Source of the DNA: Bacteroidales bacterium
GTDB lineage: Bacteria > Bacteroidota > Bacteroidia > Bacteroidales > F082
Assembly (NCBI GenBank): GCA_028277395.1
Contig: JANQGJ010000071.1
Span: 1-64,000 of the forward strand
Length of the DNA stretch: 64,000 nucleotides
Reading direction: 5' to 3'
The first letter of the stretch is position 1; each line of letters begins with the position of its first letter. Made by a program: the position numbers and the translations under genes. Of this stretch, positions 1-64,000 are shown piece after piece. Below the pieces are notes generated by a model. It was given only the letters and a program-made list of their open reading frames with translations, was not told the DNA's origin and did no database searches.

Positions 1-1
1 T

Positions 2-121
2 GAAATAACACTATCAAAAGAAGGTACAATATGGGATTGTAGTGGTATTATGCCAGGGGTTTATATTTATTCTGTGATTTGTGATGGTGATAAAAGTACT
101 GGAAAGATTGTTGTGAGGTAG
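2..121 (+). CDS. C-terminal end of a T9SS type A cargo protein (partial)
   Basis: The reading frame is open from base 2 to a TAG at 119-121 and encodes 39 residues; the rest of the gene lies left of the window. The residues show the end of a Por-type (type A) sorting domain: a G-V-Y-I-Y strand, then S-V-I, an acidic turn and the closing G-K-I-V-V-R. In this family the domain targets secreted proteins through the type IX secretion system and is removed at the cell surface. The domain starts upstream, so the cargo function cannot be told. The gene converges on moxR across the tandem repeat. Confidence 0.75.
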   Translation, partial: EITLSKEGTIWDCSGIMPGVYIYSVICDGDKSTGKIVVR

Positions 122-151
122 TTTGTTGTAAAATGTAAAGAATGCCCACAA

Positions 152-538
152 CACACCCCGGGCGCATTTGCAATGCGTCCGACAACTGTTTGACCAACAT
201 CAGAAAGGTTTATATTCCAAATGAATGAAACGAATAACTTATTAAGTAAAGGCTTATGTCACGCATTACAAATGCGCGACAGTTTGTGGCGCGACAGTTT
301 GTTCATGAATATTTAAAACAGTCAAGGTTGACTTTACAACAATTCCACACCCCGGGCGCATTTGCAATGCGTCCGACAACTGTTTGACCAATATCAGAAA
401 GATTTATATTCCAAATGAATAAAACGGATAGATTATTAAATAAAAGTTTATGTCACGCATTACAAATGCGCGACAGTTTGTGGCGCGACAGTTTGTTCAT
501 GAATATTTAAACAGTCAAGGTTGACTTTACAACAATTC
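152..538. repeat. Two-copy tandem repeat (194 bp) with REP-like palindromes
   Basis: Copy 1 is 152-345 and copy 2 is 346-538, differing at few positions plus one missing A. Each copy starts with a near-perfect palindrome (9-bp stem, 3-nt loop, core GCGCATT/AATGCGT) and carries about 100 bp later a second, inverted relative with stem GTC-CGCATT/AATGCG-GAC. It ends with GCGCGACAGTTTGT repeated twice in tandem. The last 12 bases of copy 2 are the final three codons and stop of moxR, and copy 1 carries the same bases as a non-coding remnant, so the duplication captured the gene end. The paired inverted palindromes resemble REP/BIME elements mobilised by RAYT transposases; that origin is inference. 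No transposase is nearby. Confidence 0.85.
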
Positions 539-1498
539 CCTGATCATATCATCAACACTGATTCCTTCGGCTTCCGCTTTGTAGTTACGTACAATCCTGT
601 GGCGTAATACAGGGAGGGCAACAGCTTTAACATCTTCAATATCAGGGGAGTATTTGCCAGAAATAGCAGCATGTGCTTTTGCGCCAACTATTAAAAACTG
701 TGAGGCTCTCGGACCTGCTCCCCAATTTAGAAAATCATTAGCCCATGGATGAGCAGCAGAAGTACCAGGACGTGTTCTGGCAACAAGTTTTACTGCATAA
801 TCCAGTACGTTGTCGGCAACAGGGATTTTACGTATTAACTGTTGAAAAAATAGTATTTCCTCTGCATCAATAACTTTTGATGAGTTGTTGCTTATACCAC
901 CGGTAGTTCTTTTAACAATTTCAAGTTCCTCATTAAACTCCGGGTAATCCAGGATCAAATTAAACATGAACCTGTCCAGTTGCGCTTCAGGAAGAGGATA
1001 TGTACCCTCCTGTTCAATTGGATTTTGAGTAGCCAATACAAAAAACGGTTCTTCAAGTTTATAAGCTTTACCCGCTACAGTTACTGATTTCTCCTGCATC
1101 GCTTCAAGAAGTGCTGATTGAGTTTTTGGTGGTGTTCGGTTTATCTCATCTGCAAGTATGATATTTGCAAAAACAGGCCCCGTTATAAACTTAAATTTTC
1201 TAGATTCGTCAAGAATCTCGGTACCAATTATATCGGATGGCATTAAGTCGGGTGTAAACTGGATCCTGTTGTAACTCAAACCAAGAACATCACTTATTGT
1301 ATTTACAAGGAGTGTTTTTGCCAATCCCGGAACTCCAACCAACAGAACATGCCCCTGGCTAAAAATTGATATCAGGGAGTTTTTTACAATTTCTTCCTGT
1401 CCAACAATTACTTTTGCTATTTCACTTTTAAGTTTCTTGTAAATATCCACAAAAGTATCAATGGCTTCAACATCTGATTTATATTTATTTTGTATCAT
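527..1498 (-). CDS. MoxR-family AAA+ ATPase
   Basis: This 323-residue protein is a full-length MoxR ATPase, a family that acts as a chaperone in assembling or activating metalloenzymes and surface complexes. Walker A is G-V-P-G-L-A-K-T (residues 55-62), Walker B L-A-D-E (about 115-118) and sensor 1 lies in A-T-Q-N-P (about 156-160), followed by the family-typical L-D-R-F. It is probably the last gene of the guaB-PPIase operon (88 bp after the SurA-like gene). MoxR genes are usually followed by a DUF58 protein and VWA-domain (Bat) proteins; here the gene ends in the tandem repeat and no partner follows. The last three codons lie within repeat copy 2. Confidence 0.93.
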   Translation of the reverse strand: MIQNKYKSDVEAIDTFVDIYKKLKSEIAKVIVGQEEIVKNSLISIFSQGHVLLVGVPGLAKTLLVNTISDVLGLSYNRIQFTPDLMPSDIIGTEILDESRKFKFITGPVFANIILADEINRTPPKTQSALLEAMQEKSVTVAGKAYKLEEPFFVLATQNPIEQEGTYPLPEAQLDRFMFNLILDYPEFNEELEIVKRTTGGISNNSSKVIDAEEILFFQQLIRKIPVADNVLDYAVKLVARTRPGTSAAHPWANDFLNWGAGPRASQFLIVGAKAHAAISGKYSPDIEDVKAVALPVLRHRIVRNYKAEAEGISVDDMIRELL

Positions 1499-1529
1499 TG
1501 TTTAAACGTTTTCAATTTACACTTAAAAT

Positions 1530-1537
1530 CAAATATA
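1530..1537 (-). promoter_or_regulatory. TAnnTTTG-type -7 element upstream of moxR
   Basis: On the minus strand the sequence reads TATATTTG, an exact match to the Bacteroidota -7 consensus, 31 bp upstream of the moxR ATG. No TTTG at the expected -33 distance is evident, so this may be a weak internal promoter or chance in AT-rich DNA. Confidence 0.3.
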
Positions 1538-1586
1538 CCATTCAAGTGTAATTTTTCTTATTTATGTTTTGAGTTGGTTTTTATGA

Positions 1587-2993
1587 TTAATCATTATCAC
1601 CCCAGTTATGTTCAAAATTACATGATTTGTATTCATCAATTATTTTAACGTAGGTATCTTTCGACTTTTCCTCAATCCAGTTACTCATGGTTTCCATTTG
1701 TTTATTCTGCAGTGCCCACTCCCTTATTTTAGTATAATCATCAACAAGGTTCGCTTTATGAGGCTGGGTTCTTTTCTTGAGAAGAACAACTCTAAAGGCA
1801 TCTTTATTGTCTTCAGTTTTCATTGGCACGGGGTTCGATATTTCTCCAACCTGCATTTTTTCAATTACAAATGATACCTGAGGATCTAATTGTTCAGCTT
1901 CAAAGGTTGTTCCCATTGTGTAAGGATTTACAATCAGTCCCCCATTATTAACATTCTCCCCTTCAGAGAATCTTGATACTGCATCTTCAAATGTTATTGA
2001 GTCTGATCTTATCAGGCCTGCGATACTGTCCAGTTGATTCCGAGCAATATTTAAATCCTCCGGACTTACTTTTGGAGTTAGGAGTATATGCCTTACATTA
2101 ACATAATCTCCTTTTCGTTCAATCATCTGAATGATATGATATCCGGCTTCTGTTTCAATAATATTACTAATTTCCCCTTCTTTGAGTTTAAAAGCAACAG
2201 CCTCGAACTCAGGATATAGCTGGCCTCTGCCATAGAAACCCAGTTCACCACCTTTGCTTGCCGAACCGGGATCCTGCGAATACATAATCGCAAGTGTTGA
2301 AAAACTGCTTCCGTCAAGTATTCGTTTTCTGATACCGATAAGTTGCTCTTTTACCCTGAGTTTTTCTTCAATGCTGATTGGAGGATTTTTTACAATCTCA
2401 GCAATAACATATTCTGTTTTTATGAGTGGGATACTATCTTCCGGTATTGATTTGTAGAAGGATCTTATTTCTGATGGTGTAACGTCAACTCCACTTACTA
2501 TACCGGATTGTACCTGTTGTGCAAGCATCTGTTCATGAACAATTTCGTAGAGCTCCTTTTTTATCTCGGTTAATGTTTTATTGTAATACTCCTCCATTTT
2601 TTCCTGGGAGCCAAACTGTTGAATAAAACCTGATAACCTTCTGTCAAGATCTGCCTCTACCTGTACTTCACTTACAACTATACTGTCAACCTCTGCCTGT
2701 GTAACCATTAATTTTTGAAATAGAATTTCCTCAATTATTCTACATTTCATATCTGACACACTACCTCTGATCTCACGTTGCAATTTATAATTGAGAAACT
2801 GATTTTGAATATCACTTTCCAGGACAATGCTTTTACCTACAACTGCTACTACACGATCAATAACAAAGTCCTCACCATCCTGGGCTGATATATGTACTGA
2901 AACAAATATGGTAGTAGCGATTAATACCGGTTTTATTAATTTTAATAAGTTGAATATATAATGTGTTATTCGAAAATCCATTTTTTTATTCAT
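1587..2993 (-). CDS. surA: SurA-like periplasmic peptidyl-prolyl isomerase
   Basis: The 468-residue protein has a long N-terminal signal segment ending near H-I-S-A-Q, an N-terminal SurA-like helical domain, and two parvulin (rotamase) domains at about residues 190-295 and 300-405. The first is canonical, with G-G-E-L-G-F, E-F-E-A-V-A-F and a closing G-Y-H-I-I-Q. The second opens with V-R-H-I-L-L but is more divergent at its end. SurA-type chaperones help fold outer-membrane beta-barrels in the periplasm. It lies 56 bp after the PPIase-like lipoprotein gene and 88 bp before moxR, in one probable operon of folding factors. Confidence 0.9.
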   Translation of the reverse strand: MNKKMDFRITHYIFNLLKLIKPVLIATTIFVSVHISAQDGEDFVIDRVVAVVGKSIVLESDIQNQFLNYKLQREIRGSVSDMKCRIIEEILFQKLMVTQAEVDSIVVSEVQVEADLDRRLSGFIQQFGSQEKMEEYYNKTLTEIKKELYEIVHEQMLAQQVQSGIVSGVDVTPSEIRSFYKSIPEDSIPLIKTEYVIAEIVKNPPISIEEKLRVKEQLIGIRKRILDGSSFSTLAIMYSQDPGSASKGGELGFYGRGQLYPEFEAVAFKLKEGEISNIIETEAGYHIIQMIERKGDYVNVRHILLTPKVSPEDLNIARNQLDSIAGLIRSDSITFEDAVSRFSEGENVNNGGLIVNPYTMGTTFEAEQLDPQVSFVIEKMQVGEISNPVPMKTEDNKDAFRVVLLKKRTQPHKANLVDDYTKIREWALQNKQMETMSNWIEEKSKDTYVKIIDEYKSCNFEHNWGDND

Positions 2994-3049
2994 TTTCCTG
3001 CGCTTTTGTCAATGTTCAGTTAGTACTCCGTGTATTAATGAATTATTAG

Positions 3050-3904
3050 CTATTCCTGATAGAAAACTTCATACTCCCTATTTTTCATCGCTCTCTCAAG
3101 TATGTCATTTCTAACTTTTTTTGTGAGCATTACCTTCCTTTGGGATATGATAATATTGTAAATGTCATTCCTTTTAAAGTCTAACGGTGAAATATCATCT
3201 TTAATCTTAAAATCAATAAATTTTACGAAATAAATATATCTCTCATCAACTATTTTAATGAATCTGTTATTCTTCAGGAACAATTCTCTGTTATAAGTTT
3301 CAATTGGAATTATCTGTTGGATATTAAAGAATCCAACCCATCTTGTTGTATCAAGATTTGATGATATCGCATGTTCCGGTATGTAATACTCAAGAGAATC
3401 AAATAACAAAGAATCAGGTAGTGAAAATAAATAGTCGAATTGTGCCTCAACGGTTGAATTCTGGTCGGTTATCACATATATGGCTTTTGTTATGTTCTCT
3501 TTGAGTTCGAAATCATTCAAATGAGAATTATAGTATTCTTCAATCTCAATATCAGAGACAATGGTATCTAAGTTTTGATTTATAAAATTTGTTTCAAACT
3601 GGTATATTATCAGCGAATTCCTGTAATCATCCAGTTGTTTTGAGAAGTCGAGCTGACTTGCAGGAAGGTTTTGTTTAGCATGATATATAATAACATTGGT
3701 CTTTACCCAGTCTTTTGCATAACTTCTTACAAATGCAATACTATCCCTGGCAGAAATATTGTCAGGGATAATGTTTTTAATATCTGAGAAGTATAAATAG
3801 TTGTCATGAACTTTTGCGAGAATCAGGCTGTCATTCTGATTGAGTGTATTAATACACGATGTGGTTAAGACTAAAACAATCAAATATGATAGTATTTTTC
3901 TCAA
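3050..3904 (-). CDS. PPIase-like lipoprotein lacking a parvulin domain
   Basis: This 284-residue protein starts with a short hydrophobic signal and a lipobox (T-T-S-C, Cys at residue 17), so it should be a lipoprotein. The helical region includes an E-E-Y-Y-N-S-H-L-N-D-F stretch typical of SurA/PpiD-type N-terminal domains, but the rotamase motifs (xHIL, GG-LG, GYHI) are absent. It sits between two parvulin-containing genes with gaps of 25 and 56 bp. I infer a non-catalytic chaperone working with its neighbours; the sequence shows only the SurA-like helices and the lipid anchor. Confidence 0.75.
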   Translation of the reverse strand: MRKILSYLIVLVLTTSCINTLNQNDSLILAKVHDNYLYFSDIKNIIPDNISARDSIAFVRSYAKDWVKTNVIIYHAKQNLPASQLDFSKQLDDYRNSLIIYQFETNFINQNLDTIVSDIEIEEYYNSHLNDFELKENITKAIYVITDQNSTVEAQFDYLFSLPDSLLFDSLEYYIPEHAISSNLDTTRWVGFFNIQQIIPIETYNRELFLKNNRFIKIVDERYIYFVKFIDFKIKDDISPLDFKRNDIYNIIISQRKVMLTKKVRNDILERAMKNREYEVFYQE

Positions 3905-3929
3905 AATAAGTATATTAATTTGTAAACAG

Positions 3930-5945
3930 CTAATTATTCTTTACTTCAATTATTTGTTTTAGTACCTCTTCGTTCACTGACACAGGATATTTGGCTTTTA
4001 ATTCATCAATCCACTTTTCTTCGAGGTATGTTTGATAATCTGCGGTTATAAGTCCGCGTGCTTCTGATAGCTCTTTTGGCTGGGGTGGTAATACTTCATT
4101 GATCTTCACAAACACTGTAAGGTTTTCAACATCAGATTTTATCGGATCAGAAATTCCCTGTTTCCATTCAACCATATCCACATATTTATCATCACCTGAT
4201 TCATATTGTCCCGGAAGTATCTTTACTGATGTAATACTATCAAGTTCCAGGGCTTTAGCAATGTCGCCATCATTATCATTACTTGTAATAATTTCTTTAA
4301 CCTGATCAACAACACTACCATCTTTTAGGTGGTAGATTGTTGCATCTACACGTTCGCCCCAGGTATATTTCGACCTGTTATTTTCAAAGAAATTCTGGAG
4401 TCCGGTTGAATCTTTCACAGCCTTAGTCCAAACTTTTTCATCAGTAAGGTTGAATAGTAGTATTCCATCGTGATATTCCTGAACCAGATCTTTAAAATCA
4501 GGATACTGATCTTCAAGATTTTTATCCATAAAGTCGATGCAGTTTTCTTTTACAAATTCCTTAAACAGCTGATTCAGATAAACATCTTTGTCAATATTAT
4601 CCTGAATTCTTTGTTTTTTCTGAACAAATTTTGCAAAATCGTATTGTGAATATTTATCTTTCTTAAGTCTCATAACAGGATCAGTCATGTTTGCTAATCC
4701 CTCAGCTACAAATCTTTTACTAAGTACTGATGTGTCAATACTTGCAAAGACCTCTGCTTTTGCTTTTGGAAATTCTTTATACTTGTTGTGCTTTTTAATT
4801 CCTGTAATTACAGCGTCTTCACTTTTTTGTGATCGCTTGTCCTTGGCAAGTCTTTCTTTTAATTTGGAGGACTCTTCTTCAAGTGTTCCCGGTTTTTTAA
4901 CTGAAATCAATTTGATAATATGGAAACCATATGCAGTTTGTACAGGTTCAGAGATATCGTTAATGTCAAGTTTATCAATAACTGAAACAAATTCCGGTAC
5001 AACTCTGTTACATGAGAAAGGAGAAAGTTTACCATTATTCTTAATTGATCCTTTATCTTCCGAATACTCTTTTACAGCATCTTCGAAAGTAAGACCTTCC
5101 TGAATTTTCGAATAAATGTTATTGATCTTCTCAGCTTTCCTTAATGAATCTTCTGTTGACGCATCGGGGCGCAAAGCAACAAAAATATGAGCTACTTCAG
5201 CAGTTCCCATTGCTTCTTTAATATCAGTTATCTGAAGTATATGGTAGCCATATTTTGTTCTTATTACTGGTGATATTTCATTTAACTTTGTAGAATAAGC
5301 AGCATTTTCAAAAGGATATACCATATTAAATACTGTGAAATACCCAAGGTCACCATTATTTCCTTTTCTAAACCTTTGTTTATTTGGTATTGCTTCACGG
5401 TCGCGTGCTGAAGGATCATCAGAATGTTCAACTGCTGCATCTTCAAAACTCTTTCCTGAATTTATTTCTTCCAGTATATTCGAAATCTTGTTATATGCTC
5501 TTAAAGTATCATCGGGAGTAGCATTTTCATCCACCATGATCAGAATGTGACTAGCTCTGATGTCTGTTTTACTCCTGGTCCAGGCTTCTTCTAACAATGA
5601 TTCATTTACTGTTTCATCAATGAAATAAGGTTTGGCAAGTTGTGTTCGGTATCCTTCAAGTTCTTTAATAAATGAAGATGCGGTGTCCATCATAAGTGTT
5701 TCAGCTTCAATTACTTTCAGTTTGAAATTAGTATACAGATTAAGATAGTCCTTAACTGCATCAGCCTCATATAGATCGGTCTGAGTATTGTTTTTCTCAT
5801 AAACTCTCATAAACTCTCCGGCTGTAACATTTTCATCTCCAATAGTTACCAATACTTTATTATCGATTGATGTTTGAGAAACTGCATTTCCTAATGTTAA
5901 CACAGTTATTAACGAGATTGCTAATAGCCTAATCGGGTTTTTCAT
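3930..5945 (-). CDS. Periplasmic peptidyl-prolyl isomerase with two parvulin domains
   Basis: The 671-residue protein has an N-terminal signal peptide (cleavage likely after N-A-V-S-Q) and two parvulin domains in its first half: about residues 130-240 (R-A-S-H-I-L-I ... G-D-L-G-Y-F ... G-Y-H-I-L-Q) and 245-355 (V-A-H-I-F-V ... G-F-H-I-I-K). The long C-terminal part (about 360-671) has no domain I recognise; it may be a client-binding arm. The family catalyses proline isomerisation and chaperones outer-membrane proteins. It is the second gene of the likely operon, 62 bp after guaB and 25 bp before the lipoprotein gene. Confidence 0.88.
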   Translation of the reverse strand: MKNPIRLLAISLITVLTLGNAVSQTSIDNKVLVTIGDENVTAGEFMRVYEKNNTQTDLYEADAVKDYLNLYTNFKLKVIEAETLMMDTASSFIKELEGYRTQLAKPYFIDETVNESLLEEAWTRSKTDIRASHILIMVDENATPDDTLRAYNKISNILEEINSGKSFEDAAVEHSDDPSARDREAIPNKQRFRKGNNGDLGYFTVFNMVYPFENAAYSTKLNEISPVIRTKYGYHILQITDIKEAMGTAEVAHIFVALRPDASTEDSLRKAEKINNIYSKIQEGLTFEDAVKEYSEDKGSIKNNGKLSPFSCNRVVPEFVSVIDKLDINDISEPVQTAYGFHIIKLISVKKPGTLEEESSKLKERLAKDKRSQKSEDAVITGIKKHNKYKEFPKAKAEVFASIDTSVLSKRFVAEGLANMTDPVMRLKKDKYSQYDFAKFVQKKQRIQDNIDKDVYLNQLFKEFVKENCIDFMDKNLEDQYPDFKDLVQEYHDGILLFNLTDEKVWTKAVKDSTGLQNFFENNRSKYTWGERVDATIYHLKDGSVVDQVKEIITSNDNDGDIAKALELDSITSVKILPGQYESGDDKYVDMVEWKQGISDPIKSDVENLTVFVKINEVLPPQPKELSEARGLITADYQTYLEEKWIDELKAKYPVSVNEEVLKQIIEVKNN

Positions 5946-6007
5946 TGTTGATATTTTTTATTATAATAAATTTTACTTCTAATTCTACTTTCAGTGATAG
6001 TGTTTAC

Positions 6008-7564
<1,557 letters not shown>

Positions 7565-7680
7565 TTAACATGATTTAACGGATGATCTTCAACGACTAAT
7601 GGTTATGGTATTTGAAATGGAAGTATTGTGTTGATAATTAATGTTGTATGTTGATCATTGGTGCAAAAATAATAAACATT

Positions 7681-9756
7681 CTAATCAATTAATGTTACAT
7701 TTCCTTTCCTGTCTATCGGGTTTCCGTTAACATCATCATAAACCAGTCTGTAAATATAAACGCCCTGGGGCGCATGATTACCATTGTGAATACCATTCCA
7801 TCCTTCATTTGGGTCATTGGTTTCGAATATTACCTGCCCCCATCTGTTAAAAATCTGGAAAAGGTAATTCGAACCGGCAAAACCGGTAGTTACCGGTTTA
7901 AAAATATTGTTAACTCCATTTGGTCTGAAGGCATTTGGCATATAAAGCTCTGTATCTCTTAGGAAAATAACCCTGTTCGAATTACTTACATTTTGATAAC
8001 CAAAAGAGTTTGGTCCATCTTCAACAGCCTGAACCTTATAAGTGAATTCGCTTTCGGTGGTGCTGACCATTGATACATTGTCAATATAACTTAGTGTAGA
8101 AGAATTAACCGAATCGATTAATAAAGGAACTACTGTTATGTTTGTCGATCTGAATATGTAATACTTGCTCACACCATTTTCATATCCCTCAAATGCATTC
8201 CATACCAGCTGATGTTGGTTTTCTGATATTTTACTTCCCTGAAGAAATACAGTTTTCATAAGATCAGATTCCAGATCCTGACGGTTGCAGCTATCAATTA
8301 CTTTGATTGTATAATCGTAAAAACCTGTTGATCCGTCAGCAGTCTGATCAGCATATGTAAATGGGTTTGAGGATACAGAACTTCTGTTAATAGTTGTGAG
8401 TAATGTTTGAGTACCACTACCAGTTTCACTTCTGTAAATTTCCCACGAACAATCCAATGGCAACAGGTCAGCATCCAATTCCAGATCGATGGTATTATCC
8501 TCCTGTACATCAGCATTTGCAAGGTAAATGTAGCCTGGTTTAATATAACTGCCCGTTGTAATTGAATTTTCACAAGATGTAGAGGTGTTATTACCAAAGA
8601 CAGCCTGGATGTAATATGTATAATCTGTTTGGTTTTCAATATTTGTGTGATTAAAATTTGTTACATCGCCGGGGACTTCACCTACAATTGCTGTTGGTTC
8701 GTTGTTTTTGGATGACCAAATCAGGTATTTCTCAATTTCAGGTTCAGCATTTATATATGATTCCCATGATATTGAATTGGTTTCGTTACAAATTGTATAA
8801 TTTACTGAATTAAAAAAAATAGGACGAAGAGGTGTTGAAAATGTACCGGGGCTTTTATTCCCACAACTGTCAATTGCCGCAATAGAATAACGTATATTAT
8901 TGTCTCTACAGGGTTTACGAATAGAATCAATGTAGGTTGATATCTGATTATTCGTTATGGTATCAATTTCATGCGGGATGTCATTTGAGTCAAATATATA
9001 TATAATTGTTCCCAATGCATCAGCACTTGTTGAAGGAGTCCATCCCAATACAACTTCACCGTTTTCATTAATACTTACAGAGTCAAATACAGGTTTTGCT
9101 GGTTGCCTGGTTTCACTAAACCAATCTCCTTTAACATTTGAAACTGAAGAACATCCAATAATATTGTCAATTTCAATTCTATAATCTATAAAAGCATTAC
9201 AAAGCCCGTCTTCAACTGTATCATTGTAGAGGGTGTTTTTAGTACTATCATGTAATAACCAGCTACCTGGAGGTTGACCTGGAAGCTGGATTTTTCTGTA
9301 TATTTTATAAAACTCGGATGATCCTTCAGGTAATGGGCTGCTTACAGGATTCCATGCTATTAAAGCAATGCCTTCATCATTTGGTATCGGGGCAACACCC
9401 ATAAATATGGTACTTACCGTATCAGAAGAAACCTCGTTTAAAGATGGGTAAACAGCAGTTACTACATAGTAATATGGTTCAATATCTGCATGTGCTGTAT
9501 CATGTGATATTACGAAATATGAATTTGGAACATTAATTGAACCTAAATATTTCCAGTTTGAATATCTGTTTGTAGAAAAATATATATTGAATTCCGACCA
9601 GTTCGAATTGTCAGAAATCCAATGGAGTTTGACAGACCCATCATCCAAAACTTCAACACATGTAATTTTAGGAGGGTCCTCATTAGCAAAAGCATTAACC
9701 AATGATAACAAAAAGATCACTGATATTATTAATATATTCTTCAAAACACTATTCAC
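7681..9756 (-). CDS. Large T9SS type B cargo protein with fibronectin III-like domains
   Basis: This 691-residue secreted protein has a signal peptide (residues 1 to about 25, ending A-F-A-N), then several fibronectin type III-like modules with repeated W/Y-x-V-x-A and Y-x-I-x-A/V strands. Its C-terminal 85 residues are a gliding-motility-associated (type B) sorting domain: Y-M-P-N-A-F-R-P-N-G-V-N, F-Q-I-F-N-R-W-G-Q-V-I-F, G-W-N-G and the closing Y-x-Y-R-L-V-Y-D-D. Such proteins are exported by the type IX system and attached to or released from the surface. It is probably a single gene, flanked by 197 bp on the guaB side and 97 bp on the peptidase side. Its ligand cannot be inferred. Confidence 0.9.
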   Translation of the reverse strand: MNSVLKNILIISVIFLLSLVNAFANEDPPKITCVEVLDDGSVKLHWISDNSNWSEFNIYFSTNRYSNWKYLGSINVPNSYFVISHDTAHADIEPYYYVVTAVYPSLNEVSSDTVSTIFMGVAPIPNDEGIALIAWNPVSSPLPEGSSEFYKIYRKIQLPGQPPGSWLLHDSTKNTLYNDTVEDGLCNAFIDYRIEIDNIIGCSSVSNVKGDWFSETRQPAKPVFDSVSINENGEVVLGWTPSTSADALGTIIYIFDSNDIPHEIDTITNNQISTYIDSIRKPCRDNNIRYSIAAIDSCGNKSPGTFSTPLRPIFFNSVNYTICNETNSISWESYINAEPEIEKYLIWSSKNNEPTAIVGEVPGDVTNFNHTNIENQTDYTYYIQAVFGNNTSTSCENSITTGSYIKPGYIYLANADVQEDNTIDLELDADLLPLDCSWEIYRSETGSGTQTLLTTINRSSVSSNPFTYADQTADGSTGFYDYTIKVIDSCNRQDLESDLMKTVFLQGSKISENQHQLVWNAFEGYENGVSKYYIFRSTNITVVPLLIDSVNSSTLSYIDNVSMVSTTESEFTYKVQAVEDGPNSFGYQNVSNSNRVIFLRDTELYMPNAFRPNGVNNIFKPVTTGFAGSNYLFQIFNRWGQVIFETNDPNEGWNGIHNGNHAPQGVYIYRLVYDDVNGNPIDRKGNVTLID

Positions 9757-9853
9757 TATTATTTAATCTTCAAATTGATTGTTTTATTACAAATATATGA
9801 CAATGATTTATTAATAACTAATGTATATTTCAATTCGGATTTGATACGAACAA

Positions 9854-11158
9854 TCAACCTATATTGAGTTTACCGACTACAAGAACAATCATATCATTAA
9901 AGTTAAAATATTTATTTGCCAGTTCCTGTAATTGCATGGATGTTTGGTGCATTACACTTTCAAGACTTTCAGAATAAAAATTAAAATCCAGGTTCAGATC
10001 TTTGGCTGCACGAAATCGTTCTGATAGTGCAATTGGTCCGTCAAAACTTCTTAAGTAAGTACCATATATATAGTTTTTCACCAATTCCAGTTCATCCGAA
10101 TCAACCGGTTTTTCTCTAAGCATTTTTAACTCATGCTTTATTTCATTAATCGCATTTGCCGTATGTTGTGCATTAACTTCAGTATTTATACTCCAGAAGC
10201 CTCCGTGCAGATAATTAATTATATATGAACTTATACCGTACGTATAACCCTTGTCTTCGCGTAGATTGGACATTAACCTTGAGCCAAAATAACCTCCAAG
10301 GATGGTATTCAATACAACTAAACCATTGTAATCAGGATGACTTTTACTGATTATAGGTTGACCAATACGTATTGCAGATTGTAACGTTCCGTCTTTTTCA
10401 AGATATTTTTCAACTCTCTCAACATCATTTATTCTTACTGATTGCATTATTTGTGTTCTGCTTTTTCCCCAATCCGTATTTCCCAGATGTTTGTTGATCA
10501 AAGCAATAGATTTGGCATTTGCGTTACCACTAAGTACAACATAAGCATTATCGGGCGAATATCTCAATTCATAATTTTCAATAATATCTGTTCGATTTAT
10601 ATTGTCGTAATCCGACAGTTCTTTAGTTCGTCCATAGGCACTTTCAGAACCAAATACCAGCTTGTTAAACTCAAGCATAGCTTTGTATCTTACTTTATTA
10701 CTGTTTATTAAAAACTGATTTCTTTTTCTTTGTATGTAGTTTTTAAATTCATTATCTGTAAACGTTGCATTGGCAACCATATCGCTAATAATTGGTACCA
10801 AACCTTCCAGATGTTTTTCAAGGGCGTATAGTGATAAAATAGCCTTGTCCTTAGTTATATTGGTATCAATAATAGCTCCGTGATAATCAAGTTTTCTGGC
10901 AATTTCTTCAGAAGATAAAGATTTTGTGCCATCAATAAGTAACTGAATTGTACTGTCAGCTACCAGACTACTTGCCGGTATAGAGGATCCGGCACCAAAT
11001 ACAATATCGAGCCTTGTAAATTCAACATCATCCTGATTGATAACATAAACTTCCAAACCATTGTCGAGCCTCACAAAGTCAGGACTGTTCAGGTTTAAAG
11101 AAATATGCTTTCCTGTTTCAGGCATTCTTTTTCTATTGATATTTGTACTTCCCGTCAT
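9854..11158 (-). CDS. M16-family peptidase subunit without the zinc motif
   Basis: The 434-residue protein has the M16 (pitrilysin/MPP) fold signature N-G-L-E-V-Y-V-I-N near the start and the C-terminal R-E-D-K-G-Y-T-Y-G-I segment carrying the substrate-binding Arg/Tyr. The zinc-binding HxxEH motif is missing: the equivalent position reads V-A-D-S-T-I-Q-L-L-I-D. This is the usual partner subunit in M16B heterodimers, where one subunit supplies zinc and the other the R/Y site. It starts in a TAATG overlap with the stop of the HxxEH gene, which supports coupled translation and a 1:1 complex. There is no signal peptide, so it is probably cytoplasmic. Confidence 0.9.
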   Translation of the reverse strand: MTGSTNINRKRMPETGKHISLNLNSPDFVRLDNGLEVYVINQDDVEFTRLDIVFGAGSSIPASSLVADSTIQLLIDGTKSLSSEEIARKLDYHGAIIDTNITKDKAILSLYALEKHLEGLVPIISDMVANATFTDNEFKNYIQRKRNQFLINSNKVRYKAMLEFNKLVFGSESAYGRTKELSDYDNINRTDIIENYELRYSPDNAYVVLSGNANAKSIALINKHLGNTDWGKSRTQIMQSVRINDVERVEKYLEKDGTLQSAIRIGQPIISKSHPDYNGLVVLNTILGGYFGSRLMSNLREDKGYTYGISSYIINYLHGGFWSINTEVNAQHTANAINEIKHELKMLREKPVDSDELELVKNYIYGTYLRSFDGPIALSERFRAAKDLNLDFNFYSESLESVMHQTSMQLQELANKYFNFNDMIVLVVGKLNIG

Positions 11159-12405
11159 TAATTATTCTTTCTAACCTTATTGTAAAATAGTATGTTTTGA
11201 TGGTCGCAGTTAAATAACTCCAATGATGTATTTAGTAAATCTGATTTACTAATACTTCTGTAAATATCAGACTCAATATTCCATTTATTCGCATCTCCCA
11301 GAAGTTCATAATAGCCAAGGTTCATAGCTTTGGATAATACTGATATTTTAGAGAAAACCAGGTTTGATTCAATCTTGTTTTTAACTTTTTCAAGATCGTA
11401 ATCAGCTACATAACCGGTTGTTAATTTTGATATTTCATTATTTATTCTTGTAACACCTTCCTCCATTGATGTGTTATCCAGAAGCCTGGCTGCTACTATG
11501 AACAATCCATTATCAATGTCACCGGTAATAAATGCATTTACTTCAGAAAATACGTTGTTATTCTTAACAAGTTCCCTGAAAAGTCTTGATGAATTACCAT
11601 TAGAAAGGATATCTGAAATAAGGTCACAATGGTAATATCTTATATCATTTCTTACCGGCATAGGCCAGGCCATATAAATAGCATTTTGTGGGACATTTCT
11701 CCGAACTGATTTTATTCTTTTCTCTGTTTGAACCGGCTCAACAGGATAACTTCTTTCAAACTTCCGGCCGGGTTTTATCGGTCCAAACCATTTCTTAGCC
11801 AGTTTTTCGATTTCAGAAGTATCTACATCGCCGGTTACCGAAAGGATAGCATTGTCGGGATTGTAGTATTTCTCATAGAAGCTTTTAACATGTTGCATTG
11901 ATGCCCTTTCAATATGGCTAATATCTTTACCAATGGTATTCCATCTGTAGGGATGTTTCTTGTAGGCAAGTGGTTTTATTAATAAAAAAGCATCACCAAA
12001 TGGTTGATTCAGATAATTCTGTTTATACTCTTCAATAACAACATTACGTTGTATATCAAGACTTTTCTCAGAAAAAGCCAGATTGTTCATCCTGTCAGAC
12101 TCCAGCCAAAATCCAACTTCAAGATTGTTTTTTGGAACAGTCAGATAATAATTTGTAAAATCAGAGTTGGTAAAGGCGTTGTTTTCACCACCCGCTTTTT
12201 CCAACGGAATATCATATTTCGGAATATTCTTGGTCCCCCCAAACATCAAATGTTCGAACAGATGGGCAAACCCGGTTCTTCTCACGTTTTCATCACGTGA
12301 ACCTACCTTATATATTATGTTCATAGCAGTAACTGGAGTGTTTTTGTCACGATGAACAATAACCCTCAATCCATTACTTAATGTAAAACTATCGAATTCA
12401 ATCAT
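11158..12405 (-). CDS. M16-family zinc peptidase, catalytic subunit
   Basis: The 415-residue protein carries the inverted zinc motif H-L-F-E-H (His48, Glu51, His52) within G-F-A-H-L-F-E-H-L-M-F, and a downstream acidic ligand in V-V-I-E-E-Y-K-Q, as in mitochondrial processing peptidase and bacterial M16B enzymes. The C-terminal half is the second M16 domain. The gene overlaps its inactive partner by one base and is transcribed first. No signal peptide is visible. The substrate is unknown; M16B pairs degrade small unfolded peptides. Confidence 0.93.
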   Translation of the reverse strand: MIEFDSFTLSNGLRVIVHRDKNTPVTAMNIIYKVGSRDENVRRTGFAHLFEHLMFGGTKNIPKYDIPLEKAGGENNAFTNSDFTNYYLTVPKNNLEVGFWLESDRMNNLAFSEKSLDIQRNVVIEEYKQNYLNQPFGDAFLLIKPLAYKKHPYRWNTIGKDISHIERASMQHVKSFYEKYYNPDNAILSVTGDVDTSEIEKLAKKWFGPIKPGRKFERSYPVEPVQTEKRIKSVRRNVPQNAIYMAWPMPVRNDIRYYHCDLISDILSNGNSSRLFRELVKNNNVFSEVNAFITGDIDNGLFIVAARLLDNTSMEEGVTRINNEISKLTTGYVADYDLEKVKNKIESNLVFSKISVLSKAMNLGYYELLGDANKWNIESDIYRSISKSDLLNTSLELFNCDHQNILFYNKVRKNN

Positions 12406-12602
12406 TATAACTGAAGATATAACAATCCAGATTAAATCAGGATCAGTATGTTAATTTGTCCTTTTTAACAGGATCAGCAAACATAAGGATATAACTTGTA
12501 AACGAGCCAAATATTTTGTCAGGATTATGAAATAATTAATATTTTTGTTACTGTAAAAGTGACTAAAGTTTTATAATAATAACACATTAATATTTGATTG
12601 AA

Positions 12603-13883
12603 ATGGTAAGAGATCAGAAAATATTTGACCTGATAAAGCTTGAGAAAGAGCGTCAGATGCATGGTATTGAGTTAATTGCTTCTGAGAATTTCGTCAGCGA
12701 ACAGGTTCTTGAAGCAATGGGCTCTGTTATGACTAATAAATATGCCGAAGGATATCCGGGAAAAAGATATTACGGTGGTTGTGAAATTGTTGATCAGAGT
12801 GAGCAAATTGCCATTGACAGAGCATGTGAACTGTTTGATGCTGAGTACGCTAACGTTCAACCCCATTCAGGAGCACAGGCAAACATGGCAGTATTTCTGG
12901 CCTGCCTCAAACCAGGTGATACATTTATGGGTCTGGATTTATCACATGGCGGTCACTTATCACATGGATCGTTTGTAAATTCATCTGGAATACTATATAA
13001 TCCGATTGCATATGAGGTGAAGGAAGAAACCGGTATTGTTGATTACGATGAAATGGAGAAACTTGCCTTAAAAGAAAAACCAAAAATGATCATTGCCGGA
13101 GCTTCTGCTTATTCACGTGACTGGGATTATGAACGAATGAGAAATATTGCCGATCAGGTTGATGCTATTCTCATGGCAGATATTGCTCATCCTGCAGGAT
13201 TGATTGCCAAAGGTATTCTTAATGATCCGATCGAGCATTGTCATATTGTTACAACAACAACCCACAAAACACTAAGAGGCCCAAGAGGTGGTATGATATT
13301 AATGGGAGAAGATTTTGAGAACCCATGGGGATTAAAAACTCCGAAAGGTGTTACGAAAATGATGTCTGCCGTACTTAACTCAGCCGTATTCCCAGGAATA
13401 CAGGGTGGCCCGCTGGAGCATGTTATTGCTGGTAAAGCAGTAGCATTTGGAGAAGCCTTATCAGACAGCTATTTTGAATATATACTGCAGGTTAAGAAGA
13501 ATGCTGAAGTTATGGCTAATGCATTTACATCAAGAGGATACAAAGTTATATCAGGTGGTACAGATAACCACTTAATGCTGATCGACCTGAGAAGTAAATT
13601 CCCTGATGTTACCGGTAAGATTGTTGAAAATACATTGGTGAAAGCCGATATTACAATTAATAAAAATATGGTGCCATTTGATAGTCGTTCTCCTTTCCAA
13701 ACAAGTGGATTACGAGTTGGAACACCGGCTATTACAACACGTGGTCTGAAGGAAGATCATATGGAGCCTATTGTTGAACTGGTTGACGAAGTTATCTCAA
13801 ATCTTGAAAACACTCAGGTTCTTGAGTCTGTTAAGAGTCGTGTAAACAAAATGATGAGAGACTTCCCGCTGTTCGGTTATTAG
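12603..13883 (+). CDS. glyA: Serine hydroxymethyltransferase
   Basis: This PLP enzyme interconverts serine plus tetrahydrofolate with glycine plus methylene-THF, supplying one-carbon units for purines and thymidylate. The PLP-binding lysine is Lys222 in [14 protein letters not shown]. The N-terminal E-L-I-A-S-E-N-F and the Y-A-E-G-Y-P-G-x-R-Y-Y-G-G signatures are intact. The open frame extends upstream to a TTG at 12594, but the ATG at 12603 (M-V-R-D-Q) gives 426 residues, the normal length. It is divergent from the M16 pair and appears to be transcribed alone, with a 238-bp gap before sixA. Confidence 0.97.
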
Positions 13884-14047
13884 TACTTAACATACTGCTG
13901 TTTAACGTAATTGATCTGTAAATCAGATTTATTATACCTCTTTTTAGTAGTTTTGCTATTATTCTAATTGTATTGACTTAACATTAGGTTAACAATACTA
14001 TTAATTGTTTTATCTATTGTTGTACTAATTAATTGGTCGATACAATA

Positions 14048-14076
14048 ATATCATTTGGTAAATTATCAAATGATAT
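14048..14076. promoter_or_regulatory. Perfect 10-bp inverted repeat upstream of sixA
   Basis: ATATCATTTG (14048-14057) and its exact complement (14067-14076) flank a 9-nt AT-rich loop, 46 bp upstream of the sixA start. It could be a dimeric regulator operator or an RNA hairpin. It has no T-tract directly after it. No regulator can be named. Confidence 0.4.
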
Positions 14077-14077
14077 T

Positions 14078-14100
14078 CAGGTTTTATAAGCCTGGTTTTT
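14078..14100 (+). terminator. Weak terminator-like hairpin between glyA and sixA
   Basis: CAGGTT and AA-G-CCTG form a short bulged stem around a 4-nt loop, followed by a five-T run. It lies about 195 bp after glyA and 22 bp before the sixA ATG, so it could end glyA read-through or attenuate sixA-ppk1. The stem is short and the call is tentative. Confidence 0.3.
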
Positions 14101-14121
14101 ATATCATAAAATTGTTAACTA

Positions 14122-14616
14122 ATGAAACAACTAACTATCGTAAGACATGCTAAATCAGCATGGGACAACATCGACCTGTCTGATCACGACAGACCTCTAA
14201 AATCAACAGGAATTAAGAAAACCAGGAAAATAATTAACTTCTTGAACAGTAAGAATTTTTCACCTGATCTTATTCTCACAAGTTCTGCGGTAAGAGCATG
14301 TGAAACAGCAAATATGATCGCTGATGGCATCGGATATGAAAAGAATTTGGTTAAGAATACAAGATCACTTTATCACGCAGGTGTTGATGATATTTATACG
14401 GAGGTTTTTGCAATTGATAATTCTGTTAACTCGGTAATGCTGGTTGCGCATAATCCTACATTAACTGATTTTGTAAATGAATTTGTACTTCCGGAAATTG
14501 ATAATCTACCAACAACAGGTACAGTTTGTATTGAATTTGAAACTGATAACTGGGAAAAGATCTCTGATGCAGAGTATAAAGTTAAATTTGTTGTTTTTCC
14601 AAGAATGTTAGACTGA
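14122..14616 (+). CDS. sixA: SixA-type phosphohistidine phosphatase
   Basis: The 164-residue protein belongs to the histidine phosphatase superfamily. The catalytic motif V-R-H-A-K-S-A-W (His9) is the RHG variant typical of SixA, and the second catalytic histidine is in M-L-V-A-H-N-P-T-L. SixA enzymes remove phosphate from histidine in phosphotransfer proteins. The stop overlaps the ppk1 start (TGATG), so the two are translationally coupled; a link to polyphosphate or phosphate signalling is suggested by this arrangement and not shown by the sequence. Confidence 0.9.
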   Translation: MKQLTIVRHAKSAWDNIDLSDHDRPLKSTGIKKTRKIINFLNSKNFSPDLILTSSAVRACETANMIADGIGYEKNLVKNTRSLYHAGVDDIYTEVFAIDNSVNSVMLVAHNPTLTDFVNEFVLPEIDNLPTTGTVCIEFETDNWEKISDAEYKVKFVVFPRMLD

Positions 14617-16673
14617 TGATCAGATCAAAGAGATTAATAAACAGGGAATTGTCCTGGCTCCATTTCAATGAAAGAGTTTTACAGGAAGCAATGGATGCTC
14701 ATAATCCGGTTATTGAAAGACTCAAATTTCTTGGTATTTATTCGAATAACAGGGACGAGTTTTTCAGGGTCAGGGTTGCTACACTTAAGCGAATGGCTCA
14801 AATTGAAAAGAGAAAGGAATCATTGCCTGCTGTTCCTGCTTCCAAAGTACTTAAACAAATTCATGACATGGTTGAGCAACAGGAAGAGAAGTTTAATGCA
14901 ACATTTGCCTTAATACAAGAGGAACTAAAGAAGCATAGTATTATTTTCCTTGATGAAACCAATTTAACTCAGGAGCAGGGAGCATTTGTTCATGAATTTT
15001 TTATCTCAGAAGTTGTTCCAAGTCTTTTCCCCATTATGCTGAAAAATCTTGAAACATCTGATGCATTGCAGGATAATGCCATATACCTGGCAGTTCACCT
15101 GAAAGATTCGGGTAAAAAGAAGGATGATGATTTTGCACTTATTATGGTTCCAACACATGTATTATCAAGGTTTCTGCTGATACCTTCCAGTGATGAGAAT
15201 AATTATGTTATCATGCTGGATGATGTAATGAGGTACTGTATGAACGACATATTTGCACCGTTTGGTTTTAATACATTCAACTCATATACCATTAAGTTTA
15301 CACGTGATGCCGAACTCGATATTGATAATGATATTTCCAAAAGCTTCATTGATCAGATGAGCGATAGTGTTAAGAAAAGAAAGAAAGGAGTACCTGTTCG
15401 ATTTGTTTACGATGAAAATATTCCGGAAGCATTTTTGAGCAGACTATTGAAGAAGCTTGATATTACCGGTGCAGATAATCTAAGAGGAGGGGGAAAGTAC
15501 CATAATTTTAAGGATTTTATGTCTTTTCCGAAAATTGGTTCCAAAAACCTGATATATTCTAAGGAATTACCATTACCACATCCATTATTGAAACCGGGCA
15601 AGAGTATTTTACGTGCCATACGTGAACAGGATGTCATGTTACATTTTCCGTATCAGTCGTTTCAGTACATTGTTGACTTGCTGCGTGAAGCTTCCATAGA
15701 TCCGAAAGTAAGGGCGATTAAAATGACATTTTACCGGGCAGCACGTGATTCCAACGTAATTAATGCTCTTATTAATGCAGCACGTAATGGCAAATCAGTG
15801 ACGGTATTTCTTGAAATACAGGCAAGGTTTGATGAAAAAGCAAATATTTACTGGACCAGAAAACTCACCGAAGAAGGTGTGAAAATCATTAAAACACTTC
15901 CCGGCTACAAAGTTCACAGTAAACTTCTGCTAATAAGAAGAAAAGAAGGAGGCAGAAATCGTTATTATGCTAACTTAAGTACGGGGAATTTTAATGAGTC
16001 GACTGCAAAAGTTTATGCTGATGACAGCCTTATTACTGCAAATCAGGATATTGGCAGAGAAGTTAATATGCTGTTTCATTTATTTGAAATGCCATATAAT
16101 CCACCAAAATTCAGCCATTTACTCATTGCACCATACCAACTTCGAAATAGTTTCAATAAACTTTTGAATACTGAAATCAGAAATGCTAAAGCAGGAAAAG
16201 AAGCATGGGTTATATTAAAATTAAACAACATTGTTGATAAGAAAATTGTAAATAAGCTGTATCAGGCTTCCAGGGCCGGTGTGAAAATAGATATTATTTG
16301 CAGAGGTATTTGTGTTCTTGTCCCCGGAATAACAGGCACAAGTGATAATATTAATGTAATAAGCATTGTTGATAAATATCTGGAACATTCCAGGATACAG
16401 GTATTTGCAAACGGAGGTAAACCTCTTTATTATATTTCATCAGCTGACTGGATGGTAAGAAATTTTGACCATCGTTTTGAAACAGCATGTCCGGTATATG
16501 ATCCATTGATCCAGAAAGAGATCATGGATATTCTGCAAATTCAGTTAAATGACAACATTAAAGCACGTAAAGTGAATACCAGTCACATAAATGAATATGT
16601 TGGAAGAAATGATGGGGATGAAAATTTCAGGTCACAGTTTGAAACATACACTTATCTTAAAGCCAAAGTATAG
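14616..16673 (+). CDS. ppk1: Polyphosphate kinase 1
   Basis: PPK1 reversibly polymerises the gamma-phosphate of ATP into inorganic polyphosphate. The 685-residue length matches the family. The N domain starts with R-E-L-S-W-L-H-F-N-E-R-V. The autophosphorylated histidine is His434 in Y-K-V-H-S-K-L, and the second catalytic histidine is His591 in Y-L-E-H-S-R-I, followed by the S-S-A-D-W-M signature. It overlaps sixA by one base and is the second gene of that operon. A 119-bp gap with its own -7 element separates it from the following TPR gene. Confidence 0.97.
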   Translation: MIRSKRLINRELSWLHFNERVLQEAMDAHNPVIERLKFLGIYSNNRDEFFRVRVATLKRMAQIEKRKESLPAVPASKVLKQIHDMVEQQEEKFNATFALIQEELKKHSIIFLDETNLTQEQGAFVHEFFISEVVPSLFPIMLKNLETSDALQDNAIYLAVHLKDSGKKKDDDFALIMVPTHVLSRFLLIPSSDENNYVIMLDDVMRYCMNDIFAPFGFNTFNSYTIKFTRDAELDIDNDISKSFIDQMSDSVKKRKKGVPVRFVYDENIPEAFLSRLLKKLDITGADNLRGGGKYHNFKDFMSFPKIGSKNLIYSKELPLPHPLLKPGKSILRAIREQDVMLHFPYQSFQYIVDLLREASIDPKVRAIKMTFYRAARDSNVINALINAARNGKSVTVFLEIQARFDEKANIYWTRKLTEEGVKIIKTLPGYKVHSKLLLIRRKEGGRNRYYANLSTGNFNESTAKVYADDSLITANQDIGREVNMLFHLFEMPYNPPKFSHLLIAPYQLRNSFNKLLNTEIRNAKAGKEAWVILKLNNIVDKKIVNKLYQASRAGVKIDIICRGICVLVPGITGTSDNINVISIVDKYLEHSRIQVFANGGKPLYYISSADWMVRNFDHRFETACPVYDPLIQKEIMDILQIQLNDNIKARKVNTSHINEYVGRNDGDENFRSQFETYTYLKAKV

Positions 16674-16746
16674 AAGAACTGTATTTTTGATAGTTAAAAT
16701 ATCCTAAACAAGATCAGCATCCGCAAAACGGGACTTATGATTGTAG

Positions 16747-16754
16747 TATATTTG
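16747..16754 (+). promoter_or_regulatory. TAnnTTTG-type -7 element of the TPR gene
   Basis: TATATTTG matches the Bacteroidota -7 consensus and lies 39 bp upstream of the TPR-protein ATG at 16793. No TTTG is evident at -33. Confidence 0.4.
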
Positions 16755-16792
16755 CACATGCCACAATTCATGTTAATTGTATTTAATCAATA

Positions 16793-18805
16793 ATGAAAAA
16801 CATATTGCACAGAAATAAGCGTATTATATTGATTGTAATCCCACTGTTGTTATTTTTTAATGCTTTTACACAGATTAACTATGAGCATTTTATCAGGAAA
16901 GGCCAAAATGAACTTCAAAATGAAAAGTATCTTGATGCTATAAAAAGTTTCAACATTGCGTTAAGTTCAAAACAGGAAGGTTTTGAGGCTTATTTTTTAA
17001 GAGGAATAGCCAAATACAGTCTTGGTGATTATCGGGGAGCTGTAAATGACTTTACAAAAACAGTTGGACTTCACCCTTTATATGCGCGGGCTTACCAGTA
17101 TCGTGGTATATCATACGACAGATTACTGGATTATGCTCATGCGGTCAGGGATTTCAATAAAGCACTTGAAATTGATCCCTTTAATCCTGATATATTTCTG
17201 GCACGAGGTGATACGAAAATGCATTTGCGTGATTTTGAAGGTGCTGTTGAGGACTTCTCTTCATCAATTAACCTTAAGAACAATGTTGCATCAGCCTGGT
17301 TAAACAGAGGAATTGCAAAACATTTCTTAAATGATAATATTGGTGCACTTGAAGATATTAACAAATCAATACATCTTGATTATTTTAATGTTGAGGCATG
17401 GGTGAAAAGAGGTATGATAAAGTATGAGATTGACAGCCTGAATTCGGCTCTTGATGATTATAATCATGCCATTAAACTTGATGATGAGAATCCATATGTT
17501 TATTTTCAGCGGGCGCTGACATATTTAAAACTTAATGACACTACAAATGCTATAGATAATTATAATAAAGTTCTGGAATATGATCCGAACAATGCATTAA
17601 CATATTACAATTTAGCCATAGTTTATAGTTCCGGAAAGAAATTTAATGAGGCTATAAAAGCATATAATGAGGTAACAAGGATAAACCCGTATAATGTTTA
17701 TACCTATTATAATCTGGGTAATATTTATTATTTAATGGAAGAGTTCGAAAACGCAGAATCTAACTTTTCAACAGCGATCGAAATATTCCCTGATTTTGCA
17801 GGAGCATATATAAACCGTTCAGCAGCCAGGGAGGCATTAAATGACAAAAAAGGAGCTCTTAAGGACAGAAATAGGGCTCAGGATATTATTGCGGCTGCAA
17901 ATAATGATGATGATGATCCCGGTGTATTATACAGCAGGTATGCGGATTCATCATATTTCAACAAAATCATAGAATTTGAAGCTGACTTTGTTAATGGTAA
18001 TATGCAGAAAGGACGAATTCAGTTCAACAGAATTAATATTGTACCCAAATCAAACTTTTACCTGATCTATGCATTTGACCTTCCAGATTCCATATATATG
18101 AAATACAAACAGTACGAATATTATGATGAGAATATTTCAGCTTTTAATGCCGATAATAAACTGGGGATAAGGTTTGTGTTCACAACCAGGGACTGGCCAG
18201 TAACACAGGAAACTGCATTACAGGAGTTACAACGAATCGATAGTACAATACTGATCAAAGGTGATACTGCCGGGGCGTATTTCCTGAAAGGGGTTATTAA
18301 CAGTATGTTGCAGAATTATTCAACTGCAATAAATGCTTACGATGTTGCCCTTGAAATTGATCCCGGTATTTCATATGCATTATTAAACAGGGGGACCATA
18401 AGGTATGAGATGGATGAATTCATTTATTCCGACAGTAAATATACAAATTCAATAACCATAAGCAGAGGAGCATTTTCCGGAAAACCAAATGAAGCAATAA
18501 AACCACCTGATCACATAGAAGTTTTGAAAGACTTTGACAAAGTAATTGCACAAAATCCCGGTTTACCTTTCGTATATTATAACAGGGCAAATGTAAAACT
18601 AACTTTAAAGAAATTCCAAAGAGCAATTGATGACTATTCGATGGCGATTAAACTTCAGCCAACACTTGCAGAGGCTTATTATAACAGAGCTCTCACTCTT
18701 TTATACGTTGATGAACCAAAACTTGCATGCAAGGATCTAAGCAAAGCCGGTGAGCTGGGAATTACCGAAGCCTATAATGTTATAAAGAGATTTTGTAATA
18801 AATAG
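16793..18805 (+). CDS. Secreted tetratricopeptide-repeat protein
   Basis: The 670-residue protein has a hydrophobic signal segment (about residues 8-25, ending N-A-F-T-Q) and many TPR motifs: roughly nine in tandem between residues 30 and 370 (recurring A-Y-x-x-R-G, A-I-x-D-Y/F-N-K-A-L-E-I-D-P) and three or more between 480 and 670. The linker (about 375-480) has an acidic N-N-D-D-D-D-P patch and no recognised fold. TPRs are protein-interaction scaffolds; here the protein should act in the periplasm or at the outer membrane. The partner is unknown. It converges with purA. Confidence 0.88.
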   Translation: MKNILHRNKRIILIVIPLLLFFNAFTQINYEHFIRKGQNELQNEKYLDAIKSFNIALSSKQEGFEAYFLRGIAKYSLGDYRGAVNDFTKTVGLHPLYARAYQYRGISYDRLLDYAHAVRDFNKALEIDPFNPDIFLARGDTKMHLRDFEGAVEDFSSSINLKNNVASAWLNRGIAKHFLNDNIGALEDINKSIHLDYFNVEAWVKRGMIKYEIDSLNSALDDYNHAIKLDDENPYVYFQRALTYLKLNDTTNAIDNYNKVLEYDPNNALTYYNLAIVYSSGKKFNEAIKAYNEVTRINPYNVYTYYNLGNIYYLMEEFENAESNFSTAIEIFPDFAGAYINRSAAREALNDKKGALKDRNRAQDIIAAANNDDDDPGVLYSRYADSSYFNKIIEFEADFVNGNMQKGRIQFNRINIVPKSNFYLIYAFDLPDSIYMKYKQYEYYDENISAFNADNKLGIRFVFTTRDWPVTQETALQELQRIDSTILIKGDTAGAYFLKGVINSMLQNYSTAINAYDVALEIDPGISYALLNRGTIRYEMDEFIYSDSKYTNSITISRGAFSGKPNEAIKPPDHIEVLKDFDKVIAQNPGLPFVYYNRANVKLTLKKFQRAIDDYSMAIKLQPTLAEAYYNRALTLLYVDEPKLACKDLSKAGELGITEAYNVIKRFCNK

Positions 18806-18853
18806 GTTTCAAAATTAATGATTCATATCATCAAATTGAATTCAACTACATTG

Positions 18854-20161
<1,308 letters not shown>

Positions 20162-20195
20162 TTAGTTTGAAATAAATATTTGTTAAATGCACACT

Positions 20196-20223
20196 AAAAA
20201 ACCCTGTATGTAAAACAGGGTTT
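20196..20223 (-). terminator. Hairpin terminator/attenuator between fur and purA
   Basis: AAACCCTGT (20199-20207) and its exact complement ACAGGGTTT (20215-20223) form a 9-bp stem with a 7-nt loop. On the minus strand the stem runs into six T residues, a good intrinsic terminator for the fur transcript. A TACCTTTG -7 element lies immediately upstream (20232-20239), so the same hairpin would be at the very 5' end of a purA transcript started there. Confidence 0.75.
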
Positions 20224-20231
20224 ACTATATG

Positions 20232-20239
20232 CAAAGGTA
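20232..20239 (-). promoter_or_regulatory. TAnnTTTG-type -7 element for purA
   Basis: The minus strand reads TACCTTTG, matching the consensus, 86 bp upstream of the purA ATG. The predicted start falls just before the hairpin at 20199-20223. No good -33 element was found. Confidence 0.35.
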
Positions 20240-20292
20240 ATAATTTGCCTGTTAGCGAAAAAAATAGTTATTAATATTTACTAACCGTATAG

Positions 20293-20754
20293 TTAGCTTT
20301 TCTTTTTATGGGTACTGCATTTACCGTAAAATGTAAGAGAATGGTAGGCAACTTCAACACCAAGCAGTTCCTCAACAGATTTTTGTATTTCGTGAATTCG
20401 CGGATCACAAAACTCAAGTACTTTACCGTCGGTAGTACATACGAAATGATCATGTTGTTTGTACTTGAAAGATCTTTCAAACTGAGCACAATTATTTCCA
20501 AATTGATGTTTGGTAACAAGATTACAATCTAATAGTAGCTCAATAGTATTATAAAGTGTAGCCCTGCTTACTCGGTATTTGTTGTTTTTCATCCTGATAT
20601 AAAGAGTCTCAATGTCAAAATGACCCTCAGTCTCATATATCTCTTTAAGGATTGTATATCTCTCTGGTGTTTTTCTGTAACCTCTTGATTCCAAGTGTTC
20701 TGTGAAGAGTTGCTTTACAGATTCATATGTATCTTTCTTATTTACTGATTTCAT
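20293..20754 (-). CDS. Fur-family metal-responsive transcriptional regulator
   Basis: The 153-residue protein has the Fur winged helix (about residues 20-90: [21 protein letters not shown]) and the metal-binding dimerisation domain starting at H-D-H-F-V-C. In Fur the following segment is usually C-x-x-C; here it is C-T-T-D-G, and only isolated cysteines follow (E-F-C-D-P, Y-G-K-C-S), so the usual Cys4 structural zinc site looks incomplete. Fur-type proteins repress iron, zinc or peroxide-defence genes; the exact metal cannot be read here. It is followed by an intrinsic terminator. Confidence 0.9.
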
Positions 20755-20820
20755 GCCCGGATATTTTGGCGTAAAATTAAGAAAATTCTTTATTTAGTTT
20801 AAGTATAAATAATAAAATTG

Positions 20821-23055
20821 CTAAATTTTATCAAGACGGGTAGTTTTTATGATCGACTTTATTTTCTTTAGCCTGACCATTAATTTCTTTAAAACTTTTG
20901 TGCTACTGACATAAATGGTTATATCGATATCAGCCAATCCTTCACTACTGTTAAGATGAAATGATCTGATATTAATTTGAAATTCTTCAGTTACTGCGGT
21001 AATAATTTCTTTAATCAAACCCAGGCTATCAACCGCTTTTAAGTTTAAACCTGCAAGGAAGGTAATTCCTGCCTTTTGCCTCCATTTTGCTTTAACAATG
21101 TTTTTACCATGCTGCGACATAAGCCTGATTGCGTCTTCACAATCGGTAAGATGGATTTGTATCGGTTCATTAGGAAAAATCAATCCCATAACATTATCTC
21201 CGGGTAACGGGTTACAGCAATCGGAAACAATATATTCAAGTGTATTGAAATCTGATATATATTGTTTTTCTTCAACACTTTTGGGTGTTTTTACTTCTGA
21301 TTCGGGTACTTCTTCATTTGCAACAATCCTTGGTTTTGTAAAAGGCAGACGGATATTTTTAATCCAGCTTAACCTGCTTTCGTTGGGTTGTAATATTTCC
21401 TTTATTTCTTTCAGCCCTATCATTTTTTGTGCAACATAATAATATAGATCAATTGGTCCTTTTATGTTGCTGCCCGATAAGATCAGATTAATATTATGCT
21501 TGTTATTTTCAATATTCAGCTGTTTGAAATATTGTTCCAGTTTTTCTTTTCCTATCTTTTTAAATTGTTTTCTGGTATTTTTAATGGCACTTGTAATACG
21601 GCTTTTGGCACGGGCTGTTACAACATATTTATACCATTCCTCGGTTGGGGTCTGGATCTTTGAAGTAATTACTTCAACCTGATCACCTGATTTAAGCTGA
21701 TGGCTTATTGGTACTATACGATGGTTTATGTTTGCACCAATGCACTGATTTCCCAAATCTGTATGGATTGTATATGCGAAATCCAGAACAGTAGCACCGG
21801 CAGGCATATTGAACATTTCACCATTTGGAGTGAACACAAATATTTCATCTGAAAACAGATTTCTTTTAAAATCACTTATAAAATCAAAAGTATCTTCTTC
21901 ACTCTCCTCAAGTAGTAACCTGGTTTTACTGAGCCAGTTATCAAGACTTGTATCTATTTTGTCATGATCTTTGTATTTCCAGTATGCTGCATAACCTTTG
22001 TTAGCAATCTCGTTCATTCGTTTACTCCTGATATGGAGGTCAACCCACTGGCCGTACGGATTCATTATAGTTGCATGAATTGCCTCATAGCCGTTAGCTT
22101 TGGGTGTGCTGATCCAGTCTCTAAGTCTTTTATTGTTCGAACGGTAAATTCCTGTAATTATGGAGTAAGCTGACCAACACATTAGTTTCTCGGTATCGGG
22201 ATCAGCATCAATTATTATATCAATTGAATAAGTGTTGTAAATATTTTCAAACGGCACTTCCTTTGCTCTCATCTTTTGCCAAATGGAATAAGCAGTTTTT
22301 ACGTTTAGTTTGAGTTCAAAATTACAGTTAAGTTTCTTAAGCTCGTTGGTAATGGTTTTGCTGAGGATATTGTATGACAACAAACGATCCTCCGAAGTGC
22401 TTTCAATTTTTTCAATTATTTCAGAATAAACACCAGGCTGTGAAAATTTGAATGACAATTCCTCAAGTTCACTTTTGATACTATATAAACCAAGCCGATG
22501 TGCAAGTGGAGCATAAATATACTGGGTTTCAGATACAACACGAAGTTGTTTGTCACGCGGCATACTATCAAGAGTTCTCATATTATGAATGCGATCAGCA
22601 AGCTTTATGAGAATAACCCGAACATCATCTGATAAGGTAAACAGCAGTTTTTTAATGGTTTCGGCCTGTGCAGTAGTTGAGGTTATTGAGATCTCATTTA
22701 TTTTGGTAAGACCATCAATAATTTTCGCCACTTCCGGCCCAAATATACCAACAATATCCTCTAGGGTTAGATCAGTATCTTCAACTGTATCGTGGAGCAA
22801 TGCTGAAATAATTGATGTTCGCCCCAGTCCGATTTCTTTAGCTGCAATGATTGCAACTGAAATAGGATGCATTATAAATGGCTCTCCTGACTTCCTGCGC
22901 ATGTCCTTGTGTGCATCTGCTGCAAGTCTGAATGCTTTGCGAACCAGCCATTTATCCTGTGTGTTTTTTCGGGTATGCCATACTTCAATAAGGCGCTTAT
23001 ACATTCTCAGTATTTCAAGCCTTTCCTTTTCACTATTTATGTTTGTAGTTGACAT
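20821..23055 (-). CDS. RelA/SpoT-type (p)ppGpp hydrolase; synthetase site probably inactive
   Basis: The 744-residue protein has the full long-RSH layout: HD hydrolase (about 35-190), synthetase (about 240-365), TGS (about 402-465) and C-terminal ACT. The hydrolase site is intact (I-M-H-P His63, L-L-H-D-T-V-E-D with His88/Asp89, K-L-A-D-R-x-H-N-M-R-T). The synthetase domain has lost residues that are near-invariant in active enzymes. The canonical R-x-K-H/N-x-Y-S-I reads N-V-K-T-A-Y-S-I, I-Y-D-x-x-A-I-R reads I-Y-N-T-Y-S-I-D (Asn274), and the E of V-E-I-Q-I-R is Asp339. The motif R-A-K-E (263-266) is the hydrolase-biased RxKD type. I infer a SpoT-like enzyme that mainly degrades the alarmone. 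Confidence 0.9.
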   Translation of the reverse strand: MSTTNINSEKERLEILRMYKRLIEVWHTRKNTQDKWLVRKAFRLAADAHKDMRRKSGEPFIMHPISVAIIAAKEIGLGRTSIISALLHDTVEDTDLTLEDIVGIFGPEVAKIIDGLTKINEISITSTTAQAETIKKLLFTLSDDVRVILIKLADRIHNMRTLDSMPRDKQLRVVSETQYIYAPLAHRLGLYSIKSELEELSFKFSQPGVYSEIIEKIESTSEDRLLSYNILSKTITNELKKLNCNFELKLNVKTAYSIWQKMRAKEVPFENIYNTYSIDIIIDADPDTEKLMCWSAYSIITGIYRSNNKRLRDWISTPKANGYEAIHATIMNPYGQWVDLHIRSKRMNEIANKGYAAYWKYKDHDKIDTSLDNWLSKTRLLLEESEEDTFDFISDFKRNLFSDEIFVFTPNGEMFNMPAGATVLDFAYTIHTDLGNQCIGANINHRIVPISHQLKSGDQVEVITSKIQTPTEEWYKYVVTARAKSRITSAIKNTRKQFKKIGKEKLEQYFKQLNIENNKHNINLILSGSNIKGPIDLYYYVAQKMIGLKEIKEILQPNESRLSWIKNIRLPFTKPRIVANEEVPESEVKTPKSVEEKQYISDFNTLEYIVSDCCNPLPGDNVMGLIFPNEPIQIHLTDCEDAIRLMSQHGKNIVKAKWRQKAGITFLAGLNLKAVDSLGLIKEIITAVTEEFQINIRSFHLNSSEGLADIDITIYVSSTKVLKKLMVRLKKIKSIIKTTRLDKI

Positions 23056-23077
23056 CCTTAAACAACCTATATCACAG

Positions 23078-23085
23078 CAAAGTTA
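23078..23085 (-). promoter_or_regulatory. TAnnTTTG-type -7 element of the RSH gene
   Basis: The minus strand reads TAACTTTG, an exact consensus match 22 bp upstream of the RSH gene ATG at 23055. A matching -33 TTTG is not apparent. Confidence 0.4.
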
Positions 23086-23148
23086 GGCAATATATACGGA
23101 AATCTATATGTTTAGTTTCGCCGGTTAGTAATTTATATCAATTTTAAT

Positions 23149-23994
23149 TTACAGGTTATGTGTATGGTATTTGAACATACCCTCTATGGGATTTTTTAAA
23201 AACAATCCTGTTGTGATACCATTCTCTTTACAGGCTTCAATCAATATTTCCTTAAATGAATGGGCAATAGACCCGGTGAAGCATACTTCATTATCCATGT
23301 AATTTGTATAGTGTTTTATTTGATTTCTCAAGAAATCTTCAAATGATTGCTTTACAGTTGAATGAATCCAGTTATTGTAGATGTTCTTGCCGGCAAATAA
23401 GCATATACCTGAAAAAAACCGGTTGGGTTCAGGTTTATTGTAGATGTTTGTTAAAATTGACTCAAATGTTTGATCATAATACTCATAAAACTTTTTTATT
23501 ATTTCATTGGGGGCTTTTTTCTCCATAACCCCTTTCAATATTTTCATCCCTATATAAGTACCGCTACCCTCATCGCCAAGCAGATACCCTACTGAAGGCA
23601 CATTTTCCACTATTTTTTCGCCATCCCATAAACAGGAATTTGAACCGGTTCCCAATATGCATGCTATCCCGGGTTTATTTTTAAGAAGTGCCACTGCAGC
23701 CCCAATCAGGTCATGGTTTATTTCTATGGCAGTACCGGGGAAAATTTGCCATAGAGCACTTTTTACCATGTTACAGTTAATAACTGACGAACATCCTGAA
23801 CCATAAAAGAATATTTTACTAATACTATGCCCTGACACTTTTGGTGCAAGTTCTTCACGAATCAGTTCAATTAACTGATATTCCTTATAATAATACGGAT
23901 TGTAACCACTGGTTGTTATTTCTTTGACTATTTGATTGTTATGTACAAGTAACCAACTTGTTTTAGTTGATCCGCTATCGGCAATAAGTTTCAT
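23149..23994 (-). CDS. N-acetylglucosamine kinase-like ATPase (BadF/BadG family)
   Basis: The 281-residue protein has the ASKHA sugar-kinase fold: phosphate-1 loop A-D-S-G-S-T-K-T-S-W at the N terminus, an adenosine-side G-T-G-S-N-S and the G-Y-L-L-G-D-E-G-S-G signature of the N-acetylglucosamine kinase/BadF group. Members phosphorylate amino sugars from cell-wall turnover; the exact substrate is not proven. The gene starts in an ATGA overlap with the DgkA gene, so the two are co-translated, which points to an envelope-recycling role. Confidence 0.85.
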   Translation of the reverse strand: MKLIADSGSTKTSWLLVHNNQIVKEITTSGYNPYYYKEYQLIELIREELAPKVSGHSISKIFFYGSGCSSVINCNMVKSALWQIFPGTAIEINHDLIGAAVALLKNKPGIACILGTGSNSCLWDGEKIVENVPSVGYLLGDEGSGTYIGMKILKGVMEKKAPNEIIKKFYEYYDQTFESILTNIYNKPEPNRFFSGICLFAGKNIYNNWIHSTVKQSFEDFLRNQIKHYTNYMDNEVCFTGSIAHSFKEILIEACKENGITTGLFLKNPIEGMFKYHTHNL

Positions 23995-24365
23995 ATATAA
24001 TTGATTATCTTGGGTAAGAATATTATCAGTCCGGTAATTAATGCTGCAATTGCAGTTATTAGAACTGCACCAGCTGCGAGGTCTTTTATTAATCCCGCAT
24101 CCTTATTTTTATTTGGCTCAATGAAGTCTACAAACTTTTCAATTGTTGTATTTAAAACTTCAAATGAAAGAACCATTCCAGAAACAATAGTAATTGCTAT
24201 CCATTCATTTGTGCTGATATTCAGAACGAAACCTAATATTATTGCAATTAATAACAATGAAAGATGAATGATGAAATTATGTTGTGTACTCAGAGAATAT
24301 TTTATGCCATTGAAAGCATAAATGAAACTTTTTAACCGATCTGCAACTGAAAAAGGTTTCATCAT
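23991..24365 (-). CDS. dgkA: Diacylglycerol/undecaprenol kinase (DgkA family)
   Basis: The 124-residue integral membrane protein has three hydrophobic helices, the E-V-L-N-T-T-I-E-K-F-V-D signature and K-D-L-A-A-G-A-V-L that mark the small prokaryotic lipid kinases. These phosphorylate diacylglycerol or undecaprenol at the inner membrane, feeding lipid recycling or cell-wall carrier supply. It overlaps the sugar-kinase gene by four bases (ATGA). The substrate cannot be separated by sequence alone. Confidence 0.92.
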   Translation of the reverse strand: MMKPFSVADRLKSFIYAFNGIKYSLSTQHNFIIHLSLLLIAIILGFVLNISTNEWIAITIVSGMVLSFEVLNTTIEKFVDFIEPNKNKDAGLIKDLAAGAVLITAIAALITGLIIFLPKIINYI

Positions 24366-24411
24366 TATAATTTCATAAATTGAAAGGTAAAGATAGCTGA
24401 AAAATTATTGA

Positions 24412-25761
24412 TCAATCATTAATTGTATCATGTTTTACCACGGCTTTTTTCTTCCATTTACCCGACATGTAGTACAGATATGAGCAAACAACCCCAAATC
24501 CCCAGGCTATTGGAATACCCCACCATATACCTGTTGACCCAATATTCATTGATAATAACCATGATGTTGGTAACCTGATAGCCCATAAAGCAAGAATTGT
24601 AATTATCATCGGTACAAATGTTGCTCCTGCACCCCTGAGAACACCATTAAATACGAACATTGTGGAAAATACAATGTAAAAAGGTGTTACAATATAAACA
24701 TATTGCTTCCCAATTTCAATCACTTCGGGACTGTTGGTAAACATATTCATTAATGGTCCGGCAAATATGACTGCTATGATGGAGATGGTTATTGATATTG
24801 AGTTTAGCATCAATAATGTTGACTTCATTCCTCTTCCTATCCTGTCAAATTTATTTGCTCCAATATTCTGACCAACGAAAGTGGAGATAGCAGCTGAGAA
24901 GTTCATCGCCGGCATAACTGCAAATGAGTCGATTCGCATGGCAATACTATATGCTGCTATGGTTGGGACACCAAATATATTAACAATACGGTACAGAGCC
25001 AGAAATCCCAATGCTACAAAAGTTTGCTGTATCCCTGAAGGTAAACCAATACGCAAGCTCTTTTTAAAAATATTCAGATCAAATTTCATTTTTAGTGGAG
25101 AAAACTCCATAAACGAATGAAATTTGTTTAAGTACCAGATAATTGTAAAAAAAGCACCTGCCTGTGCTATAACTGTAGCAGCTGCAACTCCAATGATCCC
25201 CCATTTAAACACAACAACGAATATTACATCAAGTATAATATTCATAATAGTAGATATTACAAGGAAATATACTGGTGTTTTTGAATCACCCAACCCTCGA
25301 AGTATTGCACTGGTTCCCTGAAAACCAAAGAAAAATATAAAACCAATGGCGTAAACGTTGAAGTATTCAATTGCCAGTGGAGTTACATCATCAGGTAAAT
25401 CAATCAATCTGAATACATAATCACTAAGCCATATTCCTGCTACTGTAAGAAATATAGATGCAAAAAACATGAATATATATAATGTATCTATGGTTTTTTT
25501 AACATTATCCATTTGTTTTGCACCAAAATACTGGGATATTATAACTGTTGCACCAATTGCGATACCTACCACAAAGGAAATCAGGGCAAATATAAATGGG
25601 AAATTTGCACCAACCGCTGCCAATGCCTGATCACCAAGTACTTTACCAACAATAATACTGTCAACAACATTATATAGCTGTTGAAAGATGTTTCCAAATA
25701 ACATAGGAAGGGCAAAATTTAGAATTCGTCTTCCTTCTTTCCCGGTGGTTAAGTCTTTCAA
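24412..25761 (-). CDS. MATE-family multidrug/cation antiporter
   Basis: The 449-residue protein has twelve hydrophobic segments in two halves, with the MATE signature L-P-M-L-F-G-N-I-F-Q-Q-L-Y-N-V-V-D at the start. MATE transporters export cationic drugs or metabolites using Na+ or H+ gradients. The C-terminal tail is short and basic. It lies 46 bp before the dgkA pair on the same strand and may be co-transcribed with it. The substrate is unknown. Confidence 0.93.
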   Translation of the reverse strand: MKDLTTGKEGRRILNFALPMLFGNIFQQLYNVVDSIIVGKVLGDQALAAVGANFPFIFALISFVVGIAIGATVIISQYFGAKQMDNVKKTIDTLYIFMFFASIFLTVAGIWLSDYVFRLIDLPDDVTPLAIEYFNVYAIGFIFFFGFQGTSAILRGLGDSKTPVYFLVISTIMNIILDVIFVVVFKWGIIGVAAATVIAQAGAFFTIIWYLNKFHSFMEFSPLKMKFDLNIFKKSLRIGLPSGIQQTFVALGFLALYRIVNIFGVPTIAAYSIAMRIDSFAVMPAMNFSAAISTFVGQNIGANKFDRIGRGMKSTLLMLNSISITISIIAVIFAGPLMNMFTNSPEVIEIGKQYVYIVTPFYIVFSTMFVFNGVLRGAGATFVPMIITILALWAIRLPTSWLLSMNIGSTGIWWGIPIAWGFGVVCSYLYYMSGKWKKKAVVKHDTIND

Positions 25762-25808
25762 TTATTTAGTTGTTGAGATTAATATTAGCATTTTGTGATC
25801 ACAGTGCA

Positions 25809-26084
25809 TTAACCCTGTTTTGTTGATTTTGAAACTTTATCGCTTTTTAGAACTTTTTTAGGGTTAATCTTATCAATATCAGTTTTAAGGCTGTTTATTT
25901 CTGAGGCAACATCTTTCAGATCATCTTTCAACCCGTTATCATCAGTAGCTTTTTTGAAATCTTTAATACCTTTGCCCAGTCCTCTTGCAAGTTCCGGAAT
26001 CTTTTTGCCACCGAATAATAATAGTACAACAATCAGTATTATTATAATTTCCGGCCCGCCGATCCATCCTGTATAATGTGTCAT
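25809..26084 (-). CDS. tatA: Sec-independent protein translocase TatA/E
   Basis: The 91-residue protein has an N-terminal membrane helix (about residues 11-25) followed by the [16 protein letters not shown] motif that defines TatA, an amphipathic helix and a charged tail rich in Lys and Asp. TatA forms the pore-lining component that moves folded twin-arginine substrates across the inner membrane. No tatC is near. A TATATTTG element at 26271-26278 could be a distant promoter. Confidence 0.93.
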
Positions 26085-26314
26085 AAATATTTTAATTATC
26101 AGTTAATTACTTTTCGTTTCACAAACCATATAATGGCAGCGTTTACCAGTTTTCAATTTTCCTCCATACGAATGATTCACTGAGCTTGTAAATAATTTGG
26201 TTTGGAAAGTAACTCTTTACTGTCTTTTAAAATGATATCATTCATATTTAAAAAGAATAGTAAATTCAGGCAAATATAAGGCAATATATTTAATGATCTA
26301 ATAAATACTCCGGT

Positions 26315-26728
26315 TCATTCACGAACATAAACTTCCTGGGATAATTCAGTACCATCAGGTTGAATTGCAGTAACTGTTGAGCTACCTGCAGGCAGATCAC
26401 TTACGAATAATTTTTTTCCCGTCATATATACAATTTCTTCAGTACACATGTCCTGAATTGTATGTTTACCCCAACTTGTTACTGTCAGTTTACCTGTAAC
26501 GAATTCGGGAACAAATCTGTCGAACTCATAACATCCGTTTGGGCCAATCAGACCATATAACTTAATTTCCAGATCATTACCCAGACTGATCGTATCAGCA
26601 TGAATCATACTGTCAATTTGAATAATAAATTCTTCAACCTCAGGGCCGTTATCGTCTTTACAGCCTGACCAGGATACTGCAACAATAAAGAGTATTATAA
26701 TAATTAATGAGTTTATTGTTCTTTTCAT
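26315..26728 (-). CDS. Small lipoprotein of unknown function
   Basis: The 137-residue protein has a hydrophobic signal with a lipobox (S-W-S-G-C, Cys about residue 23) followed by K-D-D-N, consistent with a membrane lipoprotein. The mature part is beta-rich with two separated cysteines (N-G-C-Y-E-F and D-M-C-T-E-E) that could form a disulphide. I recognise no family. It follows the next lipoprotein gene after seven bases, so the two are very likely co-transcribed. Confidence 0.7.
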   Translation of the reverse strand: MKRTINSLIIIILFIVAVSWSGCKDDNGPEVEEFIIQIDSMIHADTISLGNDLEIKLYGLIGPNGCYEFDRFVPEFVTGKLTVTSWGKHTIQDMCTEEIVYMTGKKLFVSDLPAGSSTVTAIQPDGTELSQEVYVRE

Positions 26729-26735
26729 TATTGTT

Positions 26736-27290
26736 TTACAACTGTTTATTATTAATTAATTGTGATAGATCTGCGGTTGCCAGGTATAAACATTGAATGT
26801 CAATTATCACTTTCGATGTTACAGGATTTCTTCCCGTTGTAACGCATCTAAGTACGTATTGATTATTTAATATGTAATCCTGAATATTATCTTCAGATGT
26901 TTCCATTTCGACAATAGTTAGATTGTCATTAATGTTTTCAACCCACGCAATCTTTTTTTCTTCCAGCTTGTCAGTGGATATGTATATTTCAGCCGATTTA
27001 AGAATACTTAGATTCTGATATTCCGGAGATGCAATTTTAAATAAAAGTTTATCCAATACTATAGTTTCACTTAAATCAGTTCTTGAATTATTTTCTATAT
27101 ACAGCGAGGTGTAATCTGCATTCACAATAAATGTCCATATATCTGATACCGTATTACTATTTGAAGTGGTGTCAAGAGTAATTCTAATCGATGAATCAAT
27201 ATAGAAGTTGGTAAGTCTGTCTATTTTCTTGCATGAAAATATCATGAATATAACTATTATTGATAGTATGCCCGTTTTATATTTCTTCAA
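26736..27290 (-). CDS. Putative lipoprotein, unknown function
   Basis: The 184-residue protein begins with a short hydrophobic segment ending at I-F-S-C-K-K (Cys20), a lipobox, so it is probably an outer-membrane lipoprotein. The rest is predicted beta-rich with many Asn, Thr and Ser and no domain I recognise. It is upstream of, and seven bases from, the 137-residue lipoprotein gene; together they look like a two-gene accessory unit. Confidence 0.7.
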   Translation of the reverse strand: MKKYKTGILSIIVIFMIFSCKKIDRLTNFYIDSSIRITLDTTSNSNTVSDIWTFIVNADYTSLYIENNSRTDLSETIVLDKLLFKIASPEYQNLSILKSAEIYISTDKLEEKKIAWVENINDNLTIVEMETSEDNIQDYILNNQYVLRCVTTGRNPVTSKVIIDIQCLYLATADLSQLINNKQL

Positions 27291-27346
27291 CTGAAATCAA
27301 ATAAGATGATTATTAAACTATAGTTCCTGAAAAATTATTGTATCTG

Positions 27347-28375
27347 TTACATATTGTTTTCTTCCGATTCACTAATGATTTCTTTCATTTGCATGATCTG
27401 TTCATTGGTTCCTAGGACAAATATTTTAGCATTTGGCATTAGTCTGGTATCAGGTGATGGATTGATTATCATATCACCTGATGCTGTTTTGAAGCCAATA
27501 ATATTAGCTCCGGATTTTCTTCGGACACCTATTTCACTAATGGGCATATTTATTAAGTCGGTAGAAAGTTCGTTACACATGATCTCAGTCAATTGTGTTG
27601 GGGTATTGCTATGGACAGATAGTTGATCGAGAAACTCAACTATGTCAGGTTGCGCAACCAGAGTAGCCATATGAGCTCCTCCAACTCTTTCTGGCATAAC
27701 CACATTATCAACTCCTGCCATTCGCAGCTTTTTTACAGAACTTTCACTTGATGCCCTGCTGATTATCTTTAAATCATGGTTAAGTGACCTGGCAGTAAGT
27801 ACAACATACAGGTTATCAGCATCATTTGGAAGCGTGGTTATCAATGATCTGGCAGTTTTAATACCAGCTTTTATAAGTACATCATCATTTGTCGCATCTC
27901 CTTCAATAAATCTTACGGGTCTGCCCATATTATTAATGACTATATCGTGATTATCATCAATAACAACAAGTTTCAATCCAATTATAAGCAACTCATTAAC
28001 AACCTGCTTGCCATTTCTTCCGTATCCGGCAACGATAATATGATTTTCCATTCTTTTTAACCTGTTTCTTTTATTATTGATTGCATAAAAAAAGCTTAAC
28101 TGACTATGTACCAGCTTTTGTGTTAATATACTTATAAAATAACCAAGAATTACCAGACTGGCTAGTATTAAAGCTGAAGTAAATAGTTTTCCCGACTGTG
28201 TAAGTTCATTAACCTCTCCAAAACCTACTGTGGAAATAGTAATAACTGTCATATAGAGGGCATCGATAAAACTAAATTCATCGATTGACATATAACCCAC
28301 AACCCCAATGGCTATAACCAATAACAGGAGTAATCCTGCAATAATTACTTCACGTCTGCTATTACTTTCGTCCAA
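27347..28375 (-). CDS. Potassium channel with RCK (TrkA-N/TrkA-C) domains
   Basis: The 342-residue protein has two transmembrane helices (about residues 10-28 and 62-85) flanking a pore with the filter T-V-G-F-G-E (49-54). An RCK domain follows, with a Rossmann start I-V-A-G-Y-G-R-N-G-K-Q (about 113-123), and a TrkA-C domain at about 255-335. RCK channels gate K+ flux in response to nucleotides or Ca2+. The filter uses Phe instead of Tyr in TVGYG, a natural variant. It is upstream of the two lipoprotein genes, without obvious functional tie. Confidence 0.93.
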   Translation of the reverse strand: MDESNSRREVIIAGLLLLLVIAIGVVGYMSIDEFSFIDALYMTVITISTVGFGEVNELTQSGKLFTSALILASLVILGYFISILTQKLVHSQLSFFYAINNKRNRLKRMENHIIVAGYGRNGKQVVNELLIIGLKLVVIDDNHDIVINNMGRPVRFIEGDATNDDVLIKAGIKTARSLITTLPNDADNLYVVLTARSLNHDLKIISRASSESSVKKLRMAGVDNVVMPERVGGAHMATLVAQPDIVEFLDQLSVHSNTPTQLTEIMCNELSTDLINMPISEIGVRRKSGANIIGFKTASGDMIINPSPDTRLMPNAKIFVLGTNEQIMQMKEIISESEENNM

Positions 28376-28427
28376 TTCTTACAAATCTATAAGATGCAAA
28401 TTTATGAAATTATTAGTGCCATTACTT

Positions 28428-29705
28428 TTAATTAATTCCCCCGTTTAAAATTGTATGACCAAATCTGCACCTAAGACAGTGCTTTCTGTTACAATAGTTT
28501 GATTTAAGTTGAAGCAATGCCTGACTTTGCATGGCATTTTCAGGTATAATTCCAACTGAGGAAAACTCCTGTGTTATTTTGTTGGATTCGGATTTTATTT
28601 GTGAAATCCAGTTGATAGCTTTCTCATTTAAGTTGAAATCATCTTTTATTTTACCATAAACAAAAAGAAACGGAATTATTGCATTTATCAAAATAACATC
28701 TATTGTTGTTTTGCCCAGTTTCTTTGTTTTGCCCGGCACAGGTTTGCCAAACTGATAATGATCGTTCCAATATTCTGATGCTGAGGCTGATAGCAAACTT
28801 ACTACATTGTCAAGTCTGTCAGTTTCCAGGACTTTATAAAGAAGTCCCGATGAATTATAAATAATATTAGCCAATTGTGAAATTCTTATTGTTGGAAAAC
28901 TTGCAGGGCGCATCCTCATAAACTTCCATTGACCAGGTTCCATACCTGTTAATCTGTATTTCGTTTTTAAAAACCTGTACTCGGTTCTAAGTTCATCTAT
29001 ATAAAGATCAATGTCAGGGTTTTTTAACAATCCTGCCTGACCGAAAAGCAATGCTTCAATCTGATTTTTATTTTTGATATGTTTTAACAACAATTTTAAT
29101 GGAGTAATTGATGCCAGCATTTCCATGGATTCAGCATTTGCGGTGTATCCGAGTGATCTGGTAATTTGCTGATAAAATACCTGAAGAAAATCATTTCTTG
29201 TATTCAACAGTGTTGAGTTAATATCATTTGCTTTTTTCTCAAGCCTTTCAACAAGCAATCTGTCAAACCATTGTAATTTGTCTAACTTGTTAATATTACA
29301 CAACTGATTACCACAAGGTATGGAATTTTTTGAATTCAAAAACCTGTGATATTTCTGTAATAGCTCATCATTAAAGGTATTCTTTAATTCCAGGGCGGGA
29401 ACAGGTTCACCATTTTTTCTCAGTATTTGCGAGTCATTATTGTAAACAACATGCAATATGATACTTGAATACGAGCTGTCCTGATGGTGATTATGCTTTT
29501 TCCAGTCGGATGCGTTAACATGCATTTCAACATTTCCGGCCCATTTAGTGCCATCGATTTCAATTAATGCATTAAAAAAGTCGGGACCACTATCGTAGTT
29601 TCTTACTCCCGGAGAAAGGATCACAACTTCTTCCCCGGTAGCAGTCTGCAGGTCTTTGTTTATCAATCTGTGGGTCCAAATGTAATACAGGAATTCTTCG
29701 TTCAT
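28428..29705 (-). CDS. DUF2851 family protein
   Basis: The 425-residue protein matches the uncharacterised DUF2851 family of Bacteroidota, recognised by the N-terminal E-E-F-L-Y-Y-I-W, the G-P-D-F-F-N-A motif (about residue 37) and the W-A-G-N-V-E-M-H-V segment. The C terminus has a Cys-rich patch (Y-C-N-R-K-H-C-L-R-C-R-F-G) that could bind zinc. The acidic G-P-D-F / E-M-H arrangement resembles a nuclease active site, but this is only a guess. It is divergent from the zapA operon. Confidence 0.8.
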   Translation of the reverse strand: MNEEFLYYIWTHRLINKDLQTATGEEVVILSPGVRNYDSGPDFFNALIEIDGTKWAGNVEMHVNASDWKKHNHHQDSSYSSIILHVVYNNDSQILRKNGEPVPALELKNTFNDELLQKYHRFLNSKNSIPCGNQLCNINKLDKLQWFDRLLVERLEKKANDINSTLLNTRNDFLQVFYQQITRSLGYTANAESMEMLASITPLKLLLKHIKNKNQIEALLFGQAGLLKNPDIDLYIDELRTEYRFLKTKYRLTGMEPGQWKFMRMRPASFPTIRISQLANIIYNSSGLLYKVLETDRLDNVVSLLSASASEYWNDHYQFGKPVPGKTKKLGKTTIDVILINAIIPFLFVYGKIKDDFNLNEKAINWISQIKSESNKITQEFSSVGIIPENAMQSQALLQLKSNYCNRKHCLRCRFGHTILNGGIN

Positions 29706-29758
29706 GTAATTAATGGCTGTTAGTGCCTGATATTAAGCAGGTTAGTTTACGTATTTTA

Positions 29759-29794
29759 TTTTGACGGCTTCTTCAACAATTATTTGTAATTTTG
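29759..29794 (+). promoter_or_regulatory. Bacteroidota-type promoter of the zapA operon
   Basis: TTTTG (29759-29763) and TAATTTTG (29787-29794) are separated by 23 bp, at the upper end of the spacing reported for Bacteroidota promoters. The -7 element is 22 bp upstream of the coiled-coil gene ATG at 29817. This is the only site in the window where I found both elements. Confidence 0.55.
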
Positions 29795-29816
29795 TACAAT
29801 ATTTAATAATATTTCT

Positions 29817-30104
29817 ATGGATAACGAAGAAATATTAATTGCCGGAATTGAGTATAAAGTTAAGAAATTAATTGAGATAAATAATCTTTTAACTAAAGAA
29901 AATAACAGGTTACTCAATGAAAATAAAGTAGCGGCTGAAAAAATTGAGATGTTAAATGAAAAGATTGAGATAAATCAAAAAGAAATATTTAAATTTACAC
30001 TTGCAAATACATTAGAGATAGAATTTGGTGTTGAAGAGGGCAGCAAAAGGATTGATAGTTTGATCGAGGAAATAGATAAGTGTATTGAGGTACTAAGCGA
30101 ATAA
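29817..30104 (+). CDS. Small coiled-coil protein upstream of zapA
   Basis: The 95-residue protein is almost entirely charged helix with heptad-like Leu/Ile spacing (for example L-I-E-I-N-N-L-L-T-K-E-N-N-R-L-L-N-E-N at residues 17-35), so it should form a coiled coil. It has no signal peptide and is probably cytoplasmic. It is followed by zapA 24 bp later in the same transcript. The position and shape suggest a division-ring protein comparable to ZapB, but I cannot show homology. Confidence 0.75.
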   Translation: MDNEEILIAGIEYKVKKLIEINNLLTKENNRLLNENKVAAEKIEMLNEKIEINQKEIFKFTLANTLEIEFGVEEGSKRIDSLIEEIDKCIEVLSE

Positions 30105-30128
30105 CTCATTATGCAGTTATAATTGATA

Positions 30129-30422
30129 ATGAAAACTGATCTTAATATAAAAGTTGATATTGGAGGCAGGCCTTATAGTTTAACTATAAGCAGGAATGAA
30201 GAAGAGCTGGTAAGAAAAGCAGCGGAAGATGTAAACAATACAATAAAGAAGTATTCAAAGGCGTTTGAATATAAGGATATGCAAGATCTTTACGCAATGG
30301 TTTCATTGCAATACGCTTCAGGCTTAATGCATATTGAAAATGAGAAATCTTTCAGAGACAAAGAGATGAAAGATAAATTGAAGGAAGTTGACGATTTGTT
30401 ATCGTCACATTTAAAACTATAA
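30129..30422 (+). CDS. zapA: Cell division protein ZapA
   Basis: The 97-residue protein starts at the ATG at 30129 (a TTG at 30123 is in frame but less likely). It has the ZapA pattern: a beta hairpin I-K-V-D-I-G-G-R-P-Y-S-L, then a helix E-E-L-V-R-K-A-A-E-D-V-N and a C-terminal coiled coil. ZapA cross-links FtsZ filaments at the septum. Gene order zapA - 6S-like RNA - rny is conserved in Bacteroidota and echoes zapA-ssrS in E. coli. Confidence 0.92.
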   Translation: MKTDLNIKVDIGGRPYSLTISRNEEELVRKAAEDVNNTIKKYSKAFEYKDMQDLYAMVSLQYASGLMHIENEKSFRDKEMKDKLKEVDDLLSSHLKL

Positions 30423-30496
30423 GATCATCGTTCTTAAAAATATAAAGTGCCCACATAATTCACAGTTTGTAAATTCAACACTATTACAATTAGGGA

Positions 30497-30651
30497 TAAG
30501 CTCAAAGGGTCCTAGAACAGGCCTGATTATTAGCTTTTGTTAATAATTCTCCTAATTTATTAGGGGGACGCTGGACGTTCGAAGAAACTGGCAGCCCTAG
30601 ACGTATTTTATTAGGAGTTTACCAACTCCGGATTATGTTGGGCCTTTTTTT
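30497..30651 (+). ncRNA. ssrS: 6S RNA-like (Bacteroidales-1) transcript between zapA and rny
   Basis: The stretch is non-coding and can fold into the 6S shape: a terminal closing stem AGGCC (30519-30523) with GGCCT (30641-30645), then a large internal bubble. Next come a second stem CTCCTAAT (30549-30556) with ATTAGGAG (30610-30617), and an apical hairpin GCTG/CAGC plus TAGG/CCTA (30561-30599). A small hairpin GGAGTT/AACTCC sits on the 3' side of the bubble and seven U residues follow the closing stem. 6S RNA mimics open promoter DNA and holds RNA polymerase in stationary phase. The neighbouring zapA supports the call. The 5' end is approximate. Confidence 0.7.
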
Positions 30652-30688
30652 ATATCTCCTGTTTTGCATTTTACAAAACGAAAACACT

Positions 30689-32233
30689 ATGGATGATACA
30701 TTTATTTTAATTATTACAGCAGCGCTTTCATTAGTCGTTGGTGGATTATTAACGAGTACTTTTCTTAAGAAATCAATTCTGAAAAAAAGTAATTTACTAC
30801 TCGAAGAAGCCCGTGAGAAAGCAGAAGTTATAAAAAAAGAGAAAATTCTTCAGGCTAAAGAAAAGTTCCTGCAACTGAAAAGTGAACATGAAAAGGTTAT
30901 AAATGAGAAAAATAACCAGATTCAAAAAAACGAGAATAAAATCAGGCAACGGGATTCTATTTTATCTAAAAAAATAGAAGAAGCACAACGAAAGCAGAAG
31001 AAACTTGATATTCTTAAATCAAACCTTGATAATCAGCTTCAAATTCTTGATAAAAAACAAACCGAGGTTGATAAAATGCATAGCGAACAGGTAAAACAAC
31101 TTGAGATTATTAGTGGTTATTCTGCTGAACAGGCCAAAGAACAGCTTGTAGAGTCACTAAAAGGGATAGCAGAATCCGAGGCTATGGTTCATATCAGAGA
31201 AATAGCTGAAGAAGCAAGGCTAACTGCTAACCGTGAGGCTAAGAAAATTGTTATTGAAACCATACAACGTACAGCGGCTGAGCATGCAATTGAGAATACT
31301 GTAACCGTTTTCAATATAGAAAGCGATGAGATCAAGGGAAGAATAATTGGTCGTGAAGGAAGGAACATCAGGGCACTTGAGGCCATGACCGGAATCGAAA
31401 TTATTATTGATGACAGTCCGGATGCTATTCTGCTATCAGGTTTCGACCCAATCAGGAGAGAGGTTGCCAGGTTATCTCTGCAGAAGCTTGTAACAGATGG
31501 CAGAATACACCCTGCCCGTATTGAAGAAGTTGTAACCAAAACCCGTCAGGAGGTTGAACAGGAAATTCTTGAAGTTGGTAAACGTACAGTAATTGACCTT
31601 GGTATTCACAATATGCACCATGAACTGATCAAGCTGGTGGGTAGAATGAAATATCGTTCATCTTACGGACAAAACCTTCTTGCCCACTCAAAAGAGGTTG
31701 CTAATTTAAGTGCAACCATGGCATCTGAGCTTGGGTTGAATCCTAAAAAAGCCAAACGCGCCGGTTTATTACATGATATAGGTAAAATTGCTGAAAATGA
31801 GGCGGAATTACCACATGCCATACTTGGGATGAAAATTGCCGAGAAATACAAGGAAAAGCCTGATGTTTGTAATGCAATTGGTGCTCACCATGATGAGATA
31901 GAGATGGAGACCCTGATTTCCCCAATTGTACAGGTTTGTGATGCTATTTCAGGTGCACGTCCGGGCGCCCGAAGAGAAGTTGTGGAGGCATATATTCAGC
32001 GACTTAAAAAGCTTGAAGGTTTGGCATTAAGTTATCCGGGTGTTGTTAAAACATATGCAATCCAGGCGGGACGCGAATTGAGAGTTATTGTTGGCGCTGA
32101 ACAGGTTAGCGACACTGAGGCTGATAAGATATCATTTGAGCTTTCACGTAAGATACAGGAAGAAATGACTTATCCCGGCCAGATTAAGATCACCGTTATT
32201 CGTGAGACAAGAGCAATTAACTACGCAAAATAG
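30689..32233 (+). CDS. rny: Ribonuclease Y
   Basis: RNase Y is a membrane-bound endoribonuclease that starts mRNA decay. The 514-residue protein has an N-terminal transmembrane helix (about residues 3-22), a long coiled coil (about 30-190), a KH domain with [12 protein letters not shown] and an HD domain with L-L-H-D-I-G-K. The frame is open from an ATG at 30635, but that site lies inside the 3' arm of the 6S-like RNA; the ATG at 30689 gives the normal M-D-D-T-F start right before the membrane helix. Confidence 0.95.
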
Positions 32234-32259
32234 AATTAGGATAAAATAAATAAATAAGC

Positions 32260-32769
32260 ATGAAAAAGATACTAATTTTAGCTACAGCAGTTTTATTCAT
32301 AGCTACACTTCAGGCACAAAATGTGTTCGATAAAGGCAGCATTATGTTTAATGGTGGAATTGGTGCCCCCATGACTGACGGATTCATTCCAACAATAAAT
32401 TTCAGCGGTGAAGTTGGAGTTATTCCAACCGGAAGTATTGGAGTTGTATCATTTGGAGGTCTCGCCGAATTCCAGATTGCTAATTATGAATGGTTTAACG
32501 ATAACGAAGTGTTCCCAAGATTTTATATTGGACCCAGGGCAACCTGGCATCTTACAGCGCTGGAAACTAATGTATTTGATGTTTATGCTGGTACAGGGTT
32601 TGGATTAGTAGTAAGTGGTAGTACAGCTCACTTCGACAGTGATGTTAAATTTGAGCCAGACTTCTTCGTTGGAGGACGCTGGATGTTTAATCCTAACCTT
32701 GGATTGTTTAGTGAGTTGGGATATAGTGGGTTAAGTGCTTTTAAGGTTGGATTGACTTTTGGACTGTAA
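32260..32769 (+). CDS. Small outer-membrane beta-barrel protein
   Basis: The 169-residue protein has a signal peptide (cleavage after L-Q-A-Q, about residue 20) and alternating Gly/aromatic strands ending in F-K-V-G-L-T-F-G-L, a pattern of an eight-strand OmpX/OmpW-like barrel. It starts 26 bp after rny and is followed by a strong terminator, so it is probably the last gene of that transcript. The function is unknown. Confidence 0.75.
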   Translation: MKKILILATAVLFIATLQAQNVFDKGSIMFNGGIGAPMTDGFIPTINFSGEVGVIPTGSIGVVSFGGLAEFQIANYEWFNDNEVFPRFYIGPRATWHLTALETNVFDVYAGTGFGLVVSGSTAHFDSDVKFEPDFFVGGRWMFNPNLGLFSELGYSGLSAFKVGLTFGL

Positions 32770-32786
32770 TCAGAAGATAAGAAAAA

Positions 32787-32826
32787 AACCGGCTGTTTAA
32801 TAATTGTTGAACAGCCGGTTTTTTTA
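32787..32826. terminator. Bidirectional intrinsic terminator
   Basis: AACCGGCTGTT (32787-32797) and its exact complement (32810-32820) form an 11-bp stem with a 12-nt loop. A run of A residues precedes it and a run of T residues follows, so it can end transcription from both the plus-strand barrel gene and the minus-strand lipoprotein gene. Confidence 0.92.
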
Positions 32827-32827
32827 T

Positions 32828-33364
32828 CTATTCTTTATTATTTTTCTCAAATTCTTTTATTAGTTCTTCAGGCGATTTACCCAGATTGTTAAGTGATACA
32901 ACAGCATCATCTGCAAAATCACTATTGGGGTACTTCTCTAAAAATTCAAGGTAATACTTCCTGGCATTTGCATAGTCATTTAACTGATCTTCATAAACGA
33001 ATCCTTTTAGAAACATTATAGTTGGAATATTCTTATAATCCGGGTAGTTTCTCATTATCCTGTTGAAAAGTGCAATGGTAGCTTTGGCATCACTGATATT
33101 CATACTAATATCCGAAGCCTTAAACAGGAATTCCGGTGCCAGCGAATCATTCTGATTCTGATCAGCATATATAATGTACATTTTAAGAAGTTGTTTTGCT
33201 TTTTCAATATCAGGAGTTGTGGTCATTTCACCAAAAAGTTCTTCCTCAAGGTCATTAATATCCCTGATTGTAACTACTTCTTCTCCATTACTTTCAGCGT
33301 TATTATTGGTGCAGGATTGAAAAAGAAATGTGCTGATAATTAATAAAATTAAAATTCTGTACAT
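32828..33364 (-). CDS. TPR-like lipoprotein
   Basis: The 178-residue protein has a lipobox (F-L-F-Q-S-C, Cys18) and TPR-like helices: K-A-K-Q-L-L-K-M-Y, L-A-P-E-F-L-F-K-A, Y-P-N-S-D-F-A-D-D-A. This is the YfiO/BamD-like pattern of repeats with Y-P-N/S motifs, but the protein is short for BamD. It is probably an outer-membrane lipoprotein that binds partners. It follows def by 27 bp and may be co-transcribed with ruvX-def. Confidence 0.75.
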   Translation of the reverse strand: MYRILILLIISTFLFQSCTNNNAESNGEEVVTIRDINDLEEELFGEMTTTPDIEKAKQLLKMYIIYADQNQNDSLAPEFLFKASDISMNISDAKATIALFNRIMRNYPDYKNIPTIMFLKGFVYEDQLNDYANARKYYLEFLEKYPNSDFADDAVVSLNNLGKSPEELIKEFEKNNKE

Positions 33365-33391
33365 AACAATTTAGATTTATATTAATATTGG

Positions 33392-33967
33392 TTATCGTCT
33401 CCCTTTTTTTCGTGGTAATATCATTTTATAGGCAACATCAGCTATTCCTGTGCTAATATCACGCAACTTACCTTTAAGTAATATCCTTTTTAGATTCGAT
33501 AATCTTTCAATAAATACTTTTCCTTCAATATGGTCATATTCATGTTGAATAATACGTGCCATAACTCCTTCAAACTTAACATCCTCATGGTAATTGAAAT
33601 TTTCATCGTAATATGACATATAGATTATCGATCTTCTTTTGACAACTTCAGAAATTCCTGGTACGCTTAAACATCCTTCTTCAAAATCTTTTTCCTCACC
33701 TTCTTCTTTAGTTATATGAGCATTAATGAAAACTTTTTTTGATATATTCTCAACCTCCGGAAAGTCTTCAGCAAAAGGAGTAGGATCTATCACAAACAGC
33801 CTGATAGGTCTGTTTACCTGGTGTGCTGCCAGGCCTACACCCTTCGAAAAGTACATTGTTTCAAACATATCTTCGATTAAAGTACTTAGTCCTTCATAAT
33901 CCTTTGTAATATCTTCTCCTACTTTTTTCAAAGTATGATGACCGTATGCTGTTATTGGTAATACCAT
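33392..33967 (-). CDS. def: Peptide deformylase
   Basis: The enzyme removes the formyl group from the N-terminal methionine of new proteins. All three motifs are present: G-V-G-L-A-A-H-Q (motif 1), E-E-G-C-L-S-V-P-G (motif 2, metal Cys) and Q-H-E-Y-D-H (motif 3, the two His ligands and catalytic Glu). The 191-residue length fits a type 1 deformylase. It lies 15 bp after ruvX. Confidence 0.97.
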   Translation of the reverse strand: MVLPITAYGHHTLKKVGEDITKDYEGLSTLIEDMFETMYFSKGVGLAAHQVNRPIRLFVIDPTPFAEDFPEVENISKKVFINAHITKEEGEEKDFEEGCLSVPGISEVVKRRSIIYMSYYDENFNYHEDVKFEGVMARIIQHEYDHIEGKVFIERLSNLKRILLKGKLRDISTGIADVAYKMILPRKKGRR

Positions 33968-33982
33968 ATATTATTTCAATTA

Positions 33983-34396
33983 TTAATTTCTCGAATCCAT
34001 AAATGATTGAAGAATAAGTGTTGCACTTATAGTATCTGCCAATGCTTTATTTTGACGTTTTGATTTACTTAATCCTCCTGCGATCATAGTATCTAAAGCA
34101 ATTTTTGAGGTAAATCGTTCGTCAAACCTGAAAACTTCAATATTTGGATACCTGTTCTTAAATTTATTTACAAATGGTTCAATAAACCTTGAAGAATCCG
34201 ATGGTTTATTCATCATATCCTTTGGTTCACCAACCACAACTGAATCTACATCTTCTTTCTTTAAATAATCATCTAAATACGACCATATATCCTTAACATG
34301 TACAGTTGTAAGTCCGTTTGCTATCAGTTGTAGTTCATCTGTAACAGCCAGTCCGACTCTTTTCTGTCCGTAATCTATTGCCAGGATTCTTCCCAT
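33983..34396 (-). CDS. ruvX: YqgF/RuvX-type Holliday junction resolvase family protein
   Basis: The 137-residue protein has the RNase H-like fold of the YqgF family: A-I-D-Y-G-Q-K-R-V-G-L-A at the start carries the first catalytic Asp, V-V-G-E-P holds the second acidic residue, and F-D-E-R-F-T-S follows. YqgF proteins process pre-16S rRNA 5' ends in enterics and were first proposed as resolvases. It is the first gene of the ruvX-def unit. A TAATTTTG element at 34430-34437 (minus) could be its promoter. Confidence 0.93.
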   Translation of the reverse strand: MGRILAIDYGQKRVGLAVTDELQLIANGLTTVHVKDIWSYLDDYLKKEDVDSVVVGEPKDMMNKPSDSSRFIEPFVNKFKNRYPNIEVFRFDERFTSKIALDTMIAGGLSKSKRQNKALADTISATLILQSFMDSRN

Positions 34397-34474
34397 TGTT
34401 CAAATTAATAGTATGCAAGATTCAGCTGGCAAAATTAGTAATTTTTTATACTTTTATCCGATAATTTATAATCA

Positions 34475-35290
34475 ATGGATAGCATAACAACAAAGATAGA
34501 CTCTGCATGGGATAATAAAAACCTGTTAACAGAAAATGATTACATAGTTGCAGTTAATCAGGTAATTGAGATGGTGGATAAGGGTGAGGTACGTGTTGCT
34601 GAGCCTTCAATTGGTGAATGGCGTATAAACGATTGGGTAAAGAAGGCCATAATAATGTACTTTATAGTTCGTAAAATGGAGACGGTTGAGGTAGGAATGT
34701 TTGAGTTTCATGATAAGATACCTCTCAAACATGATTATGCCGGACTTGATGTTCGTGTTGTGCCTCATGCTGTAGCAAGATATGGTTCGTACATATCACC
34801 AGGAGTAATACTAATGCCATCTTATGTGAATATCGGTGCATATGTTGGCAGTGGAACAATGGTTGATACCTGGGCAACTGTAGGTTCCTGCGCGCAAATT
34901 GGAAATGATGTACATTTAAGTGGTGGTGTTGGAATTGGTGGCGTACTGGAACCGATTCAGGCTTCTCCGGTTATTATTGGTGATAATTGTTTCATTGGAT
35001 CACGTTCAATTGTGGTTGAGGGAGTCCATGTTGGAAATGAGGCTGTATTGGGTGCCAATGTTGTTATAACACAGTCAACCAGAATTATTGATGTTAGTGG
35101 TAGTTCACCTGTCGAATATAAAGGTGTGGTGCCTCCAAGGTCAGTTGTTATACCTGGTACTACAACAAAAGAGTTTCCCGCCGGAAAATACCAGGTGCCC
35201 TGTGCATTGATCATTGGTACCAGGAAAGAAACCACTGATAAGAAAACGTCATTAAATGATGCTCTCAGGGATTATAATGTATCCGTCTGA
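34475..35290 (+). CDS. dapD: Tetrahydrodipicolinate N-succinyltransferase
   Basis: DapD transfers succinyl from CoA to tetrahydrodipicolinate in lysine and diaminopimelate synthesis, needed for peptidoglycan. The 271-residue protein has an N-terminal helical domain followed by a left-handed beta-helix of hexapeptide repeats (I-G-A-Y-V-G-S-G-T-M, I-G-D-N-C-F-I-G-S) and the V-D-T-W-A-T-V-G-S-C-A-Q-I signature. It is divergent from ruvX with only 78 bp between. Confidence 0.96.
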   Translation: MDSITTKIDSAWDNKNLLTENDYIVAVNQVIEMVDKGEVRVAEPSIGEWRINDWVKKAIIMYFIVRKMETVEVGMFEFHDKIPLKHDYAGLDVRVVPHAVARYGSYISPGVILMPSYVNIGAYVGSGTMVDTWATVGSCAQIGNDVHLSGGVGIGGVLEPIQASPVIIGDNCFIGSRSIVVEGVHVGNEAVLGANVVITQSTRIIDVSGSSPVEYKGVVPPRSVVIPGTTTKEFPAGKYQVPCALIIGTRKETTDKKTSLNDALRDYNVSV

Positions 35291-35323
35291 TTAATAAGAT
35301 GTATTATATACCCTTATCATTTG

Positions 35324-37069
35324 TCATCTTTTTTTCTTTTTTCTCTCTTTTTTAGATCGGGTGTATTTACTTTTTCCCTTAAAGTTGTCTTTACGTTTGA
35401 AACTCCCGGATTTCGACTGTTTCTGATCGTTTTGTTTTTGATTGGCTACCTCTATGACCAGAGGGATGTTATGAAATTCAGCATTTCCGAATGAATTAAG
35501 TATTTTTTTCTCAAATGAGCTGTCAACTTCAAAAAAGGAGAAATTCTTCATTATCTCGATTCTGCCAATTTCGATGTTTCTTTCCCTGGTGTATTTATTG
35601 ATCAGTCCTATTAATGAAGCAGGATTAAGGTTAGTACTGCTACCAACATTAATGAACAACCTGGTAAATTGAATATCGCCTGCAGGTTTCTTCTTATCCT
35701 TCTTATCTCTTTTCTTTCGTTGCGGTTCTTTTTCTGATTTATCAGCTGTGTTTAAGTCTTTGGCACCTTTGTAATATGATAGGAACCTGTTAAATTCAAT
35801 AGAGACGAATTTTTTTATAAGATCCTCTCTGCTAAGCCATTCAAGTTTTTTATAGATTGCATCAATAAATGGTGATATTTGTGATTCGTCAATTTCAACA
35901 TTCTCAACTTTATCAACCAGGTTATATAATTGTTTGGCACATATTTCTTTGCCCGATGGTACCAGTTGCTTCTTGAACTTACGCCCTACGATTTTTTCAA
36001 CTGACCTGAGTTTGTGTTTTTCACGCATGTGTAGTATAGAAAGAGAAATACCACTTTTACCGGCTCTTCCTGTTCTGCCACTTCTGTGGATATAAACTTC
36101 ATTTTCATCAGGGAGATTATAGTTAATAACATGGGTAAGTTCCTCAACATCCAGTCCTCTTGCTGCAACATCAGTTGCTACCAGTAGCTGTAAGTGTTTG
36201 GATCTGAATTTATTCATTACCGAATCGCGTTGTGCCTGCGACAGATCACCATGCAGTGCATCAGCATTATACCCATCCTGAATAAGTTTATCGGCAATTT
36301 CTTTTGTTTCCCGTCTGGTACGGCAAAATATTATACCATAAATCCTGGGATTAATGTCTGCAATTCGTTTAAGTGCTTCATATCTGTCACGGGCATGTAC
36401 TTCATAGTATATGTGTTCTACATTTTTAGCCCCAATGTTTCTGGTTCCCGCTGAAATTTCAACAGGGTCTTTCATAAATTTCTTTGAGATTTTAGCTATT
36501 TCATCAGGCATTGTAGCCGAAAATAGCAACGTTTGCTTGTTTGCCGGTGTTTTTTCCAGTATGCTGTTAAGGTCTTCTTTAAATCCCATACTCAACATTT
36601 CATCAGCTTCATCCAGTACTATGGTGGAAATCTTACCAACATTCAGTTTCTTTCGTTTTATTAAATCAAGAGTTCTTCCGGGTGTACCTACAACAATATG
36701 TGATCCTTTCTTTAATTCAGTAATTTGTGTTTCAATACTTGATCCTCCATAAACAGCAGTAACCCTGAGTTTCTTATTGTTAGTGGCATATGACTGAAGG
36801 TCTTTGGATATCTGGATGCACAACTCACGGGTAGGTGATAGTATTAATCCCTGGGTTTCGTTTGATGATGTATTGGTTTTCTGGATCATAGGCAGCCCAA
36901 ATGCTGCTGTTTTACCTGTACCGGTTTGAGCAAGGCCGATCAGATCCTTTTCAGACTCAAGGAGGACTGGAATTACCAGTTCCTGAATTTGAGTTGGTTT
37001 TTCAAAACCAAGGTCGGAAACAGCATTAATCAGCTCAGAATTCAGGTTTAATTCTTCAAAGTTGTTCAT
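35324..37069 (-). CDS. DEAD-box RNA helicase with DbpA-type RNA-binding domain
   Basis: The 581-residue helicase has all core motifs: Q motif (K-P-T-Q-I-Q), A-Q-T-G-T-G-K-T, P-T-R-E-L, T-P-G-R, D-E-A-D, S-A-T and H-R-S-G-R-T-G-R-A-G. After residue 440 there is a DbpA/CsdA-like RNA-binding fold (F-T-R-L-F-I-N-V-G) followed by a strongly basic tail rich in Lys, Arg and Ser. Such helicases work in ribosome assembly and cold adaptation. It is transcribed alone. Confidence 0.95.
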   Translation of the reverse strand: MNNFEELNLNSELINAVSDLGFEKPTQIQELVIPVLLESEKDLIGLAQTGTGKTAAFGLPMIQKTNTSSNETQGLILSPTRELCIQISKDLQSYATNNKKLRVTAVYGGSSIETQITELKKGSHIVVGTPGRTLDLIKRKKLNVGKISTIVLDEADEMLSMGFKEDLNSILEKTPANKQTLLFSATMPDEIAKISKKFMKDPVEISAGTRNIGAKNVEHIYYEVHARDRYEALKRIADINPRIYGIIFCRTRRETKEIADKLIQDGYNADALHGDLSQAQRDSVMNKFRSKHLQLLVATDVAARGLDVEELTHVINYNLPDENEVYIHRSGRTGRAGKSGISLSILHMREKHKLRSVEKIVGRKFKKQLVPSGKEICAKQLYNLVDKVENVEIDESQISPFIDAIYKKLEWLSREDLIKKFVSIEFNRFLSYYKGAKDLNTADKSEKEPQRKKRDKKDKKKPAGDIQFTRLFINVGSSTNLNPASLIGLINKYTRERNIEIGRIEIMKNFSFFEVDSSFEKKILNSFGNAEFHNIPLVIEVANQKQNDQKQSKSGSFKRKDNFKGKSKYTRSKKERKKKKR

Positions 37070-37129
37070 GGAAATATTTAATTAAAGAAACTAATGTTAT
37101 GTGCACCAAAGTATTTTACGGAGGTGGTG

Positions 37130-37137
37130 CAAAAGTA
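37130..37137 (-). promoter_or_regulatory. TAnnTTTG-type -7 element of the helicase gene
   Basis: The minus strand reads TACTTTTG, 60 bp upstream of the helicase ATG, with a TTG 15 bp further upstream (a short spacing). A GCACC/GGTGC hairpin can form in the 5' leader. Confidence 0.35.
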
Positions 37138-37298
37138 GTTATTATTTGATTACAAGCACCATATTGAAAACAAAAGAATTATATGTAATATCTGACAATC
37201 ATTCAATAGCTTATATGTCACTGAAACTTATTCAAAAACAAATGAATATTATCTTAACATAAACTTTATTTAGAATCAGTAAAAATAAAAAATTAGAT

Positions 37299-37306
37299 TA
37301 TTTTTG
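37299..37306 (+). promoter_or_regulatory. TAnnTTTG-type -7 element of the E1 gene
   Basis: TATTTTTG matches the consensus and lies 19 bp upstream of the E1 ATG at 37326. The leader would be very short, about 14 nt. No -33 TTTG is seen. Confidence 0.4.
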
Positions 37307-37325
37307 CAGCATAATAATTATTGAC

Positions 37326-39371
37326 ATGGCACAAAAGCGAAAATATACTTTAGATAATACAAATAAAGAAACACTTGAGAGGTGGTACAGACTGATGACA
37401 CTTGGTCGTCAGCTTGATGAAAAGGCACCAAATTATTTGAAACAGGCACTGGGATGGTCGTATCATGCACCTTACGCAGGTCATGATGGTATTCAGCTTG
37501 CGATAGGGCAGGTGTTTGATAGGGAGAATGATTTTCTGTTTCCGTACTACAGAGACATGCTGACAGCTATATCTGCCGGACTAACAGCAGAAGAAATCAT
37601 ATTGAACGGAATCTCAAAAGCTGATGATATCGCTAGCGGGGGAAGGCATATGTCCAATCATTTTGCTAAACCTGAATGGAATATTCAGAATGTATCATCT
37701 GCAACAGGTAACCATACATTGCATGCTGCAGGTGTGGCAAGATCAATAAAAATTTATGGCAGTAAAGGTGTTGCCATAAGTTCACAGGGTGAATCTTCAA
37801 CATCGGAAGGATATGTATTTGAAGCAATAAACGGTGCATCAAAAGAAATGCTTCCCGTTGTATTTGTTTTTCAGGATAATCAATATGGGATATCAGTTCC
37901 ACAACGTGATCAATCAGCTAACCGCAGAGCTGCTGAAAATTATCGTGGTATGAAAAACCTCAGAATAATGTATTGCGATGGTAAAAATGTATTCGATTCA
38001 ATGAATACTATGGATGCCGCTAAGAAACATGCAGTTGAAAACAGTGAACCCGTAATTGTACATGCAAATTGTCTGAGAATTCACTCACATTCAAATTCAG
38101 ATGCGCATGAACTATACAGGGATGACAGCGAAAGACATTGTGTAAGGCTGAGTGACCCACTTGAGCGATTCCGTGTTCAGTTAATTCACTCTGGAAAATT
38201 TACCGAAGAAGAACTGAAGAACATAGACAAAGAAGAGAAGAAAGCCATTTCAGCTGCACATAAAGTAGCCCTGAAAGCACCTGATCCGGATCCAGAATCC
38301 GTATTTGACTTTGTATCTCCCGAACCTTACGTAAGTGAGAAATATCCTGATGGTACACATGACGGATCAAAAGGAGATTCTTTAAGACTTATACAGGCTC
38401 TTAACCAGACTCTTAAGGCAGAGTTTCGTAATAATTCTGATACTTACATTTTTGGCCAGGATATGGCAAATAAGGATAAGGGAGGGATATTTAATGTTAG
38501 TAAAGGAATGCAGCAGGAGTTTGGGATTGGACGTGTTTTTAATGCTCCGATAGCAGAAGATTTTATTCTTGGTACTGCCAATGGTATGACCCGGTTTAAC
38601 GATAAAATCAGGGTTATTGTTGAAGGAGCAGAGTTTGCCGACTATTTTTGGCCTGCAATGGAACAACTTGTTGACAGTACTCACGATTACTGGAGGAGCA
38701 ACGGACAGTTTGCACCAAATGTTACTATCAGATTAGCATCAGGTGGATATATTGGAGGTGGTTTGTACCATTCACAGACCATTGAAGGTGCACTTACAAC
38801 GTTTCCCGGATTGCGTGTAGTTTACCCTGCTTTTGCTGATGATGCCGCAGGTTTGTTGCGTACTTCCATAAGGTCACGCGGACTAACTTTGTTTTTGGAA
38901 CCTAAAGCACTGTATAATGATCCTTTAGCTGAAACAATTGTACCTGATGACTTTGAGGTACCATTTGGTAAGGCCAGAGTGAGAAGAGAGGGGAATGATC
39001 TGAGTATAATTACATATGGTAATACTTTACCGATGTGTCTTCAGGCTGCCGAACTGATAAAAGAAGAAACAGGTAAAGAGATTGAGGTGGTTGACCTGAG
39101 ATCTTTATTACCTCTTGATGAAGATGCGATTTTAAAATCAGTTATGAAAACAAACCGGGTACTGGTAGTCCATGAAGACAAAGTTTTTGCCGGTTTTGGT
39201 GGCGAAGTAGCTGCTTTGATCTCTGATAAGGCGTTTAAATACCTTGATGCACCAGTTAAACGAATAGGCTCTACATTCACTCCAATAGGATTTAACAGAA
39301 TTCTTGAGAAAGCAATTTTACCTGATACTGATAATATTATTACAGGACTAAAAGAAGTTCTCGAATTTTAG
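37326..39371 (+). CDS. 2-oxoacid dehydrogenase E1, fused alpha and beta subunits
   Basis: The 681-residue protein joins an E1 alpha domain (about residues 15-330) and an E1 beta (transketolase-like) domain (about 350-681). The thiamine-pyrophosphate site is S-Q-G-E-S-S-T-S-E-G ... Q-D-N-Q-Y-G-I-S, with Glu where GDG is usual, as I recall from Bacteroidota fused E1s. The beta half has F-G-Q-D-M-A-N-K-D-K-G-G and ends in a G-F-G-G-E-V-A motif. It decarboxylates a branched-chain or related 2-oxoacid. No E2 or E3 gene is adjacent, so the substrate is inferred only by family. Confidence 0.92.
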   Translation: MAQKRKYTLDNTNKETLERWYRLMTLGRQLDEKAPNYLKQALGWSYHAPYAGHDGIQLAIGQVFDRENDFLFPYYRDMLTAISAGLTAEEIILNGISKADDIASGGRHMSNHFAKPEWNIQNVSSATGNHTLHAAGVARSIKIYGSKGVAISSQGESSTSEGYVFEAINGASKEMLPVVFVFQDNQYGISVPQRDQSANRRAAENYRGMKNLRIMYCDGKNVFDSMNTMDAAKKHAVENSEPVIVHANCLRIHSHSNSDAHELYRDDSERHCVRLSDPLERFRVQLIHSGKFTEEELKNIDKEEKKAISAAHKVALKAPDPDPESVFDFVSPEPYVSEKYPDGTHDGSKGDSLRLIQALNQTLKAEFRNNSDTYIFGQDMANKDKGGIFNVSKGMQQEFGIGRVFNAPIAEDFILGTANGMTRFNDKIRVIVEGAEFADYFWPAMEQLVDSTHDYWRSNGQFAPNVTIRLASGGYIGGGLYHSQTIEGALTTFPGLRVVYPAFADDAAGLLRTSIRSRGLTLFLEPKALYNDPLAETIVPDDFEVPFGKARVRREGNDLSIITYGNTLPMCLQAAELIKEETGKEIEVVDLRSLLPLDEDAILKSVMKTNRVLVVHEDKVFAGFGGEVAALISDKAFKYLDAPVKRIGSTFTPIGFNRILEKAILPDTDNIITGLKEVLEF

Positions 39372-39464
39372 ACTAACTGTTTTGCTGCTTATTAATCAAT
39401 ATCCTGTTTCAAAATTAAGGATAATATTCAACCAGTGTGGTTGAGGTTGAAATTATGTTTCTTG

Positions 39465-40688
39465 TTAATACCACTCAATGCGATAACCAATGTTCCATTC
39501 GATATAATCAGCGATTGAAAAGTCGTATGCCCTGACATTAATTCCTGCAAACAGATCTTTGTAGAAATGATATTTCAAACCAAGTCGCTGGTAAGATCCT
39601 CCGGGTTTTCTGTGGGGTATCGCTATATCATCAGAAGGTGGGGAGTCTGGTATTTTCCATTCTTCTCTGTAAATGTACCAACCTGGCTGAACCACTACTG
39701 AAAGCTTATTCAGCACAAGTTCAAAGGTTCCGTAAGCTCCAATGGCGAGTTTATCTCCGTTTCCGGCATTTAGTCTTTCTGTAGTTTCTCTGTTTTCATA
39801 TTTTATGTATGAGTTATATGAACCATCCAGACCAATATCAAAACCTGCACCAAACTTAACTTTGTGAGATATCTGTCGGTTTACTCCGGTGGAAAAAGTG
39901 AAAATTCCATAAGTTTCAGCAACATATGAAGTGTCTGTATCGTCGTAAACCTCAAAAGCAAGTTGTTTTGAAGATGCAGCCACCAATAAAACGTATTCCC
40001 AATTGTTTTTATACTTTGGTATTTCGTTTACTATGAACTCCGGACGTGGTTTAAAAAGATACTTTAATCCTACTCTTGGTGCTATGAGGTTTATACCCAT
40101 ATTCGGAACTCTTGTTGCACCATTGGAAAAGTGAGTAAAGGTAAATCCTCCGGTTAAATTAAAATGATCCCCTATCATTATATCGGCATTCAATCCTGCA
40201 TCGATAAATACAGTATTACTTGACCCTATAGCGTATTGATACGGGTTCGTTTCCTGATCAAATGGTTTCCAATCATAGGTTAATCCAAATCCAACCTCAT
40301 AATTAATACTCCAGCGTTTAAATCTTTTTATTAGAGGAGCATTTATAAATGCATATATTGCAGAAGGTGTTCCCAGTTCATCTGAATCGAAGAAATTTAC
40401 ACCGTAAAAACCAAATCCCCAGGTAGGGTAGCCATAAATTTGTTGCCAGAGTTTTCTGCCATCGGTTTCAATACCATATTGTAATGAAGCACTCTGATAG
40501 TAGTCGATAGGTTCACCTTTTTTATTATCACCTTCAAGAAATCCGTTTGTTGGCAAAACTCTTCCTGCCTGGTAGAAAAATCGCAGGGACTTAACATGTC
40601 TGTTTTTTTTAACTGTAAGACTATCTGATGCCTCTGCAAAAGAGAAAAATATAAAAGCAGTAATTATTATAGAGAAAGTTTTCTTCAT
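39465..40688 (-). CDS. PagL-like lipid A deacylase / acyloxyacyl hydrolase family barrel
   Basis: The 407-residue protein has a signal peptide (cleaved after A-E-A-S, about residue 21) and a beta-barrel pattern throughout, ending in aromatic residues W-N-I-G-Y-R-I-E-W-Y as outer-membrane barrels do. The F-T-H-F-S-N-G-A motif matches the catalytic His-Ser of PagL, which removes a 3-O-linked acyl chain from lipid A. The protein is about twice the length of typical PagL; the extra C-terminal part is also barrel-like. Remodelling of lipid A is inferred. Confidence 0.8.
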   Translation of the reverse strand: MKKTFSIIITAFIFFSFAEASDSLTVKKNRHVKSLRFFYQAGRVLPTNGFLEGDNKKGEPIDYYQSASLQYGIETDGRKLWQQIYGYPTWGFGFYGVNFFDSDELGTPSAIYAFINAPLIKRFKRWSINYEVGFGLTYDWKPFDQETNPYQYAIGSSNTVFIDAGLNADIMIGDHFNLTGGFTFTHFSNGATRVPNMGINLIAPRVGLKYLFKPRPEFIVNEIPKYKNNWEYVLLVAASSKQLAFEVYDDTDTSYVAETYGIFTFSTGVNRQISHKVKFGAGFDIGLDGSYNSYIKYENRETTERLNAGNGDKLAIGAYGTFELVLNKLSVVVQPGWYIYREEWKIPDSPPSDDIAIPHRKPGGSYQRLGLKYHFYKDLFAGINVRAYDFSIADYIEWNIGYRIEWY

Positions 40689-40824
40689 AAATTAGAGTGG
40701 ATTAAAAGTATGTTACACTTGTTTTATCAATGAAATTTAATTCAAATATATCAAATTAGAAATAAACAATTAACAGATATTACTTTATATTTGAAAAATA
40801 CGTAGCAGCATAGTACCAAATACT

Positions 40825-41811
40825 TTGTTTGCAATCAGTAAATTCAGCGTTAACAATATTCTGTTTGGAATTAAGAATGAACCGATTGGTGAATTTGATA
40901 AAGTATTAATTACCAATAATGTTACAAATGAATATGTTGCTGTAATTCCCTCATCTGGAGGAAGTGTTACAGAGTTGGTACTGAGGAAGGACAGCAAAAT
41001 TCAAAATATAATATGTGGCTGTGATTCATATGCTAAACTGATCGAAAACAAGAGGTTCAGGAGTTCGAAACTTGTCCCGTTTCCAAACCGTATTGCTGAA
41101 GGAAAATACAGCTTTAAAGGAGTTAACTACCAGTTACCAATTAACGATATTGAAAATAACAGTTCGTTACATGGTTTGGTTTTTAATAAACCAATGGGGC
41201 TTTTAAGCAAGTCAGTTAATGATAAATCAGGGATTCTTAGGTTATATTTTAATTATAAAGGCGATGTAACCGGATATCCTTTCAGTTACAATCTTGTGAT
41301 TGAATACAGGTTTTCATCTGAAGGATTAAGCATTAAAACAACAGTTAAGAATACCGGAGATGAGGAAATGCCATTTGGTGATGGCTGGCATCCATATTTT
41401 ATGTTTAATGAAAAAGTTGACGATCTTAGTTTAAAAATACCATCTTCAACCAAAGTTTGTGTTGATAACAGATTAATACCTACGGGAGAATTACGACCTG
41501 ACATTAAATATACTGAACTTAAAAGAATTGAAACTGATGATATTGATACCTGTTACCTTGTTCATGATAGCGAAACCGGAAAAGTCGTAACTAGTTTATA
41601 TTCACCAGCATCAGATACAACCATTAGCCTTTGGCAGGAAACAGGAACTGGAAAATATAATTATTTGCAGGTATATATACCTCCTGACAGACAGTCAATT
41701 GCCATTGAACCTATGACATGCAGTGCCAATGCTTTTAATAATGGTAATGGTCTTATTGTACTTGCTCCCGGTGAATCATTTGAAGGAAGCTATGGAGTTT
41801 ATTTATCCTGA
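40825..41811 (+). CDS. Aldose 1-epimerase (galactose mutarotase family)
   Basis: The 328-residue protein has the family fold with N-R-I-A-E-G-K-Y, S-L-H-G-L (substrate His) and G-D-G-W-H-P-Y-F (catalytic His), and a C-terminal I-A-I-E-P-M-T-C-S-A-N-A-F-N-N-G-N-G signature with the catalytic Glu. It interconverts alpha and beta anomers of hexoses. No ATG start is near the expected N terminus: an in-frame TGA at 40792 limits the frame. The options are TTG at 40825, ATT at 40858 or CTG at 40861; homologues commonly begin close to the last of these. Confidence 0.9.
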   Translation: MFAISKFSVNNILFGIKNEPIGEFDKVLITNNVTNEYVAVIPSSGGSVTELVLRKDSKIQNIICGCDSYAKLIENKRFRSSKLVPFPNRIAEGKYSFKGVNYQLPINDIENNSSLHGLVFNKPMGLLSKSVNDKSGILRLYFNYKGDVTGYPFSYNLVIEYRFSSEGLSIKTTVKNTGDEEMPFGDGWHPYFMFNEKVDDLSLKIPSSTKVCVDNRLIPTGELRPDIKYTELKRIETDDIDTCYLVHDSETGKVVTSLYSPASDTTISLWQETGTGKYNYLQVYIPPDRQSIAIEPMTCSANAFNNGNGLIVLAPGESFEGSYGVYLS

Positions 41812-41849
41812 TCCCGGATTTCTGATTTTACAGAGTGAATTTATCCAAT

Positions 41850-42263
41850 TTACTGATTATGAGCCGCTGTAAACATACAACCACAATCTTTGCATCTGCA
41901 ATTTTGCAAACCGGTTATCCTGTTTACGAATTTTAAGGTGAAAAGTGAAATTATCAATGACCAAAATATCTGAAGTTTATCCTGAAAAGTATAAATATAT
42001 TTTATGTTATCAGACATACATTCAGGACATAGTACATTATTGTTTGTGAGCTTAAACTCACCACTATCCGACAGGATTTTACCTGCTTTTTCAAGATCTT
42101 TTTCATAAACCTGGAGTTTAACCATCATATTGGGCAGATGGGAAAGTACCTGGGTAGAGTATTCATCTTTTAAATTACATATTATACCTTCAGATTCCAG
42201 TTTACTTTTTAGCACAGTCAGGTCCGTTACATAATGTGACTCTTTGATAGTTATAAACTTCAT
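41850..42263 (-). CDS. DUF2007 protein with a zinc-ribbon-like C terminus
   Basis: The 137-residue protein has an N-terminal DUF2007 (putative signal-transducing) domain (M-K-F-I-T-I-K ... L-K-S-K-L-E-S-E-G-I, residues 1-70). The C-terminal half has C-P-E-C and C-R-C-K-D-C-G-C-M motifs consistent with a split zinc ribbon, around a hydrophobic stretch (I-F-W-S-L-I-I-S-L-F-T-L) that may be a membrane helix. The function is unknown. It sits alone before gyrB. Confidence 0.8.
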   Translation of the reverse strand: MKFITIKESHYVTDLTVLKSKLESEGIICNLKDEYSTQVLSHLPNMMVKLQVYEKDLEKAGKILSDSGEFKLTNNNVLCPECMSDNIKYIYTFQDKLQIFWSLIISLFTLKFVNRITGLQNCRCKDCGCMFTAAHNQ

Positions 42264-42315
42264 TCTGCTTAATGATAAAAATGGTATGTAAAAATACTTA
42301 ATATAACCGGCAATG

Positions 42316-42351
42316 AAAAAAAAAGCCCGGTTAACTCTATAAACCAGGCTT
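42316..42351 (-). terminator. Intrinsic terminator of gyrB
   Basis: On the minus strand AAGCCTGGTTT pairs with AACCGGGCTT (one mismatch) around an 8-nt loop, and nine T residues follow. It begins 26 bp after the gyrB stop. Confidence 0.85.
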
Positions 42352-42376
42352 AAAATGTAGTTATAATCATTGCTAA

Positions 42377-44651
<2,275 letters not shown>

Positions 44652-45866
44652 TTATAAACCAGTAATATATTCAAGTACAGGATCTTTTCCTTCAACAAGT
44701 TCTCCGGCACTAAGTTCTATCAGTACATCAGGGTTGATAGATGACGGATTGCCTGAAACAAACCTGAAATATTTTGAGGAGTATCTTACTTTTAACTTTG
44801 AGTGAGGAAGTGAAAATGATTTTACTTCACCAAAGTGATTTGGTTTTCCACCGGTAGGTTCTCCAATAAATAAAGGATCTACTGATTCCTGCAAATCCAG
44901 TGAGTTAAGTATAGCGGAAGAAAACGTTTTTCTGCCGATTATCACAAACAGGTTGTCATTTGTAATCCTTTCTTCTTCAACATAGCTTTTTAACAATTGT
45001 AATAAGGGATACGCAATTTGAGAATTACCCCCAGTATTGATCCTTAAATCGAAAGCAATTCTGCTTATCTCAGGAGTTTCATTCATTACCTGTGCAATCT
45101 GGTTCTTAAAGGTGCTCATTGCCAGATTGTCTGATTCGCGGCAGCGGTTATATTGAATATAAAGTGTTTTGTCATCATCAAGTTTCCTATACCAATAATA
45201 ATCACTGGTATTGCTAATATATAGTGGTGGTTCAACATTATCATAGATTGAAGACATCTCAGAATTGTTGGCCTGCAAGTCAATAGATGAACCATCATCA
45301 AGATTAAGTGTGGCTTTACTGTCTGATTCTGAAAATCCAAAATAGTTAAGTACTTCGGGTATTATTATATAATAACCGGCAAACCATTTTAAACAGGATT
45401 CATTTTCATAAGCCGTAATTGTTTTAATACTGTCAATTACAACATTTATATCTGTACCGTTTATCCCGGTTATTGTTTTACCAAGTGAAGATACATGATT
45501 GTGATCAATATTGGTAATAACCACTCCGTCAGATAGTATCATTACTCTGAACGGTAGTGTATGAAACAGTGAACTTATATCAATGGAAGTATGTGAATCA
45601 CCAATTTTTCCTATGAGTTTCATGAGTTCAATATAAATCTCGTTGTCTGAGAGGTTATCAGAGCGTTCCCTTAAATCTGAAATATTCTCACGAAACTCTG
45701 CTTTTGATACATTGTGATAAAGGTTTTTATGCTTTTCCTCAAGATCTTCACCAAAATAATAAATGTCTTCATCCCAATTGCCGGTAAAGGTTAAGGACTC
45801 ATCATCCTTTTTGCATGATGATACTACAACAAGGATCAGCAAAAATATTACGATCTGTTTTGTCAT
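44652..45866 (-). CDS. S41-family peptidase-like lipoprotein
   Basis: The 404-residue protein has a lipobox (V-S-S-C-K-K, Cys18) and the C-terminal-processing (S41) peptidase core: I-A-F-D-L-R-I-N-T-G-G-N-S, then the nucleophile segment G-R-K-T-F-S-S-A-I and the G-E-P-T-G-G-K loop. A separate PDZ domain is not clear. The sequence keeps the Ser but the general-base Lys is not certain, so activity is unproven. It is the last gene of a three-gene unit, four bases after the barrel gene. Confidence 0.85.
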   Translation of the reverse strand: MTKQIVIFLLILVVVSSCKKDDESLTFTGNWDEDIYYFGEDLEEKHKNLYHNVSKAEFRENISDLRERSDNLSDNEIYIELMKLIGKIGDSHTSIDISSLFHTLPFRVMILSDGVVITNIDHNHVSSLGKTITGINGTDINVVIDSIKTITAYENESCLKWFAGYYIIIPEVLNYFGFSESDSKATLNLDDGSSIDLQANNSEMSSIYDNVEPPLYISNTSDYYWYRKLDDDKTLYIQYNRCRESDNLAMSTFKNQIAQVMNETPEISRIAFDLRINTGGNSQIAYPLLQLLKSYVEEERITNDNLFVIIGRKTFSSAILNSLDLQESVDPLFIGEPTGGKPNHFGEVKSFSLPHSKLKVRYSSKYFRFVSGNPSSINPDVLIELSAGELVEGKDPVLEYITGL

Positions 45867-45870
45867 TTTC

Positions 45871-47574
45871 TTAGAATTTATAAATTAATCCACCCATGAT
45901 CTGTATACCATGTACCGGGTAATTATAATATCTCTGATAATCTGTATTCAGTATATTGTTTATAGATAAAAATACTGAGAAACTGTCAGTTAACTTATAG
46001 TCAATACCAGCATTCAGGTCGATAAATGCATCAAGGTCTACATTTGACTCCGGTAATGTGCTTAGGTCAAGAGCAGTACGCTTTCCGTAATAGTATAACT
46101 CCGACCATATTGTGATTTTCTCAGTTACTTTGTACGAAACTCCAAGCTTTACTTTACTTGATGGTTTATGATAAGCTTCAGACAGAGAGTCAAGTGAATA
46201 GGTGTTTAATTCTGCCTTAACAAGAAGATTCAGTTTATCACTTGCGGAGTAGGTTACTTCACCGGTAATTCCAAACAGACTTCCTTCATCATAAACAGCA
46301 GTAAATTTGTTGTAGGGCAGGAGAGGACTTGACATTCCATCCTGTACATTTATGAAGAAAAACATATCGTTGAACTTTTGCCAGTAAACCTGTGCGCTAA
46401 AGTTTACTTTTTGTGATATATTTCCCCGTATTCCGCCGTATGCCTTAAACATCCTGTCCCACATTAATGGAGTTGTTGATCCGATCCAGGGGTTTAGTTC
46501 CGATAATTCAAGATATGAATGCTTTTGTACTCCTCCGTCGATTCCAGCGAATACCGTTAACACTTCAGGTACAAGATTTACATTTACATCAAGTATTGGA
46601 TAGAAATAAAAGTTTGTGCTATTTGCTGATAACAAATTGAAATTCAATCCCAGGTAAAAGTTAAACATTCCATATTTTCCAGTAAAATAAGGTGTAGCAG
46701 AAACAAATATATCATTGTTTGATACAATGCTGTCAGAGTTCCCGTAATAAGTTAGTTCTCCTGACAATCCCAGTTCCTGGTAATCAAGCATATCGGACAC
46801 ATCAAAGTTTTTGTGAATATCAAAGTCCAGGTTTGCATAGGTTTCGGAGGTGCTGTGTTTATCAAAATAGTAATAGCTTTCAATTCCGACCGAATGGTTT
46901 AGCTTCTTATTATTTGAGTAATTGCTTGAAATCCCTAATTTGATCTTTGCCAGATTAAATGATTGCTTTAATCTGTCATCATCAAACAGAACGTTTGTAT
47001 AATCATCGGGTTTAAAACCATAATACCTATTTGTTCTCAGCGCATATTTAAAACCTGCATCAAATATGTGATATTTAAAAAACTTACGATAATTCAAATC
47101 CAGATATGCATTAGTTTCAGGACTTGGAGAATAGTCTTTAATATTTTTGAATGTTGATAACTGATAAACATGCGCGTCAAATCTGTAATCGTTTTTTTTG
47201 CCGCTTGAGTGGAAAAAGTCCAGGTATGGACTAAACAAACTTCCCACACCAAGTTTCAAAGAGTTGTTTGTAGCTGAGGTTTTTTTGTCAGCATTTATAA
47301 CAACAGGTTTGATGGGATTCAATGTTATTTCTGTTGGTTGATGTATGTCCAGGCTTTGATATGTAAATACAGGTTTATCAATATTAAATATCATCTCACC
47401 GGGAGTTGTGTTAATTTTATAAGCCTGATTTATTGAAGGATCAAATGAACTGATAATCGTAACTTGTTCATTATGGCTTGTTGATGTACCTTCTGGTTGT
47501 TGTGCCTGTGCAACTACTGTACTAATCAGGACAACAATAACTATAGATATTATATTTATGATCCGGGTTTTCAT
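45871..47574 (-). CDS. Outer-membrane beta-barrel protein (plug-less TonB receptor-like)
   Basis: The protein has a signal peptide (M-K-T-R-I-I-N start, cleavage near A-Q-A-Q), a short linker rich in Thr and Ser, and then long stretches of amphipathic strands ending in I-Q-I-M-G-G-L-I-Y-K-F, typical of barrel C termini. The receptor-like end (F-L-S-I-N-N-I-L-N-T-D-Y-Q-R-Y-Y-N-Y-P) is seen in TonB-dependent receptors, but no plug domain or TonB box is visible. The frame is open to 47655 inside the TPR gene; ATG 47574 gives the signal peptide and a 10-bp gap. It is probably a partner of the TPR protein. Confidence 0.82.
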   Translation of the reverse strand: MKTRIINIISIVIVVLISTVVAQAQQPEGTSTSHNEQVTIISSFDPSINQAYKINTTPGEMIFNIDKPVFTYQSLDIHQPTEITLNPIKPVVINADKKTSATNNSLKLGVGSLFSPYLDFFHSSGKKNDYRFDAHVYQLSTFKNIKDYSPSPETNAYLDLNYRKFFKYHIFDAGFKYALRTNRYYGFKPDDYTNVLFDDDRLKQSFNLAKIKLGISSNYSNNKKLNHSVGIESYYYFDKHSTSETYANLDFDIHKNFDVSDMLDYQELGLSGELTYYGNSDSIVSNNDIFVSATPYFTGKYGMFNFYLGLNFNLLSANSTNFYFYPILDVNVNLVPEVLTVFAGIDGGVQKHSYLELSELNPWIGSTTPLMWDRMFKAYGGIRGNISQKVNFSAQVYWQKFNDMFFFINVQDGMSSPLLPYNKFTAVYDEGSLFGITGEVTYSASDKLNLLVKAELNTYSLDSLSEAYHKPSSKVKLGVSYKVTEKITIWSELYYYGKRTALDLSTLPESNVDLDAFIDLNAGIDYKLTDSFSVFLSINNILNTDYQRYYNYPVHGIQIMGGLIYKF

Positions 47575-47584
47575 CTTTAGTATT

Positions 47585-50500
47585 TTATTGATTATCAATT
47601 TCTGTTTCATCTGTTTCAATTGTTTCTTCAACCTGTGAAGCTTTAAGGCGGTCAAGTTTACCCTGTGCTACCTGTTTCAGGTCATCGCCTTTGTAGTTTT
47701 CTATAACACTAACTAATGTTTGTTCTGCCTGGAAAATATTATCACGACCTACATAGATATCAGCAAGAAGTATAAATCCTTTAGCAATCCAGTAGTCATA
47801 TGTGGGGTATTTATCAGGAAGCTGGTAAACAAGATTTTCGGCATCTTCCAGTTTATTTTGTTTATAGTTTATTAAACTCAGGTTATAAAGGGCTTCAGCA
47901 CCAATTTCCCCAGCTGATAACCTTGTGGTTACATTGAATTCCCTCTCGGCTTCACGGTACTCACCTGAATTCATTGCTATTTTACCCAGGAGGTAATGTG
48001 CATATATAATTTGATCTTCAGATACTTTTTCGGTCATTAACAGCTTACGGGCTGCTTCTTTTACAACAGGAGTATTACCTGTTTTCCAGGCGCTTTTCAT
48101 CACACCGTCATGCGCTTCAAGTATCATTAGTTTGTTTTCGGCAACCTGTGATAACCTTTCATAATATGTTAGTGCTTTTTGATACTCACCTTTATCATAC
48201 ATTGCCCTGGCAACTTTCAGCAGGGCTTTAACTGTGTATTGGTTCTCAGGATATTCTATTATTTTCTGATAATACTGAAGTGCCTGTTCATCATCCCCGG
48301 TTTTTTCAAGACATTGGGTTAAGTAATGGTATGCAGATAGAATAAATCCTCCGTTTGGAAACTGTTCGGTATATTTCTTTAACGAGGATATCGCCTTATT
48401 GCATTCATTTCCAAGATAGTAGTTCTCGCCGGTTGTAAACTTAAGTGAATCTTCCTCACTGGTTGATACCTGCACGAAGTCAAGACTATTGGCATATTTG
48501 ATGTATTTGTCAACCTGTCCCATATCCATGTATACATTTTGAAGTGTAACAAGAGCCTCTTTTGCTTCCAGTGATGCAGGATAATTGTCAATAACTTTTC
48601 GCAGAGCTTTTACAGCCTGATCGTACTGATTATTACTATAATAAACAAATCCCATCTTAACCAGTGCTTTTTTTGCATAACTGCTTTTCGGTTTTTCTTT
48701 CACAAGTTTGTCGAAATAAGTAATTGCATGACGCTGGTCGTTGAGTACAAGGTTGGTAGATGCTATGTCATAAAGGGCATCATCGTAATATTGCGACTTT
48801 TTGTAACTTGTTGTTAACTTGCTTAATGTGCTTATTTTCCTGTTGAAGTCTCCCTGTGAACCGTAACAGATTGCCTTCTGATATATTGCATAATCGGCAT
48901 CGGTTGATCTGTTATTTATCACTTTGTCGTACCATTGAATGGCATTATTATAATCTTTTGTAATCAGATAACTGTCAGCTAATCTTAAATAAGAATCATT
49001 AATCAGGTTTGCTTTGTTGCTATTTTGTCTTAAGAATTTCTGAAACTGGTCAATAGCAGTACGATATTGTTTGAGGTTAAACGCACAATATGCATTATTA
49101 TACAGCGCAACTGCATAAAGTCCTGTTTCTTTTGCTTTACTGTACTTCATAAAGCTTTTAAACTTTGTGGAGGACTCGCTGAATTTCTTAAGTCTGTAAT
49201 AAGAATCTCCCTGCCAGAAAACAGCTTCGGCAGCTAATTTTTTATCAACAGGGTACTTAAGCGATCTGTTGAAATATTCAATTGCATCACTATAAGCTTT
49301 TCTGCCATAATACGCCAGTCCCTGGGCATATGCAAGTTGCTGGTAAACAGATTTTATTCTGTTATTGGGATTCCTTACCTTTTCGATTGACTCAAGAGCT
49401 GCAGGGTAATTCTTTGAAGTAAGGTAAAGTTGCGATATCAGGTCATATGCTGTTGTAATATGAGGTGATCCGGGATTTTCTTCAATGAATTCTTCAATTA
49501 TTGTTACCGGATCATTATAACTGTCGTTTCCGGCTTCAATAGTGGTTTTTACATAACTGAACAAAGCATCAGCAGCAATATCTTTATTAGTGTTTTGTCT
49601 GTATGCTTTTAAAAATGCATTTTGAGCAAACTTTGGCTGATTTGTATTCAGATAACAATATCCTAAGTAATACCAAGAGTTTTGCTCAATGGTACCTCCG
49701 GCTTTTGTGGCTGACTGAAAATTATGTATTGCATCTTTATAATCTTTGGCAATGAATTTTGAATATCCTATTCTGTATTGTTCATCAGGATCGTTGTTTT
49801 GTTTACCATTCGACTCGTAAATCTCAAAATACTCATATGCCTTTTCATAATTATCCATGTTATAATATGAATTGGCAATCAACCTTGCAATGTTACCTTT
49901 TTCAGTTTTGGCAGCTTTTGGCAAATAATTCATACCTTCGCGGATAACTTCCTGGTATTCACCCAATTGATAATGTATTTTAATAAGGTACAGAGGTACA
50001 TGTTTTTTAAACTTTCTGTCGTTGGCAATTGCTTTAAAACCTGCCAGTGCTTCGTCATAATTACCTTTTTGATATTGGATGTGGGCGTAATAATAGCTTG
50101 CAGGTTTTGAATAGCTGCTTTTGGTACTCATTACTTTTTTGTAGGAAGCCAGGGCCTGATCAAACTGACTTTGTTTCATCTGGCAATATCCTTTCTTGTA
50201 ATAATATTCGGTTCTTTGTAGTCCATCCAGTTTTGAAGGAGATACTTTACTGTAAGTTGTTAATGCTTTTGAGTATTTTTTGTCTTTATAATAAATATTT
50301 CCCAATTCAAAATTAATTGAAGGAATCCATGCTGATGTAGGATAATCTGCAGCAAACCTGCGTACCCGATTTACTGCATCTTTGGTACGAAGTTCAACAG
50401 CGCATACAGTGCTGTAGTATGCTGCATCTTCGTACAGAGCACTTTTTTTATTTTCCTGCTCGTTCATAAATTTATCGAACGATGCTATTGCTGATCCGTA

Positions 50501-50641
50501 GTTTTTTTGATTATATAAACTTAAGGCTTCGCGATAAGTTACATTCGACGGATCGTTATAAACAGTTTGCTGGCCGGAAGCACTGTTGACCAACAATGTC
50601 ATTAAAAATATTATTCCCGGTAATACTGATAGTTTCCTCAT
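47585..50641 (-). CDS. Giant periplasmic tetratricopeptide-repeat protein
   Basis: From the ATG at 50641 the protein is 1018 residues with a signal peptide (M-R-K-L-S ... N-S-A-S-G-Q). Nearly all the rest is TPR: more than twenty 34-residue units with Y-x-x-A-I-x-x-F/Y-x-K and Y-P-S/N-S patterns, several of the YbgF/BamD-like kind. The acidic C terminus (E-E-T-I-E-T-D-E-T-E-I) is short. An upstream ATG at 50677 would put a charged extension before the signal peptide. It is first in the unit TPR - barrel - S41 lipoprotein; assembly of an outer-membrane complex is inferred. Confidence 0.88.
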   Translation of the reverse strand: MRKLSVLPGIIFLMTLLVNSASGQQTVYNDPSNVTYREALSLYNQKNYGSAIASFDKFMNEQENKKSALYEDAAYYSTVCAVELRTKDAVNRVRRFAADYPTSAWIPSINFELGNIYYKDKKYSKALTTYSKVSPSKLDGLQRTEYYYKKGYCQMKQSQFDQALASYKKVMSTKSSYSKPASYYYAHIQYQKGNYDEALAGFKAIANDRKFKKHVPLYLIKIHYQLGEYQEVIREGMNYLPKAAKTEKGNIARLIANSYYNMDNYEKAYEYFEIYESNGKQNNDPDEQYRIGYSKFIAKDYKDAIHNFQSATKAGGTIEQNSWYYLGYCYLNTNQPKFAQNAFLKAYRQNTNKDIAADALFSYVKTTIEAGNDSYNDPVTIIEEFIEENPGSPHITTAYDLISQLYLTSKNYPAALESIEKVRNPNNRIKSVYQQLAYAQGLAYYGRKAYSDAIEYFNRSLKYPVDKKLAAEAVFWQGDSYYRLKKFSESSTKFKSFMKYSKAKETGLYAVALYNNAYCAFNLKQYRTAIDQFQKFLRQNSNKANLINDSYLRLADSYLITKDYNNAIQWYDKVINNRSTDADYAIYQKAICYGSQGDFNRKISTLSKLTTSYKKSQYYDDALYDIASTNLVLNDQRHAITYFDKLVKEKPKSSYAKKALVKMGFVYYSNNQYDQAVKALRKVIDNYPASLEAKEALVTLQNVYMDMGQVDKYIKYANSLDFVQVSTSEEDSLKFTTGENYYLGNECNKAISSLKKYTEQFPNGGFILSAYHYLTQCLEKTGDDEQALQYYQKIIEYPENQYTVKALLKVARAMYDKGEYQKALTYYERLSQVAENKLMILEAHDGVMKSAWKTGNTPVVKEAARKLLMTEKVSEDQIIYAHYLLGKIAMNSGEYREAEREFNVTTRLSAGEIGAEALYNLSLINYKQNKLEDAENLVYQLPDKYPTYDYWIAKGFILLADIYVGRDNIFQAEQTLVSVIENYKGDDLKQVAQGKLDRLKASQVEETIETDETEIDNQ

Positions 50642-50931
50642 TTCAAGAATTATGTTTTGGCTGGTAAATGTATTCAATCAAAATGCTTTGCTGTAAAGCA
50701 GTAACTAAATTTATCAACAAATTGTATGTTGATTAAACGCCAAAATCAGATAATTAATATATAAGTTTTGTGATTAGTATTTTTTATGGTTTTTGATTTG
50801 ATACATTTTTTATGCAATTCATTACATGGAAATTGAGATTCATTACAATTCACTTTTTTTATAGTCTTAAGTAATATTGTTTTGCATACTGAAAAGTCTG
50901 TAATTGATAAAGTTTAACAAAAAATAAAAAA

Positions 50932-52569
50932 ATGAAACCGACATTAAAAATATTACTGGTAATTTTTCTGGCATCTGCAACTGTTACATCATTTGCCCAA
51001 TACACTGTTCAGAATTATACCATTTCAGGTAAAAAACAATACAAATATTCCGATAGTTTCACCGATTATGAGGTTCAGGTAAAAGGTGATATTAAAGTGA
51101 ATGATGATGACACTGAAATAGAAAGTGTTTCACCTGGCGGATACCTTAAGATCAGTAAGAAAACCTTTGGAAACAAAAGATCGGTGATAGTTGAAGGAAA
51201 CGCAAATGGTGAGCTTATTTTTGAATACTATGAAGGCAGAAAAGAATTACCGTTTGATCCTGAGGGTAAAAAATGGCTTGCCGACATACTATTAGATGTT
51301 GTAAGGATGACAGGAATTGATGCTGAAGGCCGAACCAAGAGAATTTATAAAAATGGTGGAATTGTTGCTTTTACAGATGAAGTATCGGAAATAAACTCAA
51401 ATTCTGTATCAGGCATCTATTTCAGGGCACTTCTTGATAATTTCAAATTGAACGAAAAAGAAACTAAAATAGTTATTGCTTCAATTTCAAGAGATATTTC
51501 CTCTAATTCCGAGAGAGGGCAGTTATATAAAGATTTCAGCAAAAAATTCATGGTAAGTAATGATGTTGCAATTGAATATTTTAACGGAATTTCGAGATTA
51601 TCATCAAATTCTGAAAGGAGTTCAGTACTTCGCAGGATCACTGACAATATTGACTTCAAAAGTCCTGATGTAACTGAAGCTTATTTTGCTTGTCTTGACA
51701 GATTGTCAAGTAATACAGAAAGAGGTAGTGTGATGAGACATGTTGATCGCACACAAAAACTAACTGATGATGCTTATATCCGCCTTCTGGAAAGTGTTAG
51801 CAGATTGAGCTCCAATACCGAAATGGGATCAGTAATGAGATCGTTAAACGGTTTGGATTTTAAAAATAAAGGTATATCCAAAGCATACTTTGATGCAATA
51901 AACCGGATGTCGAGCAATACGGAAGCCGGACACACTCTGAGATATACTCTTAAAAATTATACTCTTAATGATGACAATTATATTTTGTTGCTTGAATCAG
52001 TTCAACGACTGTCATCAAATACCGAAATAGGAAGTGTACTTCGTAATATTCATTCGCTTAATTTGTCGAATGATAATATAAGCCAGGAATATTTTACTAC
52101 AATAGGTGTAATGACAAGTAATACTGAGGCCGGGTCAATAATGCGATTTGCCATTAAAAATTACAATTTCGACTCAAAGAACTGGGAACGACTACTAAGG
52201 GAAGCAGGCAGATTATCTTCCAATACTGAAATGGGATATGTACTTCGAACCGCTATTAAGTACATGCCATTTGGTGAAGATGAAGTTACTTCTTTGATGG
52301 ATGCTGTAGGTCATATGACCAGTAATACAGAGATAAGCAATGTACTTATGAGTATTATGAAATCTGGAAAACTGAATAAACATGCTTGTTTTGAGGTGTT
52401 AAATACATCTTCCATTTTGTCATCAAATACAGAAAGAGGCAAAGTAATGAGAGCTGTCGCAGCAACTGAATATATTAATGACAGCAGAATGAAAGAAGCT
52501 TATAAAAGATATGCTAAGACGCTTTCATCAAACACAGAATATCGTAGTGTAATGGAAGCAATCAACTAG
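50932..52569 (+). CDS. Secreted SSNTE-repeat protein (34-residue helical repeats)
   Basis: The 545-residue protein has a signal peptide (about residues 1-23, ending S-F-A-Q), a beta-rich N-terminal domain (about 28-150) and then eleven clear and one weak copy of a repeat with core L/M-S-S-N-T-E-x-G-S-V-L/M-R. Cores start at residues 189, 223, 258, 292, 326, 360, 394, 428, 462, 496 and 531 (a weak one at 154), a period of 34-35. The N-terminal part and the repeats remind me of the sensor end of some M56/BlaR1-like proteins, where related repeats read I-x-S-D-x-E; this is from memory. No peptidase domain is present. It precedes a LytS/LytTR circuit and likely is its envelope sensor or output. 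Confidence 0.85.
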   Translation: MKPTLKILLVIFLASATVTSFAQYTVQNYTISGKKQYKYSDSFTDYEVQVKGDIKVNDDDTEIESVSPGGYLKISKKTFGNKRSVIVEGNANGELIFEYYEGRKELPFDPEGKKWLADILLDVVRMTGIDAEGRTKRIYKNGGIVAFTDEVSEINSNSVSGIYFRALLDNFKLNEKETKIVIASISRDISSNSERGQLYKDFSKKFMVSNDVAIEYFNGISRLSSNSERSSVLRRITDNIDFKSPDVTEAYFACLDRLSSNTERGSVMRHVDRTQKLTDDAYIRLLESVSRLSSNTEMGSVMRSLNGLDFKNKGISKAYFDAINRMSSNTEAGHTLRYTLKNYTLNDDNYILLLESVQRLSSNTEIGSVLRNIHSLNLSNDNISQEYFTTIGVMTSNTEAGSIMRFAIKNYNFDSKNWERLLREAGRLSSNTEMGYVLRTAIKYMPFGEDEVTSLMDAVGHMTSNTEISNVLMSIMKSGKLNKHACFEVLNTSSILSSNTERGKVMRAVAATEYINDSRMKEAYKRYAKTLSSNTEYRSVMEAIN

Positions 52570-52591
52570 AACTTTGACCATGAGTAAAACG

Positions 52592-52625
52592 CCGTGGACA
52601 TTCCTGCAATTTTAAATGTCCACGG
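52592..52625 (+). terminator. Perfect 11-bp hairpin between the repeat protein and kinase genes
   Basis: CCGTGGACATT (52592-52602) and its exact complement (52615-52625) flank a 12-nt loop, 22 bp after the repeat-protein stop. The following bases are T-rich but broken (TATTACTTTTAA), so termination would be partial: it may lower kinase expression relative to the repeat protein. The hairpin covers the ATG at 52616, arguing against that start. Confidence 0.65.
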
Positions 52626-52666
52626 TATTACTTTTAATCGTAGTTTTAATACCCGATTTAATTAGC

Positions 52667-53749
52667 ATGTCAAGGATCTGGAGAAATATCATCATAAGCA
52701 GTTTACTTGCAGTATCTGTTTACCTGTTTATATTTTATAGTGAAACTACCATACTTCCCGAACTCAGGAATCAGTGGAAAGGTATCCTTGTGGCAACTGT
52801 CCTTGTTAATCTTGTGGCTTATACATTATATTACCTGAACAGGAAATATAATAGTTTGTTTCCCTGGAATAAAAATATCTCGATGAGGATCTTTATTGAG
52901 GTACTATCAGGTATCGTAGTTACTGCAATAGCAGCAGTGATTTTTATTTTTACCTATGTAAAATATTCTATGCCTGTGCAGGAAATAAGCCTTATTGATT
53001 TTGTTTATGATGGTACCGTGAAATTTGGGATTCTTGCCATTGTAATACTCTACGGTTATTCGATGATAAATTTCTCAATTTACTCATATAATGAATACAG
53101 TGTCGGACAAATCAAAGCGCTTGAATCGGAAAGAATACAGCTGGATTTGAGTTTTGAAGCTCTTAAAAGCCAGTTGAACCCGCACTTCCTCTTTAACGCA
53201 TTGAATACCATATCATCATTGATCTATGTTAATGTAAGCCAGGCAGAGAATTATATCAGGCTTCTTGCAGGTACTTATGACTACATACTTGAAACAAATG
53301 ATAATAAGCTGGTTTCCTTAAAAGATGAACTTGATATGGTTAAGGCGTATTTTTATATGCACAAAATAAGGTACGACGATAGTGTGGAACTACAGTTTAG
53401 TAAGAGCATTGAGGAACAACAGGGATTTATTCCGCCTTTTACTTTGCAGATACTTGTTGAAAATGCCCTGAAACATTCAGCAATTACCGAGGAAGAACCT
53501 CTTGTGATAGAAATATTCGGTAATAGTGAACAACAGATAGTTGTAAAGAATAATATCGTTAAAAAGCAGGTTGAGCAATCTACTATGGACAATCTGCTTA
53601 ATCGCGAAAAAGAATCGGAATCGTATAAAATCGGTCTTGCAAATATAAGTAGTCGGTATATGTTTTTGATCAATAAGGATATTGAAATAACCTCAGGAAA
53701 GTACTTTACAGTGAAATTACCCATAATTACGAACAAAGATGAAGGATAG
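52667..53749 (+). CDS. LytS-type sensor histidine kinase
   Basis: The protein (360 residues from the ATG at 52667) has four transmembrane helices in its N-terminal half and a His_kinase (LytS/YehU) domain. The phosphoacceptor is the His in Q-L-N-P-H-F-L-F-N (codon 53183-53185), followed by an N box E-N-A-L-K-H and a G-box remnant K-I-G-L-A-N-I. A frame-open ATG at 52616 lies inside a perfect hairpin, so 52667 is preferred. No periplasmic domain of size is seen, so sensing is by the membrane part or via the repeat protein. It overlaps the next gene by 11 bp. Confidence 0.9.
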   Translation: MSRIWRNIIISSLLAVSVYLFIFYSETTILPELRNQWKGILVATVLVNLVAYTLYYLNRKYNSLFPWNKNISMRIFIEVLSGIVVTAIAAVIFIFTYVKYSMPVQEISLIDFVYDGTVKFGILAIVILYGYSMINFSIYSYNEYSVGQIKALESERIQLDLSFEALKSQLNPHFLFNALNTISSLIYVNVSQAENYIRLLAGTYDYILETNDNKLVSLKDELDMVKAYFYMHKIRYDDSVELQFSKSIEEQQGFIPPFTLQILVENALKHSAITEEEPLVIEIFGNSEQQIVVKNNIVKKQVEQSTMDNLLNREKESESYKIGLANISSRYMFLINKDIEITSGKYFTVKLPIITNKDEG

Positions 53750-54779
53750 CTGGTACTACAATAATTATGCATTCAGACTTGCATCACCTTTATTGCTTGG
53801 GGTTGTTGTTTACATGCTGGTACTTTTGTTTTTTGATTCGGTAGATCAGCTTGCTTCGAATTTCTTTAGCCGTGAAGTGCTTTTTGTTATTTCACTTACA
53901 CTTGTTTTTTTGGAAATTAACAGAATAGTGATCATTCTGATGGATCATATATTTCCACTTGCCAGGAATATTCAGTTACGAATAGCATTACAGGTTTTTA
54001 CTTCTGCAGTTATCACCATTTCCGTAATCAGCCTGTTGTTGTACTTATATTTTGTGCATTTTGAAGGATTTAGTGTGATAACAACAGAGCTTATAACCTT
54101 TAACCTGATATACCTTATGGCTACGATTTTTTACAACCTGTATTACTTTAGCCTGGTATTTTTGCACAAACGAAATGATGCCAAGATCAGGGAAGAGTCA
54201 ACAAAAAAGGAAAGCCTGGAACTTGAAATGGAAACCTTTAAAAACCAGGTGAATCCTGATTTTTTGTTTCAATCGCTGGAGATAATTATCTCAGAGTTAT
54301 ATAAAAAGAAGAAGCATGCTGATGAACTGGTCAATAACCTGGCAATGGTTTACAGGTTTACCCTGGAAAATAAAGATTCTGATTTAATACCTGTAAATGA
54401 AGAACTTGATGCCCTGGTACCTGTGCTGAAACTTTTTAAGGCCAAATACCTCGACGGACTTACGTTTAAAATAAAAAGTGACAAGAAAAACCAGAAATAT
54501 CTTGTCCCCGGTACATTACAGATACTATTTGAGAATGCTGTATTTCAGAATATTATTACTAACTCTGTCAGACTGAACTTTGATATTGAAACCAGTAACG
54601 ATCATCTTATAATTGAACATTCGCTAAATAAAAGACTTAAACGTAATGAGCTAATAGATAGTAGGTTGAGCAGGTTGAAGAAAGCATATAAATATTTTGT
54701 GGATGAAGGTATAAAGTGTGATGAATCTGATGGTATATCAAAAATAATGGTGCCATTACTTGAGTTTGAAGAGGAATGA
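53739..54779 (+). CDS. LytS-like pseudokinase (His replaced by Asp)
   Basis: The 346-residue protein has the same layout as the preceding kinase: four membrane helices, a short coiled coil and a degenerate His_kinase domain. The phosphoacceptor motif reads Q-V-N-P-D-F-L-F-Q, with Asp174 (codon 54258-54260) in place of His. The N box is only partly kept (F-E-N-A-V-F-Q-N), and no G-box glycines remain in the C-terminal part. It should neither autophosphorylate nor bind ATP normally. The 11-bp overlap with the active kinase suggests a stoichiometric regulator, perhaps a heterodimer partner. This is inference. Confidence 0.88.
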   Translation: MKDSWYYNNYAFRLASPLLLGVVVYMLVLLFFDSVDQLASNFFSREVLFVISLTLVFLEINRIVIILMDHIFPLARNIQLRIALQVFTSAVITISVISLLLYLYFVHFEGFSVITTELITFNLIYLMATIFYNLYYFSLVFLHKRNDAKIREESTKKESLELEMETFKNQVNPDFLFQSLEIIISELYKKKKHADELVNNLAMVYRFTLENKDSDLIPVNEELDALVPVLKLFKAKYLDGLTFKIKSDKKNQKYLVPGTLQILFENAVFQNIITNSVRLNFDIETSNDHLIIEHSLNKRLKRNELIDSRLSRLKKAYKYFVDEGIKCDESDGISKIMVPLLEFEEE

Positions 54780-54807
54780 TATGGGGAGTAATTTAATATA
54801 GTCTATT

Positions 54808-55596
54808 ATGAAAGTTGTAATTATTGAAGATGAAAATCCGGCCATTGTAAAACTGGAGAATTTACTAAAGGATTACGACAGGAATATTGAAGTAATTGCA
54901 AAACTAACCACCGTAAATGATTCTGTTGAGTGGATTGGATCCAATTCGGGACGTGTTGACCTGTATTTTATGGATATCAGGCTCAATGATGGGTTGAGTT
55001 TTGAAATTTTCAGCCGTGTTGATATCAAGAAACCGGTAATATTTATAACTGCCTACAACGAATATGCAGTTGAAGCATTCAAGGTAAACAGTATTGATTA
55101 CTTACTTAAACCACTTTCTTACAAGGAATTACAGAAAAGCCTGGAAAAGATAAAATCGCTGCGTGAAAATCTTCCTGCACAGGAAAGTATGCCTGTACAG
55201 CAACAAGGGCTTCCATACAATGAACTAAGCAGGATGCTTATGCAAATGCAGAAAAAGTATAAGGCAAGGTTTTTGACCAAGGTTGGCGATCATATAAAAT
55301 CAATAAAAACTGAAAATATACTACTATTCTATGCTGAAGGACGTACCGTTTATATTATTACTGTTAAAAACAACAGGTATATAATTGACTATACCCTCGA
55401 GGACCTTATGAAACATCTGGATCCTGAGATGTTTTTCCGTGCAAACCGAACATTTATCGTAAACATAAATGCCATTGAAGATGTTCTGGTTTATTCGAAC
55501 AGCCGTTTGCTGATAAAGCTGAATTTTGAGTTCGATAAAGAAATAATCGTGAGTCGCGATAAGGTAGCTTTGCTTAAATCGTGGTTTGAGGGTTGA
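54808..55596 (+). CDS. LytTR-family response regulator
   Basis: The 262-residue protein has a CheY-like receiver (residues 1-120) with the acidic pocket E-D-E near residues 7-9, phosphoacceptor Asp56 in Y-F-M-D-I-R and the conserved Lys in Y-L-L-K-P. A LytTR DNA-binding domain follows (about 155-262: R-F-L-T-K-V-G-D-H-I-K-S-I, F-F-R-A-N-R-T-F-I-V-N-I). LytTR regulators bind direct repeats upstream of their targets. It is the last gene of the circuit, 28 bp after the pseudokinase gene. Confidence 0.95.
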   Translation: MKVVIIEDENPAIVKLENLLKDYDRNIEVIAKLTTVNDSVEWIGSNSGRVDLYFMDIRLNDGLSFEIFSRVDIKKPVIFITAYNEYAVEAFKVNSIDYLLKPLSYKELQKSLEKIKSLRENLPAQESMPVQQQGLPYNELSRMLMQMQKKYKARFLTKVGDHIKSIKTENILLFYAEGRTVYIITVKNNRYIIDYTLEDLMKHLDPEMFFRANRTFIVNINAIEDVLVYSNSRLLIKLNFEFDKEIIVSRDKVALLKSWFEG

Positions 55597-56299
55597 TGGC
55601 GTGTTTTAGTATGTTTGCTTGACGGTGTGTCATGAAAGTCATCAGAGCTTCAAAAGAAATAACATAGAACTACAACATACATTTATTGAACTCCGATTGG
55701 AAAAGTTGTTAATTTTACGAATAATGAATAATTATTGAAACATAGCATCAGTTGTGCTATAGAGAATTATACATTTATATCATAAAAGCTACCTGCATAA
55801 CATAAAATCGATGTTGTTATATTCAGGCTGATAACGGGTTTAATAACATTAATTTACAAAAGTGTTGCTAAATGATAAATAAAAAGCAGATGGTAATATT
55901 CACATGTGGTGTAGCATAATACAGGTAACCTGCAAAACTGATTGTTAATGGATAAATGGATTACAATAAAGGTTGAGTTTGATACTGATAAAAATGAGAT
56001 AAACAGATTTCATTTTAAGACATTTACAGTTAACTCTGGAGGAAACACCTTAGATGAAACTGAGTTGGATTTAGTTATTCACTAACTTAGTCGGTTCATT
56101 GTACAGAAACAGTTTTGTGCTTCATTGTGAAAAATATTTTACTAAACTTGATCATGGAAATAGTTATCTCAGAAATAAAAATATTTTTGTACGATCATCA
56201 CTACATTAATAACTTACTGATGGTTGAGGTTAGTTATGTGCACTAAAATAGTATGGCTGTTGAAAAATAACTAAACTTAAAGTAATAACGGTTAAATCA
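55597..56299. other. 703-bp intergenic region
   Basis: This AT-rich stretch separates the LytTR circuit from the DUF1538 unit. It contains one short ORF (55948-56085) and otherwise nothing I can recognise: no intrinsic terminator, RNA fold or insertion-sequence end. The length is unusual for this gene-dense window. Confidence 0.6.
55948..56085 (+). CDS. Possible 45-residue small protein
   Basis: ATG to TAA encodes 45 residues with a mixed charge pattern and an acidic end (D-E-T-E-L-D-L-V-I-H). The composition looks more like a protein than random AT-rich sequence, but no family is recognised and it could be a gene remnant. No clear ribosome-binding site is seen. Confidence 0.3.
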   Translation: MDKWITIKVEFDTDKNEINRFHFKTFTVNSGGNTLDETELDLVIH

Positions 56300-57034
56300 A
56301 TGATCTTGAAATTAATAGATAATATTGCAGGTAAACTAAGGTCCTCTTTTTTCGATTTGTTACCTATTATTGCTGTTGTTTCGTTCTTTCAAATCGTTGT
56401 ATTACAACAACCTTTTCCTAATCTGTTTGAAGTGTTGGTCGGTTTAGTTTTTGTGGTATTGGGACTTATGCTGTTCGTAGAAGGCCTTGAAATAGGTTTA
56501 TTTCCAATAGGGGAGAACCTGTCCTACACTTTAGCCAAAAAGGGAAGTTTGTTTTGGCTTTTGTTATTTTCATTTCTACTAGGGTTTTCGACAACCATAG
56601 CAGAACCTGCATTAATTGCCGTTTCTAATGAAGCTGCAGAAATTGCTGTTGAATCGAATCTGATAAGCTCTGAAATAGAAACAAATTATGCTTTTGGTTT
56701 ACGATTATCTGTAGCTATTTCAGTTGGGTTGGCAATACTTATCGGAATTTGGCGAATTATAAAGGGCTGGCCTGTTTATTACCTAATTATTGGTGGATAT
56801 GTAATTGTAATATTATTGACATTGATTGCACCGGAAGAGATCATTGGGATTGCTTATGATGCCGGTGGTGTTACAACCTCTACAATAACAGTACCTTTGG
56901 TTACTGCATTGGGAGTTGGTCTGGCTACGGTTATTGAAGGGAGAAGTCCTCTTACAGACGGTTTTGGATTAATTGCGTTTGCATCGCTTTTTCCAATGAT
57001 GTTTGTAATGGTTTATGGAATGTTAATCTTTTAG
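56300..57034 (+). CDS. DUF1538 membrane protein, first copy
   Basis: The 244-residue protein is almost entirely hydrophobic with about seven membrane helices. It carries the DUF1538 signatures G-F-S-T-T-I-A-E-P-A-L (after the third helix) and A-Y-D-A-G-G-V-T-T-S-T-I-T-V-P near residue 190, plus D-G-F-G-L-I-A-F-A-S-L-F-P-M. The paired re-entrant-like motifs suggest a transporter fold. It precedes a second, related copy after 9 bp, so the functional unit is probably a heterodimer. Confidence 0.9.
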   Translation: MILKLIDNIAGKLRSSFFDLLPIIAVVSFFQIVVLQQPFPNLFEVLVGLVFVVLGLMLFVEGLEIGLFPIGENLSYTLAKKGSLFWLLLFSFLLGFSTTIAEPALIAVSNEAAEIAVESNLISSEIETNYAFGLRLSVAISVGLAILIGIWRIIKGWPVYYLIIGGYVIVILLTLIAPEEIIGIAYDAGGVTTSTITVPLVTALGVGLATVIEGRSPLTDGFGLIAFASLFPMMFVMVYGMLIF

Positions 57035-57043
57035 TTTATAGGC

Positions 57044-57811
57044 ATGTTAGAAGAACTTGGAGTTACTTTTTTTAATACTATAAGGGATGTTACACCAATT
57101 GTAGTATTAATTGCCGTATTCCAGGTTTTTATTATAAAGAAATCTATTCCTAACCTGAAAAAAGTTGTTCTCGGTGTTGTACTGGTTATTTTTGGATTAA
57201 CTTTTTTCCTGATAGGACTGGAAAAAGCATTATTTCCACTAGGAGAGTTTATGGCCATACAACTTTCTAAACCAGAGTTTGTTGCTAATAATTATTCCGG
57301 TTCATTAACAGATTGGCAGGCTTATTATTGGGTATATATTTTTGCTGCATTAATAGGATTTTCAACAACCATCGCTGAGCCGGCACTTTACGCAGTAGCA
57401 GTAAAGGCCAATGAGGTTTCAGGAGGTACAATTAGTACATTTTATCTTCGCTTTGTAGTAGCAATAGGTGTTGCCTTTGCACTTGTGGTAGGCACATATC
57501 GTATAGTTGTGGGTGATTCGTTGGTTAATTATATCATGATAGGCTATATAATAGTGGTTATTCAAACCATATTTGTTAAAAAAGACATTGTGGCTTTGGC
57601 TTATGATTCAGGAGGTGTTACCACTTCAACTGTAACAGTACCTATTGTGGCAGCTTTAGGATTGGGACTGGCATCAGTTGTCCCTGGCCGGAATCCTGCA
57701 TTAGACGGGTTTGGATTAATTGCTTTCGCCAGTGTTTTTCCTATGATAACAGTATTGGGATATGCCCAAATAAATAATTTAATCAGATATTTGAATAAAT
57801 TTAAAAAATAG
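57044..57811 (+). CDS. DUF1538 membrane protein, second copy
   Basis: The 255-residue protein shares the same motifs as its upstream neighbour: G-F-S-T-T-I-A-E-P-A-L, A-Y-D-S-G-G-V-T-T-S-T-V-T-V-P and D-G-F-G-L-I-A-F-A-S-V-F-P-M. The two copies probably arose by duplication and act together in the inner membrane. In other bacteria DUF1538 genes also occur as pairs or fused. It is followed 4 bp later by the PII-like gene. Confidence 0.9.
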   Translation: MLEELGVTFFNTIRDVTPIVVLIAVFQVFIIKKSIPNLKKVVLGVVLVIFGLTFFLIGLEKALFPLGEFMAIQLSKPEFVANNYSGSLTDWQAYYWVYIFAALIGFSTTIAEPALYAVAVKANEVSGGTISTFYLRFVVAIGVAFALVVGTYRIVVGDSLVNYIMIGYIIVVIQTIFVKKDIVALAYDSGGVTTSTVTVPIVAALGLGLASVVPGRNPALDGFGLIAFASVFPMITVLGYAQINNLIRYLNKFKK

Positions 57812-57815
57812 AATC

Positions 57816-58160
57816 ATGAGATTTAATCTATTAGTAGGGTTTGTAAACCCAAACATTACTGAAAAAGTTGTTAAAACAGCTAAAAAGGCAGGGGCAACAG
57901 GTGATGTAATAATCCAGGGTAAAGGTACCGGAATAGAACAATCAAATTTTTTGGGAATATCTATTCAGGATAAAACAGATATTGTTCTTTTCGTGGTAGA
58001 GGAACACCATACCAACAAAATAATAGAATCTGTTTCAAAGAAATTAAATATTGAAGAACCTGGCAACGGAATACTGATTTCGTTGAACATCGACAGGGTT
58101 GCAGGCTTATCCAAGCAAATCAAGAAAATCAGAGAGAACCTTAAAACAGAACAATTATAA
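57816..58160 (+). CDS. PII-like regulatory protein
   Basis: The 114-residue protein has the PII ferredoxin-like pattern: beta-1 F-N-L-L-V-G-F-V, helix with K-V-V-K-T-A-K-K-A-G-A-T-G, T-loop region G-K-G-T-G-I-E and a C-terminal G-N-G-I-L-I-S-L-N-I-D-R-V-A-G-L that matches the nucleotide-binding G-x-G-x-I-x-V segment. The canonical T-loop Tyr and R-T-G-E end are missing, so it is a PII-like, not a GlnB/GlnK, protein. It likely gates the DUF1538 pair in response to a nucleotide. Confidence 0.82.
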   Translation: MRFNLLVGFVNPNITEKVVKTAKKAGATGDVIIQGKGTGIEQSNFLGISIQDKTDIVLFVVEEHHTNKIIESVSKKLNIEEPGNGILISLNIDRVAGLSKQIKKIRENLKTEQL

Positions 58161-58171
58161 ATATTTAAGGC

Positions 58172-58564
58172 ATGGAAACTTTTAAAAAAGCAAAAGAAAT
58201 AGCTTCTGATAAGCTATTCTATATTGATGGTCTGGCAAGTGTTAGGGATGCTGTTCAATTAATGAAAGAAAAAAATGTTCAGGCATTAATAATACAGAAA
58301 AGAAATAGTGCTGATACTAATGGAATAATTACGATCAATGACATAGTTAAAGGCGTAATTATTCCAAACAAGACTCCCGATGAAGTTAGTGTATATGAAA
58401 TCATGACAAAACCTGTTTTTTCGATTTCAGCTCACTTAAATGTTAAGTATGTGCCAAGATTAATGCATAATTATAACATCAAAATTGCACCCGTTGAAGA
58501 AAATGGAGAATATATCGGGATTATAGATCATTCTCAATTTCTGTTTACGGAGCTGCTAAGCTGA
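58172..58564 (+). CDS. Two-CBS-domain protein
   Basis: The 130-residue protein is a single Bateman module: CBS1 (about residues 5-65; A-S-V-R-D-A-V-Q-L-M-K-E-K-N-V-Q-A) and CBS2 (about 72-130; M-T-K-P-V-F-S-I ... G-E-Y-I-G-I-I-D). CBS pairs bind adenosine nucleotides. It is 11 bp after the PII-like gene, so the unit DUF1538-DUF1538-PII-CBS has two nucleotide sensors. Confidence 0.9.
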   Translation: METFKKAKEIASDKLFYIDGLASVRDAVQLMKEKNVQALIIQKRNSADTNGIITINDIVKGVIIPNKTPDEVSVYEIMTKPVFSISAHLNVKYVPRLMHNYNIKIAPVEENGEYIGIIDHSQFLFTELLS

Positions 58565-58699
58565 ATTATCGTTAACTTAACAGAAGTAACAGAGACATAA
58601 ACTGTTATTTTTGAGATCTGTTTTGCATATTATCCCTGTGAGGCAAGCCATCGAACCTGCCTCCATAAATTCCTGCATACAAGCCATTTAACAGTTGAG

Positions 58700-59131
58700 C
58701 CTGCCTACACTATGTTCGTGCAGGCAAGTTATCGAACCATGAAACCCATCCAAACCGCATTACAAATGCTATTGTAAAAAACATCCTCGATACACTTCGT
58801 TAATCGAGGACGAGGGTTAGGGGTCGATTGTTCGATTGCTTCATTGTTCTATTGTACAAGCGAGTTATTATCAAATTCCAGCATCCTCGAATTCAATCAT
58901 CTTCAAATCATCAAACCTGTCTACACTATGTTCGGACAGGCAAGCTATCGAACCATGAAACCCCATCCAAACCGCATTACAAATGCTATTGCAAAAAACA
59001 TCCTCGATACACTTCGTTAATCGAGGACGATGGTTAGAGGTCGATTGTTCGATTGCTTCATTGTTCTATTGTGCAAGCGAGTTATTATCAAATTCAGGTA
59101 TCCTCGAATTCAATCATCTTCAAATCATTAA
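58700..59131. repeat. Two-copy ~216-bp tandem repeat with hairpins
   Basis: Copy 1 is 58700-58915 and copy 2 is 58916-59131. Each has a first hairpin (CCTGC/GCAGG in copy 1, CCTGTC/GACAGG in copy 2, so the stem is kept by paired changes), a CGCATTACAAATGC palindrome, and a second 8-bp hairpin TCCTCGAT/ATCGAGGA. A partial unit (GGCAAGC-ATCGAACC) occurs at about 58640. The CGCATTACAAATGC 14-mer also occurs twice in the 152-538 repeats. The 58565-58699 stretch between the CBS gene and copy 1 has no gene. It is probably a REP-like non-autonomous element array. Confidence 0.85.
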
Positions 59132-59164
59132 ATTTTCAAATTTTCTGATCATCACGTCATTCTA

Positions 59165-61885
59165 TTACTTCACCAGAAACATCTTCCCGGATTGCAGATA
59201 ACTGCCCATTCTTATTTTATAAAAATATGTTCCTTTGGATAAGTTTTTACCATTGAATAATACTGAATATTTACCTTTTTGCAGCTCTTCATTTACTAAT
59301 GTAGCCATATTCCTTCCATGAACATCACAAATGTTTAATAACACATGACATTTGTTCTTAACATCAAATGAAATTGTTGTTTCATCACTGAAAGGGTTGG
59401 GATAATTTTGATACAAATTAAAAGCAACAGGATTTGTTGACAGATGTTCCTGTATTGACGATGTATCCGGAAGGGTAGTTATGTGGTGTTCTTTTACAAT
59501 AACACTGGAATCTCCGTTTCCAAATGAAGTAAGAGTGACAGTAAATGAGCCGTCTATTTCATATATATATGATGGGTTTTGATCTTTGCTTGTACCTCCG
59601 TCTCCGAAATCCCAGCGCCAGGAATCTGAAGAACAGGATTCATTTGTAAAGTTTACAGTAAACGGTACAACTCCGTATGTTGAGTCTGCAATGAACTCTG
59701 CTACAGGCGCCAGTAAATTATTCTCATACCATTTCATTTTATGGTCTGTTATAGATGCTGAAACAACATCAATATCACAATCATTATCAAAATCGGCCGC
59801 ATGTACACATGAAGCACCGTTGGCGTATGTTGAAATTATAGTCTGATCACCAAAGTTACCATCACCATCATTCTCATACCAGGCAATTTTATTATCTGCA
59901 TACGAAGCTGACAATACATCCATGTCACCATCATTATCAAGATCTGTAGCACAAACACTTCTTGCATCAATAGCATCACGGGAAATGATAATTTCATCGC
60001 TGAACTCTCCTTGATCAATATTTTCAAACCATGCTATTTTGTTATCATCAGCTGAGGCAGATATTAGGTCAATATCGCCATCATTATCAAAGTCAGCCGA
60101 TTGAATATAAATAGGTCCTTCTAAATCAGTAGAAATCGAGTGTCTTGTAAAATCGTTTGAAGTATCAATATTTTCGCACCATTTGATACTACCGCCTATC
60201 TGCCCAATAATTATATCTATATCTCCATCCAGATCAATGTCTGCAGTGCAGGCTGAATATGATGACCATTCCATGATATTTTGATGATCTCCGAACATTC
60301 CATTTCCGAGATTTTCGTACCAGATAGTTCCTCTGTAGCCTGTTGTTGAAATTACATCCATATCACCATCATCATCCAAATCAGCAGTCAGCACATTTGT
60401 TGGCCAGTTGAGTTCACTAGAGATTATATTCTGCGAGCCAAATTGTCCGTTGTTCTGATTCTCATACCATGCTATTTTATGATCTTCACGGGATGCAGAC
60501 AGCACATCCATATCTCCGTCATTATCCAGATCAGCAGCATGAACTGATCGTGCTTCTACAATACTTATGCTTATCATCTTTTGGTAAGAGAAGCCTCCAT
60601 TTTGGTCGTTCTCGTACCATGCAATTTTGTCATCAGCAGCAGATGCGGTAAGTACATCAGTAAATCCATCATTGTTAAGGTCTGCTGTGTAAACCATATC
60701 TGCATACATGGTATTAATTGTAATATCCTTAGGTAAACTGAAATCTACTTCGTTTTTATACCATACAAGGTTATAAGCCTGGGTAGCACCAGTAATTATG
60801 TCCGTGTTTCCATCATTGTCCACATCAGCAGCAACAGCAATAATAGGATTTACAGATGTTAAACTAATTACCATCTGTTCACCGAAAACACCATTACCTT
60901 TGTTTTCATACCAGGCAGTTTTATCATCAAATACTGATGTAGAGATTAAATCCAGGTCACCATCATCATCCAGGTCAGAAGTGTGAATAGATGTTGCTCC
61001 CTCCAGTTCAGTAGAAATAACGATACCGGCACTAAAATCGCCATCCCCATCATTTCTGAACCACTCAATTGTATACGTGTATGGAGTATAAATAACTGTG
61101 ATTGCGATGATATCCAAATCACCATCATTATCCAGGTCATCTGCTAAAAGATGACGGGTTTCAGGAGCTCCGTAGTCTATTACATGTGTCGTACCAAAAC
61201 TGCCATCTCCATTATTTACAATCCATTGAATATTATAGTCGTTTTCTGATGATGTAATAATATCTAAGTCCCCATCATCATCCATATCTGTTACTACAAA
61301 TGTCCGTGGTCTTTTAATGCTTGTAGTAATAATTTGTTTTTCACTAAACAATCCATTTCCAAGATTTCTGAACCATACTAAACTTGTGTCTCTGTAGTCG
61401 GAAATTATATCATTATAACCGTCACTATCAATATCAGCGATTTCTACAATATCTGTATACCTTGTACTGGTATCAAGTACAATTGCGTCTCCAAAATTCC
61501 CAACACCATCATTCTCGTACCAGGCCAGCAAATTGGTTTCACCATGAATTGAAAGTATATCATTATCTCCATCTCCATCAATGTCACCTACTTTTGCAGC
61601 ACCGTCATAAAATCCATAGGTCGCCGGTGTTTCTACTATAATATTCCGATAGCCAAACTCACCCTTACCATCATTCTTATACCACATTAAATGTGATGAA
61701 AGGATGACAATATCATCTATATTGTCACCATCAACATCAGCGACGTTTATTGAATATGTACTAAATGGTAATTGTTTCTCAATTCTATGAGGATTGCCAA
61801 ATTGTACCGACTGTGCAATTAGAATTTCAATACTGCAGAGTAGTACAAGCAGTAATAAACCAATAATTTTACTATACATATTCAT
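59165..61885 (-). CDS. FG-GAP/VCBS-repeat protein with PKD and T9SS type A domains
   Basis: The 906-residue secreted protein has a signal peptide (about residues 1-24, ending I-L-I-A-Q), then about fifteen integrin-like repeats with D-x-D-x-D-G-D-x-D calcium loops and a W-Y-E-N tail, forming one or two beta-propellers (about 30-745). A PKD domain (about 750-825, W-D-F-G-D-G-G) and a type A T9SS sorting domain (about 830-906, N-Y-P-N-P-F ... G-T-Y-F-Y-K-I) follow. Such proteins bind surfaces or polysaccharides. No enzyme domain is present. The start could be Met1 or Met3. Confidence 0.93.
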   Translation of the reverse strand: MNMYSKIIGLLLLVLLCSIEILIAQSVQFGNPHRIEKQLPFSTYSINVADVDGDNIDDIVILSSHLMWYKNDGKGEFGYRNIIVETPATYGFYDGAAKVGDIDGDGDNDILSIHGETNLLAWYENDGVGNFGDAIVLDTSTRYTDIVEIADIDSDGYNDIISDYRDTSLVWFRNLGNGLFSEKQIITTSIKRPRTFVVTDMDDDGDLDIITSSENDYNIQWIVNNGDGSFGTTHVIDYGAPETRHLLADDLDNDGDLDIIAITVIYTPYTYTIEWFRNDGDGDFSAGIVISTELEGATSIHTSDLDDDGDLDLISTSVFDDKTAWYENKGNGVFGEQMVISLTSVNPIIAVAADVDNDGNTDIITGATQAYNLVWYKNEVDFSLPKDITINTMYADMVYTADLNNDGFTDVLTASAADDKIAWYENDQNGGFSYQKMISISIVEARSVHAADLDNDGDMDVLSASREDHKIAWYENQNNGQFGSQNIISSELNWPTNVLTADLDDDGDMDVISTTGYRGTIWYENLGNGMFGDHQNIMEWSSYSACTADIDLDGDIDIIIGQIGGSIKWCENIDTSNDFTRHSISTDLEGPIYIQSADFDNDGDIDLISASADDNKIAWFENIDQGEFSDEIIISRDAIDARSVCATDLDNDGDMDVLSASYADNKIAWYENDGDGNFGDQTIISTYANGASCVHAADFDNDCDIDVVSASITDHKMKWYENNLLAPVAEFIADSTYGVVPFTVNFTNESCSSDSWRWDFGDGGTSKDQNPSYIYEIDGSFTVTLTSFGNGDSSVIVKEHHITTLPDTSSIQEHLSTNPVAFNLYQNYPNPFSDETTISFDVKNKCHVLLNICDVHGRNMATLVNEELQKGKYSVLFNGKNLSKGTYFYKIRMGSYLQSGKMFLVK

Positions 61886-62305
61886 GAAAACTTTTATGTG
61901 ATTAATGTGTTTATTGTATTAAGTAATTACAGGTAATCTTTAAATGTAGTTTAATAGCTGAATGTTCAGTTAATATGTAGTCTTGTCTGGTATCAATAGT
62001 AGCCGGCAGATATTACCAAAAATTATCAATTATCCGCTCCAAAGATAGGAAATTTAGTTTATGTGGTGTGTGTTGGTGTTTCGGTTTGGCTGTCTTTTTT
62101 CGTTGTGTTAGAGCTCAGATTAATTGTATCTATTATTTATCCTGTTATACAATCATTTAGGAAAATTGAGCAATTACGATGTGATCAATCTTTAATAAAA
62201 AAGCCTTTTATCTCTCTCTTTTTTATAATAATTGTATATTTGGATCATATAAACCTTGATTGTTTTGAATACGCCTATAATTCCAATTTCAATATTTAAC
62301 TAAAT
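61886..62305. other. Intergenic region between two secreted-protein genes
   Basis: This 420-bp AT-rich divergent gap holds a TATATTTG -7 element at 62235-62242 (plus), 63 bp upstream of the S41 gene. An open frame at 62063-62299 is hydrophobic and low-complexity and is not called. I see no RNA gene or terminator. Confidence 0.55.
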
Positions 62306-63658
62306 ATGAAAAACGCATTATTTATTTTAATAATATTATTCGTATCAACCTCATTTGCACAGCAAAACCAAACAATACTAAAAAGTGATATTGAAATTGG
62401 AGATGGTTATATGTTAACTACATTTCTAAAAGTTGATCAAGCAAACGACCAAATCATCTTTTCATCACCAAAAAATGCAGATGCAAGATTATTTGGTGGT
62501 TTTAAAGCAAGATTAGGACGGATGTTGGGTAAAAGTCCGAAAAAAGGAATTTTGTTAACAATTGATTCTAAACAAACAGGTGACAGCCTGAAAGGGACTA
62601 TTAAGTTACCTGTATTTGGGAAGCTGAAATTCAAAGGTCAATATAAGAATGGCATACTAACCGGCGAAATGATCAAAAATGACACTGTTCATATAGGTAA
62701 TATTAAAGGAATACAAAGTCAGGAAGAAAGTATCGATTACAGTTGCTTGTTCCCTAAGATCATTGAAATAACGGAAAACAACATCTATTCAAAATCAGTA
62801 CTACAAACGGATACATGGAAAAAGTATCAAAAGCAACTCAAAAAAATGTTAAACAATGTTCAGGATGATATTGAGTTGTTCATTGGATTTAATACGTTGA
62901 GTCCAAAACCTCCCTTTAGCCACTATGATTTATTATTATTGGAAACAAAAGAAGAAGATAACAGCACAGAAAATCCCGAAAAAAGAGAAGCAACCGTGAT
63001 CTACGAAAAGAAGAATGAAAGTACCGGTTATTTGAAGATCAAGAATTTCAGTACTTCTAAAAAGGAACTATCTGACATACTCCCCAGGGTAGTTAATGAG
63101 AATCCTGAGTATCTCATAATTGATCTGCAAGATAATAGTGGAGGTGGAGTTGAAGCCGCATTTGAATTTGCAAAATATATTACGGGTAGTTCCATTGAAA
63201 TAGGATATTTTGTTACGAATAAACTTCAATATGCAGACTTTGATATTGAACTATTTAATGAACTCCCGATTGCAGAACCCCAGACTACTAATGAGTTTAT
63301 CGAGACTCTAAAAAACGGAAAAGGTGCAAAACTTATGTTTACGAATTCAGGCACTCCTGTTTATAATGGGAATATTTTCATTCTGACAAATGGAAACACG
63401 GCAAGCACCTGCGAACCTATAGTTTATGTATTAAAAGAAAGTAAAAGAGCAACGATTATAGGTGAAAAAACAGCAGGGGCTATGTTGAGTGCAACATATT
63501 TTGATATTTCAGGTAAATATAAACTCGTTCTGCCAATAGCAGATTTTTATACGCATGATGGAGTTCGTCTGGATCGTACAGGTGTTACACCAAACATTGA
63601 GACTACCTCCGAAAACGCATTAGACAAAGCCCTGAGTTTAATAAATAATCAGGAATAA
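62306..63658 (+). CDS. Secreted S41-family serine peptidase
   Basis: The 450-residue protein has a signal peptide (about residues 1-19, ending S-F-A-Q). An N-terminal beta domain (about 25-140) precedes a helical linker, and the S41 core follows: L-I-I-D-L-Q-D-N-S-G-G-G (about 275), the nucleophile motif T-N-G-N-T-A-S-T-C-E-P (Ser in T-A-S-T-C) and G-E-K-T-A-G-A (Lys base). The motif is the tail-specific protease type. No PDZ domain is clear. It is probably an envelope protease of unknown substrate. Confidence 0.9.
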   Translation: MKNALFILIILFVSTSFAQQNQTILKSDIEIGDGYMLTTFLKVDQANDQIIFSSPKNADARLFGGFKARLGRMLGKSPKKGILLTIDSKQTGDSLKGTIKLPVFGKLKFKGQYKNGILTGEMIKNDTVHIGNIKGIQSQEESIDYSCLFPKIIEITENNIYSKSVLQTDTWKKYQKQLKKMLNNVQDDIELFIGFNTLSPKPPFSHYDLLLLETKEEDNSTENPEKREATVIYEKKNESTGYLKIKNFSTSKKELSDILPRVVNENPEYLIIDLQDNSGGGVEAAFEFAKYITGSSIEIGYFVTNKLQYADFDIELFNELPIAEPQTTNEFIETLKNGKGAKLMFTNSGTPVYNGNIFILTNGNTASTCEPIVYVLKESKRATIIGEKTAGAMLSATYFDISGKYKLVLPIADFYTHDGVRLDRTGVTPNIETTSENALDKALSLINNQE

Positions 63659-63780
63659 TAATTGTAATGAGAGAAAAAACAGCAATATACCCTCATTATC
63701 ACATCACTTTTTTATTTTACTTTGCTAATATAAAAAGTACATAAACGTAATAATGCCTGAATGCACTTAAATAATTAACT

Positions 63781-64000
63781 ATGAAGAATATACTGCTATT
63801 TTTAATGTTGATTCCTATTCTGGTTTACAGCCAGAGATGGGAAAATACTTATGGTTATTCAGTGCAAATAACAGATGATGGAGGGATATATTAACTGGTA
63901 GTAGATATCAGTTATATAATACTGATCAAAACAGATGAAAACGGGATTCTGACATCAACCACAGAAATACCAATCCCAAATGTAAACCGAAAATTGATCA
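63781..64000 (+). pseudogene. Frameshifted T9SS-type cargo gene remnant at the right edge
   Basis: The ATG at 63781 starts a signal-peptide-like M-K-N-I-L-L-F-L-M-L, then R-W-E-N-T-Y-G-Y-S-V-Q-I-T-D-D-G-G, and stops at a TAA (63892-63894). Another frame continues the family pattern as I-L-T-G-S-R-Y-Q-L-Y-N-T-D, and the original frame then reads I-L-I-K-T-D-E-N-G-I-L-T-S-T-T-E-I-P. That is the W-x-x-T-Y-G ... D-G-G-Y-I-x-T-G-S ... L-I-K-T-D-x-N-G plan of Bacteroidota surface proteins, with two frame breaks and missing blocks. The window ends before a sorting domain. Confidence 0.65.

Follow-up and report, generated by a model that had tools for sequence, protein, structure and literature searches.

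A conserved LytS/LytTR cassette of Bacteroidota with a secreted repeat protein, a LytS pseudokinase and a predicted direct-repeat operator

Analysis of a 64,000-nucleotide stretch of DNA from a Bacteroidales bacterium, in the following called the window, revealed a four-gene cassette shared by 33 genomes that represent many families of Bacteroidota. It encodes a secreted repeat protein (P0001), a LytS-type histidine kinase (P0002), a LytS-type pseudokinase (P0003) and a LytTR response regulator (P0004). With a probability of roughly 0.55, we regard the cassette as an envelope-sensing LytS/LytTR system with a self-induced, CpxP-like periplasmic accessory protein. Regulation of the repeat gene is well supported by the conserved sequences ahead of it, and feedback of the repeat protein on the kinases is suggested by analogy.

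Gene arrangement and distribution of the cassette

A preliminary description of this DNA had placed the repeat gene, the two kinase genes and the regulator gene on the same strand, and all four were found there. Its interval, 50932–55596, takes in the four genes and leaves out the operator at 50796–50847. The features of the locus are as follows.

50796–50847, plus strand: predicted LytTR operator of direct repeats with a 21-bp period, conserved in 27/28 loci; half-sites are a weak ATTTGATACA at 50796–50805, CAATTCATTACA from 50815 and a second ATTCATTACA ending at 50847
50854–50884, plus strand: T-tract and TTTTG element, predicted promoter of the repeat gene; the TTTG starts 33 bp past the operator
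50932–52569, plus strand: repeat protein P0001, 545 amino acids, with signal peptide, beta domain and alpha-solenoid
52589–52638, plus strand: strong hairpin with 14-bp arms (52589–52602 and 52615–52628) and a short T-rich tail, z = -5.6
52616–53749 (open reading frame; likely start 52667), plus strand: LytS-type histidine kinase P0002 with intact H, N and G boxes
53739–54779, plus strand: LytS-type pseudokinase P0003, with Asp in place of His in the motif NPDFLF and degenerate N and G boxes
54808–55596, plus strand: LytTR response regulator P0004, with the phospho-acceptor Asp56 and with Thr81 and Lys101 retained

For P0002, translation from 52667 rather than from 52616 is more likely, because several orthologues begin at the former position and the ATG at 52616 lies inside the hairpin.

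Searches with P0001 identified homologues in 7 of 99 relatives (the window's own genome aside) and on 4 reference contigs; a phylum-wide sample of 395 genomes contributed 9 others, and a class-wide sample contributed 3 more. The preliminary description had linked the repeat gene to LytS/LytTR genes, and this linkage holds: 19 of the 23 homologues outside the window sit in the cassette arrangement, a few of them clipped by contig ends, and 4 lie outside it, so that the gene is not found mainly away from kinases. A search starting from the pseudokinase gave matches that split cleanly into one group with at least 244 bits and another with at most 172 bits. Wherever upstream sequence was available in the upper group, the kinase and repeat genes preceded the pseudokinase gene (13/13), and the three loci inspected from the lower group were ordinary LytS/LytTR loci. 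Gene order was constant in all loci long enough for judgement. One locus lacks the regulator: at L090:4925–9169, repeat gene, kinase and pseudokinase are present with no adjacent LytTR gene, and a ketoacyl-synthase-like gene follows downstream on the opposite strand. Full-text searches of the open-licence literature returned neither an account of the cassette nor any report of a conserved LytS pseudokinase, which is weak evidence of absence.

Beyond the genus of the window the genes flanking the cassette differ, and its distribution is so patchy that loss or transfer must be common. An unrelated secreted repeat protein that lies beside a LytS/LytTR operon by chance is a reading to which we give next to no credence: nothing was found in its favour apart from the single locus of the preliminary description, and 33 genomes show a constant gene order, with changed surroundings outside the genus, and a shared operator. 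In the window, two DUF1538 membrane proteins, a PII-like protein and a CBS-domain protein are encoded consecutively at 56300–58564 (plus strand), which looks like a transporter cluster under PII/CBS control. Positions 59165–61885 encode a secreted protein of 906 amino acids, for which reading of the sequence indicated FG-GAP/VCBS-like repeats, a PKD-like domain and a C-terminal sorting tail.

Operator, promoter and predicted targets

Upstream of the repeat gene we identified direct repeats with a consensus of approximately CARTTCAYTACA and a period of 21 bp. They occur in 27 of the 28 loci having sufficient upstream sequence, though the upstream regions are otherwise dissimilar; the exception, L088, carries a weak site only. 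The sites are the best match per upstream region, and the weight of this result rests on shuffle, leave-one-out and shift controls. Every alternative repeat spacing tried scored lower on average than 21 bp. With a leave-one-out matrix, the site ahead of the repeat gene was the top match of the whole locus in 27/27 cases. The 27 cassette genomes contained 27 operator matches (2 of them exact) versus 3 for the reversed pattern, and 27 cassette-free genomes contained 6, all with 3 mismatches.

TTTG is part of the -7 element in Bacteroidota promoters. In 19 of 25 loci it was found exactly 33 or 54 bp downstream of the operator, compared with 0 or 1 locus at each of 24 control shifts. Taking TTTG as the -7 element would put the operator near -40 and upward, a usual location for an activator. 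An extended motif, TAnnTTTG, was discarded as the full promoter element, being seen in few loci only, and TTTG alone was constant. Known LytTR sites consist of two repeats of 9–11 nt that are 11–13 nt apart (PMC4847170), and the predicted operator matches this layout by sequence. Scanning the upstream regions with an AgrA-like LytTR consensus gave nothing consistent. The conservation of the operator, its top rank within the locus and its fixed distance to TTTG make it very probable that the regulator activates the repeat gene; the sequence ties the operator to the cassette, with this regulator as its putative binder.

In the window's own genome the single perfect operator is that of the repeat gene. 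Operator-like matches with 1–2 mismatches lie mostly within predicted coding sequence, and the repeat gene is therefore the sole target counted there. In most genomes, too, the repeat-gene site is the sole high-scoring operator, and the gene of the repeat protein is probably the main one that the regulator activates. A few genomes have the operator, with the same TTTG spacing, at other genes: before those of a SIMPL protein and an HlyD-like protein (G993), an Rce1-like intramembrane protease (G851), an FtsX-like permease (G1119) and a TonB-plug protein (G411). The names HlyD-like and FtsX-like come from sequence reading, and a Pfam scan of the FtsX-like protein gave no match. These additional predicted targets all have envelope functions and vary between genomes, each occurring in one genome.

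In G993, the gene of the SIMPL (DUF541) protein adjoins the cassette (L092:9215–10221) and has a second strong operator at its 5' side. Weaker operators of this genome lie 5' of an outer-membrane-like gene and at other places, so a larger envelope regulon is possible there. In G868, an operator-like site precedes the gene of another LytS-type kinase by 57 bp (L186:1501–2597), with a TTTG spacing that is off by one base.

The hairpin between the repeat gene and the kinases could be an attenuator or terminator that separates them. Among 31 such gaps, 16 have z < -2; the role of the hairpin is kept as a possibility because roughly one locus in two has a strong one and the sequences are unlike. 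It bears on the view that the repeat protein is an output only, namely a periplasmic effector, chaperone or envelope binder that a dedicated LytS/LytTR system makes on demand, with the membrane parts of the kinases sensing the signal. Such an output would be served by the operator and promoter element ahead of its gene and, in roughly half the loci, by a hairpin 3' of it that would permit expression above that of the kinases. BtsS, a pyruvate sensor, provides a model. Its membrane domain is the place of ligand binding, and a single transporter gene is activated (PMC10653868; see also PMC5552118). A pure output agrees with the data nearly as well as feedback does. Strict co-occurrence with both kinases, however, exceeds the need of a target gene, and there are BlaR1-type proteins whose sensor end carries repeats related to those of P0001. 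We consider the output-only role possible, if somewhat doubtful.

The repeat protein and its relatives

P0001 contains a 34-residue unit eleven times, each time with a core of the SSNTE type. The count and spacing given in the preliminary description were borne out, and its core positions proved one residue too low: the cores start at residues 190, 224, 259, 293, 327, 361, 395, 429, 463, 497 and 532, at distances of 34, 35, 34, 34, 34, 34, 34, 34, 34 and 35. Seven cores read SSNTE, two SSNSE and two TSNTE, and a degenerate twelfth unit (NSNSV) precedes the eleven at about residue 155. Chance was ruled out as an origin of the array, as 20,000 shuffled sequences contained a mean of 0.01 cores and a maximum of 2.

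At the DNA level the repeats share a mean identity of 43% (highest 55%), yet the core is near-invariant and its invariant Ser is encoded by TCN and AGY codons alike. In close relatives, each repeat of P0001 matches the one at the same position. Recent duplication could be excluded by the 43% identity and the position-wise matching; these two features, together with the use of both Ser codon families, mark the units as old. The earlier suggestion that selection keeps the array is thereby upheld, with low DNA identity accompanying a near-invariant core. Cores are uniform inside one array and otherwise lineage-specific (SSNTE, DSDHH, DSDYY, SSSTE, PSSGD).

An AlphaFold2 model of P0001, built with five aligned sequences, had a pLDDT of 89. 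It predicts beta strands at about residues 25–106, following a signal peptide called from hydrophobicity, and paired helices forming an alpha-solenoid at residues 108–544. In 11/11 units the second helix of the model begins at the core Asn, two residues into the core, so that Ser-x-x-Glu of the core looks like a helix-capping box (N-cap). Capping would give a structural reason for the conservation of the core and is compatible with ligand binding. The best structural matches were karyopherins, CAND1, VPS35 and the PP2A scaffold, with Z scores up to 15 despite an rmsd of about 17 Å over about 400 residues. Such matches are common for helical repeat proteins, and the function of P0001 is therefore not deducible from them. 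P0001 is predicted to share the stacked two-helix repeats of HEAT/ARM/TPR-like alpha-solenoids, but no sequence relation to them was detected.

The top PDB sequence match had an E value of 0.012, a scan against NCBIfam gave no match, and Pfam and NCBIfam scans for CpxP/Spy homology gave nothing above cut-off. Pfam matches to RICTOR_M and Tricorn_C1 were taken as chance because they fell below the families' own cut-offs and spanned just 24–25 residues. Two short lipoproteins consist of the beta domain only and have no adjoining signalling gene (L121:5271–5645 and L122:5371–5733).

Divergent members of the repeat family occur in two further kinds of signalling loci, with two examples each. At L041 and L042 they adjoin the genes of BlaI and a BlaR1-type M56 protein, and the C-terminus of the M56 protein itself, past its last membrane segment, is made of the same kind of repeats. 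The preliminary description had allowed for orthologues with another role, such as a BlaR1-type peptidase output; BlaR1-type relatives do exist, and the repeats are still part of a transmembrane signalling system in these loci. The window cassette differs from BlaR1/BlaI (MecR1/MecI), as neither an M56 peptidase nor BlaI was found in it by gene list and Pfam, and its output is a LytTR regulator. A plasmid search using a BlaR1-linked relative gave no match. At L044 and L045, a relative is encoded a few genes 3' of an ECF sigma gene and the gene of a small membrane protein, plausibly an anti-sigma factor as judged by gene order and a membrane segment, with no Pfam match. Neither a kinase nor a LytTR regulator is encoded in these ECF sigma loci.

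These contexts bear on the sensor role. The preliminary description had called the repeat protein a sensor or a target; the target half is sustained by the conserved operator and promoter element, and the sensor half is hinted at by the periplasmic C-terminal repeats of BlaR1-type proteins. As a primary sensor, the solenoid together with an envelope polymer or peptide would turn the kinase pair on, and the operator would provide positive autoregulation. The repeat gene stands first in the cassette, the BlaR1-type fusions agree with such a role, and cores uniform within an array and variable between lineages would be expected if all units touch a repeating ligand. A helix N-cap (S-x-x-E) would look alike, however, and structure alone could conserve the core; we hold this role to be unlikely.

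More broadly, solenoid receptors composed of a beta domain and 34-residue repeats might be an exchangeable periplasmic input for three transmembrane signalling machines of unrelated kind, LytS/pseudo-LytS/LytTR, BlaR1/BlaI and ECF sigma/anti-sigma. The cores, aligned on one edge, would read a repeating envelope polymer, and the dead kinase would transmit between the solenoid and the live kinase. This is a tentative proposal, which we put forward with rather low confidence.

Kinase pair and proposed mechanism

P0002 carries membrane segments and a His_kinase domain (PF06580), and kinases of this first type keep the H-box His, the N-box Asn and the G-box Gly in 31/31 cases each. The second kinase had been described as a pseudokinase, and it is one throughout the family: none of 33 sequences retains the former phospho-acceptor His, which has given way to Asp, Glu, Ser or other residues, or the G-box Gly, and 6/33 retain the N-box Asn. 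P0003 is still recognised as a His_kinase domain by Pfam (47 bits); its structure model is of low confidence. Since the Pro of what was the NPH motif persists in 32/33 sequences and the Glu in place of the LNT Asn is invariant (33/33), the pseudokinase is evidently selected in its own right, beyond mere decay. Both P0002 and P0003 have several hydrophobic segments, and a Pfam scan that served as a test for 5TMR-LYT reported His_kinase alone; sequence reading revealed no obvious periplasmic domain in either. The regulator consists of a receiver and a LytTR DNA-binding domain, with the phospho-acceptor Asp conserved in 31/31 cases.

In the envelope-sensing system that we favour, the live kinase would pair with the pseudokinase in the membrane and, as its intact catalytic residues suggest, phosphorylate the LytTR regulator. 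The phosphorylated regulator would bind the direct repeats 5' of the Bacteroidota-type promoter and switch on the repeat gene; binding and activation are proposed because site, spacing and promoter position are strongly conserved. The exported product is predicted to fold as an alpha-solenoid, with the SSNTE core of each unit capping one of its helices. Most probably it would inform the kinase pair of an envelope ligand or of damage and would damp the pair as CpxP does CpxA, a role suggested by kinases without an obvious periplasmic domain and by related repeats that tail BlaR1-type proteins.

The E. coli system CpxA/CpxR with CpxP resembles the cassette in that a periplasmic helical protein is encoded with a two-component system. 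Envelope genes are among the targets, predicted ones in the cassette, and induction of the accessory gene by the regulator is very probable here as well. CpxA, on the other hand, is not LytS-type and has its own periplasmic sensor, no pseudokinase belongs to the Cpx system, and CpxP is a small helical protein with no solenoid and beta domain, unlike P0001. The damping of CpxA by CpxP is a precedent for the proposed feedback (PMC4985592). BtsS/BtsR and YpdA/YpdB of E. coli share with the cassette a LytS-type kinase, a LytTR regulator and few targets, and the YpdB operator, direct repeats of GGCATTTCAT, has the direct-repeat layout in common with it. What the cassette adds as standing parts is a second LytS protein, which is dead as a kinase, and a secreted repeat protein; the main predicted target is the cassette's own repeat gene and no transporter.

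The predicted direct-repeat operator, the loss of His and G-box Gly in every pseudokinase of the family, the prediction of a beta domain with an alpha-solenoid and the relatives in BlaR1/BlaI and ECF sigma loci are new here, and the P0001 family lies outside the coverage of Pfam and NCBIfam. With its conserved dead kinase, the cassette is a natural test case for the role of pseudokinases in two-component systems, and a common repeat family ties together three signalling classes that are usually handled separately. If our reading is true, Bacteroidota possess an envelope-sensing system in which receptor, feedback and output would be testable gene by gene, and the defined operator would be a ready reporter.
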